From: a virus
IMG/VR virus record: IMGVR_UViG_3300027816_000167
Span: 1-44,715 of that record
Length of the DNA stretch: 44,715 nt
Direction: 5' to 3' (one strand)
Notes under the pieces: generated by a model
What the model was told of the DNA's origin: nothing
The model's input: the letters and a program-made list of their open reading frames with translations, nothing else
Databases searched by the model: none
Position numbers and translations under genes: made by a program
Shown: positions 1 through 44,715 of the stretch, piece by piece
Layout of the letters: each line of letters begins with the position of its first letter
Numbering within the stretch: the first letter of the stretch is position 1

Positions 1-91
1 CCTTTTTCAGCCGCTTGATTTCCTTCGCCTGCTCTTCACTGTTCGCAACTGCCGCGACAAGTTGGCTCAACAAATCAGAATTGACTAACAT
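1..91 (-). CDS. Partial CDS, N-terminus of a charged helical protein
   Basis: Only the first 30 codons are inside the window; the gene runs off the left edge. It starts with ATG at 91, preceded by GAGGTGGGTGAGTG, a plausible Shine-Dalgarno site. The visible residues begin MLVNSDLLSQLVAAVANSEE and continue into a Lys-rich helix (KEIKRLKK), suggesting an amphipathic or coiled-coil protein. Its start lies inside the 3' end of the 34-residue membrane protein (17-base overlap), so the two are probably translationally coupled. The family is not recognised. Confidence 0.6.
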   Translation of the reverse strand, partial: MLVNSDLLSQLVAAVANSEEQAKEIKRLKK

Positions 92-179
92 CACTCACCC
101 ACCTCAAGTAAACCGCCAAGATCAGCAAAAAAACCGCCACGATGCCGACTAGATCGTGAAGCGACAGCGACCCGTTCAT
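75..179 (-). CDS. Small single-pass membrane protein (34 aa)
   Basis: An ORF of 34 codons begins with ATG at 179 behind GAGG spaced 7 bases from the start, and stops with TGA at 75. It has a short polar N-terminus (MNGSLSLHD), one strongly hydrophobic helix (residues ~10-25, LVGIVAVFLLILAVYL) and a short tail with Arg and Trp, the pattern of a single-spanning membrane peptide. It follows a terminator and overlaps the next gene by 17 bases. Such peptides in phages are often lysis accessories or membrane-acting early proteins, but nothing here decides between these. The good ribosome site and hydrophobic composition support a real gene. Confidence 0.55.
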   Translation of the reverse strand: MNGSLSLHDLVGIVAVFLLILAVYLRWVSDVSQF

Positions 180-195
180 GTCATTGCCTCAAGGT

Positions 196-231
196 AAAAA
201 GCTCTGCGAGCAAGGGAGTCACTCGCAGAGC
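196..231 (-). terminator. Rho-independent terminator, minus strand
   Basis: A perfect 10-bp inverted repeat (GCTCTGCGAG at 201-210 and CTCGCAGAGC at 222-231) encloses an 11-base loop. On the minus strand it is followed directly by TTTTT (196-200). It lies about 100 bases downstream of the MazG-like gene and should end the minus-strand transcript coming from the replication side. Confidence 0.85.
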
Positions 232-329
232 CCCGAAGAATCCCAGGCTGGTTATGCTTATTGTCCGCCTGTTCCAGCTATGCGGAGCCCTGACAAGTGA
301 GGGTGTAGCGACTCACCTGCCTACAGGTA

Positions 330-866
330 TCACACTTGGTCGGCTTTTGGTATCAGCATCCGCCTTTCGGCAGGGTATGAGTACAGTGATATTTTACCAG
401 AGTCGATGTCTTCTCTGTCCTCTTTGCAAGCGACCGCTCGAAGAAGATCCTCGATCGCCGCTTCAGGCCCAATGAAGTTCGGACCTTTGCCCCATTTCGT
501 ACCACACGGAGCCTTGATCGGCTTGCCGTCCACCAGTTTCGTCGGCTGGCTTTTGATAATCTCGGCAACAACGTGCATGATCGGAATGCCCATCTTTTGG
601 CATTCGCTCAGGATGTAGACGATCAGGTCGCCGCAAGTATCGGCGAACGCAACCATGTCGATCGACTCTTGGCCCGTCTCGCTATTGAGGACAAGGGCCT
701 CGTCAAGCTCGGCGACTTCGGCTTTCAGTGCCATGTAAAAATTGTCGGCACGATCCATTCCAAGATTCGTCAGGCTCGTACTAACAGGCTGCAAGAACAT
801 TCGATTCATGCCTGCAATCATCTGGTCAATATCCGGGAACGTAACGGGCTCTCGTTCTTTGCTCAC
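330..866 (-). CDS. MazG-like nucleotide pyrophosphohydrolase (all-alpha NTP-PPase)
   Basis: A 178-residue protein starting at GTG 866 (AAAGGA, 7 bases upstream). Residues ~45-90 hold the all-alpha NTP-PPase signature: acidic helix KAEVAELDEAL (E50, E53), then ADTCGDLIVYIL (D76, D80), corresponding to the ExxE and (E/D)xxxD metal-binding pairs of MazG/PRA-PH proteins. The family hydrolyses (d)NTPs to monophosphate and pyrophosphate in the cytoplasm. Phage versions are proposed to adjust nucleotide pools or blunt (p)ppGpp signalling. The C-terminal ~60 residues (CGTKWGKGPNF onwards) are a phage-type extension of unknown role. It is the last gene before the terminator at 196-231. Confidence 0.75.
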   Translation of the reverse strand: MSKEREPVTFPDIDQMIAGMNRMFLQPVSTSLTNLGMDRADNFYMALKAEVAELDEALVLNSETGQESIDMVAFADTCGDLIVYILSECQKMGIPIMHVVAEIIKSQPTKLVDGKPIKAPCGTKWGKGPNFIGPEAAIEDLLRAVACKEDREDIDSGKISLYSYPAERRMLIPKADQV

Positions 867-908
867 AACAAATCCTTTCGTGAATGACTTACTGACAACG
901 CATGAAGT

Positions 909-1262
909 TTACGAATCGCTCAACAGTTCGTCAAGTGCCGTGTAAAGATAAGTCTCGGTTTTGTTCGGCATGGAGACAGCGACTCCCTTTCGGGGGTCGC
1001 TGGAAGTCTCGGTTCCGTCCCGGCACCTCGACAGCAATGGGCGATTGTTACGCGATAGCCCAGGGAAACCCTCACTCTCTCGCGCTTGCTTTTTACCGTT
1101 GCCTGGAGTCGTCAGCATGACAGCGGGAACACAAGACCGTCTATTGGGACCGGACGGTGCGGAGTCCTTTCGGAAAGATTTTCCCGGCCAATCGATCTGT
1201 GCTTTCGCCTTGGATGCTTGGCTTGGCCGGATGCCGAACGTATTGACTTTGCAGTTCGGCAA
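909..1262 (-). CDS. Doubtful ORF (117 aa, TTG start) over a structured region
   Basis: This minus-strand frame stays open for 117 codons from TTG 1262 but has no well-placed Shine-Dalgarno: the nearest, GGAGAAA, lies about 20 bases upstream. It resembles no family I know and is rich in Arg, Ser, Gly and Pro. Its last 20 codons (ATG 971 to TAA 909, MPNKTETYLYTALDELLSDS) look more protein-like and could be a separate micropeptide, although GGGAG before that ATG is buried in a hairpin. The region also has several strong inverted repeats, so it may be mainly an RNA element. I keep it as a low-confidence alternative. Confidence 0.25.
   Translation of the reverse strand: MPNCKVNTFGIRPSQASKAKAQIDWPGKSFRKDSAPSGPNRRSCVPAVMLTTPGNGKKQARESEGFPGLSRNNRPLLSRCRDGTETSSDPRKGVAVSMPNKTETYLYTALDELLSDS
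965..1262 (-). ncRNA. Candidate structured RNA region, unknown family
   Basis: About 300 bases contain four separate complementary pairs, read on the minus strand: TGCCGAAC/GTTCGGCA (1254-1261 with 1232-1239), CCGGCCAA/TTGGCCGG (around 1223-1230 and 1184-1191), CGCGA/TCGCG around an inner AGGG-TTT-CCCT, and CAGCGAC.CCC-GAAA-GGG.GTCGCTG near 976-1001. The last is an 11-bp stem with one mismatch and a GNRA loop in the minus-strand sense. No tRNA, tmRNA, RNase P or group I core motif was recognised. The pairs are visible facts; that they form one RNA is inference. Confidence 0.35.
1232..1261 (+). promoter_or_regulatory. Palindromic operator candidate over a -35 box
   Basis: TGCCGAAC (1232-1239) and GTTCGGCA (1254-1261) form a perfect 8-bp inverted repeat with a 14-base centre. 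The centre contains the -35 hexamer TTGACT of the forward promoter and the right arm lies in the promoter spacer, the geometry of a repressor operator. A further GTTCGGCA copy occurs at 963-970. The alternative is an RNA stem. Confidence 0.4.
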
Positions 1263-1270
1263 GGTACTAT
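1243..1270 (+). promoter_or_regulatory. Sigma70-type promoter for a small forward RNA
   Basis: TTGACT (1243-1248) is followed after 16 bases by TACTAT (1265-1270), 5/6 and 4/6 matches to the sigma70 hexamers. The predicted start at about 1274-1277 coincides with the foot of a hairpin, and an intrinsic terminator lies about 60 bases downstream on the same strand. It reads away from all neighbouring genes. Confidence 0.6.
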
Positions 1271-1273
1271 GTT

Positions 1274-1341
1274 GGTGTCACTTTCTCCGGTGACGCCAGA
1301 AAGAGCCCCGTCAGCGCCTTGCCTCGCTGATGGGGTTTTTT
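1274..1341 (+). ncRNA. Putative 68-nt small RNA with an anti-Shine-Dalgarno loop
   Basis: Between the forward promoter and the T-tract the RNA folds into two hairpins. Hairpin 1 is an 8-bp stem (1274-1281 with 1290-1297, one G-U pair) displaying the 8-nt loop TTTCTCCG (1282-1289). Hairpin 2 is the terminator. The loop is the exact complement of CGGAGAAA, the extended ribosome-binding sequence in the repeated leaders at 42.07, 43.69 and 44.17 kb. Complementarity to those leaders extends to 12 bases (1282-1293). The arrangement suggests a trans-acting antisense RNA that blocks translation by loop-SD pairing, or one titrated by those leaders. The architecture is seen directly; expression and targeting are inference. 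Confidence 0.55.
1306..1341 (+). terminator. Rho-independent terminator, plus strand
   Basis: CCCCGTCAGCG (1306-1316) pairs with CGCTGATGGGG (1325-1335), an 11-bp stem with one G-T pair and an 8-base loop, followed by TTTTTT (1336-1341). It serves the putative small RNA. The HNH-like gene ends at its distal edge from the other side; on the minus strand only CTCTTTCT follows, so it may act weakly in both directions. Confidence 0.85.
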
Positions 1342-1756
1342 ATTTGGTGTTCCCGATCCAGGAGTTTACTTCTTCCTGGCAGATGCGTCTTGGTGCGTTA
1401 GGGTTCACCAGACTGTTAAACTCTGTTAGGTCGTAGTCGTGTGGCCTGCTGGCCATCAAGGCCGCAAGCTGTCTCGCTTGCGGCCAGTTACCTTTGTGAA
1501 TGACCACCGAACTATTGCACTGCCAGCATGTCACCAGTACGGCGAATGGCTTGTCGAGTGCCTTGGCTCGGTCGGGTCCATTGGCGATTTCGTGGACGCA
1601 AAGCCTGCTGAGTTGTGGCATGGCTCGATTGCGTGGCCTGCTTGGGCTTGCCCCGCAAATCTCACACTTGCCTACCTGCTCAATCAGGTTCTTCCGCAAA
1701 GAGGCCACCGCCTCCATCAGAAGTTTCCTTTTGTTGCTTATCCGCTTCATCGCCAT
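1340..1756 (-). CDS. HNH-like zinc protein (138 aa)
   Basis: The protein has a basic N-terminus, then CEIC (C31, C34), CVHEI (C53, H55) and CWQC (C77, C80), followed by a WPQARQLAALM helix. This matches the zinc-stabilised beta-beta-alpha HNH arrangement (two CxxC knuckles around an H-E strand). The residue after the second CxxC, usually the final catalytic His of an HNH, is Asn here (CWQCN), so cleavage activity is uncertain. It overlaps the zinc-ribbon frame at 1680-1889 by 77 bases. The start is ATG 1756 (MAMKRIS), with ATG 1750 as an alternative; the Shine-Dalgarno is weak. HNH genes near terminases aid packaging; here the neighbours are recombination genes. Confidence 0.6.
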   Translation of the reverse strand: MAMKRISNKRKLLMEAVASLRKNLIEQVGKCEICGASPSRPRNRAMPQLSRLCVHEIANGPDRAKALDKPFAVLVTCWQCNSSVVIHKGNWPQARQLAALMASRPHDYDLTEFNSLVNPNAPRRICQEEVNSWIGNTK

Positions 1757-1889
1757 AGCGTCTTGTTGTCCTCTGTCCTATGTACTTGCCGCACTTGCCG
1801 CAGTGGACGCGAATGCTTCCATCTGGCTTGGGCGTGTCCTTGTAGTTGGCCGGATTGTTACAGCACCACTCGGAGCGCGGCTGACTCAG
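1680..1889 (-). CDS. Zinc-ribbon protein without canonical start; probable -1 frameshift extension of the SSB
   Basis: The frame encodes WCCNNP near its start and VHCGKCGKYIG about 20 residues later, a four-Cys zinc ribbon, then a polar tail ending LFAEEPD. It has no ATG, GTG or TTG: the only in-frame initiator-like codon is CTG at 1889, overlapping the SSB stop (CTGA) with a 15-base gap to the nearest GAGGA. Immediately before the SSB stop lies C CCT TTC, a textbook -1 slippery heptamer, with GAGGA 9 bases upstream as in dnaX. The coordinates give the independent frame of 69 codons from CTG; as a frameshift product it would add the same residues to the SSB. That it is coding is likely; how it is translated is inference. 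Confidence 0.6.
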   Translation of the reverse strand: MSQPRSEWCCNNPANYKDTPKPDGSIRVHCGKCGKYIGQRTTRRYGDEADKQQKETSDGGGGLFAEEPD

Positions 1890-2170
1890 AAAGGGAGTTC
1901 GGAATCCTCATTGAGACTTGGATTGCCGTTCGTCGAAGTACCGTCGCCAAAAGATCCTCGCGGTGAATCGCTGCTTTGGTTCTTCGGTTGAATGGAAAGC
2001 GACATGAACTTTTGCCCTGCCTTCTCCCCCTGCTTGATTTCCTTCGTCCATGCAGACAGCCAGTAATCAACTCCGTTGACGTTGATCGATCCTTTGAAGT
2101 CAGGATGATTTTCGCTTTGCTTGCGATCGTTCTTGAAAAGACTTCCGCGATTCGTATTGTCCCAACTCAT
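1886..2170 (-). CDS. Small single-strand DNA-binding (SSB-like) protein
   Basis: Starting at ATG 2170 (GGAGGA 5 bases upstream, ATGA overlap with rusA), this 94-residue protein has a compact beta-rich domain (DFKGSINVNGVDYWLSAWTK ~ residues 24-43) typical of small phage OB-like proteins. A disordered Ser/Gly/Asn linker follows, with the C-terminus EDSELPF. That acidic tip ending in Pro-Phe is the classic SSB interaction tail (compare DDIPF) recruiting partner proteins. Its place among resolvase, helicase and RecA-like genes fits a replication/recombination role. The last codons hold the slippery sequence C CCT TTC before TGA, so some ribosomes may shift and bury the tip under a zinc-ribbon extension. 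Confidence 0.65.
   Translation of the reverse strand: MSWDNTNRGSLFKNDRKQSENHPDFKGSINVNGVDYWLSAWTKEIKQGEKAGQKFMSLSIQPKNQSSDSPRGSFGDGTSTNGNPSLNEDSELPF
1897..1903 (-). other. Putative -1 programmed frameshift site (C CCT TTC)
   Basis: Immediately upstream of the SSB stop codon the minus strand reads CTC CCT TTC TGA. The heptamer C CCT TTC fits X XXY YYZ: the Pro and Phe tRNAs can re-pair on CCC and TTT in the -1 frame. GAGGA lies 9 bases upstream, the position of the stimulatory internal Shine-Dalgarno in bacterial dnaX. The next zero-frame codon is a stop, which favours pausing. The heptamer abuts the TGA, so its position may be 1889-1895 by strict count; treat the coordinates as approximate within 8 bases. 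No clear downstream pseudoknot was found by eye. Confidence 0.5.
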
Positions 2171-2547
2171 AGCTTCCTCCGAATTAAGATTTCGACCCTT
2201 GGGTTCTTGGAGTCTACTTCCCATTGTACCGGGTGGTAGTGGAACCCAGAGTCATTTTCAATGACGCCAGCTTTCTCGAATCCGTCCCATGCGCGTTTCA
2301 TCGCATTCATAAAGTTGTCTCGGTCGATAGTCCTCCTGCTTCTCTTGAACGCCGTAATGTAAACATCTGCCTCTTGCCATCTTGGGGCATCAACCCCAAG
2401 CCTGTTCAGTTCTGACAGTGCGACCAGTGCCGCCTCTGATTTCTGGACACTAGCCAGTTTTGATTTCTTTGACCAATGCCCAGGCCGATTCGGAAATAGC
2501 ATTGGATCGGGAAAGGAAACCACCAGCCGTATTTCGTTGATCGTCAC
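2167..2547 (-). CDS. rusA: RusA-type Holliday junction resolvase
   Basis: This 126-residue protein has the RusA pattern: FPDPMLFPNRPGHW near the N-terminus, then RRTIDRDNFMNAMKRAWDGF (D75, D77) and GVIENDS (D99), corresponding to the three catalytic aspartates that bind Mg2+. RusA dimers resolve four-way junctions and are common in phage recombination modules, where they trim branched DNA before packaging. The start is GTG 2547, overlapping the upstream stop as GTGA, with GGAA upstream. The stop overlaps the SSB start (ATGA), so the three genes are translationally coupled. Confidence 0.85.
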   Translation of the reverse strand: MTINEIRLVVSFPDPMLFPNRPGHWSKKSKLASVQKSEAALVALSELNRLGVDAPRWQEADVYITAFKRSRRTIDRDNFMNAMKRAWDGFEKAGVIENDSGFHYHPVQWEVDSKNPRVEILIRRKL

Positions 2548-2936
2548 TTGATTGCTTCCAACTGCTCTAATGCTTCACGCAACTGCTTCTTGAGTAGGTC
2601 AAGGTTGCCAATGCTCTGTGCGAAGTTGAGTTGCTCGCAGACGGATCGTACTGCAAGAATCTTGTTGCTGGCAAGTATCGCGCTGCACGCCGCCTGGACT
2701 GGTCCCTTGCCGTTCTCGACGGTCGCTCGCCGGTCTGCTAGCCATGCCTCAAGGGCGCCGTACTTCCCTTCGCGAAGCTGCCTGACAATTGGTTCGACTT
2801 CAGCCATAAACGATCCAGAGGGCATTAGCCCCTGTGCCTTCTTCCCGGCGTCTCCGTTCCCGGCAATGACTCCGAGCAGGAAGACGCTCAAGTCTCGTTC
2901 GTGCTCTTTGCTAAGAGGCTCTTTGTTTGCTGCCAT
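2544..2936 (-). CDS. Helical protein of unknown function in the replication operon
   Basis: This 130-residue, mostly alpha-helical protein is soluble and has no metal motif. Residues ~15-60 (SVFLLGVIAGNGDAGKK, then PSGSFMAEVEPIVRQLREGK) faintly recall the N-terminal domain of DnaB-type helicases, which binds primase or loader, so it might be a helicase-associated domain; this is weak. It overlaps the 3' end of the helicase gene by 26 bases and the rusA start by 4, which places it functionally with them. The start is ATG 2936 with a poor Shine-Dalgarno, presumably depending on coupling. Confidence 0.6.
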   Translation of the reverse strand: MAANKEPLSKEHERDLSVFLLGVIAGNGDAGKKAQGLMPSGSFMAEVEPIVRQLREGKYGALEAWLADRRATVENGKGPVQAACSAILASNKILAVRSVCEQLNFAQSIGNLDLLKKQLREALEQLEAIK

Positions 2937-4482
2937 ACAGTTCGTGCATCCCCAAGTCTGAAAGTTTTAGCCTCCAGTCGATCGTTCTCATTGGCATGAG
3001 CGGAAGGTTTCTCGGTGGCTTGTAACCGTACTTCCGAAAGAACCATCCTTCAAGCTGAAGGAATGATTTTTCTGGATGGTACTTCTTCCAACCAAAGTAG
3101 AGTTTTCTCCAAAGCAGTTCCGTGTTGGAATGCTTTACTCTTGGCTGGCGTTTCACCAAGTCTCCTTCTTTCGTAACGAATCGACCGTCCTCCATCATCA
3201 CCCGGCGAACACTCTTTGGGTGCTCGTATCCACACGAAGGGCACTTCGGCCCTTTGTTGCGTTCGGTAAAACAGTTCGGGCAAACGATCCCCTCTTGCCG
3301 TTCACCTTCACGGATCTTGTCTCGGTGCATGTTCGATGCCGCTCGCTCGGTCATTTTCCATAGTTCTTCCCAGGGCTTGTCCTCGTTCGGACTTCCGTGG
3401 TTGTGCCGGTATCCACCATGATCGGTAACTAGGCAGTGGTCTTTGGCAGGGTTCTTCGGGTCGGCTCTCATGCCTCGCCCGATCGTCTGGATAGCAGATG
3501 CAAGGCTCCCGATTGGGGTAGCGAGAATCAGGTGGTAGGTGCATGGAAAGTCGATTCCCTCCCTGAGTTTAAATCGGCAGGACAGCCCCTTGATGTCACC
3601 AGCAACATACTGCTCGCTGATTTCGTCCCAGGCTTTTCGAGACAGCCGGTATGTCTTGCCGTCTAGGTAGGCGTCGGTCGCGTCGATATGACACCAGCGA
3701 ACGCCGGTCTTCTCAAACTGCTGCGTCAGCCAGATGCTTTCCGGTTTGCCCGGCGCGTACAGCATGGCGTGTCGTGCGTCCGGGTTGAACTTCTTCCAGT
3801 AGTCAACAACATCGCCAACGATATGCTGCGTGAACTGCTTACGCTCTTTGCCGTTCAGCATGTACTCGCCGGTCACGTTCCGCTTGATCTTGTGGAGGTC
3901 TGGAATACTGATCGTTTTGACTAGGGCAGGCACAAGAGCACCGCAGTCGCGGTACTGCTTCATCGTGCCGGAAACAATCAGTTCGTCAGCCCAGTCGCTC
4001 ATGGCGATCGGTGTGGCTGTTAGCAGCACAATCGCCGCCTTGGCCTTCTTGTATTCGTCGAGGATCTTCTTCATCACCTTCGTCTTCTGGAGGTGAGCTT
4101 CGTCAACGATCACGACACCGGCGTCAAATAGACTCCACTGGTTCTTCTCGAATACCCTGGCCGCTTCTGTGTCTGCACTGCTGATCTGGACCTTCGCATA
4201 CGCATCGAAGTAGTCTGGGTAGTCTGCTGCCCGGATTCCGTGTTGAATGCCGAGCGCATTGAACCTTGCTGAAGTTTGACCTATCAGCAAACGCCTGTTG
4301 ACGTAAAAGTTGGCACCGACCCCTTTGTGTTGAGCCCATCGAATAAGCTCAATCGCCATCCGTGTCTTTCCGCAACCAGTCGGACCTTGGAGTACCACCG
4401 ACTTCCCTCGCTCAAGGAGCGGGATCGTCCTAGATATTCCATCGTGTTGCGGAGTCCAGAGGTCGGTGCCAAGCTGAAACAT
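2911..4482 (-). CDS. SF2 DNA helicase (DEAH type) with C-terminal zinc finger
   Basis: The roughly 523-residue protein carries the full superfamily 2 set: Walker A GPTGCGKT (33-40), motif II VDEAH (126-130), motif III LLTATP (~153-158) and the motif VI arginine finger QTIGRGMRAD. A four-Cys finger (CPNC...CPSC) follows. It resembles the RecG/UvsW/RadD group of phage helicases that remodel forks and D-loops. The upstream frame reaches GTG 4488 overlapping the previous stop, but ATG 4482 is better spaced from AAAGG (9 bases), so I chose that. It lies between the ParB-like and rusA genes; acting together in recombination-dependent replication is a reasonable inference. Confidence 0.85.
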   Translation of the reverse strand: MFQLGTDLWTPQHDGISRTIPLLERGKSVVLQGPTGCGKTRMAIELIRWAQHKGVGANFYVNRRLLIGQTSARFNALGIQHGIRAADYPDYFDAYAKVQISSADTEAARVFEKNQWSLFDAGVVIVDEAHLQKTKVMKKILDEYKKAKAAIVLLTATPIAMSDWADELIVSGTMKQYRDCGALVPALVKTISIPDLHKIKRNVTGEYMLNGKERKQFTQHIVGDVVDYWKKFNPDARHAMLYAPGKPESIWLTQQFEKTGVRWCHIDATDAYLDGKTYRLSRKAWDEISEQYVAGDIKGLSCRFKLREGIDFPCTYHLILATPIGSLASAIQTIGRGMRADPKNPAKDHCLVTDHGGYRHNHGSPNEDKPWEELWKMTERAASNMHRDKIREGERQEGIVCPNCFTERNKGPKCPSCGYEHPKSVRRVMMEDGRFVTKEGDLVKRQPRVKHSNTELLWRKLYFGWKKYHPEKSFLQLEGWFFRKYGYKPPRNLPLMPMRTIDWRLKLSDLGMHELYGSKQRAS

Positions 4483-4484
4483 CG

Positions 4485-5255
4485 TCACTTGCCTTTCAGA
4501 TCATTCAGCCAATCGTAAATCTTCGTGATGTTAAACCGAAGTATCTTGAAGTCTTCCAGCCTTCCAAGATCGCTCGCAATGTCTCGCAGTTGCTTTTGTA
4601 GGGAGGCAAGTGTGTCCATAGCATCCTGAACCGCTTTCGGGCTGGATGTCGGGGTTTTGCCTACCTGCTCGATTTCTTCCTTGAGAGCCTTCTTGCGTTC
4701 CTGCTTGTCTTCGACCGACGCAATCTCTTGCTGTCGCTCCCTGGGAATCTCAGCGATTTTGGAAACTGCCGATGCTGGCAATTCCTTGGCAACCTCTTTG
4801 ATTTCCTCCGGGCTTTTCTCGATTACATCGGCAACCGCAAGATCCCTAAAGACTTGGCGTTTGCTTCTCTGGGTAGCTTCGGCAACTGCTGCGACGGCTT
4901 GAACCTTGTTCGTGCCTTCGCTCGCATCCTGCATACGTCGCTGGACCATCTTCTGCGTAGCAAGAGCCCGTTGTGCAGGCGTCATGTTCCGCCGCATGAA
5001 CTGCCATTTCTCCATGAAGGCCATAGCCTCTGACAGCGTGTCAAAGATCATGTCTTCCGTTTTGAAGGGCAGTCCATGCTTCTTGCAATAGTGATAGCGA
5101 CGGTGGCCGTCGATGATATATCCCTGGCCACTCCAGACGATGATGGGATCGCGAGCCCCGCCACTAGCTTTGATGTCCTCCTCAAGTGATCGGTCGTCGT
5201 CCTCGTCGCAATCAGGAAGAAACGCCGCTAGTTCAGGATGGATTTTCAGTTCCAT
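4485..5255 (-). CDS. ParB/Srx-fold DNA-binding protein
   Basis: The N-terminal ~100 residues form a ParB/sulfiredoxin-like domain with the diagnostic IIDGHRRYHYCKKHG (47-61), preceded by an IKASGGARDPIIVW strand-helix, as in ParB/Noc/KorB nucleotide-binding domains. A helical region follows, including a helix-turn-helix-like VAEATQRSKRQVFRDLAVAD segment, and then a charged coiled coil to residue 256. Phage copies often act as transcription or partition regulators, or as replication accessories. ATG 5255 is preceded by GGGGAG at 4 bases and is preferred over ATG 5267, which has no ribosome site. The gene overlaps the SbcC-like gene by 23 bases and the helicase start by a few. Confidence 0.75.
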   Translation of the reverse strand: MELKIHPELAAFLPDCDEDDDRSLEEDIKASGGARDPIIVWSGQGYIIDGHRRYHYCKKHGLPFKTEDMIFDTLSEAMAFMEKWQFMRRNMTPAQRALATQKMVQRRMQDASEGTNKVQAVAAVAEATQRSKRQVFRDLAVADVIEKSPEEIKEVAKELPASAVSKIAEIPRERQQEIASVEDKQERKKALKEEIEQVGKTPTSSPKAVQDAMDTLASLQKQLRDIASDLGRLEDFKILRFNITKIYDWLNDLKGK

Positions 5256-6564
5256 AGGACTCCCCATTTCTGATGACCACTGAGCAAAGTTGCTCGTCTT
5301 CGTTTGTCCTGGTTACGACTTCCATCAGCATTTGGAAATCGTTGACCTTTAGCATTTCGTCGAGGGCTTCCAGCGTATCGGTGTCCATTGCCGAACCGTC
5401 TTCACAGACAAGCAGCCTGAGAGTTGGGTTAAGCGCGATCCCGATGCTAGTCGAGATTTTTACCCGATCCGCCTTGTTGATCTGGCTAAACGGAAGCCCG
5501 TTGTAGAGAACGCCATCATCGGAAAGAGACAGTCCAGGTACAGGCCATTTGGCCTGCTGAATCATCTGGACCTTGCTTTCCTCGATTTCCTTCAGGCGAG
5601 CCGTCTTGGCCTCGCTTTGCTTGCGAAGGTCTGCCAGTTCCGCCTGCTTTGCTGCTCTGTCCTTGTTGGCCTGGACTTTCTTGTTGACTTCGGATGCCAT
5701 CGCCATCTGTTGCTGAATGACTTCCAGGTCTTCAACGATTGGCTTTGGCCGCTTCTCAAGTGCCGCTAGGTGATCTTCAGCACTTTGGACAACCGCTACC
5801 AATTCGTCGTGCTTCCTCTGAAGCTCGGCAATCTTGGCGGTAATTGCCTTGATGTCCTCCTCGGCTCGTTGAATCTGGAATCGATGGGCCTTCGACTCCT
5901 GATCCATCAGCATGATTTCTCGCTGGGCGTCGTTCGCGGCCTTCATCCGTTTCGACAAATCGCCAACGTCTACCGCCTCGGCAGGTGCGTCGTCGTACTT
6001 CGGCATGGCGTCAAAGACTGCTTTCGCGGCAACGCCCTGCTTGTTGATAACGGTGCGCTCGGCGTACTCCTCTTTGAACTCCTTGTCTAGTTCAGTGAAG
6101 TCCAACCCAACTAGATCGACCAGTAGCTTTCGCTGGTCCTGGGGTTTCATCCTCTCGAACTCCAGCGGGTCGAACGCTTTCATCGAGTACAGCGACCGCA
6201 ACAAATCCCTGGGGCTACCGGCAGGATCGCCAGTCGAATCTAGCAGTTCAAACTCCTCGGATACGCCACCTCCGACTTTGCGCTTGAAGTGGAACCGAAC
6301 AGTGAACCCTACTTCATCGTGAAGGGATCGCTCGCCCGACAGCTTAACGTCGATGAATCCCTTGTCCTCTCCTTCGCGAAGGGGAACCTCGGGGAAGTCC
6401 TTCATGCCCGATCGACCGCATAGGGCAATCAGCAAAGCCTTGAGAGCCGAAGTCTTGCCCTGGCCGTTCTTGCCTCCAATCAGGTACAAGTTGTGTCCAC
6501 GCAAATCAAACTTCACTTCCTTCACACCCATCACGTTATGGGCGTGCAATTCCAATACTTTCAT
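5233..6564 (-). CDS. SbcC/RecF-like AAA ATPase with coiled coil
   Basis: This 443-residue P-loop protein opens with a RecF/SbcC-type N-terminal lobe: strand KVLELHAHNVMGVKEVKF, then Walker A GGKNGQGKTS (30-39). The central ~180 residues (from about 200) are a long heptad coiled coil, and the C-terminal lobe ends with LRLLVCEDGSAMD, a Walker B-like segment. It lacks a canonical LSGGE signature (SQINKADRVKI sits there), a common degeneration in short phage members. Roles include DNA-end processing with a nuclease partner and recombination. The start is ATG 6564 behind GAGGAG (5 bases); GTG 6570 falls inside that Shine-Dalgarno and is rejected. It overlaps the ParB-like gene. Confidence 0.8.
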   Translation of the reverse strand: MKVLELHAHNVMGVKEVKFDLRGHNLYLIGGKNGQGKTSALKALLIALCGRSGMKDFPEVPLREGEDKGFIDVKLSGERSLHDEVGFTVRFHFKRKVGGGVSEEFELLDSTGDPAGSPRDLLRSLYSMKAFDPLEFERMKPQDQRKLLVDLVGLDFTELDKEFKEEYAERTVINKQGVAAKAVFDAMPKYDDAPAEAVDVGDLSKRMKAANDAQREIMLMDQESKAHRFQIQRAEEDIKAITAKIAELQRKHDELVAVVQSAEDHLAALEKRPKPIVEDLEVIQQQMAMASEVNKKVQANKDRAAKQAELADLRKQSEAKTARLKEIEESKVQMIQQAKWPVPGLSLSDDGVLYNGLPFSQINKADRVKISTSIGIALNPTLRLLVCEDGSAMDTDTLEALDEMLKVNDFQMLMEVVTRTNEDEQLCSVVIRNGESYGTENPS

Positions 6565-6599
6565 CGTCACTCCTCAGAGAAAAAAGAAACTTCAGAACC

Positions 6600-7712
6600 C
6601 TACCAAGGGATCTGGTCGCCAGAAGGTGTCGCGGCAGCTTCGCCGTCGAGCTTTTCAGTTACATCGGAATCGGTAAGCGGCTTCCATCCAAACTTGGCAC
6701 AGATTTTCTCGTACCCAGTTTTGATGTCGTCGATCCCTAGCTTTTCTACCAGAGTCCAGGAGCGAGTCTGGAAGACTTCTTCAAGCAGTTCAAACTTACC
6801 CTGCTTGTCTGCGGCAGACTGGCTTGGATACGCCTTGAGCATTGCCTGCTTTAGTTCTTCCAGTGCAATCTTCCTGATGTTGTGAAGTCGGGTTCGCTCG
6901 CCTTCGTCAACGAACAGGTGTTCCGATCCTTCTTTCGGATCGAAGGCCGACATATCGCCGCCAAGGTTCAGCGTGCTGATATGCGGCAGGAAAGACTTGA
7001 ATGTCGGGTTCTCGATGATCGCCCCGTCCATCTGGTTCGATCGATCCTTGAGTACAGTCGCCGTCCGAATGACTCGCAGCATCTTCCCGTTCTCGTCCAT
7101 TTCCTGCTCACGCTGCATCAGCACAAGCAAGCTGGGCTCGTATCCGGTTTCCGTTTCGCCCTTCATTTTGACGCCAGACTTTTCAATCTGCTTCTTGCCG
7201 TCTTCGTCTTCGTAGTGGGAGTATTCGTATCCCTGACGACCAAGCATCAGGATATGACTGGGGTGCGTTAGATACCGCTCGGTGAACGGTGCCCACTCTT
7301 GCTTGATCTTTCCCCAGTCGTCAAACGTAATACGCCTCCTGGCCCACTCTGGCTTCTTCGCCATGTATGCCTTGATAAGCTCCTGCCAGAAGTGCGTAAT
7401 CGAGTCGATGATTAGGATGCCGTTGACTCGCGCAACCTGATCCATGTCTTCGAGGAGGGTCGCAAATGCTCGCGTCTGGTCCACCTGAAGCTCGATGCCG
7501 TTTCGCTTCATGGTTTCCGCCAGCCAGTTCGATCCGGTTTCCGAATCGACCATGTAGACCTTCCCATGCCCTCCGGGAAGCCCTCGCTCCTTCAGTAGAT
7601 TGTGGAGCCCGACCGCGATGTCTGCTGCGGTGAAGGTTTTCCCGGACCCCTGAAGTCCGAGAAATCCAGACTTGAGATAAGACTGATTGAACTCTAGTTT
7701 TTTGAATGCCAC
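6600..7712 (-). CDS. RecA-fold ATPase (Sak4/AAA_24 type), putative recombinase
   Basis: This 370-residue protein has a RecA core: Walker A GLQGSGKT (19-26) and Walker B GILIIDSITHF (98-108), followed by a short lid. Such phage proteins (Sak4, AAA_24) bind single-stranded DNA and promote annealing or strand exchange with their cognate SSB. A C-terminal ~100-residue helical extension ends in DQIPW, reminiscent of SSB-type acidic tips. GTG 7712 is the start, with a good AAGGAG site 7 bases upstream. It is the first gene after the promoter at 7746-7774 and heads the replication/recombination operon that ends near 1340. Confidence 0.8.
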   Translation of the reverse strand: MAFKKLEFNQSYLKSGFLGLQGSGKTFTAADIAVGLHNLLKERGLPGGHGKVYMVDSETGSNWLAETMKRNGIELQVDQTRAFATLLEDMDQVARVNGILIIDSITHFWQELIKAYMAKKPEWARRRITFDDWGKIKQEWAPFTERYLTHPSHILMLGRQGYEYSHYEDEDGKKQIEKSGVKMKGETETGYEPSLLVLMQREQEMDENGKMLRVIRTATVLKDRSNQMDGAIIENPTFKSFLPHISTLNLGGDMSAFDPKEGSEHLFVDEGERTRLHNIRKIALEELKQAMLKAYPSQSAADKQGKFELLEEVFQTRSWTLVEKLGIDDIKTGYEKICAKFGWKPLTDSDVTEKLDGEAAATPSGDQIPW

Positions 7713-7745
7713 TTGTTTTCTCCTTGTTGGCCAGATTGTACCACA

Positions 7746-7774
7746 ATCGTACCGCCCGGCCCTTGGAGCGTCAA
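7746..7774 (-). promoter_or_regulatory. Sigma70-type promoter for the recombination/replication operon
   Basis: On the minus strand TTGACG (7769-7774) precedes TACGAT (7746-7751) by 17 bases, 5/6 and 4/6 consensus matches with ideal spacing. The transcript would start about 25 bases before the GTG of the RecA-like gene. GCCCGGCCCTT occurs twice on the plus strand, inside the promoter spacer (7754-7764) and 43 bp upstream (7797-7807): a possible two-site operator about four helical turns apart. The upstream copy overlaps coding sequence. Confidence 0.5.
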
Positions 7775-7786
7775 GTAGGCTGTCAA

Positions 7787-8083
7787 CTATTTTGCTGCCC
7801 GGCCCTTTTGTGCCGTGGTTTTCCTGGGTGAACCTTCTTCCCAGAGTTCTTCGCAGGCCAATCCTCGCGGAGTATTTGGGCTGGCCGTTGCGCAGTTGTG
7901 TCGAGCTCGGAAATTCTTTCTGGCACCTGGGCTGATGTTGTGCCCGTACTTTGAGTCACCGGCGTGAATTAGTCGTTCTGCCCCGTTTTGGCAAACCTTC
8001 TTCATCACCTTCTTGCCGGGTCGTGTCGAGCGACGAACCTCGCCGCACTCCATTTCCTCTTTTGCTTCGTGAGTCCTGGACAC
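7787..8083 (-). CDS. Small basic conserved-type phage protein (98 aa)
   Basis: A basic protein (many Lys/Arg) with a GDSKYGHNISPGARKNFRARHNC segment in its second half. The spaced Gly, His, Arg and Cys residues (RARHNC...LACEELW) look like a conserved metal- or nucleic-acid-binding patch of a small family common in environmental phages. No named function is recognised. GTG 8083 is the start, with GGAGG spaced 5 bases. It follows the papain-like protease gene after one base and ends just before the replication promoter, so it is the last gene of the late operon. It could be a minor virion or DNA-packaging accessory. Confidence 0.6.
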   Translation of the reverse strand: MSRTHEAKEEMECGEVRRSTRPGKKVMKKVCQNGAERLIHAGDSKYGHNISPGARKNFRARHNCATASPNTPRGLACEELWEEGSPRKTTAQKGRAAK

Positions 8084-8084
8084 G

Positions 8085-8861
8085 CTAGCCTCCTACTGGT
8101 GTTGGTTTAGGAAACGCCATTCCCGCAGGCCCGTAGCCAATCATCACGGTGTATCGATGTTTGATTGCAGCGTCGATGGATGCTTCGGTCCATTCGTGAA
8201 CCCCGTCGCCGTTCCATCGCTTGCCCCAAGAGTTGAGGTTCTTGATGTTCCCGGCCTTGGATCGCATCCAGAAGAACGTCGAGTGACCGCCGCCCTCCGG
8301 TCGCCAAGCCCGAACGATTTCCTGGTCGGCACTGTTGCCCCAAAGCAGCCCGATCTGGACTGGTAGTCCAAGGTCGATCCACTCAAACACTTCCTTGCTG
8401 GTCCGCATTGGCTTCGTAGCGGCCAGCTTGTAAGCGTAGGCGATGCCTGGAGGCTCGTTTGGGTTGTACCGCGAAGGATAAGGCCAATCGCTTTCTAGGC
8501 ACAGTCCATGCGTCGTAGCGACCCACTGACCACCGCTCAGGGTAGAGCCTCGGTCGCCGACAATCCCGTCTCGTTTCTGCGAGAGGTAGTACGCAGCCGC
8601 TCGCGAGAACTGAATCTTGCGTCCAGTCTCCAGCCAGTAGCAGCCCCCAAAGACTCCAGCCAGCGCGTGCCCCTGACAAGCCCCCTGAGTGCTTTGATCC
8701 AGAATGTCGAAAACCCCGGTCGGGTCAGAGGTGATGTCCAACCTGGGTAAAGCATCACGAAACCTTGCATAAAGCTCGGCATGGTCAACGCCACGGTTTT
8801 CGAGCATCGAATGCCGCTCGAACTCCCACGCATACCCAAGCCGTCCCTCTGGCAGTGTCAT
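8085..8861 (-). CDS. Papain-like (C1 family) cysteine protease
   Basis: All active-site landmarks of the C1 fold are present in order: oxyanion Gln56 and nucleophile Cys62 in DQSTQGACQGHA, with the six-residue Gln-to-Cys spacing of papain; His193 in GGGHSTFFW; and Asn210 in LNSWGKRWNGDG. At 258 residues it is a bare catalytic domain with no signal peptide or propeptide. It overlaps the secreted-protein gene by 4 bases (ATGA; GGAGG upstream), indicating joint expression. Possible roles are virion maturation, degradation of a proteinaceous host envelope during entry or lysis, or cleavage of a host factor. No peptidoglycan hydrolase is recognisable, which favours the envelope idea, but that is inference. 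Confidence 0.8.
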   Translation of the reverse strand: MTLPEGRLGYAWEFERHSMLENRGVDHAELYARFRDALPRLDITSDPTGVFDILDQSTQGACQGHALAGVFGGCYWLETGRKIQFSRAAAYYLSQKRDGIVGDRGSTLSGGQWVATTHGLCLESDWPYPSRYNPNEPPGIAYAYKLAATKPMRTSKEVFEWIDLGLPVQIGLLWGNSADQEIVRAWRPEGGGHSTFFWMRSKAGNIKNLNSWGKRWNGDGVHEWTEASIDAAIKHRYTVMIGYGPAGMAFPKPTPVGG

Positions 8862-9658
8862 TGTGCCTCCAGTGCGGCAGCGATTTCATTGAAAGCCTTG
8901 TACCAGTCTTCTCGCGTGAAGTAGCCACGCCGGGCCTGCTCGGCAATCATGGCTCGCCTAAGCTCCTGCTGCCAAACCCCCCATTGCTGGCATATCTCCT
9001 GGGATACACACTGCTTGGAGGCGAACTTTTTGTCGATTTCTGCACCTAGTGACAAGATGTCACCAACTCCAGAACCCCCTATTCCGTAGAGGCGATCGGC
9101 CCCCTGCCGATACCATCCGGCGATCTGCTTGGACAGACCTGGATCTGCTGGCCGGTACTGTCGGACGACTGCGCCGACGTTGTAGTCGTTTGGAACCGGG
9201 GGAACCGGCCCCGGTCCCGGTCCTGGTCCCGGTGAGGGGTCGGGAGTCGGAGGAACCGGGAACGGGCTTCCCGCGATTTTGACCACAACCGTCCGACGAA
9301 CGATGCCAAGGTCAGGATCGAATCCGATGGCCTCGACAACGTAATCACCCGGAGCCCCGGTGAGAATGAATACCTGCACTCCTGGGGCCTGGGAGAGCGG
9401 TTCAAGATTACCGAACTCCTGGACGGTCTTCCTTGCGGTTACGTCCACAAATTTCATGTTGTGCTCGACCGTCACCTTTGCAGCGGCAACGACCGTCGCA
9501 GACTCCAGGCCGTCAGCGATTACGGTGTTCCCGTAAACCTGGGGCTGGCTTGTCGCCTTGATGGAAACAGCCTTGGTTTCCTGGGCGATCAGGTTCAGTT
9601 CGGCCTGCTGGGCGAAGGCAGATACGGACACCAAGGCCCAAAGAATCAGTGTTCTCAT
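8858..9658 (-). CDS. Secreted protein with signal peptide and Pro/Gly linker
   Basis: Starting at ATG 9658, the protein opens with a typical Sec signal peptide (MRTLILWALVSVSAFA, cleavage before QQAE). A beta-rich Ig-like domain follows (to ~130, GDYVVEAIGFDPDLG), then an extended Pro/Gly linker (~133-155) and an ~100-residue helical C-terminal domain with two Cys (KQCVSQEICQQW). An upstream in-frame extension to 9727 lacks a ribosome site and would bury the signal, so it is rejected. The protein is probably exported. The gene lies between a membrane-anchored protein and the papain-like protease, overlapping the latter. The linker style resembles planctomycete exported proteins. Confidence 0.65.
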   Translation of the reverse strand: MRTLILWALVSVSAFAQQAELNLIAQETKAVSIKATSQPQVYGNTVIADGLESATVVAAAKVTVEHNMKFVDVTARKTVQEFGNLEPLSQAPGVQVFILTGAPGDYVVEAIGFDPDLGIVRRTVVVKIAGSPFPVPPTPDPSPGPGPGPGPVPPVPNDYNVGAVVRQYRPADPGLSKQIAGWYRQGADRLYGIGGSGVGDILSLGAEIDKKFASKQCVSQEICQQWGVWQQELRRAMIAEQARRGYFTREDWYKAFNEIAAALEAQ

Positions 9659-9663
9659 GGGGC

Positions 9664-9957
9664 TCACAGAAGGGAAATGATCTTGAGGACAATCGCAAGA
9701 ATCTCGTCGGCATTGGCGATTAGCCAATCCAGGAACTTTACTCCGTCTCCCGGTGCTTGGGGGCGAGCGGCAAGTTCCAGCAGAACCGAATCCATCGCAT
9801 CGCCGTCCTTGAGGATTTTCTGAATCCCCTTCTTCTGGTCTTCGGTGAGGTTGTCACGCCGAAGCTGGCTGCGAAGGAACATGCGAAGCAGTGGCCGATT
9901 GCCAAACATTCGCTGTCGTCGCTCAAGAATACCGCCCGTCACTAATTCATCACTCAT
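9664..9957 (-). CDS. Protein with C-terminal membrane segment (97 aa), possible lysis accessory
   Basis: The 97-residue product has a charged helical N-terminal two thirds and a hydrophobic C-terminus (FLDWLIANADEILAIVLKIISLL), likely a tail anchor. ATG 9957 has an excellent AGGAGG site 7 bases upstream. It lies between the giant virion protein and the secreted protein plus protease, a position typical for holin-like or lysis-timing proteins. One weak helix is little evidence for pore formation, so holin is only a possibility. Confidence 0.6.
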   Translation of the reverse strand: MSDELVTGGILERRQRMFGNRPLLRMFLRSQLRRDNLTEDQKKGIQKILKDGDAMDSVLLELAARPQAPGDGVKFLDWLIANADEILAIVLKIISLL

Positions 9958-9968
9958 TGCCTGTCCTC

Positions 9969-12900
9969 CTAGTTGTTCTGGAACTGACCCATCTTCTTCT
10001 CTTGCTCGGCCTTTTGCTTTGCAGCTTCCTTTTCGGCCTTGCGTTCTTTCGTCCTCTTGGCAAGCATATTCGCGATCGACTGAAGTTGCAAGATTTCCTG
10101 TCGCTCTTGCTCCGAAAGTCCCGGAAGCTCTGCCGTAGGATAGTAGGTTCGTAGGAACTGCTTGGCCCCGCGATTAACCATCTGCTGCTCGATGATTCCC
10201 CGCAACAACTGGTCTTTGACGGCAGGGGAAACGTCGGTAATCTTCACGCCAGTCAGAAGGTTCAGCGCTTTGACTGCTGGATTTGACTTCCTTGGATCGG
10301 TCAACTGTCGAGCGATCGTCAGGAATGGGCTGATCGGAGAGTTTGCCGCAAAAAACTCGATGCCCTGCGATCCAGGATAGGTGACAGCCTTTTCCTGCCC
10401 TGTCACGTTGGCAAGGATTCGACCGATTGTAGGGTCGGTGTCGGAAAGCTCTCGACCCCCCTGTGGTGTTCTTTGAAAAAAAGTCTCTCCAGATATGTAT
10501 TCGATGGGTGCCTTGACTAGCGGGTTCATGCGACTCAGTAGTTCGCCACCACCGCCGCGAATCCCACCACTCAGGAACGATAGAGGATCTTCAAACGCAA
10601 ACCCGAACCCAGTCAGGTATCGGTCGGTATCGGTCGGCGTTCCTTCTGCTAGCGGTGTTCCTTCAAGGGGGATACTTACCGACTCTGCGATGTAGTCTGG
10701 TGTAAGTTGATCTGACTCCGAAGAACTTGCGAGCCCCTTGATTAGCTGCGCCTGCGGTCCTCCCGGTCTGCGGATCAGTTCCAAGAACTCCTCTGGAATT
10801 GTTCCTCTTGAGAACTTGTAGAACGGGAACAGTCTTGCGAGAACCTGTAGCTCGGTCTTCGTGTAGGCTTTGGAGGAGTAGTCCACCTGTGCCGACGCGA
10901 CCTTGCGTGCCGCCTGCACCGGATCGTACCCTTCGCGAAGTAGCTTAATCATCGGTGATGTTCTTGCCACCGCCTCGACGCCACCTCCAAGGTACTTACC
11001 TGCTACGATCCACGCCTGTTTGTCTACGTTGGCAAGATCACGCCAATTCCAAGACGTATCGGGCGTGCGGCCAGCGGCCTTCATCACAAGCTCTCTTGCG
11101 GAGAACATTTTGTTTCCGCGACCTGGGAGCGAGCCAAGGATTTCCTCGATCGAACCCGCAACCGGGTCCATCGTTTGGCCGACCTTGTTTGTTAGCTCGC
11201 CTCCCATTCGTGGGCCTTGTCCGCTAGCTTCCAGAATGCGGCCAAGGATTAGCGTTGCCTCGGTGTCGTCTAGCTTGTCAAGCGACTCTCCGGGGTTAAG
11301 CTTGAGCCATTCGTCCCGAACGGCAGGGATCGACTTCGCATCCTTTACGATGCCTCCTCGAAGCAGCGTTGCGGTGTCTTTCACCGACTGTACGGAGAAC
11401 TGATTGCGAAGGACGTTTTTGATTGTCGCAGACATGAGGTTGCGAACGTGAAACGCTGGTCGCGTTCCAGTTAGGTAAGCCTTCTGCACGTTGAGGATAG
11501 CGTCAGTCGCATCCCTGATTCTGCTGACTGTTTCAGGCTGTGTGAATGGGCGGATGAACGACGTAAGGTTGTCGGCCATTTCCTTAGATATGTATGCTTC
11601 GCCCGGCTTAAACTTCGTCGGGTCCATCCCTCTGTCCATCATCGCCCTTGCGATTTCATACCCGAACCCTTCGGAGTTGGATATGTCGATTGGGTTGGAT
11701 TGTGGCTGAAGAACTTCGAGCGGCTTTTGCGGAAGTCCCTGGGCCTTGAGCTTTTTGTTTTCTTCGCGGATCTGCTTGTTGATCGCAGCGACTCGCTGCC
11801 GCTCTTGCGTCGGAAAGATAGACTCTGAAACATCGCCAAGGAGTTTGGTTTCCCTGTCCAGATCGCCAAGTCTAAGCTGCATCTTTGCGAGAACCGTCGT
11901 CAGTTTGACGGTGTTGCCGCGACTCTTTTCGTATCCAATGACTCCCGGTTCGGTAAGCATCCTTGCCGCATTAGCGGTCTGGTTTCTTGCTCTGTCTGCT
12001 ATGGATTCGTAAACCAGCCAGTCCGCCGCAGGGTGGTTCGGGAACATGCCCTGGTCGAGAAGTTCGTCCGAAGCGTTGTCCATGATCTTCGCAAACTCAC
12101 GGTAGCGATTGGACTCTGCTGGCCTTTCAAGAGGAATCGGGTCTTTGCCTTCGGCAATTCGCTGTACGTTCTTCTCGCTGATTCTCTTGTTGGCTTCTCG
12201 TACCCTGACGTACTCCTCGTCGGTGACGTAGGTTGGCGGAATACGATCACTGTACTTCTGTGCTATCAGATTCTCGATGTCCTGGACTGGTGCGCTAGAC
12301 TCGACAAGTTGGCGAATCTCTGGATCTAGCGTCACATCGTTGATGGTCTTGCGTGGATCGACGATGCCACGGAAAGCAGCCAGACGTTTCCTTTGAGACG
12401 GATCGTTCTGCCCGAACGGAGTCGTCTGCATTTCCATTCTGGTCTGCTCTGGCCCCTTGTATCTTGGGTAGTACGCAGACAGAGGATCTTTGTAAGTCTC
12501 CTTCGGGAGCCCCATGCGCCTCGTCTTTGCTATGCTGCTCGCAAGCTCAGACCTCATTTCCGTGACGATTTGCTGAACTTCTGGTGGGTAGCTATCTAGC
12601 AGGCTCTTGCTTTGAACCAAGTCCTGAATGACAGAGAAGTGAGCAGGAGATTTCACGCCCATCTTCTTCAGTCGCTTTACTGCCTGCTGGACTTCCGGTT
12701 CCTGTGCTGCAAGGACCGTCTTGTTGCGGAAAAGATCAGGGATGTTTCCGATTTGTGTCGGATCTGCAAACCCTGAATCCCTGAGTTGCGTAATCGATTC
12801 CTGAATTGGCAGCGGTTCCATCGCAAGCTGAGAAGTCGATTCGAGTAGCGATCCAAGCTCGTCCTGCTTGTCTCGGTCGAGCATCCCGACTTCGTTCAGT

Positions 12901-13961
12901 TTGGTAATCAGGTTGGACCTTGCCATTCGGACGGCAAAGTCTGTCTCCTGCCCCTGCCTGTACGATCGTTGTGCGTAGGCTTGTGCTGTCGGGCCTCTCG
13001 TTTCGTTGATCGTCTTATCCACCAGCCTTCGGAATGCGTCAATCGGTGCTCCTCGAATGCCAAGTGCCATAAGGGGCTCGCCAAACTGCATTCGCCGCAT
13101 AGCCTTGTCGATGCCTGTTGCTATCTGCTGGTTCAGTTTGTCCGATCCCAGTCGTATCGGTTCCATGCCCGGAAGGTTGTAAGACGCCATTGGGCCCAAT
13201 GGGCTTTCCAGTGCGGCTTGTCGCTGCGTCTGCGTCAGTTTGGCAAGCTCCCGGTCAATGATGTCCTGCTGCCGCTTGCTTGCCATCGGCAATAGCTCTT
13301 GGAGCGTAACGGTAGCCTGTGCCTGCCGTGGCCCGACTAGGCCCACCTCTTTGCCCAGGCGATCGGCCAAGACGAATCTGGCTTCTGGTGTCAGCCCGGC
13401 CTTGGATGCGATCCGGCCACCCTTTGAGAGAGATCCACCCATGAGGGTCAGTGGGGTTAGCGGATCGGTTACGATGTCAACCGCAAGCCCACCAAGAAAG
13501 TTCGTCCAGGTGTCTTGCGGTCCTGCTATTCCCGCCATCCTGAGCAAGTCGCGACCGGAAGTTCGGTTCTCTCCAGACAGCGGATCGGCCAGCGGTGCGA
13601 ACGATGCCGTCCCTTTCCCGGCGATCAGATTGCGAACAACGTCGCCCGGAGTTCCTAGCAGGTTCCCGGCTTTCTGGAGTCCTCCCAGTGCAGTCTGCCC
13701 GTATCCTGCCAGTACGTTCTTCTGCTGCTCTGGGTCTTCAAGCTCGAAGTCGTATTTCTGCTCCTCCTGCTGTGGAGGGCGGAACGCCTGCATCGGTGGC
13801 GTCTGGAACATCGGTGGCAATCCACCAATGTTCGATTCTATTGACGGTAGTTGCGGAAGTTCCGGCAGCCCTGATTCAAATGGCATTTGCCCGAACATCG
13901 ATCGAGGCGGTCGCCGTGCGCCGCCGAACATTTGTGCGAATGCTGGATCGACGAAGGACAT
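9969..13961 (-). CDS. Very large virion protein (1330 aa), putative internal/ejection protein
   Basis: The longest gene of the window, starting ATG 13961 (GAGG, 5 bases). The N-terminus is Pro/Met/Gln-rich and disordered to ~70. Then come Gly/Ala-rich helices (NFLGGLAVDIVTDPLTPLTL), a long helical middle, and a stretch near residue 840 with AFHVRNLMSATIKNVL, similar in style to helical segments of large polyvalent or internal virion proteins. The C-terminus is a Lys/Glu/Gln coiled coil ending MGQFQNN. No catalytic motif was seen. Size, composition and its place at the end of the structural genes suggest a protein ejected with DNA or one acting as a tape-measure equivalent. Confidence 0.65.
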   Translation of the reverse strand: MSFVDPAFAQMFGGARRPPRSMFGQMPFESGLPELPQLPSIESNIGGLPPMFQTPPMQAFRPPQQEEQKYDFELEDPEQQKNVLAGYGQTALGGLQKAGNLLGTPGDVVRNLIAGKGTASFAPLADPLSGENRTSGRDLLRMAGIAGPQDTWTNFLGGLAVDIVTDPLTPLTLMGGSLSKGGRIASKAGLTPEARFVLADRLGKEVGLVGPRQAQATVTLQELLPMASKRQQDIIDRELAKLTQTQRQAALESPLGPMASYNLPGMEPIRLGSDKLNQQIATGIDKAMRRMQFGEPLMALGIRGAPIDAFRRLVDKTINETRGPTAQAYAQRSYRQGQETDFAVRMARSNLITKLNEVGMLDRDKQDELGSLLESTSQLAMEPLPIQESITQLRDSGFADPTQIGNIPDLFRNKTVLAAQEPEVQQAVKRLKKMGVKSPAHFSVIQDLVQSKSLLDSYPPEVQQIVTEMRSELASSIAKTRRMGLPKETYKDPLSAYYPRYKGPEQTRMEMQTTPFGQNDPSQRKRLAAFRGIVDPRKTINDVTLDPEIRQLVESSAPVQDIENLIAQKYSDRIPPTYVTDEEYVRVREANKRISEKNVQRIAEGKDPIPLERPAESNRYREFAKIMDNASDELLDQGMFPNHPAADWLVYESIADRARNQTANAARMLTEPGVIGYEKSRGNTVKLTTVLAKMQLRLGDLDRETKLLGDVSESIFPTQERQRVAAINKQIREENKKLKAQGLPQKPLEVLQPQSNPIDISNSEGFGYEIARAMMDRGMDPTKFKPGEAYISKEMADNLTSFIRPFTQPETVSRIRDATDAILNVQKAYLTGTRPAFHVRNLMSATIKNVLRNQFSVQSVKDTATLLRGGIVKDAKSIPAVRDEWLKLNPGESLDKLDDTEATLILGRILEASGQGPRMGGELTNKVGQTMDPVAGSIEEILGSLPGRGNKMFSARELVMKAAGRTPDTSWNWRDLANVDKQAWIVAGKYLGGGVEAVARTSPMIKLLREGYDPVQAARKVASAQVDYSSKAYTKTELQVLARLFPFYKFSRGTIPEEFLELIRRPGGPQAQLIKGLASSSESDQLTPDYIAESVSIPLEGTPLAEGTPTDTDRYLTGFGFAFEDPLSFLSGGIRGGGGELLSRMNPLVKAPIEYISGETFFQRTPQGGRELSDTDPTIGRILANVTGQEKAVTYPGSQGIEFFAANSPISPFLTIARQLTDPRKSNPAVKALNLLTGVKITDVSPAVKDQLLRGIIEQQMVNRGAKQFLRTYYPTAELPGLSEQERQEILQLQSIANMLAKRTKERKAEKEAAKQKAEQEKKMGQFQNN

Positions 13962-13973
13962 TGGAACCTCTTA

Positions 13974-16307
13974 TCAGAATCCGCCCTGACGAAGCTGCTG
14001 CTCTGTCATCTGCATGTACGACGCATCGTCGAAGATGCCACGCCCCTGCTGCATTGGTGGAGCGACCGGAATCACTGGGGCGATCGGACGCTGCATTTGA
14101 ACCGGACGCTGCTGAGGCATTTGCAGTTTTGGAAATGTTCTTCGTCCGGTTCTGTTTGAAAGGCTATTGGCGTACACCCTGTTTTGAGCATTGACATAAG
14201 CCTCTTGCTTTTTGCCTGGAGGTGCATTGATTACATCGTCGTAGATCGAGTAGTCGCCTCCGAGTGTTCCAAACAGTCGGTTCGTTGGCTGCATGAAAGC
14301 AGGGTTGTATTGCTTCTGAAGTCCGACGTAATCGGAAAGCTCTTGAAGGGTTGCCTCGGTAGGCATAGCACCGTTTCGCATCATGCCTCCAATCGACCAT
14401 GCAATCGAACTTGGATCGGATAGATCGGGGAATACTTTCCTAAAGACTGGGTTGGATTCTGTTCGGCTTACTTGATAGCCAATCTCCGACGGTTCCATCA
14501 TTCCAGCGTCTATGGAAGCTCCTGGATTCATCGCTTCCTGCTGTTGAAGCCCTGGCTGTGGTGCTTGGCCTGTCATCATCCCGGTCAGCGATCCAACTAT
14601 CTGACGCATCGTTTGCGGAGGTAGCATTGAGGCAAATGCTGCATTTGATGTCATTGCCCCAAGTGCCTGTGCTATACCTACCCGCAATTGCCCTTGTGCA
14701 TTCTCCATCATAACGCTTAACTGCTTGGCTTCATTTTCAGCCTTTATCTGAAGCAGTTTCTGGCTAGCTTCTGATTCTTTGATTTGCCCTTCGGCCAGCA
14801 TTTTGTTGACTTCGGTTTCTTGCTGTCTCGCCTCGTTGTCCATTTCTTTCAGTTTAAGCTGTGTTTCTCTGTCAGTGTTGATTTTGAGTTTGTTCGTTTC
14901 GGTTTGCATCCTTGCTACGTCGCGTTGTGCTTGATTCAAGTCCTTTTGGGCCATGAACTGCATCCCGGCTTCCGGGGCCGCTCCCATCGCAGCGCGAAGC
15001 GATAGCTCCTCGGTGGGTGCCATGCCGTACCGATCCATTGCAATCCGAGCGTACTTAATGTCCTCGAACTGCTTCATGCGTTCTCGCATACGCTGGCGAT
15101 CTTCGGCTCGTTCTGCTGCCTTTCGCTGCTGGTACGGAGATTCACGTTGACCGAACTTCTCAAGGTTCATTGCGGCGTTGGCTTCTCGGCGAGATTGCTC
15201 AAGTGCTCGAAACTCCTCGCTGGTTGGTTTATTTGCTCGCCACTCGGCACCACGCTGCTTCATCGCCTGCCGCTCGGTTTCCATTTCCGCCCGGCGATCC
15301 ATTTCTGCCATCAGGTTGATCGGTGCGATCCCGGTGCGATTATCTCGGCTGAGCGACCTGGGGTCGGTCAGTGCCCGTCGCGTAATGGATTCGTCTACGA
15401 TCTGGTTGGCGATGTCGCGGCCCTGGTTCTGCATCTGCACCACGGACATAGGAGCCCCGGTCAGTCGATCGAGCCCGATGGTTCCGCTGTCGTTGACCCC
15501 GGCCCGAACGTCTTCGAGAAGGTTGGCTACGGTCGGCGTTGCCCCTGGCTTGAGGATTCCCCTGGTTGGCGTCGGCGGTGCTGGTGGTGCTCCCTGTTGT
15601 GCTCGCTTCATGGCGTTGTCGGTGCCACGGACTTGCGGCGTAGGCTGTCGCATTGCCTGCCCTGGAGTCTGCGGAGTAGGCGAGACGGGTGAAGGTCGAT
15701 TGAACTGTCGCACTGGTGGAACCGGGGGTCCACTGGTCATATCCGGTGCCCGTAGTGGTGGAACCGGGGGTCCGCTGGTCATGTCCGGTGCATTGACCGG
15801 GACTGGACGCATCGGCCTTGCTGCAACAGGACGGGGCCCCATTTCTGGCAATGCGTTTGAAGTCCCCGACCCAAGTATTGGCGATGTAGTCATCCAGGGC
15901 TGGTCTGCCGAAAGCAGGGAGTTCACTCGCCCTTGCATCCCCCCAAGAAATGTTGGTAGAGTTTTCTCTAAAGGCTCTGTGCTCATAAGAGGCTGCGTTA
16001 GGATCGGCTTGTCGAGGCCCATCCGCTGTGCGATCGTCGGAGGTGCAGTCGGTTTTGGCGCAGCAGGGGGGCGGGCCAGCCTTGATCGGGACTGGGCTCG
16101 CATTTCGACTGTTCCGCCTTGAAATGCTGGAGATCCCGGAAGCAATTCAGATCCCGCTGACTGGTACGGCTGTGGCATGTATTCGCCGCCCGGTGCTGGG
16201 CTTGCCGCCTGCGGATTCCTCAGAACATAGGACAAAAGCTGTCTGTTCATGGCCTGCGGTTTTGGCTGGCCTTGCATGGAGTACGCGCCGAATCCACCGT
16301 AAGACAT
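13974..16307 (-). CDS. Large Pro/Gln-rich virion protein with coiled coil (777 aa)
   Basis: ATG 16307 (AGGTG, 4 bases). Residues 1-260 are disordered and Pro/Gln/Met-rich and include a 14-residue tandem repeat (APDMTSGPPVPPLR, period 42 bp at 15714-15791). The middle (~340-540) is a long, highly charged alpha-helix/coiled coil rich in Lys, Glu and Gln (QTETNKLKINTDRETQLKLK), and the C-terminal ~200 residues look globular. A large helical, low-complexity protein late in the structural block suggests an internal virion or tape-measure-like role. It lies 12 bases from the 1330-aa gene; the two probably work together. No known domain was recognised. Confidence 0.6.
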   Translation of the reverse strand: MSYGGFGAYSMQGQPKPQAMNRQLLSYVLRNPQAASPAPGGEYMPQPYQSAGSELLPGSPAFQGGTVEMRAQSRSRLARPPAAPKPTAPPTIAQRMGLDKPILTQPLMSTEPLEKTLPTFLGGMQGRVNSLLSADQPWMTTSPILGSGTSNALPEMGPRPVAARPMRPVPVNAPDMTSGPPVPPLRAPDMTSGPPVPPVRQFNRPSPVSPTPQTPGQAMRQPTPQVRGTDNAMKRAQQGAPPAPPTPTRGILKPGATPTVANLLEDVRAGVNDSGTIGLDRLTGAPMSVVQMQNQGRDIANQIVDESITRRALTDPRSLSRDNRTGIAPINLMAEMDRRAEMETERQAMKQRGAEWRANKPTSEEFRALEQSRREANAAMNLEKFGQRESPYQQRKAAERAEDRQRMRERMKQFEDIKYARIAMDRYGMAPTEELSLRAAMGAAPEAGMQFMAQKDLNQAQRDVARMQTETNKLKINTDRETQLKLKEMDNEARQQETEVNKMLAEGQIKESEASQKLLQIKAENEAKQLSVMMENAQGQLRVGIAQALGAMTSNAAFASMLPPQTMRQIVGSLTGMMTGQAPQPGLQQQEAMNPGASIDAGMMEPSEIGYQVSRTESNPVFRKVFPDLSDPSSIAWSIGGMMRNGAMPTEATLQELSDYVGLQKQYNPAFMQPTNRLFGTLGGDYSIYDDVINAPPGKKQEAYVNAQNRVYANSLSNRTGRRTFPKLQMPQQRPVQMQRPIAPVIPVAPPMQQGRGIFDDASYMQMTEQQLRQGGF
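15714..15791. repeat. Tandem 42-bp coding repeat (about 1.9 copies)
   Basis: Two near-identical copies, starting at 15714 and 15756, each encode 14 residues (APDMTSGPPVPP plus two) in the disordered N-terminal region of the 777-aa virion protein. The copies differ at a few bases (cca/ccg, ata/atg), so the duplication is not brand new but is prone to slippage. Confidence 0.85.
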
Positions 16308-16314
16308 GATTCAC

Positions 16315-16686
16315 CTACTGCTGGAAGACTTGTCGAACAAGGTTCACTGCCGCCGCGCCGGTCGATTTGGCGTAAACATTGAGCGTACTTAGCTTGGGAA
16401 GGAATGCGAACTTCTGCGGTGGAATCTCGAACAGCGGGTAGAACGTGGCCGAAACTTCCAGGCCAATCTGTACCGTGTGAGTCGAGTCAGCGTTGAACAG
16501 TCTGGTCACGCCGCCATTGCTCAGGCCCGACAACTCAAGGATTTCGTAGGTCGTCCCGATGTTCTGAGAGCCGTCAACAAACAGAGAACTTCCGGTGTCG
16601 AATTGGTACTGAGTGTTCGGAACCTCTGTCTTCACTCCCGATCGGCTGGCCCTTAGTCCGAAGTCCACTGTGATTTCGTTGGCCAT
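16315..16686 (-). CDS. Small beta-rich virion protein (123 aa)
   Basis: ATG 16686 behind AAGGTG. The sequence alternates hydrophobic and polar residues (EITVDFGLRASR, TVQIGLEVSATFYPLFEIP), indicating a beta-sandwich, with no Cys and no membrane segment. Its position between sugar-modifying enzymes and the large virion proteins suggests a minor structural or decoration protein. The family is not recognised. Confidence 0.6.
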   Translation of the reverse strand: MANEITVDFGLRASRSGVKTEVPNTQYQFDTGSSLFVDGSQNIGTTYEILELSGLSNGGVTRLFNADSTHTVQIGLEVSATFYPLFEIPPQKFAFLPKLSTLNVYAKSTGAAAVNLVRQVFQQ

Positions 16687-16687
16687 T

Positions 16688-17245
16688 TCACACCTTCCGA
16701 AAGCAGAGATTATCCCATCGGTTCATGCCGGATCTTGCCGTGAACCCTTGCTGAACTACCGCCCAAAGGTACTCGTTCCGAACGTCCTCAATGATATACC
16801 ATTTCCTGGCGATCGGCAGCAAAAAACGCTGGGTCATAAGCATGTCGCCAAGCTCATGCGACCCGTCGTCGATGATGATGTCAAACTCAAATCCAGAATC
16901 TACCATAGAGGATAGGCAGTCTGGTGATGATTGATCGAACAAAAACGTGGAAATTCTGTCTTCCTGAAACAGAACCTCTGGGCGAATGTCGAGCCCTGTG
17001 ATCTGAGCGTTTGGGAAATACTCAGCCCACATTCGCAGGCTAGCCCCAGGCTTGTAGGATTCCCCGACAATCGGCACCATCAATTCGGGGTGTCCAATTC
17101 CTATCTCAAGGATTCTCACTGGTTCTTGGCGGATTGGCTCAAACTGCTGGTGATACCAGGGGGTGTAGGAGTGCCCGTACTGCTGGCACTTGTCGGCGCC
17201 GTACTTCAAGGCCAGTTCGCAGAGGGGCGTTAGCGTGTCAGCCAT
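16688..17245 (-). CDS. SAM-dependent (O-)methyltransferase-like protein
   Basis: ATG 17245 gives 185 residues, overlapping the glycosyltransferase upstream by 16 bases. Motif I (RILEIGIGHPE, ~42-52), GASLRMWAEYFPNAQITGLDI (the second strand and acidic residue) and FDIIIDDGSHELGD (~121-134) match class I methyltransferases of the sugar O-methyltransferase/cephalosporin-hydroxylase-like group. These methylate hydroxyls of sugars or small molecules using SAM. Clustered with three glycosyltransferases, it likely methylates a sugar after transfer. The longer frame to 17287 is rejected because it lies inside the preceding gene and lacks a Shine-Dalgarno. Confidence 0.7.
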   Translation of the reverse strand: MADTLTPLCELALKYGADKCQQYGHSYTPWYHQQFEPIRQEPVRILEIGIGHPELMVPIVGESYKPGASLRMWAEYFPNAQITGLDIRPEVLFQEDRISTFLFDQSSPDCLSSMVDSGFEFDIIIDDGSHELGDMLMTQRFLLPIARKWYIIEDVRNEYLWAVVQQGFTARSGMNRWDNLCFRKV

Positions 17246-17808
17246 TCCATGATCCCGTCGTAGGCTAGGGTTGGTCGTCCATGCCAAGCGACGATCTTTG
17301 GATTGTCGGCTCGGAGGTGAGGGAAAGGCTGTACGCTATTCCATTCGGCCCCGATGGGACAGGCCAGTTCCGGCTTTTGGCGAATCAGCATGTTCATTGG
17401 GTGCTGCTCCCACCACTTATGCCCGCCGTCTTCAGACGCAATCCATTCGTCAATGAATGATGACAACTTGTCACCAACTTGAAGAACCATGACGCCAGCG
17501 TTGTAGTGATCGTACTCGTCGCCCTGGTGCCACGCCATTCCTAGCGGTGCCGTCTGCCCCGTCTCGATGGGATCGCCAAGCCAAAGAGTGTCGGCGTCGA
17601 GCCACACAATCCGTTCGTAGCCCTGCCGGATCGCGTCCCGGAACATATAGACCTTCTCCCAGGAAACGTGCCTCTCTGGGTTTCGGTGCTGGTGCGTGAA
17701 CAGGATCGAGTAGTTGAGCCTCGCCGCATGGCGATAGTGGTGCTCTGCCGTCAACAGCAAGAGCCTCTTGTACCCTTCAGTTGCGTTTTGTAGGACGATC
17801 GTTTTCAT
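17230..17808 (-). CDS. Glycosyltransferase, GT-A fold (GT34/GT8-like)
   Basis: 192 residues from ATG 17808, which overlaps the preceding stop (ATGA). The N-terminal Rossmann-like half leads to RIVWLDADTLWLGDP (67-80) with the DxD metal/nucleotide-sugar site (DAD 71-73). DHYNAGVMVLQ and a C-terminal IVAWHGRPTLAYDG follow, as in galactosyltransferase-like GT-A enzymes. It would transfer a hexose from a nucleotide sugar. It is the third of three consecutive glycosyltransferase genes and is followed by the methyltransferase. Confidence 0.75.
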   Translation of the reverse strand: MKTIVLQNATEGYKRLLLLTAEHHYRHAARLNYSILFTHQHRNPERHVSWEKVYMFRDAIRQGYERIVWLDADTLWLGDPIETGQTAPLGMAWHQGDEYDHYNAGVMVLQVGDKLSSFIDEWIASEDGGHKWWEQHPMNMLIRQKPELACPIGAEWNSVQPFPHLRADNPKIVAWHGRPTLAYDGIMEWLTR

Positions 17809-18503
17809 AGGTCGGGTAACTCTAGCTTTCCATCTACGCAGTAGACAACTCCCTTGCGACTGAATCGCAAGTACGGCTCTTGCTGTGCTGGCATTTCGAG
17901 AATCATGTTCGGGTGTTTCAGCCCTTCGGCTACGGCGGTCGCACAAGTTGGATTACCAATGTAAAGCTCGCAACCTGCAATGGCCTGAGCGACTTCCATG
18001 AAGTCGTCCGCAGGTATGAACGGAACGCTTTTCTTGTATGAGTCGCAGAAGTGCTGCCACTCACCGGGCAGGCCAATGAATCCGATCTGGCCATTGTACT
18101 TGTCGCAGATGGCTCCCCAGTCAAACCACGGCGTTATGTATCTGGTCGTGCGAGTGATTACTACCGGATATGTTTTTCTTGGTTCTGGGACTTTTAGCCA
18201 AGCGGTATTGCGGTGATACCAGTGATGTCCCATCGTTGCCAGATGCAAGTCGGCCAAGTTGTTGCAGCCGTGATCGCGGAAGCCGTTGATGTTCGTGTCG
18301 GTCGCGTGTTGATTGAATCCGAATGCGTGAATGTAGTCCTGGTACTCTAGCAGCCTCCGAAGTTTCTCCGCTCTCTCTGGAGTCATGGCGTGCGTAGTTC
18401 GTCCCGGCATGTTGAACAGCCATAGCTCCCCTCCCCCGCACACGCGAATCGTCGGCAGTGCGTAGATGATGTCCCCAAGGTCGCCAGCGTGACTAAAGTA
18501 CAC
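17805..18503 (-). CDS. Glycosyltransferase, GT-B/GT9-like
   Basis: This 232-residue protein begins with a GT-B N-terminal glycine loop (HAGDLGDIIYALPTIR, 5-20) typical of ADP-heptose-type GT9 enzymes. Near 185-200 it has ELYIGNPTCATAVAEGLKHP, the donor-binding loop-helix of such enzymes. It is short for GT9 (usually about 330), so the acceptor domain may be reduced. GTG 18503 (GAGG, 4 bases) lies inside the last codons of the GT25-like gene. It presumably adds a sugar to a glycan on the virion or host surface. Confidence 0.65.
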   Translation of the reverse strand: MYFSHAGDLGDIIYALPTIRVCGGGELWLFNMPGRTTHAMTPERAEKLRRLLEYQDYIHAFGFNQHATDTNINGFRDHGCNNLADLHLATMGHHWYHRNTAWLKVPEPRKTYPVVITRTTRYITPWFDWGAICDKYNGQIGFIGLPGEWQHFCDSYKKSVPFIPADDFMEVAQAIAGCELYIGNPTCATAVAEGLKHPNMILEMPAQQEPYLRFSRKGVVYCVDGKLELPDL

Positions 18504-19503
18504 GGTTCCTCGACTCCTCTAGTTTGGCGATGGCTTCCTCAACTGTCTCGGCTTCGATCTTATGCCAGCGTGCAAACTGAAACTGACTCAGCAGTTCGTC
18601 AGTAATGGAGGGGTGGTACAGGCATGGAAGGACAAGGCCGTCGCGCACAACTTCTCGCTGAACCCATTCGTACCATCGCTGGATGTTTGCCGCTGGCTGG
18701 CTAGACCCAAGGGCCTGACACACTCCCCGATCCAATCCGTCCTCAGTTAGCCAGTTTCCTTGATGCCATCCGCGATGTCGCAACTCTGCCGCTACGGCAG
18801 GGGTGGCCTTTAGGAAGATCGCTTCCGGTCGCAAGTACAAGTCGTGATCCTTGGAGAACTTGCCTGGATTGTGCCAGAAGTGCGGCGGGTTTTCTTTTCC
18901 GCTGATGTTTGACCAGCCTCCGTCCTGGCCTACAAGCCACTCGTTCGGGACATAGACGTTGACTCCCTTTTCTTCATGTAGTCTTCCGAGGTGGTGGTCG
19001 ATATGTTCACCCTGCTCGAATGGTACTTTGAACAGGTGCTTGTAAAGTTTGGCGTATCCTCGATTGTGGACGGCGAAGCAGTGAGTTCGGTTGACGTTGT
19101 ACGGAATCAGCCATTCGTCGTTGATGCGATGGGGCGGGTGCTCGATTTCGTAGAGAAGCTGACCGCCAAGGTATGCCTGCTCCCAGTCTTCGGGGATCGT
19201 TTCCATGTACTTCGCTAGCTTTTCAGCGAAGTCCTCTACGAAAATCGCGTCGTCCTCAAACACTAAGTAGGACTGGAGCCCAGTGTTCCATGCGTGTTCG
19301 AGGATCTGAAGGTGCGATCGGTAACATCCCCATGCACCACGGCCAGCACTCCACCAGTACGGATGCTGAACCGTGTCGCCATGAACCGCTCGCCAAACCT
19401 GCACCTCTCCAAGCAAATCCTCTGGATAGGATTGCCTGAACTTTTCGAGGCGGTCTTGTTTGAATGGGAGATTGATGACGAATGTTGCGTCAAACAGTTT
19501 CAT
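18493..19503 (-). CDS. Glycosyltransferase family 25-like
   Basis: The N-terminus FVINLPFKQDRLEKF (8-22) is the GT25 signature, followed by AWGCYRSHLQILEHA (58-71) and YLVFEDDAIF (79-88) with the acidic EDD cluster. GT25 enzymes transfer galactose or similar sugars to lipooligosaccharide or other glycans. Residues 200-336 form an extra helical domain not typical of bacterial GT25. The start is ATG 19503 (GGAA), overlapping the Cys-rich gene's last codons. It is the first glycosyltransferase in the 19.5-17.2 kb cluster. Confidence 0.75.
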   Translation of the reverse strand: MKLFDATFVINLPFKQDRLEKFRQSYPEDLLGEVQVWRAVHGDTVQHPYWWSAGRGAWGCYRSHLQILEHAWNTGLQSYLVFEDDAIFVEDFAEKLAKYMETIPEDWEQAYLGGQLLYEIEHPPHRINDEWLIPYNVNRTHCFAVHNRGYAKLYKHLFKVPFEQGEHIDHHLGRLHEEKGVNVYVPNEWLVGQDGGWSNISGKENPPHFWHNPGKFSKDHDLYLRPEAIFLKATPAVAAELRHRGWHQGNWLTEDGLDRGVCQALGSSQPAANIQRWYEWVQREVVRDGLVLPCLYHPSITDELLSQFQFARWHKIEAETVEEAIAKLEESRNRVL

Positions 19504-20005
19504 TCTTTCCGTGACCTGCTAGCTTGATGGCGTACTTGATTAGGGGGCGATAAGTCATTGGAAGCCAGTTGATCCCCCGACGCTTGGCCTCCGTCTCCAG
19601 CCACTTCTCGATTTCGTCTACTCTCTCAAGGCATCCCTGCACGCCCCACAAATCCATCATCTGCTTGTGGGCCTCGCAGTCGCACGCCCCGTCCGTCTTG
19701 AGCCATCCGATCAGGCTGTGAAGTCTAGTTCCCGGTCCATCCTTCGGGATGTTTCCGGCCAGCCCTTGTCGGAGATAGGCGTGTTCGCCGTCAAAGTTAA
19801 GACGATTTCTCTGATGCAGGTGCGAGATTGCGAGCGAATAGGTAACGTGATTGGGCGATCTGGGATTAGACAGCCCGTCGCAAAACAGACATGCCTCTGG
19901 AGTGACGACACACTGGTCCTGAGTCGTTTCGACTTTGGCCAACGCCGACGCAACTCGGCAGGTTGTCTTTTCCTGCGGCCAAGTTTCTTTGTATGGACAA
20001 CTCAT
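19490..20005 (-). CDS. Cys-rich protein (171 aa) linked to the glycosyltransferase cluster
   Basis: ATG 20005 overlaps the preceding stop (ATGA). The N-terminal half has scattered Cys (MSCPYKE, TTCRVA, DQCVV, ACLFCDG), suggesting one or two metal sites. A central CDC is followed by a helical C-terminal half (WGVQGCLERVDEIEKWLETE, then RPLIKYAIKLA). I recall this helical pattern from hypothetical proteins beside glycosyltransferases in environmental phages, but cannot name a function. A longer frame to 20017 lacks a ribosome site. Confidence 0.6.
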   Translation of the reverse strand: MSCPYKETWPQEKTTCRVASALAKVETTQDQCVVTPEACLFCDGLSNPRSPNHVTYSLAISHLHQRNRLNFDGEHAYLRQGLAGNIPKDGPGTRLHSLIGWLKTDGACDCEAHKQMMDLWGVQGCLERVDEIEKWLETEAKRRGINWLPMTYRPLIKYAIKLAGHGKNETV

Positions 20006-20700
20006 ATTGCACCGCAATCTGTAGTTACTACTTGGTTGGGAAAACTACCGTTAAACTGCGGTGGATTACAGGCACACTTAGGACCGCCAGGAAATGGTGC
20101 AGTACAGTTATCGCTGACAGGGCCCGCGCCCCATCCTGAGCCATCCCAGGTGAAAGTGCAAGTACCGCAAACTGAAGTCGTGTCGCTGCCCTGAGACGAT
20201 GCCGAACTGGACGACAGGGACGAAGAACTCGAAGACGGTTTCGATCGACTGCTTTCCGATGGAGGCGGACTGGAGCTAGAAGGACTTGAACTGGATTCCG
20301 AAGGAGGTGAGCTTGAGGAGCTTGAGGAGCTTGAGGAGCTAGACAGACTTGAAGAACTCGATTGGCTAGGCGATGAAGAACTCGACGAACTAGATTCGGA
20401 CGGCGGTGGTGGCGGCGGCGGGTTGCAGTCGCAGCAGCTTACTTCAAACACCGGCACAAATGAGGCGTTCGCTCCGAGGTATGTACCGGGATACTGGGTT
20501 CCTGGTTGCAGCGTATCGCATTCGCGAACGATGAATAGCGGCTCCCCAGATCCCGATGGACCTGCGTAAACCATCGCCCGTCTCGACATCAGCCGGTCGC
20601 CGCATCTTGCACCGAAGATTAGATTGCCAAGGTGAAGGGCCTTGTATCTTCGGCGAGTGAGCGAACATCCTCCACCGGATGATGATGAATCGCTAATCAT
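20002..20700 (-). CDS. Ser-rich, Cys-containing virion protein with low-complexity stalk
   Basis: 232 residues from ATG 20700 (AAGGA, 9 bases; ATGA overlap). Residues 1-80 form a small domain ending in a Cys pair (SCCDC), then come Pro7 and about 80 residues of Ser/Pro low complexity. The C-terminal ~50-residue domain has six Cys (CGTCTFTWDG, SDNCTAP, KCACNPP, TTDCGA), looking like a disulfide-stabilised knob. A stalk plus knob suggests a surface-exposed fibre tip or adhesion module. The Ser-rich stalk is also a likely O-glycosylation target for the adjacent glycosyltransferases, which is inference. Confidence 0.6.
   Translation of the reverse strand: MISDSSSSGGGCSLTRRRYKALHLGNLIFGARCGDRLMSRRAMVYAGPSGSGEPLFIVRECDTLQPGTQYPGTYLGANASFVPVFEVSCCDCNPPPPPPPSESSSSSSSSPSQSSSSSLSSSSSSSSSSSSPPSESSSSPSSSSPPPSESSRSKPSSSSSSLSSSSASSQGSDTTSVCGTCTFTWDGSGWGAGPVSDNCTAPFPGGPKCACNPPQFNGSFPNQVVTTDCGAI
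20311..20340. repeat. 9-bp microrepeat encoding poly-Ser
   Basis: gcttgagga is repeated three times plus gct, encoding Ser triplets on the minus strand within the Ser-rich stalk. It is slippage-prone and may vary the stalk length. Confidence 0.8.
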
Positions 20701-21980
20701 GTATTCAGATCCTTCACCTTGCAGGCGTACAGATCCCGCCACGATCCATTCTCGAATCTCTGCACCATCCCATCGTACAATCCACCTTCATCGGGCTGGC
20801 TGGAGGTGATTAGGACAACCTCCATGACAGAGTAGGCTCGCTGGATTGGCTTGGGCAAGTCGAACTCAAATGGCTCGAATAGTTCAATGACTGTGTAGTC
20901 GCCCTTCTTCTTGGAGTCGTGGTAGTAGACTCGCGACAGTTGCTCTCCAGGCATAAGGTCGAACAGCAGTTGCGAATAGGCGGACTGGCCAGGGACCGAG
21001 TTTGCGGTAGCCTTTCCGTAGATCGTGTAAGACAAGTCAGTTGCGCGATTGTTTATCTGGCTTGAGTTGTAAACCTGACCATCCAGCAAGATCGTGTACG
21101 AAGTATCGACAACGCTTACCTTAGTTCCTGGTATTGCCCCTGCTGCTCCTGTCGAAAACTCCACCACTTCTGGCTGAGCGTAGGAGGCCCAGGTAATTTT
21201 TGTGTGCAGGGCAGGGGGGAAAATGACGCTGATCTTTTCGGGTGCGTTTCTGCCGTTGACCGGGATGTCGCTAGTCCACTTGAGAAAGTCAATGTATCCG
21301 GTGAGGAGTGCCGTAAGTCCGGTCTGGATGGAGTTGTGCGAGGCGAAGCGATACGTTCCCGTCATTAGGTCGTAGACTGGAAAATGCCCACACGCTTCGA
21401 GTGCTTGGCATATCGCGTGCCACACGCTGACGCCATCAAAGTTGAGGTTTTCCGGTACGCTTGCCGGTGCTCTGGCCAGGGTTGGGCAGACAGCCGAACC
21501 GCTCTTGGCTACTGCCGGAAGCTCTGACCATAGGGCGTTGAGAACTGCTTGCCATGTCTCTCCTGCGCTTACGTCGTAGTTGAAAACCTTGTCCGAAATG
21601 AGCCAGGAGTTGTCGATAAACTTCTGTTCGCCAGCGTATCGGGGGTCTTTGCACTGGACGTAGTACGTTCGTGCTGGGTCTGGGTTGGCTTGTGCTTCCT
21701 CGAACGCTTCGATTAGCGTGATCGTCCACCCAGAACTGACGAAGGTTGGTGCTCCGTCCTGCTCTACGGAAATCGTTACGGTCGCTGGTGCTGCCGGAAG
21801 TTGATCGATGAACTGCCTATCAACTAGCAGGTGTGCGGTCGCTGCTCGCCTACCGCGAAAGTGCTCGATACTGTTGACCTTGTTCCACCAACTGATCGGA
21901 TACACCGACTCGCTTCTTGGTGCGTGAAGCAAGTCCGGGGAGGTGCATGGCAAGCCTTCGATCTTGAATTGCGTAGGCAT
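20697..21980 (-). CDS. Putative tail/baseplate-associated virion protein (427 aa)
   Basis: ATG 21980 overlaps the preceding stop (TGATG). Two beta-rich halves are separated near 150-200, where NFDGVSVWHAICQALEACGHFPVYDLMTG resembles the helix-strand unit in tail hub or distal-tail proteins (a single helix followed by an xVYD strand). The C-terminus (~300-427) is beta-rich (YSVMEVVLITSS). Gene order, after the tail-tube-like and helical proteins, fits a distal tail or baseplate component. No enzymatic motif is visible. Confidence 0.6.
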   Translation of the reverse strand: MPTQFKIEGLPCTSPDLLHAPRSESVYPISWWNKVNSIEHFRGRRAATAHLLVDRQFIDQLPAAPATVTISVEQDGAPTFVSSGWTITLIEAFEEAQANPDPARTYYVQCKDPRYAGEQKFIDNSWLISDKVFNYDVSAGETWQAVLNALWSELPAVAKSGSAVCPTLARAPASVPENLNFDGVSVWHAICQALEACGHFPVYDLMTGTYRFASHNSIQTGLTALLTGYIDFLKWTSDIPVNGRNAPEKISVIFPPALHTKITWASYAQPEVVEFSTGAAGAIPGTKVSVVDTSYTILLDGQVYNSSQINNRATDLSYTIYGKATANSVPGQSAYSQLLFDLMPGEQLSRVYYHDSKKKGDYTVIELFEPFEFDLPKPIQRAYSVMEVVLITSSQPDEGGLYDGMVQRFENGSWRDLYACKVKDLNT

Positions 21981-22726
21981 CAGAGGATCACTGGTGCAAG
22001 GTTGTTGTTGTACGGGAAGGCATAGATATACTTCCAGGCAGTCCGATACATGGCATAACCTTGCCCCCACTTCTTAGGCGAAGTGTAAGCGATGGTCGTG
22101 AAGTGCTCCAGGTAATTCCAGCCAGAGGCTAGCGGCGATGGAGGAGTCGGATAGCCCAAGAGAGAAACAGCATAACCGCTGTGAACAACTTTTTGAACAC
22201 TGTAGTAAGAAAGCAGTCTAGGCTGAGGATACTGCGTCGGATAGATCCGCCAGCTTTTGATCGGTCCTGCCGTACCGATGCGTTGAATCGTGTCCTGGTA
22301 ATCGACCACGTTTGAATACGCCGATACAAACTCGTTGAAGAACCCCGCCTGAAACGTCTTCTTAGAGCAAAACTCCGTGTCATCCCCTGGAGCCCAATTT
22401 AGATAAGTCAGCACGTTTCCGGTGAGGCTTGACGAATGTGCAGACTGGAGGAACATCGAGGTGACATCGCCGTCGTCTCGATAGAACCCGACATCCTGAT
22501 AGTCTGCCGAGTACGCTGCTTCGAGAGCCAGCATTTTCGTGTTTAGATCGTCCTGCTTTTGCAGGTTCGTCGTGAGATTTGACGCAGCCAGAAGTTCGCC
22601 GCGAACGTGAAACTCCACGCGAGTAGTCATTCGCCTGCCGCGAGGGGACCGTACCGGGCGGTAGTTGAAACTGGCGACGGTGACGGTGTTGTCGTCGTGC
22701 TGGTAGCTGCCGACCTTGAAGTACAT
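21980..22726 (-). CDS. Virion protein of unknown function (248 aa)
   Basis: ATG 22726 is coupled to the preceding stop (TGATG). The protein begins YFKVGSYQHDDNTVTVASFN, a beta-structured N-terminus common in minor tail proteins, and is rich in Tyr/Ser/Thr with no membrane segment. Located between the helical virion protein and the putative baseplate protein, it is likely a tail component. Confidence 0.6.
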   Translation of the reverse strand: MYFKVGSYQHDDNTVTVASFNYRPVRSPRGRRMTTRVEFHVRGELLAASNLTTNLQKQDDLNTKMLALEAAYSADYQDVGFYRDDGDVTSMFLQSAHSSSLTGNVLTYLNWAPGDDTEFCSKKTFQAGFFNEFVSAYSNVVDYQDTIQRIGTAGPIKSWRIYPTQYPQPRLLSYYSVQKVVHSGYAVSLLGYPTPPSPLASGWNYLEHFTTIAYTSPKKWGQGYAMYRTAWKYIYAFPYNNNLAPVIL

Positions 22727-23703
22727 CAGTCTGCTCCAATGCGGTCTAGCAAGTCTTCGACTAGGCGAAGACGCATGGTTAGGTTCGCGACCTGCCCGGC
22801 CATTCTTTCGATTACATTGACGGCGTGTTCGTTGAAGGTGCCTGTCGAATCGCTCTGGTCCTCGAACGCCATGTCCTGTTGTGCGAGTTGCTGCCAGTCC
22901 TCAAAGTCTGCTCCGTCGGCCTGCTCGATTGCGACTCCACGCATACCTGCCATCTGCTGATTGAGCATGGCAAACGGAGTTGGGCCAATGTCTCCGGGCC
23001 TTGCCTTGGAAACTGGCTGCTGTTTGGCTCTCTTGGCTACTGCCTGACGAACTTCGCGAGCCTTGCGGTTAGCCGTTCCTCTGCGAGTTGCTTGCCTTCC
23101 CTTTTCCGTGGCGATCGACTGGGCTTGCTGCCCCATCTTCGTGAAGGCTTGGTAGCCTTCCGAGATTGCGTCGAGCCCCTTTTGCATAAGTGGCGTGATG
23201 TTTCCCGCATCTTGTGTCTGCCCTTCGGTGTAGTCTTTAGGCAGTTGCGATCGTTCGACTTTGGCTAGGACTGGGATCGGCTTGTCTTCTTCAGGTGTCG
23301 ATCCTGAGACTGCCGACATCGCATACTGAGCACCCTGTTTGACAAGTTTGGTCACATCCTCCAGGGTGGGAGTGTACGAATCCACCATCATCTGCTGGTA
23401 CTGCTTCTGCGTCGGCTCGTCGATCTGCTGAGTCGCCATCGCATAGGCGGTGCTGAGCCCCTTGCCGATCGTTCCTGCTGTGTCCAGAAACGAAGTGGCC
23501 ATCATCGGGGCGGCATATTCGATCGACTTGGCTACCGATTCCATCGCCTTGAGTGGCGACGAAATGGGCTTTGCCTGCTTTGGTTCGGCAGGAAGCATTG
23601 GCCGGGAGCCGTAGAACGTCTTATCGTCGGCGAGGTTCTTCTGTGCTGCATCAGCGCGTTGCCGAAGCTGCGAAGGAGTCGCCTTGCTCTTTCTCTTTGC
23701 CAT
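22726..23703 (-). CDS. Helical Ala/Gln/Lys-rich protein (325 aa), possible short tape measure
   Basis: ATG 23703 with weak Shine-Dalgarno, one gene after the tail-tube-like gene. The N-terminus is very basic (MAKRKSKATPSQLRQRA). Residues ~50-110 hold Ala/Gly/Met-rich helices (MMATSFLDTAGTIGKGLS) reminiscent of tape-measure hydrophobic segments, a second basic patch lies at ~200-235, and the C-terminus is a leucine-heptad coiled coil (VIERMAGQVANLTMRLRLVEDLL). Position and composition would fit a short tape measure or tail-chaperone-like protein; other helical virion proteins remain possible. Confidence 0.55.
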   Translation of the reverse strand: MAKRKSKATPSQLRQRADAAQKNLADDKTFYGSRPMLPAEPKQAKPISSPLKAMESVAKSIEYAAPMMATSFLDTAGTIGKGLSTAYAMATQQIDEPTQKQYQQMMVDSYTPTLEDVTKLVKQGAQYAMSAVSGSTPEEDKPIPVLAKVERSQLPKDYTEGQTQDAGNITPLMQKGLDAISEGYQAFTKMGQQAQSIATEKGRQATRRGTANRKAREVRQAVAKRAKQQPVSKARPGDIGPTPFAMLNQQMAGMRGVAIEQADGADFEDWQQLAQQDMAFEDQSDSTGTFNEHAVNVIERMAGQVANLTMRLRLVEDLLDRIGAD

Positions 23704-23707
23704 TGGC

Positions 23708-24652
23708 CTAGCTGATGTTGGTTACGGAAAGCTCGTTGCCGGATGCCGTTGCCTGTGCTTCCATCGAGATTTGCAATGGAATCTCGCTGTGTCCCTGTAC
23801 CACTGGTGGTTCTTGCGTTGCTCGCATGATCGGGAAATCAAACTGCAATGCCTCGTCGGATACGCCAGTTCCCGTCTCCCAACGTAGGCGAACGTCGTCG
23901 CCAGTGTTGTAGAGGGTCTGTGCTGCGGTCCAAAGGCCAGAAGTGAATGGCGACGTAACCTGAGCCCGGATCTTGCGGCGAGTTTTGTAGACGCAATTCG
24001 GCGTCAGGCTGTTCCTTGTCTTGGCCTGGATGCCGTTGTCGATCAGGATGTTCGCCTCCATGCAATCGTAGGCAGTCCCATTGATGGAGAACTTTAACTG
24101 GGGATGCGTGTACGGAGAATAGTCTTCACCGTCGGCGTGCGTCGGGATTGTTCCAGGCCAGGATTTCGTTAGGTCTTCTTCGCGTGCGACGATGCGAAGC
24201 TGAAGGTTAAGGATTTCTTCATCGTCCCCTCCGTCGGCAGACTTTGACTGGAACAGGGCTGCGGCCACTACGCAGTTGCGGTAATAGAAAGTCCCGTTGT
24301 CCCTGTAAATCATCATGTCGAACAGCTTGACCGTCTCAGACAGTGCAAAGACGTTTGACGCTTCGTCAGTCCCAAGGATTCTCGGTAGCCATTTATCTAG
24401 CTCCGATGGGCCAAGCTGGAGGCCGATTGATCCGACTGGGATGTAGCTGGCTTTCGTAACCCTTGCGGCGTACTGCGACCCAGAGCCAGTAATCAGATTG
24501 GACGAAACGATTTTGCGAGAAGCCTTCATCGTTTCATACACGAACGGGTAGATTTCGCTGCTTGCGTTGAACGTCGGGTCGGCATCGCCGACTGCGGATC
24601 TTGGCATCACAAGGATATTGGCGAAACTTCCGACTGCTGCGCACCCAGTCAT
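23708..24652 (-). CDS. Tail-tube-like major tail protein (314 aa)
   Basis: ATG 24652 with AGGGG 6 bases upstream. Beta-rich throughout with an early helix LQLGPSELDKWLPRILGTD (~78-96). The hydrophilic residues plus LPxILG element are characteristic of tail tube proteins of the Phage_tube_2 type, in which an alpha-helix packs against two beta-sheets of the tube. A C-terminal ~100-residue region ends in strands (EIPLQISMEAQATAS). It follows a connector/completion-like gene, the expected order. If right, it implies a long-tailed virion. Confidence 0.6.
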   Translation of the reverse strand: MTGCAAVGSFANILVMPRSAVGDADPTFNASSEIYPFVYETMKASRKIVSSNLITGSGSQYAARVTKASYIPVGSIGLQLGPSELDKWLPRILGTDEASNVFALSETVKLFDMMIYRDNGTFYYRNCVVAAALFQSKSADGGDDEEILNLQLRIVAREEDLTKSWPGTIPTHADGEDYSPYTHPQLKFSINGTAYDCMEANILIDNGIQAKTRNSLTPNCVYKTRRKIRAQVTSPFTSGLWTAAQTLYNTGDDVRLRWETGTGVSDEALQFDFPIMRATQEPPVVQGHSEIPLQISMEAQATASGNELSVTNIS

Positions 24653-24662
24653 GGCAAACCCC

Positions 24663-25112
24663 TTAGTACAGTTCCCGTATCAGTGTAGTGACTTCGATTG
24701 CCGAAATGTCCAGGTTGCGTTTCCTCCATTCTTCGGGGAATCGCATGGTGCTCGGCTTAATCTTGGTGATAATCTCGCAGGAACCATCAGTCATAATTCT
24801 CTGCTCATGCAGTGCCGATCTAGTCAGGTTGCGAAACCTGCTTCGATAATTCAGTCCTGCTCGTTGATGCGTGTCAGTTGGCATGACACGAACGACCATG
24901 ACTCGGTATCGCACATCGGTCTTTTGTGCTACTCCGTTTCCAAACTGCTCCTCCATTGGGATAACGTGAATGCCGCGCGATGGGGCCATTGACGTAAACA
25001 AATCTTCTCGGCGGTTTATCTCGTCGGACTTAATCCCGTCGGGCCAAGTGATACCCTGAAGGACTGCGACAACGCGATCGGCATGGGTTAGGTGACGGTC
25101 TTCCGCTGCCAT
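24663..25112 (-). CDS. Putative head-tail/tail completion protein (149 aa)
   Basis: ATG 25112 is preferred (GGGAGG, 6 bases), coupled to the preceding stop as TGATG; GTG 25115 is possible. The protein has a compact alpha/beta fold with RYRVMVVRVMPTD strands and an Arg-rich middle (AGLNYRSRFRNLTR). Between the connector-type protein and the tail tube-like gene, phages usually carry a tail terminator or neck protein of this size. The function is inferred from order, not from a motif. Confidence 0.55.
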   Translation of the reverse strand: MAAEDRHLTHADRVVAVLQGITWPDGIKSDEINRREDLFTSMAPSRGIHVIPMEEQFGNGVAQKTDVRYRVMVVRVMPTDTHQRAGLNYRSRFRNLTRSALHEQRIMTDGSCEIITKIKPSTMRFPEEWRKRNLDISAIEVTTLIRELY

Positions 25113-27667
25113 CACTGACCTCCCATTACATCCACGTTCGGCTCGAAGTCCTCAAAGGTATCAACGTCGTAGTTGATCGCGCTTTCCGGCTGATTGGTGT
25201 CTGCCGAATCTGCTGCGATCCCCCGGTCAAACTCCTCTTTCGCCAGGACACGAGCGGCGGAAAGGGCCTCCGCTGGCATGTCGATGTTGAGGCAATACTT
25301 CTCCCACGCCAGGGCGTCCAAAGCCGCGAGCATGGAAGTCGGATCGATGTCTGCCGGGTCGGATACAGTGTAGCCTTTTCCGCTTGCCGTTGCAGTAAAA
25401 GGTAGGGAAACCTTCACCTCAGTCGCCGACACAACTTCGGTGATGAATGCCTGAACTGCGAAATCCACACGGCTTTCGTCGAAAACCGTCGGCCCCTTGG
25501 GTAGTGTTGCAGTGGCGGAAATTCTCAGAATACACCCAACATGGGTGGCTGAAAACGCTGCCGTCGCACTGGTGAAGGTCTGGGTTCCGGTGGTGTATGC
25601 TCCGTCTACCCCCGTCAGTTCGTAGGTCTTGAATGGCCTGGGCCGAACGATCAAGGCAATCTCGAACCGGGTGGCCTGTGCTGGGACCGGGGAGAACTCA
25701 ATCTCCTTCAGGCCCATGTAATTCTCGCTGGACCGGAGGGTGTAGCGTAGCGTCTGCCCGGTTGTCCTAGCCAGTTTCCGGTGGCGTACTGCATCCGCTG
25801 GGCTCATGTACTCCAGTGGTCGGTATGCGTCCTCGTCGATGACGCTGCGGATCTGACGGAACATTACCGGCAAAGCGTAGCTTGCCTGCATCCAGGTAAC
25901 GGCCTTGTTGGTGAAGCTGGCTTGTGGTGCGGTGAGCGATGACAGAAGTAGCTCGGTGTCGCTGATTCGAGAGGCTACCTTGTATCGCTGGTTATCAAAG
26001 ACAACTTCGCCGTACTGGGCATCGGTCGGCCAAGTTCCGGTCGCAATGCTCAGGATGTCGGTTGCTGTGTCGAACGATGCGGTCTTCTGAACAACAGCCT
26101 TTGTGGTTACTGCTACCCTGCGGTTGTAGTGCCTCCAGGTGGATCGTCCAGCGAGTTCGGTCAACGCATCCTGAACTGCTACCTTGAGTGCGTGCATCTG
26201 GCGAGCACTGCCCTCCAGTCCACGCTTGTCCCGTAAACGCTGAACGATGTCGGCGTAGGTAAATAGGTCGCTGGTCATGTAGACAGCAAGAGGATATGGA
26301 GGAACCTGGAGGGACGGATATGTACCGGCCCCGCTTCCTCCACCTCCGCCACCGCCACCGCTTCCAGTAATCCACGCTGCATCACCACGGTCACGAATCG
26401 CCTGGGTCGAATCCGTGGTGTGAGTGTAAGTGCCGCCAACGTCGCTTGGAGTCGTAATGCTTGCATCGCTCCGAAGCAATGCCCGGAAGAACCCAAGGAT
26501 TGTGTTGACTCCAGTTCCAGTAAATGCTCCGATTCGTGCAAGGATCGACTGCGAAGACGCTTCAAGGGCAAGTCCATTCTGGACCTCCGTGATCGCGTCG
26601 GCGGCTAGTGCGTTGGCGTCGATCGCACCCGGGGCGAAGTGGGTGTTGTCGATCACTGCGGGCTGAAGTTCGTGGATGTCTGCGGCCACATGATTCGATC
26701 CGGTCACCGCAACAGTTCGCTGGTTATAGTTTGCGGAGATCAAAACGCCATCGAGGTAGCCGGCTCGGGTCGAAGTCCAATGGGTCGCAAGTGCCGCTCC
26801 GTCGGTCCCCCGCATGTCGGTGTTAGTGGTCGTCGTATCGACAAGAACAACCCGCGAAACGTGGCCGCTCGAGTTGATACCAAGGGCAGCAAAGTTGGTC
26901 GGGAACGTGACGCCAGAAATCGAGCCAACGGAACCAGTGACGTTCCCGCCGACGTTGCCCGTCACACTGCCAACTGATCCCGACAGATTGCCGGTGATGT
27001 TGCCGGTGATCCCAACAGCCCACGAAGTGACAAGCGAAAGGCCATCGGAGGCTAGCTTGTAGTTTGTTTTGTCGCCAACGACTTCCGCGATGGATCGCAT
27101 CCGGCCATCGACCAAGCCGGATGGAAGCCGGTTCTGGATGTCCTGCGTGTCCGTCTCGATGTCCGTCGCCGTCTTGATCGTGGTGCCGCTCAGGTTCAGC
27201 GTCGTCGATGGAGAGCCAACGTTGGCAAGGTCGATGCCAGCCTCGCCGCCAGCGGAAACGTCGAGCGTTCGACCAGCCGTAGTTGGCTTGAGGGCGCCGA
27301 ATGCGTCGGTTTGGTAATCAACAGTGTCAAGTTCAATGTAGACATTCACCGGCACCATGTTAGCCGCGCCGCGAAGCTGGATCGCAACTTCATTGCCACC
27401 ATCGAGGGCACCGTTTGGAATCCCGAACTCATACCACCCAGGCATGTTCGTGTTATCGACTGCCACAAACCCGCCATCGGTGTAGCTTCCAAGCGTTGCA
27501 CTAGCGAGCGGAATCGAGACTTCGTTTGAGAGGTCGCCAGCAAAATAGTATGCCACCAGCCCGCTAGTGTTGTGCAGGAGGTTGGCCAATCCTGCACCGG
27601 TAGTGCTCGACGAATCGCCAACGAAAATCAGCCGACGAATTGAGGTTGAACCACGCTTGAGTTTCAC
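25112..27667 (-). CDS. Fibre-like domain fused to a head-tail connector-like domain (851 aa)
   Basis: GTG 27667 (GGAGG, 9 bases; GTGA overlap) is preferred over the longer frame to 27766. Residues 1-430 form a fibre-like part: a beta module (FVGDSSSTTGAGLANLL), a Gly/Asn/Ser repeat array at ~217-252 (VTGNVGGNVTGSVGS) and an ALEASSQSILARIGAF module common in environmental tail-fibre or upper-collar proteins. A Gly-rich linker at ~435-450 joins an ~400-residue second part with helix LRDKRGLEGSARQMHALK, RSTWRHYNRRVAV and a C-terminal LAALDALAWEKYCLNID helix, resembling phage connector/adaptor proteins at the portal. The order (before tail completion) fits the connector half. A fused fibre would put receptor binding at the neck. 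Confidence 0.6.
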   Translation of the reverse strand: MKLKRGSTSIRRLIFVGDSSSTTGAGLANLLHNTSGLVAYYFAGDLSNEVSIPLASATLGSYTDGGFVAVDNTNMPGWYEFGIPNGALDGGNEVAIQLRGAANMVPVNVYIELDTVDYQTDAFGALKPTTAGRTLDVSAGGEAGIDLANVGSPSTTLNLSGTTIKTATDIETDTQDIQNRLPSGLVDGRMRSIAEVVGDKTNYKLASDGLSLVTSWAVGITGNITGNLSGSVGSVTGNVGGNVTGSVGSISGVTFPTNFAALGINSSGHVSRVVLVDTTTTNTDMRGTDGAALATHWTSTRAGYLDGVLISANYNQRTVAVTGSNHVAADIHELQPAVIDNTHFAPGAIDANALAADAITEVQNGLALEASSQSILARIGAFTGTGVNTILGFFRALLRSDASITTPSDVGGTYTHTTDSTQAIRDRGDAAWITGSGGGGGGGGSGAGTYPSLQVPPYPLAVYMTSDLFTYADIVQRLRDKRGLEGSARQMHALKVAVQDALTELAGRSTWRHYNRRVAVTTKAVVQKTASFDTATDILSIATGTWPTDAQYGEVVFDNQRYKVASRISDTELLLSSLTAPQASFTNKAVTWMQASYALPVMFRQIRSVIDEDAYRPLEYMSPADAVRHRKLARTTGQTLRYTLRSSENYMGLKEIEFSPVPAQATRFEIALIVRPRPFKTYELTGVDGAYTTGTQTFTSATAAFSATHVGCILRISATATLPKGPTVFDESRVDFAVQAFITEVVSATEVKVSLPFTATASGKGYTVSDPADIDPTSMLAALDALAWEKYCLNIDMPAEALSAARVLAKEEFDRGIAADSADTNQPESAINYDVDTFEDFEPNVDVMGGQ

Positions 27668-28317
27668 TGGTCGGCCCCTCCTCTGATGTTCACTTGTCGG
27701 GCGGATGCTGAACCGCCACCGGTTGGGTAGGTCTGCTCGTAAACGGTAAATACAACCGTTCGCCATGCTGCGGACGTTACGACTGTTGTGCTCGCCGTAG
27801 CGAATGAGTTCGCGTCTGCGTTGCTGTCGTGCGCCACCATCTCCCAGCCAGTTCCGGTCAGGCTGGTTACGTTCGTGAGTCCAGTTGGTGCAGTCTCTAG
27901 TGCGTTAGTGTCGTTGCGCTGCGAGCCGAACCCAATCATCCATTGATCTGCATTCTCACGGTTAAAAGACGAGCCGAATGCGGTATAGCTAACCGACGTC
28001 GAGGTGCCAGCGTTAAAGCCGGCAAGCGTAGGAATTGCAAGCCCAACATCGGATCGATAAACCACCGCAATCAATCCGTCCGCATTCGTCCAAGTCCCGC
28101 TGGTTTCACTTGACGACTGGGCAACCTTGAACCCGATCCTGGTGCCGCTGGTGCTTCCGGTCGCATTGTTGATGTTTAGCCAGCCAGTCGGGAGCGATGG
28201 TGCGGTGTTGGCACCGTCGTTATAAGCAAAAATCAAGATCAAGTCACCGCTGGCGTGCGTGCCAATCGTGATCGTGTCGCCTGCGTTAGTGGCGGAACTG
28301 ATGCGGGAGATTGTCAA
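27664..28317 (-). CDS. Beta-sandwich virion surface protein (217 aa)
   Basis: The start is TTG 28317 (GGAG, 8 bases), overlapping the preceding stop. The protein is Ser/Thr/Gly-rich with evenly spaced strands (DTITIGTHASGDLILIFAYN, GLIAVVYRSDVG, WRTVVFTVYEQ), a jelly-roll or Ig-like composition shared by small collar or decoration proteins of marine-type phages. No Cys, no signal peptide. It ends directly before the fibre/connector fusion and is probably in the same structure. Confidence 0.6.
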   Translation of the reverse strand: MTISRISSATNAGDTITIGTHASGDLILIFAYNDGANTAPSLPTGWLNINNATGSTSGTRIGFKVAQSSSETSGTWTNADGLIAVVYRSDVGLAIPTLAGFNAGTSTSVSYTAFGSSFNRENADQWMIGFGSQRNDTNALETAPTGLTNVTSLTGTGWEMVAHDSNADANSFATASTTVVTSAAWRTVVFTVYEQTYPTGGGSASARQVNIRGGADQ

Positions 28318-28811
28318 AGGACTGGCTCCGTAGCAGGGTCACCATCCCACGCTTCGATTGCGGCCATGTAGGAATTGTATCGCCCCGAAGCAGTCCTACG
28401 CTTCTCGGCCAATGTCTTTTCCAGTTTCATGTTTTGCCACGCAGCGACAATCTGGGCATCCACCTCGGGCAACTTGTTCAATTCGCAGAGCGATACAAGC
28501 CGCCGACCGACGGCGGCAATTGCTTGGCAAGACGGGTGGGGAATCGCCAAGAGCTTCGCGTTGAATTGCGGATCTCCGATCGATAGGCCAGCACCTCCAG
28601 CCTGGAACTTTATCCAGCCGTATCCGATTGTTTCAAGGAAATCAATCAGTGGCCCAACACTTGCGTCACCGATAATTCCGGCGATTCCCTCCAGCGTGTA
28701 TCGCTGACGATCCACCAACAGATGGATTGGGTCTTTGGCGTTGAAAAGAATCTGCGCTAAAGTCAGGTCTTCCCAGCCGTCGATGGACTCAATGACTTTT
28801 CGATAGCTCAT
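28314..28811 (-). CDS. Unknown protein between portal and connector (165 aa)
   Basis: ATG 28811 (GAGG, 7 bases). Mixed alpha/beta, with a pattern of helices (ESIDGWEDLTLAQILFN, IVAAWQNMKLEKTLAEKRR) and a Gly-rich turn (WIKFQAGGAGLSIGDP). No known motif. Place and size fit a minor head or neck component. Confidence 0.6.
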   Translation of the reverse strand: MSYRKVIESIDGWEDLTLAQILFNAKDPIHLLVDRQRYTLEGIAGIIGDASVGPLIDFLETIGYGWIKFQAGGAGLSIGDPQFNAKLLAIPHPSCQAIAAVGRRLVSLCELNKLPEVDAQIVAAWQNMKLEKTLAEKRRTASGRYNSYMAAIEAWDGDPATEPVL

Positions 28812-28854
28812 GGCGTAGCCTCGCTCGACTCGGCTGAAAAAGATTGGTGAAACA

Positions 28855-29121
28855 TTACGAGAGTCGTTCTTGTATTCCCTTGATCTGACCTCGAAGGCTT
28901 CCGACTTCTTCAGTCAAAACCAAAAGACGATCGTTGGCTTTCTGGTGCTCGCCTTCGCACTTGGTCACTGCTTCAGTAAGTTGCGTGATCCTCTTTGCGT
29001 TCTCGCCTTCTCGGATCTTGAACAGCGCGGCAAGAGCCATTGAAAGAGTCGATATGATGATCGCGGCCCCCCACTGGATGTACTGATGTGGCTCGCTTGG
29101 TGGTGGTGTTGGCACTTCCAT
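28855..29121 (-). CDS. Single-pass membrane protein with coiled-coil tail (88 aa), holin or spanin candidate
   Basis: ATG 29121 (GGGGG upstream). N-terminal Pro-rich leader, one transmembrane helix (WGAAIIISTLSMALAALF, 17-34), then an ~50-residue charged heptad coiled coil (ENAKRITQLTEAVTKCEGEH to GQIKGIQERL). This N-in membrane plus periplasmic or cytoplasmic coiled coil resembles inner-membrane spanins, class III holins or tail-associated membrane proteins. It lies among connector genes rather than beside a recognisable endolysin. The function is uncertain; the topology is clear. Confidence 0.65.
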   Translation of the reverse strand: MEVPTPPPSEPHQYIQWGAAIIISTLSMALAALFKIREGENAKRITQLTEAVTKCEGEHQKANDRLLVLTEEVGSLRGQIKGIQERLS

Positions 29122-29148
29122 AACTCCCCCTGATCCTACTATGCAAAC

Positions 29149-29169
29149 TTACTGACAACTTGTCAGTAA
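29149..29169. promoter_or_regulatory. Perfect 9-bp palindrome after a stop codon
   Basis: TTACTGACA-ACT-TGTCAGTAA is a perfect inverted repeat with a 3-base centre directly after the stop codon of the 97-aa gene. No T-tract follows on either strand, so a terminator is unlikely. A 17-base near-copy (16/17) lies at 40195-40211 inside the small forward DNA-binding protein gene, which leaves a protein-binding site possible. Confidence 0.4.
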
Positions 29170-29463
29170 TTATGCGATTGCATTGATGGCCGTCACAATC
29201 TCGTTGGCAACTCCGCGATTTCCGATGGCGATGGCCAGGGCGTTCCGGCAGTTGGCAGGGACCGCCGCCCCGGAGGTGCAGCAGTCGGCGATGATCTTGG
29301 CTTCGTTGGCGTGCCCAATGGCAACAGCCAGGGCTTTTCGGGCGTAGGCAGGTACGGCCGTACCTGTAACACCGGCGTCAGCGATGTCGCAAATCTTGTC
29401 AGCCGCCGCAGCGTTGGCGATTCCCTGGGCGAAAACCCGACGGGCTCTTGTCGAGATAGGCAT
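29170..29463 (-). CDS. Three-repeat alpha-helical protein (97 aa)
   Basis: ATG 29463 (AGGAGG, 4 bases). The whole protein consists of three copies of a ~31-35-residue unit: ARRVFAQGIANAAAADKICD (from 7), ARKALAVAIGHANEAKIIAD (41-60) and CRNALAIAIGNRGVANEIVT (72-91), each a helix, a turn with Gly/Asn and a second helix, with linkers GTAVPAY and GAAVPAN. It is Ala-rich and not membrane-like. It may be a small scaffold or oligomeric virion component; no family is recognised. The palindrome follows its stop. Confidence 0.65.
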   Translation of the reverse strand: MPISTRARRVFAQGIANAAAADKICDIADAGVTGTAVPAYARKALAVAIGHANEAKIIADCCTSGAAVPANCRNALAIAIGNRGVANEIVTAINAIA

Positions 29464-29471
29464 GATTCCTC

Positions 29472-30182
29472 CTAGTGGATCTTGTGGGCGTGCTTTTCGA
29501 TAACCATTTCCCGAAGTTCCCTACGATCCTTTTTCCGTAGGGACGGGTCAGTTTTCTGATACTCCGAGATTCGTCGGCGAATGATGTCTTCGCCTAGCGG
29601 CTTGCAGTTCTTTGGGGCCAGCGGATCGTCGCTTGGCTCGCAGGACTCAATGTTCGACAGGTTGGAGTTGCATCGGTATCCCCGGCCCTCCAGTAGCTTG
29701 CGGATGTAGGCCCGGCCTTGAGCCCTCGATACCCACGCTTCGGGATCGCCTTTGAATCTGGCGAGCCCCGGCATGTAAACGTCGTTCGGCGACGGTGTGT
29801 AGCCGTGTGCCTTTGCCGCCTTGAGAAATCTGTTCAGGTGCTTCTGGCTTTGGAACTGATTGTCGAGCGTTCCCATGCCTGCAAAAAACGTATCGTCGGT
29901 GGATAGTACCGGACCTGCTTGGGTCGCCACCATTTCTGAGAAGCGATGATCCTTCCCGGTTCTCCGCATCTTGACGTACAGAGCCAGACACGGCAGACCG
30001 TAGCTTGTGAGTCGATCCTCGTAATCCTTCATCGAACTTCGTGCGGCCTCTGGAAACTCCTCGGCAATTTCGTCAAAGGTAGGCGGGACCACAAGGAGTT
30101 CGATAAACCCTTCCCAGTCTGGGAACCTTTGCACCAGTGCGTCGGCTTCTGCCTCGGCTTGTTGGAGCCATGCCGCTGTCAT
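29472..30182 (-). CDS. Unknown portal-linked protein (236 aa)
   Basis: ATG 30182, coupled to the portal stop (ATGA). A soluble alpha/beta protein with a GLPCLALYVKMRRTGKDHRF core, GMGTLDNQFQSQKHLNRFLKAAK and a basic C-terminus (SEYQKTDPSLRKKDRRELRE). Two Cys in NSNLSNIESCEPSDDPLAPKN are not part of a visible metal site. Genes directly following the portal are often head-completion or protease factors, but no protease motif is visible here. Confidence 0.6.
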   Translation of the reverse strand: MTAAWLQQAEAEADALVQRFPDWEGFIELLVVPPTFDEIAEEFPEAARSSMKDYEDRLTSYGLPCLALYVKMRRTGKDHRFSEMVATQAGPVLSTDDTFFAGMGTLDNQFQSQKHLNRFLKAAKAHGYTPSPNDVYMPGLARFKGDPEAWVSRAQGRAYIRKLLEGRGYRCNSNLSNIESCEPSDDPLAPKNCKPLGEDIIRRRISEYQKTDPSLRKKDRRELREMVIEKHAHKIH

Positions 30183-32338
30183 TCGGATAGTGCCTTCTTG
30201 AGTAGGTCGATCGTGAACTTATCGCTGTCTTGAGTAGCCTTTTGGGTGAACTGCTGTGCCTGCTGGTCGAGCTTCAACTGGTGCTCCTGAGCGGCCATCA
30301 TCATCCGCATCTGCTGATCGGCAGTTGGGTCAACACTCGCCTGGACTGCCTGGGCCTGGGCTGCTGCCTGGGCCTGTGCCGCTTGTCCTTCGAGCTTGGC
30401 GACCTGGGCCGCTTCCTTAGCCATCGCAACCTGTTGCATCTGCTGCTGTTGCTGTGCCGACTCTGGGTCAGGCTCCTTGGGTGGCGGTAGCATGGCATCA
30501 TCAAGGTCGGCGTCGTGGTAGTCGGCCCACTTCTTGAGCAGTGCATTGAGCGGAGTGTAGTCGCTGGTCGCGGCCCCGTACTGCTGGAGAATCGGCATCC
30601 AGATTCCCATTGCCTGCTGCAAGTTGATAACATCGCGGTCGCGGTTCGGGCGACGGATGCTGGATGCTTCGATGGTGTACTCGTACTGGCGAGTGATCGC
30701 CTCCATGTCCTGACCTTCAACGTGCTGCTGCCAGAGGGTTGCCCCTAGCGGACCAAGCAATCCCGATACGTCGTTGGCTTTGACAAAAAGTTTGGTGACG
30801 AATGCCTCAAGTTGTGCGAACTGCGATTGCCACTGAGCTACCTGCTTCTGCATGTACTCAGGTCGAATCCCAATGGCTCGCTGCTTGGCGATAGTTTCTT
30901 CTGCCGTCCGGTTCTGAGCCCCGCCTTCGTTGCCGCCGTATGCTGTGGCCATCAATCCGGTTCGCTTGTCGAACTGCATCGACACGAACTCGATGATCCT
31001 CAGTAGATCGCCCCTGGTTTCTGGCTGCTGGAGAATCCTGACGGCAGTGTTGGCGTCGGTTCCTGCCGGGATTGGGAGGATCGATTGGTCCTCACCCTTC
31101 AGGATATGCTCGCGATAGTCGTCGAGGTGCTGGCGAGGTACTGCCCAAAAGTCTCGCGATGAACTCCACACCCGGTTGCATAGCCAGGGGATCAGGAAGT
31201 TGAGTAGCTTCAGTTCGCCCATTGCAGGCTGGAGTGGAGGCATCGGCCAGGGAGAAGCGGGATCGGGATAGAAGTCCAGGACTTCCATCGGCCAGCGGTT
31301 GTCCTGCCATGTCGGGATCGGCCACTTAAAGGTTTCCCGAACTTGATCGTTGCTCATGCCCTTGCGGAGTTTTTCCGTCGGGCAGTTCAGCGGCCAGGGA
31401 ACACTAGAGCAAATCGCTATGTATGCGTAGGGTCCGACTGTTTCCTCAAGCTGCTCCTGAATCGCCTTTGGCATGTCGCAGTTGCGGCAACCTGCACCCA
31501 TCTTTGAAAGGATTTCAAACCAGACGATCAGGTCTTTACCCTGCCCTGCCTTGCGTGACGCTGTTCCCTTTCCGGTCTGAGCAAATGCTTCGCTGTATTG
31601 CCATAGACTTTCAAGCGTGGTCTTGTTCTTGAGTGAATCTTTCTCAAGCTCGAATCGCCGCTCTACTTCCCAGTACGGATCAACGTGGCGAATGGCAATC
31701 CACTTTGCATCTTCGAGCGTGCGAGCGTCGGGATCGATTAGCAGGTCTTCGGGATCGAGAGAGAAACCCCCGGTCAGCACCCGTCCAGATGACGGTGTGG
31801 TGTACGGTCGGGCGACGACGATACCCCGCCCCTTGATTAGTGCGTTGGTCGTGGCCTTCTCGCACTGCTTGACTAGCCCACCGCCTGGGGTTTCTCGAAC
31901 GGTGTAGTTCAGCCAGGACTGCATCAGTTGCGATGTCAGCCTGTCCCTCAGCGAGAACTCGTCTTGGGCCTGCTGGAGTTGCTGGTATATCGGCCCCATT
32001 GCAGGGTCGCTAGCAAGTTCTTCCAGTGGAAAGACTGGCATCTTTCTCGGCACAACATTGCGGTGAGGGTTTTCCCACAACAGCGAAGGGCCGAAGATCG
32101 CGACCAGTTCAAACGCCTTGTTGACGGTGATCCTGAATCGTGGAGCCTTGACATTCTTCCAGAACTTCTTGGAGTAGTCGTCGTTCCACATCGCAGCGGC
32201 AGAGCGACCGTAGAACATCAGGCATTCGTCGGCCACTTCCTTCCAGTCTTTGCGGCACTGTTCAGCACAGTCCAGCTTGGCAAGCCAAGCGGTGTGCATT
32301 GGACGCAAGAACTCGGACTCAAGTACCGACCGATCCAT
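30179..32338 (-). CDS. Portal protein
   Basis: 719 residues, beginning MDRSVLESEFLRPMHTAWLA, ATG 32338 behind AGGTG. The N-terminal two thirds match large podophage/siphophage portals in style (VADECLMFYGRSAAAMW, FRITVNKAFELVAIFGPSLLWENPHRNV, FSLDPEDLLIDPDA). The C-terminus from ~600 is Gln/Ala-rich coiled coil (barrel-like in P22 type portals). It forms the dodecameric ring through which DNA enters. It follows TerL after one small gene, the standard order. The length (usual 400-750) fits large portals. Confidence 0.8.
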   Translation of the reverse strand: MDRSVLESEFLRPMHTAWLAKLDCAEQCRKDWKEVADECLMFYGRSAAAMWNDDYSKKFWKNVKAPRFRITVNKAFELVAIFGPSLLWENPHRNVVPRKMPVFPLEELASDPAMGPIYQQLQQAQDEFSLRDRLTSQLMQSWLNYTVRETPGGGLVKQCEKATTNALIKGRGIVVARPYTTPSSGRVLTGGFSLDPEDLLIDPDARTLEDAKWIAIRHVDPYWEVERRFELEKDSLKNKTTLESLWQYSEAFAQTGKGTASRKAGQGKDLIVWFEILSKMGAGCRNCDMPKAIQEQLEETVGPYAYIAICSSVPWPLNCPTEKLRKGMSNDQVRETFKWPIPTWQDNRWPMEVLDFYPDPASPWPMPPLQPAMGELKLLNFLIPWLCNRVWSSSRDFWAVPRQHLDDYREHILKGEDQSILPIPAGTDANTAVRILQQPETRGDLLRIIEFVSMQFDKRTGLMATAYGGNEGGAQNRTAEETIAKQRAIGIRPEYMQKQVAQWQSQFAQLEAFVTKLFVKANDVSGLLGPLGATLWQQHVEGQDMEAITRQYEYTIEASSIRRPNRDRDVINLQQAMGIWMPILQQYGAATSDYTPLNALLKKWADYHDADLDDAMLPPPKEPDPESAQQQQQMQQVAMAKEAAQVAKLEGQAAQAQAAAQAQAVQASVDPTADQQMRMMMAAQEHQLKLDQQAQQFTQKATQDSDKFTIDLLKKALSE

Positions 32339-32345
32339 TCTTCAC

Positions 32346-32783
32346 CTATGCCTTGACTGGCTCTTTCACTGGTTGAGAGAGCGTTTGAATCGACTGGTTG
32401 ACTGCCTCAATCCTGCTGTTCAGTTGGGCAAGGTGGTACTCGAAATGCTCCTTCGGAATCTTTGAGTGCTTGGGATAATCCCAGCATCCGTTTGTATGCG
32501 TCTGCGGATTGTGCTTCTGCTGGTGAACCGGGTTCTCGACATAGAGTACCCCGCCCTTGTGCAGCGGCATGGCATTCGGCTTCAGCACAACCACGCAAAC
32601 CTTCCCGGCATCCTGAACCTTCGTGACGATTGCCGCGCATTCGGATTCCGGGTCGTCTTTGCGTCCGTGGTTATACCACACAACCGGGGTGCCGATGGGA
32701 GGAGTTGGGTAAGGATTTTTCTGAGTCTCCTTCAGCATTTCAAGCTGCTGCCGGTAGGGTTGAAGGATATTCTGGTCAGCCAT
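32346..32783 (-). CDS. Small protein between terminase and portal (145 aa)
   Basis: ATG 32783 overlaps the terminase stop by 8 bases. The middle (PPIGTPVVWYNHGRKDDPES, then CAAIVTKVQDAGKVCVVVLKPN) looks like an SH3-like beta-barrel, flanked by an N-terminal helix and a C-terminal amphipathic helix (LAQLNSRIEAVNQSIQTLSQ). Function unknown; possibly a packaging or portal assembly accessory, from position only. Confidence 0.6.
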   Translation of the reverse strand: MADQNILQPYRQQLEMLKETQKNPYPTPPIGTPVVWYNHGRKDDPESECAAIVTKVQDAGKVCVVVLKPNAMPLHKGGVLYVENPVHQQKHNPQTHTNGCWDYPKHSKIPKEHFEYHLAQLNSRIEAVNQSIQTLSQPVKEPVKA

Positions 32784-34536
32784 CGTGCAAAGCTCCTGGT
32801 CCTAAGTGAACAAAATCCTCTTTTTCCTCGGCAAACTTGCGAAGTAAGTTTACCGCCTTCTGGTAGATCCTGCTACCAGTTGATCGCCCGATAGAGGGAT
32901 CGATATACGCTGATCCCTGCATCATAAGTGGATACAGATAGGTGCATCCGTACTCAAGTGCAGCCATGCAGTCGTGGATTCTGGGGTTGGCTGGCTGGTC
33001 TAGGATAACCTCGCCGTCCCTCTGTTCGAGCACTTTTTTCTTGTAGGTCGTGAACTCTTTCCTGGTTTCTGGGCAAGTCTCCTCGACCACAATCAGGGCA
33101 GGGCACTGGCTATCCGTCTGAATTGTCAGCATGTCGCGGACTGTTCGGTAGCGTTGACTAGGTACGTTGCAGCCTGGGATGAAGCCGTGTCCGCTAGATC
33201 GTGCGTGAAGTTTCACCCGCCTGAACTCTTTCTCGTAAGCCTCAAACGCTGTGTCGTCGCGACCGATCGCAGTCTGCCGGCCTGCCTGCTGGTCCATGAT
33301 GAACGCTTCGTAATGCTCTCCGCTGCACTTCCTGGCTAGCTCCTCGGCAAGCATCTTGGCAGAGAACTTCTTGACAACCAGTTCCCATTCGACGATCGCC
33401 ATGTTGCCGTAGAGGATCTTGTCTTCCTCGTTCGGTGGCACCACGAAACTGAGCACTGCCGTCCTGGTGTTGGAAGGGTCGATCGCAAGGTATCGCGTCC
33501 ACGTTCGCGGCAGTCTGCCGGATGTCTTCCATAACTCGTACAGCTTGGCGAAGGTAGGTGAAAAGCTATCTGACTTCACTGCCTTCTGCTGAATGTAGTG
33601 ATTGTCGATGTTGATGGTATACATCGAATAGGTGTCGGTCATAAGATCGCCGTAGTTTCGTCGGGCGATTTCTTCGGCACTCTCCATACGACCGAGAGAT
33701 TCCTTCTTGCCTTTCTCGGTGATGTATGGGTTCTCCGTCATGGCCAAACGGAAGGCTCGGATCTGCGAGTTGTCGTCCTCCTGTGCAGCCTCGGCACGAT
33801 CGAGCAGTTTGACCAGTGCGTCGTTCTGATTGTGCGGCCACACCGACCAGAGGAACCAGCCCTCCTCGTCAGTGAGTCGGTCCTGCCATTCTTTCAGGTG
33901 CCTGGGGAACCGGATGTCTTCGTCGATCCATATTCCGCTGATCGCATCCCCTTGCTTTGGATGCAATGCGCTCGACGGATAGGCGCAGATAACCGCACCG
34001 TTCACAAGTCGAACCGTAGAGAAAACATTCTGCCTCTTGTCTTCCCATGCCCAAGAGTCTTCGACAATCATTCTCTTTGGAATGACTGGCTCGGTGGGTC
34101 GTGAGTCCTTGTATCTTGCGGCGTCCTTGGGATCGGCCCGGTTATACATTCGCCAATCACCAGTCACCTCGTCCTGGATGCACCGCATCTGACCGCCCAT
34201 GCCCGGCTCAAAGAGTAGGCGGTGAATCGTTTGCCCGATATGATCCGTCTCCCACCCGATGATCCAATAGATTCGCGGGTGGTTTGTGCTGGCGACCGGC
34301 CAGCGTGAAGGGATTTGGTTTCCGGTGCTGTCGAAGATTGGCAGACCCGTAACCCTGGAGCCGAAGATTGCAGCGGCAGCGACGGATTTCCCCGATCGCT
34401 TACCACCACGGATAACGATTTCCGAACAGTGTGTCCGGTGAATCTCTGCCTGCTGTGGGCTCGGCCTGTAGAGTCGGAGGAACTCGCGTTGCCGTCGATC
34501 AAGCTCAGCCTTCAGTTGTGTGATTCGTTCGGCCAC
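32776..34536 (-). CDS. terL: Terminase large subunit
   Basis: 586 residues from GTG 34536 (GGAG, 7 bases). ATPase: Walker A VIRGGKRSGKSV (41-52), Walker B GIWIDED (201-207). Nuclease: YLAIDPSNTRTAVLSF (D353) and AFIMDQQAGR (~D415) supply the RNaseH-like acidic residues. TerL pumps DNA through the portal and makes the terminal cuts. The gene is overlapped by the zinc protein upstream (32 bases) and followed by a small protein and the portal. Length and motif order are typical. Confidence 0.92.
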   Translation of the reverse strand: MAERITQLKAELDRRQREFLRLYRPSPQQAEIHRTHCSEIVIRGGKRSGKSVAAAAIFGSRVTGLPIFDSTGNQIPSRWPVASTNHPRIYWIIGWETDHIGQTIHRLLFEPGMGGQMRCIQDEVTGDWRMYNRADPKDAARYKDSRPTEPVIPKRMIVEDSWAWEDKRQNVFSTVRLVNGAVICAYPSSALHPKQGDAISGIWIDEDIRFPRHLKEWQDRLTDEEGWFLWSVWPHNQNDALVKLLDRAEAAQEDDNSQIRAFRLAMTENPYITEKGKKESLGRMESAEEIARRNYGDLMTDTYSMYTINIDNHYIQQKAVKSDSFSPTFAKLYELWKTSGRLPRTWTRYLAIDPSNTRTAVLSFVVPPNEEDKILYGNMAIVEWELVVKKFSAKMLAEELARKCSGEHYEAFIMDQQAGRQTAIGRDDTAFEAYEKEFRRVKLHARSSGHGFIPGCNVPSQRYRTVRDMLTIQTDSQCPALIVVEETCPETRKEFTTYKKKVLEQRDGEVILDQPANPRIHDCMAALEYGCTYLYPLMMQGSAYIDPSIGRSTGSRIYQKAVNLLRKFAEEKEDFVHLGPGALHDG

Positions 34537-35173
34537 TGCGTAGCTCCTCCTTGATTCGGGCGATAACTTCCTCTCGCGCGTTGTATGGTAGCTCGGCTTC
34601 AGTGTGAACGATCACAGAACTTGTATCTACTGGTAGTGCGTCGATGGCGATGCTGACTCCCTTGTCGGCCATCATCTGTTGAACGACCGCCGCCTTGGAT
34701 GGGTCAGACAGAATCTCAACGATGGTCTTCATCTGCTCTCGTCGCATCTCTGCTTCGATCTGCTCGATGGTCATATCGTTGACTCGGACTTTCTCCTTGT
34801 GCTGTTCCTGGTGCAATTGCAATCGCATCAGGTTGGTCATAATCATAGCGGTTTGATAGGGCACCTTGTCTCTGGTCAACTGATTGTCGATCACCTGCCA
34901 GATGGTTCGAGCGAATCCCTTGGCCCCGCCGAACTGCTCGTAGACTTCGGTGAGGACTTCCGAAAGTGCTGGCGTCTCTGCCTTCTCGGATAGCTCTCGA
35001 AGCAGTCTGGTGGCCTCGTCTTCGCTTAGCTTCCTCTGCTCAACAAGAGCCTGCTCCTGCTGGTCTGCCTGTCGGCAGGCATAGCAGGTATCCCCGTCAG
35101 GCTGTGGAGAAGGCCCGTCAAATAGGGCCGACTCCATTAGCTCGCTGCACTTCACGCAATAGCGTTTGGTCAT
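34505..35173 (-). CDS. Zinc protein next to TerL; candidate small terminase subunit
   Basis: 222 residues from ATG 35173, four bases after the preceding stop. N-terminal CVKC (C6, C9) and CYAC (C30, C33) form a zinc knuckle, then a helical middle (LSEDEATRLLRELSEKAE, GFARTIWQVIDNQLTRDKVPYQ) and Glu/Gln-rich helices. It overlaps terL by 32 bases. Small terminase subunits are helical, bind DNA and lie upstream of terL, so TerS is plausible, but zinc-bearing TerS is unusual and no HTH is evident. Confidence 0.55.
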   Translation of the reverse strand: MTKRYCVKCSELMESALFDGPSPQPDGDTCYACRQADQQEQALVEQRKLSEDEATRLLRELSEKAETPALSEVLTEVYEQFGGAKGFARTIWQVIDNQLTRDKVPYQTAMIMTNLMRLQLHQEQHKEKVRVNDMTIEQIEAEMRREQMKTIVEILSDPSKAAVVQQMMADKGVSIAIDALPVDTSSVIVHTEAELPYNAREEVIARIKEELRSGRTNHTTEG

Positions 35174-35176
35174 TGG

Positions 35177-36682
35177 TCACACAATAATGCCGTAGTATCC
35201 GATGCCATCCTCGACCGCTTCAATCAGGTGCCCGAACTCGCCGCCGTTAGCGATATGCTCGAACTCCTCATGGTACTCAGCCCCAAGGACAAGCATACCT
35301 CCGGTCTTTACCTTAGACGCGAAGTACCGAATGACGTTCATTTCTGCCTTGCCCACAATCTGATGGACGATCAGGATGTCCAAGTCCTTGTCGGGCATTT
35401 CCTGAAACGCTTCAGCCACTCCGTTTGGCTCGTCAACCTTCACGGTGCGTATGGACTGCGACTTGGAAAGCAGATTGACTGCCGCCTCTTGCGAGTTGGT
35501 TCGCATGGAGAAAGGCTCGATGTTCGTGAGCAACCGGCAAGCCTCGAAGAAGTCTCGGCCATCGTCGAAAGATAGCTCAAGAATCCTCAGCTTGTCCTGT
35601 CTCTGCGTCAGTGAACGATACTGCTCGATGCAGTACATCAATCGCTCACCCCCGTTGTCGGATTCGACTTCGGTAGAGTCTTTGGTTTCCAGTGAATCTT
35701 CACCGGAGAACTCAGCGTTGGCCTTGCCGTCAATCTCTGGATCGTAGAAGTCCAGCATCAGCGTCTCGTCGCCTGCTGAAATGTTGGCTTTCACCGCTTC
35801 GCGAAACACTTGGCTGATAGCTTCGACTGGAATGACGGTCGGCCTGCCTACCAGTTTTGGCTTGTAGTGTCCGGCCCATGCGTCCCAGTTGCAGAACACG
35901 ATTGGCTGCTTGTGCTTGACCAGTCCCGCCAGTTGGATTTCGCGGGTGTTCGTAACGTCTTCGGTGCTGGCCTTGCGTGTCTGCTCTGGATCGGTGTACT
36001 CGTAGAAGAACCACGACTCCAGGTTGATTAGCTCCTCGGCTCGGTCGAGAGATAGCTTGCCCTGCCGATACTCCTCCAGGATTTCGCGATTGTTCTGCTG
36101 CCTCACCGGCATCAGGTCGAAAGCTGAAGTCGAGTAAAGGATAACGCCAGTTGGTCCCGCTGCGATTGGCTTGATACCCCGCATGGTCGCAGCGTGGTCG
36201 CGAGAATAGGGAACGATCGCAGGTCGGATCTCTGCCCCCTGCTCGTTCGTCGAGAAGTAAAAGACGTAGACGTTTTCCTCGCCGCCCCGAACGGGATCGG
36301 GTGGAGGTCCGCAGTACGGGGCACACACAACCGTCGGAATCCCTTTGACCAGTCGATCGTACAGGAAGTCGAACGACGTTGACCAGAACGGCTTGGCATC
36401 TGGATCGCGTCCATAATAGAGGTCCGGTACGTTGTCTGAATCCAGCATCAGGATAACGTCGAAGCCTTCGGCCTTTGCGTCTTTGACGATGCGGTTTCGT
36501 TCCATCGACAAGGGAATGTCGCCGTACTGGCGAATGGAAATCTTTCCGATTCGCGGGTCGTGGCTCATGGCTCTGGTGATTTTGGAGAGCCAAGTTGCGT
36601 GAGTGGGTAGGCACGTTGCCACCCCTCCATTGCCGCCGTATGTCAGGACTGCAACGAGAACATCAACCGTGGAGTGTTTCAC
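35177..36682 (-). CDS. Bifunctional glycosyltransferase (GT2-like) plus methyltransferase-like domain
   Basis: 501 residues from GTG 36682 (GAGG, 6 bases; GTGA overlap). N-terminal ~300: GT-A domain with VDVLVAVLTYGG, RNRIVKDAKAEGFDVILMLDSDNVPD (DSD 81-83) and an acidic catalytic region near ESWFFYEYTDP. C-terminal ~365-501: Rossmann-type KLRILELSFDDGRDFFEACR, then DLDILIVHQIVGKAEMNVI and GGMLVLGAEYH, resembling a class I SAM methyltransferase with a degenerate glycine loop. It lies inside the head operon, between an Acb2-like gene and the terminase genes, suggesting modification of capsid or DNA-linked glycans rather than host LPS. That target is inferred. Confidence 0.7.
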   Translation of the reverse strand: MKHSTVDVLVAVLTYGGNGGVATCLPTHATWLSKITRAMSHDPRIGKISIRQYGDIPLSMERNRIVKDAKAEGFDVILMLDSDNVPDLYYGRDPDAKPFWSTSFDFLYDRLVKGIPTVVCAPYCGPPPDPVRGGEENVYVFYFSTNEQGAEIRPAIVPYSRDHAATMRGIKPIAAGPTGVILYSTSAFDLMPVRQQNNREILEEYRQGKLSLDRAEELINLESWFFYEYTDPEQTRKASTEDVTNTREIQLAGLVKHKQPIVFCNWDAWAGHYKPKLVGRPTVIPVEAISQVFREAVKANISAGDETLMLDFYDPEIDGKANAEFSGEDSLETKDSTEVESDNGGERLMYCIEQYRSLTQRQDKLRILELSFDDGRDFFEACRLLTNIEPFSMRTNSQEAAVNLLSKSQSIRTVKVDEPNGVAEAFQEMPDKDLDILIVHQIVGKAEMNVIRYFASKVKTGGMLVLGAEYHEEFEHIANGGEFGHLIEAVEDGIGYYGIIV

Positions 36683-36906
36683 GATTTCCCTCTGATGATT
36701 AGATCGCTTGCCGTTTTTAGAGCGTTCCGAACTTCTCGGATCGCCGACGACTGATCGGCACAGGCGTCAGTGTTTGCTAGGATCGCTTCGGCAGCGAGCT
36801 TGCAGCTTGCTCGGACTCGCTCCAGTCGATTCTTCTGGTCGGGCGTGAGCTTGTCGTAGCCAACCTTTGAGAACCAGTGATCCAGTTTGTGATCGTTGAT
36901 AGCCAA
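36679..36906 (-). CDS. Acb2-like small protein (75 aa), candidate cyclic-nucleotide sponge
   Basis: The longer frame to 36987 runs through a terminator; the likely start is TTG 36906 with GGGAG spaced 7 bases. The product, 75 residues, has the short three-helix pattern of Acb2 (DUF7681-like) proteins: LTPDQKNRLERVRASCKLAA, then EAILANTDACADQSSAIREV and RNALKTASDLIIRG, matching 'R..a..LA..I....p...erslAi..L..A...A..aI'. Acb2 proteins sequester cyclic oligonucleotide messengers of CBASS and Thoeris defence. No P in the central turn and no biochemical evidence; assigned by pattern. First gene after a terminator, under its own putative promoter. Confidence 0.5.
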   Translation of the reverse strand: MAINDHKLDHWFSKVGYDKLTPDQKNRLERVRASCKLAAEAILANTDACADQSSAIREVRNALKTASDLIIRGKS

Positions 36907-36920
36907 TGTTTGACTCCCAT

Positions 36921-36952
36921 AAAAAACCCTCCCCGATTGTCGCCGGGGAGGG
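36921..36952 (-). terminator. Rho-independent terminator, minus strand
   Basis: CCCTCCCCG/CGGGGAGGG form a perfect 9-bp GC-rich stem with an 8-base loop (36927-36952), followed on the minus strand by TTTTTT (36921-36926). It closes the scaffold-capsid transcript. It also lies directly after the promoter-like element at 36958-36987, so could serve as an attenuator. Confidence 0.85.
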
Positions 36953-36957
36953 TAGTG

Positions 36958-36987
36958 ATTATTCACCTGAGTTGCATCAGGTGTCAA
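36958..36987 (-). promoter_or_regulatory. Promoter-like element with palindromic operator ahead of an attenuator
   Basis: On the minus strand TTGACA (36982-36987) and AATAAT (36958-36963) are separated by 18 bases, 6/6 and 5/6 consensus matches. The intervening bases contain the perfect inverted repeat CACCTGA-TGCAAC-TCAGGTG (36964-36983), as in repressor-controlled promoters. A transcript from here would meet the terminator at 36921-36952 within about 10 bases, then run into the Acb2-like gene. The element overlaps the last codons of the decoration-like gene, so it could instead be an RNA stem. Confidence 0.45.
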
Positions 36988-37612
36988 GCATCAGATCGAC
37001 AAGAACGTCGCCGTTGGTGTTGCCGCTCGTGGCCGCGCTCATGGCACGCCCGATGCGGTTAATCAGTCGGCGGTTCTGGGTTCCGTCGGTCGTTTGGGTG
37101 ACGGTCACGGTCAGCCCGGTCCAAGGTGCGACTCGACCAGCGGTCGTCGCGCCGGAGGTAACTGCCGTCAACGCAACCAGAACATCATCCATCGCAATGA
37201 CGGATGCGGTGGTGTCGAGGGCAATCTTGGCGAGGCATGGACCGCCACGGAACAGCCAGAACAGATCGCCCTTCACCACGCCAGACGAACCCAAGTCGGG
37301 ATCGACGACGCCAGCGACCGCTTCGTCTGCGACGTTGCAGTACCCATCGACTCGACGCCCACGGAATCCGCTCTGCCACTTCACGACACGCTTTGGTAGT
37401 AGCGTTACGTCAGCGGTCGAGCGAACCAGAATGCAGCGGCGGGTGCGGCCCGATCGCCGACCGTCAGCAGCTTGCCCGGTCGCAGTCACGTTATCCGCGA
37501 ACTCCATCCGGGTGCCTTCAATCGCAGCAGACTGCCCGTAGGCAGTAGCCGAGGGAACCTGTCCCCCAAAAAAAGTTTGCCCCTGCTTGGGCAAAACCGT
37601 CACGTTGCTCAT
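36977..37612 (-). CDS. Capsid decoration-like protein (211 aa)
   Basis: ATG 37612 (GAGGA, 8 bases), first gene after the major capsid protein. Rich in small residues and beta strands (RVDGYCNVADEAVAGVVDPDLG, VKGDLFWLFRGGPCLAKIALD); Arg-rich middle (DGRRSGRTRRC). Small beta proteins right after the capsid gene often stabilise shells at three-fold or pseudo-six-fold sites. A head fibre or minor capsid role is also possible. Ends just before the terminator at 36921-36952. Confidence 0.6.
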   Translation of the reverse strand: MSNVTVLPKQGQTFFGGQVPSATAYGQSAAIEGTRMEFADNVTATGQAADGRRSGRTRRCILVRSTADVTLLPKRVVKWQSGFRGRRVDGYCNVADEAVAGVVDPDLGSSGVVKGDLFWLFRGGPCLAKIALDTTASVIAMDDVLVALTAVTSGATTAGRVAPWTGLTVTVTQTTDGTQNRRLINRIGRAMSAATSGNTNGDVLVDLMLDT

Positions 37613-37670
37613 GTCTTTTGTCCTCGAAACTGGTGTGAATGATGATTGAACTTCGCCGAAACGCTAGGCG

Positions 37671-38783
37671 TCAGGCGTAGTTGAAAATCTTGGCGATATG
37701 CTTTGGCTCGTACTTCACGTTGCCGTAGAAGCCGACGCCCCAGAGGTACGACCACAGAGAACGTGCGTCTTTGTCTGGGCCTTCCATCCACAGCAGTTGT
37801 GGGCACAGACTGCAAATCGTGACGTAGGCAAGGTTCATTGCGTACCCGGTATTGACTGGACAGTCAAAGTCGGAGTAGATCGCACACCCGTCCTGGTTCA
37901 AGGTCTGCCCGAACCCAAGATCGCTTGCTTCCTTGTGGGGAACCATGATGCGGGTCTTGGTTTCCTGGGCGTTCTTGTAACCCTGGAACAGATTGCTAGC
38001 CAAGCCGAAGTATTGCGGCATCCCGTCTTCGCCCCCGGTGGTGGTGAGCCAAGTTATCGTCTGGGAAACGACGCGCCAAGCGTTGTCCTCCCAAGCGGTC
38101 GAGCTTGTTCCCCACCCAGAAGACGACCAGTTCACCAACTTCGGTGAAAGATAATCGTACTCCGAGTCGCCCTGTCCATCCGGCCAGTCCGTCGCCAATG
38201 CGGCGTTGGGCTTGGTCGAAAGGTTCGAGGACCATGAACCGCCTGCCGCACCGGGCTGGGTGCTCAGTGCAGTGAGCCCGTAGGTGTCGCTTGGCAGGGC
38301 GATTCGGTCGGCGGCAGTCGTGGTACCGGAACCCGAAAAGGTATCCATCCCGTGAATCGCCGACTCCCGGCCTGCTGCCTCGCCGTCTCGATACAGTTCG
38401 GCTCCGAAGGTGTTGGTGACTGCCTTTTGAAGTCGATTGTTCTTGGTCTGGAACAAGCTGATAAGAGCTTCGTCGCCCTTGTTCATTTCCTGCTGCTTAC
38501 GCGACATGGTGTCGGTCGCGGAGTACCCACGCCAGTCGATCGCAAGCTGCTTGAAGGCATCGTGATTCGAGAAGTCCACCACGCCACCATCAGCTTGAGT
38601 CTGAACGGGAGGCTGGGAATACTCCACTTGCCACCGCAATTCGGTACCGGAATGATTTGTCTCGATCCGGCCTCGCTTCTGAAGCATTGCAAGCAATAGT
38701 CGCTTGCGAATCGTCAGATCCGACGCGCCCTTCATAAATTTGGGGCGTGTCGAATTTACAATTCCAATCCATTCGTCAGCCAT
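37671..38783 (-). CDS. Major capsid protein (HK97-like candidate)
   Basis: 370 residues with a very strong AAGGAG site 6 bases from ATG 38783, as expected for the most abundant virion protein. N-terminal helix RKRLLLAMLQKRGRIETNHSG, strand ELRWQVEYSQPPVQ, a long E-loop-like stretch with FSNHDAFKQLAIDWRG, and a C-terminal beta domain (TRIMVPHKEASDLGF, YAMNLAYVTICSLCPQLLWM, VGFYGNVKYEPKHIAKI) fit the HK97 fold without an obvious protease delta-domain. Directly follows the scaffold-like gene. Assignment from order, expression signal and composition. Confidence 0.8.
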   Translation of the reverse strand: MADEWIGIVNSTRPKFMKGASDLTIRKRLLLAMLQKRGRIETNHSGTELRWQVEYSQPPVQTQADGGVVDFSNHDAFKQLAIDWRGYSATDTMSRKQQEMNKGDEALISLFQTKNNRLQKAVTNTFGAELYRDGEAAGRESAIHGMDTFSGSGTTTAADRIALPSDTYGLTALSTQPGAAGGSWSSNLSTKPNAALATDWPDGQGDSEYDYLSPKLVNWSSSGWGTSSTAWEDNAWRVVSQTITWLTTTGGEDGMPQYFGLASNLFQGYKNAQETKTRIMVPHKEASDLGFGQTLNQDGCAIYSDFDCPVNTGYAMNLAYVTICSLCPQLLWMEGPDKDARSLWSYLWGVGFYGNVKYEPKHIAKIFNYA

Positions 38784-38785
38784 AC

Positions 38786-39925
38786 CTAGCTCCTTGATCG
38801 TCTAAAGTCGTTGACGAACATATTGCTTAGTTCGCCGTCTGTCACCATAACGCTGCCCTCCGGGGGAACCTGAACCCCTGGTGCCTGGGCGTTTGGAGCA
38901 TGGCTGGCTCTGGTCAGGGCGGAACCCAGAAAACTCTGGCCTCCCTGGCTGGCTGCGGGATTCGCAGCCTGTTGTGCTGGTGCTGCCTGCTGCACTGGTG
39001 GCGCAGCCTGGGCACCTGCTACTCTCGTTGCAAGTCCCGTCGAGCGAAGTGCAATGTTGAGCCTCGTCTGAGGATCTTGCACACCCGCTTGCTGTAGGGA
39101 TTGCAGTTCTTGAAACAGTAGATTGCCTTCGTCGGACCACGATCGGTTGCCGAACGGGTCAGTCTTGTAGAGCCACCCTGAGTTCTGTGCCTCAAAGGTG
39201 TCGATCGCATTGGCGACCTTCTGTTGGCTGAACATTTGCTGAACTTCGCGGCGAACGTCTTCCTGCCACTGCCGACGTAGCGGTTCTTGCAAGGCAGAGT
39301 AGAAGTATTCGAGCGGGTTCTGCCGTCCGAGTTGCTGCCACTGAGAAAGCTGCGCAGCCCTGGCCTGATTCATCTGGGCGACGATAGAAGACGTAGCCAC
39401 TTCGTAGCCGGGCGACGGCTGGTACAGTCCGGTGTCTGGGTCTTGCTGGACAACGCCACGCTGGATGGCCAAGTCCCACTCGCTGCTCCAGTCTGGGGCT
39501 CCCCACTTTTTCTTGAGGTACTCGGTTGGGCTCCACTCGTCGGCCTGCTGCGGCTGTGCTTGCGGGGCCTGCTGGGCCTGCTGTTGCTGGGCTAGGTAGC
39601 TTTGGATTTCGTTGGCGTAGGGTGCGATCTGCCGGGCGTAATCGGCGTAGGGTCGCTGCCGCTGGAGTTCCTGGATGGCGGCTTCGGCGATCTGTTGCGG
39701 CGTGAGATTGCCGTCAACATTCATGCCGATCGATCGGGCCTGATCGTAGAGGCCAGAGTAGTCGGGCTCTGGCTGGACAGAGGAGGCCGGAACCGCTGGT
39801 GCCGGGGGAGTAGGTTCGGATGGCGGCGTAGTTGGGATTGCATCCGTTCCCGCGCTGGCCATCGCGTCCGTGAACGCCGAGCCTACTTCCCCCTCGTCCA
39901 GTGAATCCTGATCGTCGATGCTCAT
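38786..39925 (-). CDS. Scaffolding-like protein (379 aa)
   Basis: ATG 39925 (GAGGG, 6 bases), directly upstream of the capsid gene. Acidic N-terminus (DDQDSLDEGEVG), a Pro-rich disordered stretch, Gln/Ala-rich helices (IQSYLAQQQQAQQAPQA), a middle with TEYLKKKWGAPDWSSEWDLA, and a C-terminal disordered Gln/Ala tail with a short hydrophobic end (ELSNMFVNDFRRSRS). This low-complexity, helical, acidic architecture is characteristic of phage scaffold proteins that nucleate procapsid assembly and leave before packaging. Confidence 0.75.
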   Translation of the reverse strand: MSIDDQDSLDEGEVGSAFTDAMASAGTDAIPTTPPSEPTPPAPAVPASSVQPEPDYSGLYDQARSIGMNVDGNLTPQQIAEAAIQELQRQRPYADYARQIAPYANEIQSYLAQQQQAQQAPQAQPQQADEWSPTEYLKKKWGAPDWSSEWDLAIQRGVVQQDPDTGLYQPSPGYEVATSSIVAQMNQARAAQLSQWQQLGRQNPLEYFYSALQEPLRRQWQEDVRREVQQMFSQQKVANAIDTFEAQNSGWLYKTDPFGNRSWSDEGNLLFQELQSLQQAGVQDPQTRLNIALRSTGLATRVAGAQAAPPVQQAAPAQQAANPAASQGGQSFLGSALTRASHAPNAQAPGVQVPPEGSVMVTDGELSNMFVNDFRRSRS

Positions 39926-40065
39926 GCCTTGCCCTCTTTGCGTGTCTGGTAAACCTTCACCGAAAAGAGTATCTGAAAACGCAAGAGGAGGGGAGCTATT
40001 GACTGGCTACGGGATAGCGTGTAACGTGATAAGATAACATGAGATAGTCACACGGAGAGGCAAGC
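39926..40065. promoter_or_regulatory. Divergent intergenic region between late and recombinase genes
   Basis: 140 bases separate divergent genes. On the plus strand TTGACT (39999-40004) with TAACGT 17 bases downstream is a weak promoter candidate for the forward operon. GATA-containing direct elements (ATAGCG, GATAAGATAAC, GAGATAG) crowd the region before the ribosome site GGAGAGG. A late promoter toward the scaffold gene could be TTGCCT-18-TGTTAT, but this is poor. A recombinase attachment site could also lie here. No long inverted repeat was seen. Confidence 0.35.
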
Positions 40066-40302
40066 ATGGAATCGGACAGGCAGGGACAGGACGAACTTCT
40101 GTTGCTTTCGGATCTGGCAAAGAGGATTCCGTATCGTCCGAGTTACAAAACCGTGTGGCGTTGGGCATCGCATGGCATGACCAGGAACGGAGTCACTGTC
40201 AAGTTGTCAGTGGTTACGCTCCCATCGGGCAAAGCCTCGACGATGGCGAAGTATCAGGAGTTTCTGGCGGAACTTAGTAGGGCAGAGGAGACAAGAGAAT
40301 GA
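40066..40302 (+). CDS. Small DNA-binding protein (DUF1580/excisionase-like, 78 aa)
   Basis: ATG 40066 with GAGAGG 5 bases upstream, the only other forward gene besides the recombinase, which it overlaps (ATGA). ELLLLSDLAKRIPYRPSYKT forms a winged-helix N-terminus, VWRWASHGM a recognition helix, and MAKYQEFLAEL a C-terminal helix. This MerR/excisionase-type fold resembles DUF1580 proteins of planctomycetes. Paired with a serine recombinase it could be the directionality factor or regulator. A near-palindromic 17-base segment inside the gene matches the palindrome at 29151-29167 (16/17). Confidence 0.6.
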   Translation: MESDRQGQDELLLLSDLAKRIPYRPSYKTVWRWASHGMTRNGVTVKLSVVTLPSGKASTMAKYQEFLAELSRAEETRE

Positions 40303-41258
40303 GTACGGCATACGGGTACGCGCGTATCAGTCACCACGATGGGTTCAAGGAGGGTGACTCGATCAACTCGCAGAAGATGCGAATTGAAGGCTACTACAAG
40401 ATGATGCTGGAGGCATCTGGCGTCACGTTCGGAGGCGTCCACACCGACGGCAAGAACTGCTCGGCAAGTAAGGTGAACTTTTACCAGCGTCCCGCTGGCA
40501 AGGCTCTCGTTGCAATCATGCAACCAGGGGATCACTTCATCATCGACAAGCTGGATCGACTCTGGCGTAGCCTCGAAGACTTCTGCCGACTGATGCGGTG
40601 GTTTAAGTCGCAGAGAATCCAGGTGCATATCGTTGACATGCGGGGCTGCTCGGTGCAGATGGGCACCCCGATGGGTGACTTCATGTTGCAGATGATGGTG
40701 TCGATCGCCCAGCTTGAAGCGTCGATGATTTCCTCGCGTACCAAGCAGGCACTCGAAGCGAAGCGAAAGGCAGGCGTCGAGCCCCAGGCGTTCCGTGGAT
40801 GGGGGCCGTTCGGCATCGACGTTACCGGCAAGAAGGGCGATAGGAAACTGCACTGGAACTGGGAGAAGCGGAAGATCGCACGCGACCTAATAGACTGGTG
40901 GTTTTCAGACTATCGAACCGCCAAAGAGATTGACGATCGCTGCTTCCAGTATGTCCACCTGCTGGAGTCTCGGCAGCGTGGCATGTCCAAGTTTACCTTC
41001 GGCAATGGCTTCCGAAGATTGATGAAGCCTGAGCTAACTTTCCAGATCATGCGGATCGAAGACCCGAACCAACTCCGCAACCCGAAAGAGTACAACGATT
41101 TTATGACGATCGGCGAAGGCATGTCCTGTGCTCGGCCTGACCTTGCGAGGGCAATGCTACAATCGACAAGCCGCGAAGAAGCGTTGTTGATTGCGTCCCG
41201 TCGCAAGATCAAGCGTCGAGCAAAGAAGGCAGATGAACCGTCGCCGCTGGCGTTCTAG
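40299..41258 (+). CDS. Serine recombinase (resolvase/invertase family)
   Basis: The catalytic domain begins AYGYARISHHDG (nucleophile Ser11), followed by DSINSQKMRIEG, HFIIDKLDRLWRSLEDF (79-95) and GTPMGDFMLQMMVSIAQLEASMISSRTKQAL, the helix E region characteristic of serine recombinases. A C-terminal ~150-residue region with FGIDV, DLIDWWFSDYRT and a basic tail is probably the DNA-binding domain; the protein is shorter than large serine integrases and has no obvious zinc ribbon. It may integrate the phage, excise it or invert a segment. It converges with the DUF4942-like gene, the two stop codons overlapping at 41255-41258 (CTAG). Confidence 0.85.
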   Translation: MSTAYGYARISHHDGFKEGDSINSQKMRIEGYYKMMLEASGVTFGGVHTDGKNCSASKVNFYQRPAGKALVAIMQPGDHFIIDKLDRLWRSLEDFCRLMRWFKSQRIQVHIVDMRGCSVQMGTPMGDFMLQMMVSIAQLEASMISSRTKQALEAKRKAGVEPQAFRGWGPFGIDVTGKKGDRKLHWNWEKRKIARDLIDWWFSDYRTAKEIDDRCFQYVHLLESRQRGMSKFTFGNGFRRLMKPELTFQIMRIEDPNQLRNPKEYNDFMTIGEGMSCARPDLARAMLQSTSREEALLIASRRKIKRRAKKADEPSPLAF

Positions 41259-42070
41259 CAGGTGGCACCTGCCAGCCTATTCCTACCGCAGATGGCGTTG
41301 AACTTGTCGAGCAAGTCTTGACGCCGGAACGTCAGGTGCAGGTTGCCGTTGCCGAATCGCTTCCACTCAAAGTAGTCAGTCGTTCCGCAAGACTGATCGC
41401 GACGAACTGCATCGGATATTTCGCACCGATACCCCTTGCATACCCCTTTGCCGTCAAGCATCGACATGATGTTCGACAGTGCTACAAGGTGCCTTTCAAT
41501 ATCTGATGTCATCCAACTGTAGTTGCCAGAATACTTGATTAGCTTTCGCTCTAGCTTGCCAGAGTCAACAGACTTTTGGTTAGTCTTGTATGCCGATCTT
41601 CGATACGGCTTCCAGTAGTCGTACTCCTCCCGGATGGCCTCCTCTAAGAAGTCTTGCGTACTCTGTGCCATGCCTGCAATCGTATCCATGATCGTCTCTG
41701 GCGTGATGTCGGGTAGCTGCGCCGCTGCCCACTCGTATTTGTCTGAGTACAATAGCGTGCTTAGTTCCTCCGATCGCTTGCTACTCATTACCTTGTGGAT
41801 GTTCAGCTTGTCAATCAGTCCTGTCCACACTTGCAACTTGGCCCTAGCGACAAGGACATCGGTGTCCTTCGTGCCGACTTTCCAGTAGCCGAAAACATAG
41901 TCAGGCGGATCAACCCTGATCGAAGTGTTTTCGATCTGCTTGTTCAGGTCAGCGTATGCCTGCTGCAATTCGTTTGCCGCACGCTCGATGCGTTCCTTCG
42001 CTGCCTGAAATGCCGTGGCAATCTGGCCTGCCGTGGTGTACTCAATGACGCCCGTTTCTTCAGTGACCAT
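41255..42070 (-). CDS. DUF4942-like protein (271 aa)
   Basis: ATG 42070 follows the repeated leader (GGAG, 8 bases). Residues 1-60 are a helical coiled coil (AKERIERAANELQQAYADLN), the middle has helical DYWKPYRRSAYKTNQKS, and the C-terminus TDYFEWKRFGNGNLHLTFRRQDLLDKFNAI is the typical FxxKxFKNGNxHLxF...D element of DUF4942 proteins found on phages and plasmids, of unknown activity and often associated with methyltransferase-like genes. It is the first gene downstream (in minus orientation) of the leader A copy. Confidence 0.6.
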   Translation of the reverse strand: MVTEETGVIEYTTAGQIATAFQAAKERIERAANELQQAYADLNKQIENTSIRVDPPDYVFGYWKVGTKDTDVLVARAKLQVWTGLIDKLNIHKVMSSKRSEELSTLLYSDKYEWAAAQLPDITPETIMDTIAGMAQSTQDFLEEAIREEYDYWKPYRRSAYKTNQKSVDSGKLERKLIKYSGNYSWMTSDIERHLVALSNIMSMLDGKGVCKGYRCEISDAVRRDQSCGTTDYFEWKRFGNGNLHLTFRRQDLLDKFNAICGRNRLAGATC

Positions 42071-42110
42071 ATCTGTTTCTCCGGTGAACGTAAACGAAAC
42101 TTGCCTGACT
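42071..42110 (-). promoter_or_regulatory. Repeated leader, copy A (upstream of the DUF4942-like gene)
   Basis: Plus-strand tttctccggtga (42076-42087) and the rest of a 33-base block (42076-42108) recur at 43689-43721 with one substitution. In mRNA sense it carries GTTTACGTTCACCGGAGAAA, ending in the Shine-Dalgarno of the gene. The 12 bases TCACCGGAGAAA are perfectly complementary to the small RNA at 1282-1293. It could be an RNA regulatory target, a shared promoter or both. Confidence 0.65.
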
Positions 42111-42149
42111 AAACTGCTTGACTATTCGTCTGGCGAAACGTCGGCCTCC

Positions 42150-42347
42150 TCACTTGGCGTTTTCCTTGGCCCACTCAATGATCCTCCTCCTGGCCGACGC
42201 GCTCAAACAATTGCAATTCGTGAAGCAGCCTGCAACCCGATCCCACACCCTGATCTCGTTATCTGCCAGATCGACGCGGAACCTGTGATTTCGTGCGCTC
42301 TCACTGCTAAATGCCTTGGCTTTCACAACGACTTCGATTTTTGCCAT
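42150..42347 (-). CDS. Small conserved-type protein (65 aa)
   Basis: ATG 42347 has GGAG 8 bases upstream, in the leader-like TTTACGACGAACAACAGGAGAA. The product begins MAKIEVVVKAKAF, then NEIRVWDRVAGCFTNCNCLS and a basic helix SARRRIIEWAKEN. Two to three Cys could bind a metal. Small two-strand plus helix proteins like this are widespread in phages, with unknown roles. The longer frame to 42482 lacks a ribosome site. Confidence 0.6.
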   Translation of the reverse strand: MAKIEVVVKAKAFSSESARNHRFRVDLADNEIRVWDRVAGCFTNCNCLSASARRRIIEWAKENAK

Positions 42348-42744
42348 GATCCGTTCTCCTGTTGTTCGTCGTAAACTGATTGCCTGATCCTCGTTCACGC
42401 TCATAATCCCTTGCACAATAACTATGAATCGTTGCGAATTGCAACGCACCAAAACTATAGGGCTGCCAAGGGCAAAACTCACACGCTAGCCAATCTCGGA
42501 ACTTGTACAAATGCGACTTGTTGTCGCTTATCGCTTCGCGATAAATCGGAATAACTTTGATGATCTTAACTTCACGCTCTGTCACACCGTAGGCTCTGGA
42601 CATCAACTTCTTGACGTACTTGGATGCTGCCTTGGCGTCTATGTATGGGCAACTGTCAAAAATTGCTCGCTCTCTTCCGCCAATCGAAAATCGAACGTCA
42701 ACGCATCCAACAGTGCCTGCTTTTTCGTACCAATTGCCGCTCAT
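42307..42744 (-). CDS. Unknown protein (145 aa) with hairpin-bridged ribosome site
   Basis: ATG 42744. The N-terminal half (NWYEKAGTVGCVDVRFSIGG, FDSCPYIDAKAASKYVKKLM, REVKIIKVIPIYREAI) looks like a folded alpha/beta domain; the C-terminal part (CPWQPYSFGALQFATIHSYC) is less regular and overlaps the following gene's start by 41 bases. Its Shine-Dalgarno AAGGAG is 26 bases from the start but a perfect hairpin in between restores 6-base spacing. No family recognised. Confidence 0.5.
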   Translation of the reverse strand: MSGNWYEKAGTVGCVDVRFSIGGRERAIFDSCPYIDAKAASKYVKKLMSRAYGVTEREVKIIKVIPIYREAISDNKSHLYKFRDWLACEFCPWQPYSFGALQFATIHSYCARDYERERGSGNQFTTNNRRTDHGKNRSRCESQGI

Positions 42745-42776
42745 CACACAGCCGCCCCTTTCGGGGCGGCCTCCTT
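42745..42776 (-). promoter_or_regulatory. Ribosome site bridged by a GAAA-loop hairpin
   Basis: In mRNA sense: AAGGAG (42771-42776), an 8-bp perfect stem GCCGCCCC-GAAA-GGGGCGGC (42751-42770), TGTGTG, then ATG (42744). Unfolded, the Shine-Dalgarno is 26 bases from the start; folded, the effective spacing is 6. Structure-bridged sites of this type are known for T4 gene 38. No T-tract follows, so it is not a terminator. Confidence 0.6.
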
Positions 42777-42785
42777 AACGTAAAC

Positions 42786-43082
42786 TCAGGAACCGGGGCC
42801 AACAACCCATTCTGGAAAGACTTCTTCGTATGCCGTAAGCAAACCCATGTCGATCAAGTAGTCAGTGGCTAGCTCGATCGCTTCGTCCCTGGTGACAGAT
42901 CCGCCAAGGTAATCATTAACTGCGACGAACACTGGCCGGAAGTCGTAGCCCTCCAGCAATCGCCAGCCGATAAGCCAGGACAATTCGGTCGGCTTAGCGT
43001 ACTGGTCCTTGCCAGTCTCCCTTCCGTTGAGAGCGTTGTCAACGACATGCTTGACGTTCAGCAATGCTTTGCTCCTATCCAT
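42786..43082 (-). CDS. Unknown acidic protein (98 aa)
   Basis: ATG 43082 with GGAG 7 bases upstream in a divergent copy of the repeated leader (TTCATCGGAGAA). Helical: SKALLNVKHVVDNALNGRE, SWLIGWRLLEGYDFRPVFVAV, TRDEAIELATDYLIDMGLL, ending PEWVVGPGS. No Cys or motif. An early accessory gene by position. Confidence 0.6.
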   Translation of the reverse strand: MDRSKALLNVKHVVDNALNGRETGKDQYAKPTELSWLIGWRLLEGYDFRPVFVAVNDYLGGSVTRDEAIELATDYLIDMGLLTAYEEVFPEWVVGPGS

Positions 43083-43124
43083 AGCTATTCTCCGATGAAC
43101 TGTGGTGAACCGTAACGGAACTGG
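43083..43124 (-). promoter_or_regulatory. Repeated leader, divergent copy
   Basis: Contains ttctccgatgaa (43090s) and, farther upstream, ggtgaaccgtaacggaactgg, both recognisable as degenerate versions of the leader at 42076-42108 (two partial matches within 42 bases). The Shine-Dalgarno is CGGAGAA. Complementarity to the small RNA loop is shorter than in copies A-C, about 7-8 bases. Confidence 0.45.
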
Positions 43125-43682
43125 CTAGACCATCGGGTAGCCCATCGGGTAGCCGGAGATTGCGGACAGCATACAGGCGAAGCGCTCGGCATGACTCTGA
43201 ACATCAAAATGCCTAGCATTGTAAAGATCGTAAAAACTTGGTTTGCAATCCGACGAATGAACAAAGCCAACTCTCCACACTTCAGACTTTTTATCAATCT
43301 TTACAGACCATGTATCGCTATTGCGGTTGTACGCTTCAGTGGTAATCCACTCTGCGTAGTGCTTGGCGGCCTGCAATCCCCATGCGCTGTGAAAAACTAC
43401 TTCAAACGTATCCATGATGATACCATCGGAAAAGCCGCCAGTCCGGTAGCCCCAATGCTTCACTACTGCTTTGGCAATGTAGTCGATCAACTCGTCTTGA
43501 TCGTCGGATACGTTGACATAGCAGTTGTCTTCAGTCAGTGAACACATTGCGCAGACAATCCCGTAGCGGTAGTTCTTCGACATCAGATACACGGCAATGT
43601 CATGCGGTGCTTGGCTTGGGCACTGGCTTACTAGCTCGGCAACCTCGGCACGAATTGCTTCGACTGTTGGCTTGGTGGACAT
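43125..43682 (-). CDS. Unknown accessory protein (185 aa)
   Basis: ATG 43682 follows leader copy B (GGAG). Begins with a helix (STKPTVEAIRAEVAELVSQC), then alpha/beta with AVYLMSKNYRYGIVCAMCSL (C44, C47) and DELIDYIAKAVVKHWGYRTGG; the C-terminus ends with a GYPM duplicate (DNA repeat of 12 bp). No recognised domain. Position in the early block suggests host interaction, but that is inference. Confidence 0.6.
   Translation of the reverse strand: MSTKPTVEAIRAEVAELVSQCPSQAPHDIAVYLMSKNYRYGIVCAMCSLTEDNCYVNVSDDQDELIDYIAKAVVKHWGYRTGGFSDGIIMDTFEVVFHSAWGLQAAKHYAEWITTEAYNRNSDTWSVKIDKKSEVWRVGFVHSSDCKPSFYDLYNARHFDVQSHAERFACMLSAISGYPMGYPMV
43131..43154. repeat. 12-bp tandem duplication at a gene end
   Basis: catcgggtagcc occurs twice in tandem near the 3' end of the 185-aa gene, encoding a duplicated GYPM near the C-terminus. 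Recent slippage is likely. Confidence 0.8.
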
Positions 43683-43722
43683 GGTTGTTTTCTCCGGTGA
43701 ATGTAAACGAAACTTGCCTGAT
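43683..43722 (-). promoter_or_regulatory. Repeated leader, copy B
   Basis: 33-base block at 43689-43721, 32/33 identical to copy A (one c/t change), ending in CACCGGAGAAAACAACC before ATG 43682. The 12 bases TCACCGGAGAAA (43689-43700) are complementary to the small RNA 1282-1293. Confidence 0.7.
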
Positions 43723-43742
43723 GTCTGGGCTGGAATAAATAA

Positions 43743-43940
43743 TTACCAGCCCTCCGCAATCCATTCTGCGTAAGTTGTGTTGGCCTTGTCTTTGGTTTCT
43801 GCGATGCAGAACGCCGCATCGAAATGCGAAGATGCCAGCTTCATAGCAAGCTCAGCGTCGTGCCTGGATTCAAAGACAGCCAAGTCGAGCCCTGTATTTT
43901 CTGCCGTCGTTACCACCTTGTAGTTGCTTTTGCTTGCCAT
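43743..43940 (-). CDS. Small unknown protein (65 aa)
   Basis: ATG 43940, GGAG 7 bases upstream. MASKSNYKVVTTAENTGLDL, then FESRHDAELAMKLASS and a Trp-containing end (YAEWIAEGW). Beta-hairpin plus helices, mildly acidic. One of several small accessory genes in this block; a longer frame to 43964 starts upstream of the ribosome site and is rejected. Confidence 0.55.
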   Translation of the reverse strand: MASKSNYKVVTTAENTGLDLAVFESRHDAELAMKLASSHFDAAFCIAETKDKANTTYAEWIAEGW

Positions 43941-43968
43941 CACCGCTCTCCTGTTGTATTGCAATCAA

Positions 43969-44166
43969 TCAAACAAGATCGGCGAATACAAGCCCTTCCC
44001 ACTCCTCAGCCGTCACCCAACGGAACCCTTCCGGTAGATTGTCCGGGTCGATGTCGCTCTTGCTGAATCCAGCGGGACCAGCCACCGCCCACAACTCGCT
44101 GGACTGTGGATCAAGATCGTAAACGGTCAAACCGTCTTTGGTTGTCAATGCTGGCTTGTTAGGCAT
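43969..44166 (-). CDS. Small acidic protein (65 aa)
   Basis: ATG 44166 after leader copy C (CACCGGAGAAAACAACC). MPNKPALTTKDGLTVYDLDP, then ELWAVAGPAGFSKSDIDPD and RWVTAEEWEGLVFADLV: acidic, Trp-containing, beta-rich. Strong acidity and small size recall anti-restriction or DNA-mimic proteins, but this is only a composition-level impression. The longer frame to 44223 is upstream of the ribosome site. Confidence 0.6.
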   Translation of the reverse strand: MPNKPALTTKDGLTVYDLDPQSSELWAVAGPAGFSKSDIDPDNLPEGFRWVTAEEWEGLVFADLV

Positions 44167-44200
44167 GGTTGTTTTCTCCGGTGAACGTGAATGAAACTGA
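44167..44200 (-). promoter_or_regulatory. Repeated leader, copy C
   Basis: 44173-44199 matches copy A at 25 of 27 bases; tttctccggtga (44173-44184) is again present, with 12-base complementarity to the small RNA. It precedes ATG 44166. Farther upstream the GCGTCA-GCAGT-TGACGC hairpin (44216-44232) follows the preceding gene's stop. Confidence 0.65.
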
Positions 44201-44232
44201 AAATGCTGTCGGTCTGGCGTCAACTGCTGACG

Positions 44233-44556
44233 CTAGACTTTTCTAGGCGATAGTTTTTCTAAGCGATAGGTAGCATCGCTGTTGAAGTAGCGATGGATGC
44301 AATGCTCAGGCCACCGGACTTCGTAAACATCGCGACCACGCTGGTAAATGTATTCGTCTGCAATCTCGTCAACTGTACCGTAGGGATCTTCGTGGTCTTC
44401 TTCTTCAAGCACTTTGGCAGCAGCCATTGCGGTAGACATGCCGGGAATTTCTATGTCCATGATTTCCCACCACTGTTGCATGGTCACGCATTGAATTTGC
44501 ATGAGGGATACGATGACTGACAGCGTGTGATATTCCGTCTGTGGTTTCTTCTTCAT
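44233..44556 (-). CDS. Unknown early protein (107 aa)
   Basis: ATG 44556 with the leader-like site tctccggtga (44564-44573) upstream. An N-terminal helix with Met/Gln (LSVIVSLMQIQCVTMQQWWEIM), an acidic middle (VLEEEDHEDPYGTVDEIADEYIYQ) and a basic C-terminus. No motif. Part of the accessory block. Confidence 0.55.
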   Translation of the reverse strand: MKKKPQTEYHTLSVIVSLMQIQCVTMQQWWEIMDIEIPGMSTAMAAAKVLEEEDHEDPYGTVDEIADEYIYQRGRDVYEVRWPEHCIHRYFNSDATYRLEKLSPRKV

Positions 44557-44580
44557 CTGAAAATCTCCGGTGAACTGCGA
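44557..44580 (-). promoter_or_regulatory. Repeated leader, partial copy D
   Basis: tctccggtgaac (44564-44575) matches the core of copies A-C (10 of the 12 bases complementary to the small RNA); the upstream part has diverged. It holds the Shine-Dalgarno of the 107-aa gene. Confidence 0.5.
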
Positions 44581-44634
44581 ATCGAAAGCCCTCTCTAACC
44601 AATTCTCGGAACGACGGCGAACAAACGTCGCCCC

Positions 44635-44715
44635 TTACTGTGCGATCCAAACGTACAGTGCAATGAGTAGCAAGACACCTATTGGACCAAGGCAACCATA
44701 CGCTGCTACTGCCCC
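44635..44715 (-). CDS. Partial small membrane protein, C-terminus
   Basis: The last 26 residues of a frame running in from the right edge: GAVAAYGCLG, then hydrophobic PIGVLLLIALYVWIAQ and TAA (44635-44637). A single transmembrane helix at the end of a short protein. The start lies outside the window; no in-frame initiator lies inside. It does not join in frame to the left edge if the sequence is simply circularised. Confidence 0.5.
   Translation of the reverse strand, partial: GAVAAYGCLGPIGVLLLIALYVWIAQ

Follow-up and report, generated by a model that had tools for sequence, protein, structure and literature searches.

The locus raises the question of how a zinc-ribbon reading frame that has no ordinary start codon, and that lies in the -1 frame directly behind an SSB-type gene, could be expressed. 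In our best reading, the SSB-type gene probably ends in a cassette for -1 programmed ribosomal frameshifting. The window (the whole stretch of DNA that was analysed) corresponds to a viral record 44,715 bases long, and matches to terminase, portal and head proteins identify it as a tailed phage. Most genes of the window are on the minus strand, and the SSB-type gene and the startless zinc ribbon sit in a block of DNA recombination and replication genes (Table 1). The phage seems distant from described groups. Between 8085 and 28000 there are very large proteins (1330, 777 and 884 aa, for example) with no PHROG match at 1e-5.

Table 1. Features of the SSB-type locus and its gene neighbourhood in the window.
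Feature	Position	Strand	Remarks
138-aa Cys-pair protein, gene after zinc ribbon	1340..1756	-	same neighbour in L085, L082 and L184
-1 ORF, 69-aa zinc-ribbon extension, no ATG/GTG/TTG	1680..1889	-	conserved with L085
Predicted branched 94-nt RNA structure, starts 7 nt after heptamer	1788..1881	-	-36.4 kcal/mol
0-frame TGA stop of SSB-type gene	1886..1888	-	
CTG over stop (CTGA), first -1 codon, possible weak non-AUG start	1887..1889	-	CTGAGT kept in L085
Slippery heptamer C_CCT_TTC, in phase X_XXY_YYZ, abuts stop	1889..1895	-	identical in L085
GAGGA, SD-like stimulator candidate, 9 nt before heptamer	1905..1909	-	inside published 6-17 nt interval
Putative SSB-type gene, 94 aa, C-terminal tip EDSELPF	1886..2170	-	phrog_18154 3e-17, phrog_7364 1e-14
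RusA-like resolvase	2167..2547	-	overlaps SSB start; phrog_34 6e-14
130-aa protein	2544-2936		
DEAD/ResIII helicase	2911..4488	-	79% identical in L085
ParB-like protein	4485-5267		
SbcC-like protein	5233-6570		
AAA_24 ATPase	6600..7712	-	AAA_24 2e-7, phrog_1366 4e-48; 67% identical homologue on L085 contig

The SSB-type gene has a strong SD of its own (GGAGGA at 2175-2180). Its product matches proteins in 60 phage records, and the relatives used here comprise about 150 from IMG/VR and seven from GTDB genomes. Both PHROG families matched by the protein are annotated as ssDNA-binding, and its putative identity as an SSB rests on this annotation together with the conserved tip. The C-terminal EDSELPF had been recognised in the first-pass annotation as an SSB tip. 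The protein ends in PF in 79 of the 127 distinct relatives, and the PF tip is almost invariant across a set of 41. The predicted model of the protein has four strands. A Foldseek search of this model against the PDB gave no significant match, including none to an OB fold, and DUF736 is matched weakly by 8 of the 41 relatives. Given these results, the annotation of this phage family (phrog_18154/7364) as SSB is perhaps questionable.

The 3' end of the gene reads GAG GAT TCC GAA CTC CCT TTC TGA. The first-pass annotation had singled out this ending, with a slippery CCCTTTC directly before the stop, a GAGGA 9 bases upstream of it, and a -1 frame open for 69 codons that encodes four cysteines and contains no ATG, GTG or TTG. 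All of these elements are present as described, and the heptamer is in phase with the SSB frame. The description of the -1 frame as startless holds for the three usual start codons, but it left unmentioned that the first -1 codon is a CTG lying over the stop as CTGA. Upstream, the -1 frame is shut by a TGA at 1910-1908, which leaves two places of entry: the 19-nt stretch that precedes the SSB stop, and the CTG. CCCTTTC is the sole phased heptamer within this 19-nt box, and C_CC.U_UU.C is among the motifs that give high-level frameshifting in E. coli (PMC4066793). The GAGG of the window has a spacing of 11 nt by the published way of counting. The predicted RNA structure satisfies the published rules, but is modest, with a z-score of -1.77 that was equalled by 13 of 200 shuffles; its energy per nt is the 13th among the junctions that pass.

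The -1 frame closes at the TGA at 1682-1680 and overlaps the following Cys-pair gene by about 77 nt. Its cysteines are C9 and C10, which form an adjacent CC pair, and C30 and C33, which form a CxxC. The predicted model of the zinc ribbon has three strands and is of moderate confidence. A Pfam zinc-ribbon entry was matched with an E value of 0.044, below the cut-off of that entry, and a Foldseek search of the model against the PDB gave no significant match.

Only one close relative was found, the contig L085 from another metagenome, which belongs to the same record as L086, L090, L170 and L183. It is syntenic with the window, and its SSB-type protein is about 60% identical (for the helicase, see Table 1). 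The SSB-type gene of L085 ends GAC CTC CCT TTC TGA GT, and a zinc ribbon comes next in the -1 frame, again with no ATG, GTG or TTG nearby; the nearest GTG lies 172 nt upstream, inside the SSB-type gene. The two genomes share 14 identical nucleotides at the junction, CTCCCTTTCTGAGT. Upstream of its heptamer L085 has AGGAGG, a stronger SD-like site than that of the window, and a hairpin of 10 bp with a loop of 8 (-15.2 kcal/mol) begins 7 nt after the heptamer. The same layout in this independent contig, with many synonymous differences, led us to reject a sequencing error, which the first-pass annotation had named as a possible undoing of its proposal. When the overlap with the next gene is excluded, 19 of 44 aligned ribbon residues are identical, among them CC, DTP and HCxKCGKxIG, and 10 of these 19 are encoded by different codons in the window and in L085. 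Identity at the protein level despite differing codons suggests that the ribbon ORF is probably translated. We dropped a conserved C-terminal LF motif that had been considered for the extension, as its codons overlap the next gene and there is no alignment for it.

The heptamer by itself is weak evidence, because it arises by chance from the coding of -PF. CCCTTTC or CCCTTTT is also found in the -PF tips of L044, L153 and L166, which carry no -1 zinc ribbon, and we therefore rejected the heptamer alone as sufficient evidence. Given the codon identity of the helicase genes, the chance of finding identical CTC, CCT and TTC codons in the window and L085 is roughly 7%. We scored 125 SSB-tail junctions by the published E. 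coli rules of Sharma et al. 2014 (PMC4066793), which place an SD-like site 6-17 nt before the motif and the start of a 3' structure 4-10 nt after it. The heptamer is present in five junctions, an SD-like site in 12 and a structure in 64. All three signals are combined in two of the 125, the window and L085, and these are exactly the two junctions with a startless -1 ribbon. When 127 junctions were ranked by pairing to the anti-SD, L085 came first and the window second. The L085 hairpin is at the top of the junction set by energy per nt; in a 49-nt context it has a z-score of -2.95, and one of 200 shuffles was as good. A simple hairpin of this strength at 4-10 nt occurs at about 0.8% of positions across the 9.5-kb locus of L085, and 17-20% of coding positions have an SD-like match. 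Because the window and L085 are homologous and descend from a common ancestor, their elements do not count as independent draws.

Among the SSB relatives examined, the -1 zinc ribbon was found only in L085. Two distant relatives, L082 and L184, share the Cys-pair gene with the window, and what precedes it there runs contrary to frameshifting. In L184 a longer, different ribbon in the -1 frame, 20% identical to that of the window, starts at an ordinary ATG in a TGATG overlap, and there is no heptamer. In L082 the ribbon is in the +1 frame after CCC TTT TAG T, and the only usual starts available to it are two ATGs, one located about 68 nt before the SSB stop codon and the other past the first Cys pair. 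The first-pass annotation had asked whether relatives conserve the heptamer; L085 does, but L082 and L184 do not. The combination that it regarded as fatal to its proposal, a normal start without a heptamer, does exist, but in a relative as distant as L184.

These relatives have features of their own. The CCC TTT TAG T of L082 (L082:3860-4077) resembles a prfB-type YTT_TRA shift site, with the first Cys one codon beyond the stop, and L082 may reach the same SSB-ribbon fusion via a +1 shift at TTT_TAG. The arrangement in L184 (L184:2384-2808) is a possible ancestral coupled form. In L042, L045, L047, L048 and L072, the next gene starts at a TGATG over the SSB stop, in the -1 frame, and by eye looks exonuclease-like (VIDTETTGL motif). 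Searches with the zinc ribbon and the helicase in IMG/VR, INPHARED phages and GTDB genomes yielded no useful new members, and a helicase profile scan returned L085 and L082 as the only clear relatives.

Frameshifting is the best reading because the set of three signals and the startless -1 ribbon occur together only in the window and L085, and because C_CCU_UUC is a strong motif in E. coli. It accounts for the missing start, the heptamer, the positions of the SD-like sites and the L085 hairpin. The shift proposed in the first-pass annotation thus gains from the heptamer, the startless ORF and the stimulators all being kept in L085, but initiation at CTGA offers a possible way around it. In that case the zinc ribbon would be a separate protein made from the CTG at 1889-1887 by termination-reinitiation, and the heptamer would be incidental to the coding of Leu-Pro-Phe. 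The retention of CTGAGT in L085, which would give an N-terminal Met-Ser, agrees with such a start, as does the TGATG overlap at which many relatives, including L184 with its ribbon, start the following gene, likewise in the -1 frame. L044, L153 and L166, which have the heptamer but no -1 zinc ribbon, point the same way. CTG is a poor initiator, however, and whereas many genes of the window have an SD at the spacing for initiation, this one lacks it (0.1 kcal/mol). In both genomes the SD-like sites lie 9-12 nt upstream of the heptamer and 16-18 nt from the CTG, which is the distance for frameshifting. A CTG start also leaves unexplained the hairpin at 7 nt in L085 and the co-occurrence of the three signals, and we consider it rather unlikely.

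Both routes might operate side by side, as in IS911, yielding the fusion as well as a free zinc ribbon. The heptamer, the SD and the CTG are all conserved, and PMC4066793 and PMC5009743 cite IS911 as a precedent, but the spacing between SD and CTG exceeds that of normal initiation, and this combination seems improbable to us. We give very little credence to the view that the -1 ORF is untranslated, or that the ribbon is a remnant that has lost its start. Neither genome has an ordinary start and close relatives are few, as such a view would have it, but the ribbon is conserved as a protein, with many synonymous changes between the window and L085.

If frameshifting operates at this junction, most ribosomes would stop at the TGA and release an SSB-type protein of 94 aa whose ELPF tip is free. 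A fraction would pause, with the upstream GAGG (AGGAGG in L085) paired to 16S rRNA and a structure beginning 7 nt downstream, and the tRNAs for Pro and Phe, sitting on C_CCT_TTC, would re-pair with CCC TTT. Reading would resume with CTG AGT and run on through the zinc ribbon to give a fusion of 163 aa, in which ELPF is followed by LSQPRSEW and then by the ribbon. The expected tryptic peptides are GSFGDGTSTNGNPSLNEDSELPFLSQPR for the junction of the fusion and GSFGDGTSTNGNPSLNEDSELPF for the unshifted end.

SSB tips act as free C-termini, and serve as a hub that recruits DNA-processing enzymes. The PF tip would be internal in the fusion, where tip-binding pockets should not accept it, and the gene would then yield two SSB forms. 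Work on phage HK620 makes a masking of the tip plausible: there, Sak4 no longer bound to ssDNA coated with SSB once the NDYPPF tip had been deleted, and SSB without its tail behaved as a barrier (PMC5928155). How strongly SSB-coated DNA recruits partners, such as a Sak4-like annealase, would depend on the mixture of subunits with a free and with a masked tip. Given the need for the tip in HK620 and the presence of an AAA_24 ATPase in both the window and the L085 contig, which we infer to be Sak4-like, the tip-masked fraction could tune annealase loading. We suggest tentatively that in this phage lineage a -1 shift at the last sense codons of the SSB-type gene produces a fixed fraction with a buried tip, and thereby tunes the recruitment of the annealase or other tip partners. 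A literature search found no case of an SSB tip being switched off by recoding, and neither this exact heptamer nor a frameshifted phage SSB had a precedent in the papers searched. If the suggestion is true, a ratio mechanism like that of dnaX would govern the recruitment of SSB partners.

One of the closest parallels is dnaX of E. coli (tau/gamma), where, as proposed here, ribosomes slip by -1 at a phased heptamer flanked by an upstream SD and a downstream hairpin, and one replication protein is given two C-termini. It differs from the window in the protein and the heptamer, and its shifted product is the shorter one, whereas here the shifted product would be longer and the unshifted one stops directly after the heptamer. 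IS911 and the IS3 family share with the window a second frame without a normal start, an SD and a 3' structure as actual or candidate stimulators, and possible non-AUG initiation; the window gene is not a transposase, and its heptamer is C_CCU_UUC. In IS911, AUU initiation and -1 frameshifting use the same stimulatory signals, whereas the CTG of the window has no properly spaced SD. The phage tail chaperones G/GT are extended at the C-terminus by frameshifting in a phage gene, as proposed here; the gene in the window belongs to DNA metabolism and to another family, and its extension would be a zinc ribbon. Translational coupling of neighbouring phage genes at TGATG/ATGA resembles the window in that the first codon of the downstream gene, read in the -1 frame, overlaps the stop, but it uses ATG where the window has CTG. 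The SSB/Sak4 pair of HK620 is not reported to have a frameshift extension, and its SSB, at 21.3 kDa, is about twice the size of the window protein (PMC5928155); it combines a phage SSB with a -PF tip and a Sak4-type ATPase encoded in the same genome, as the window probably does.
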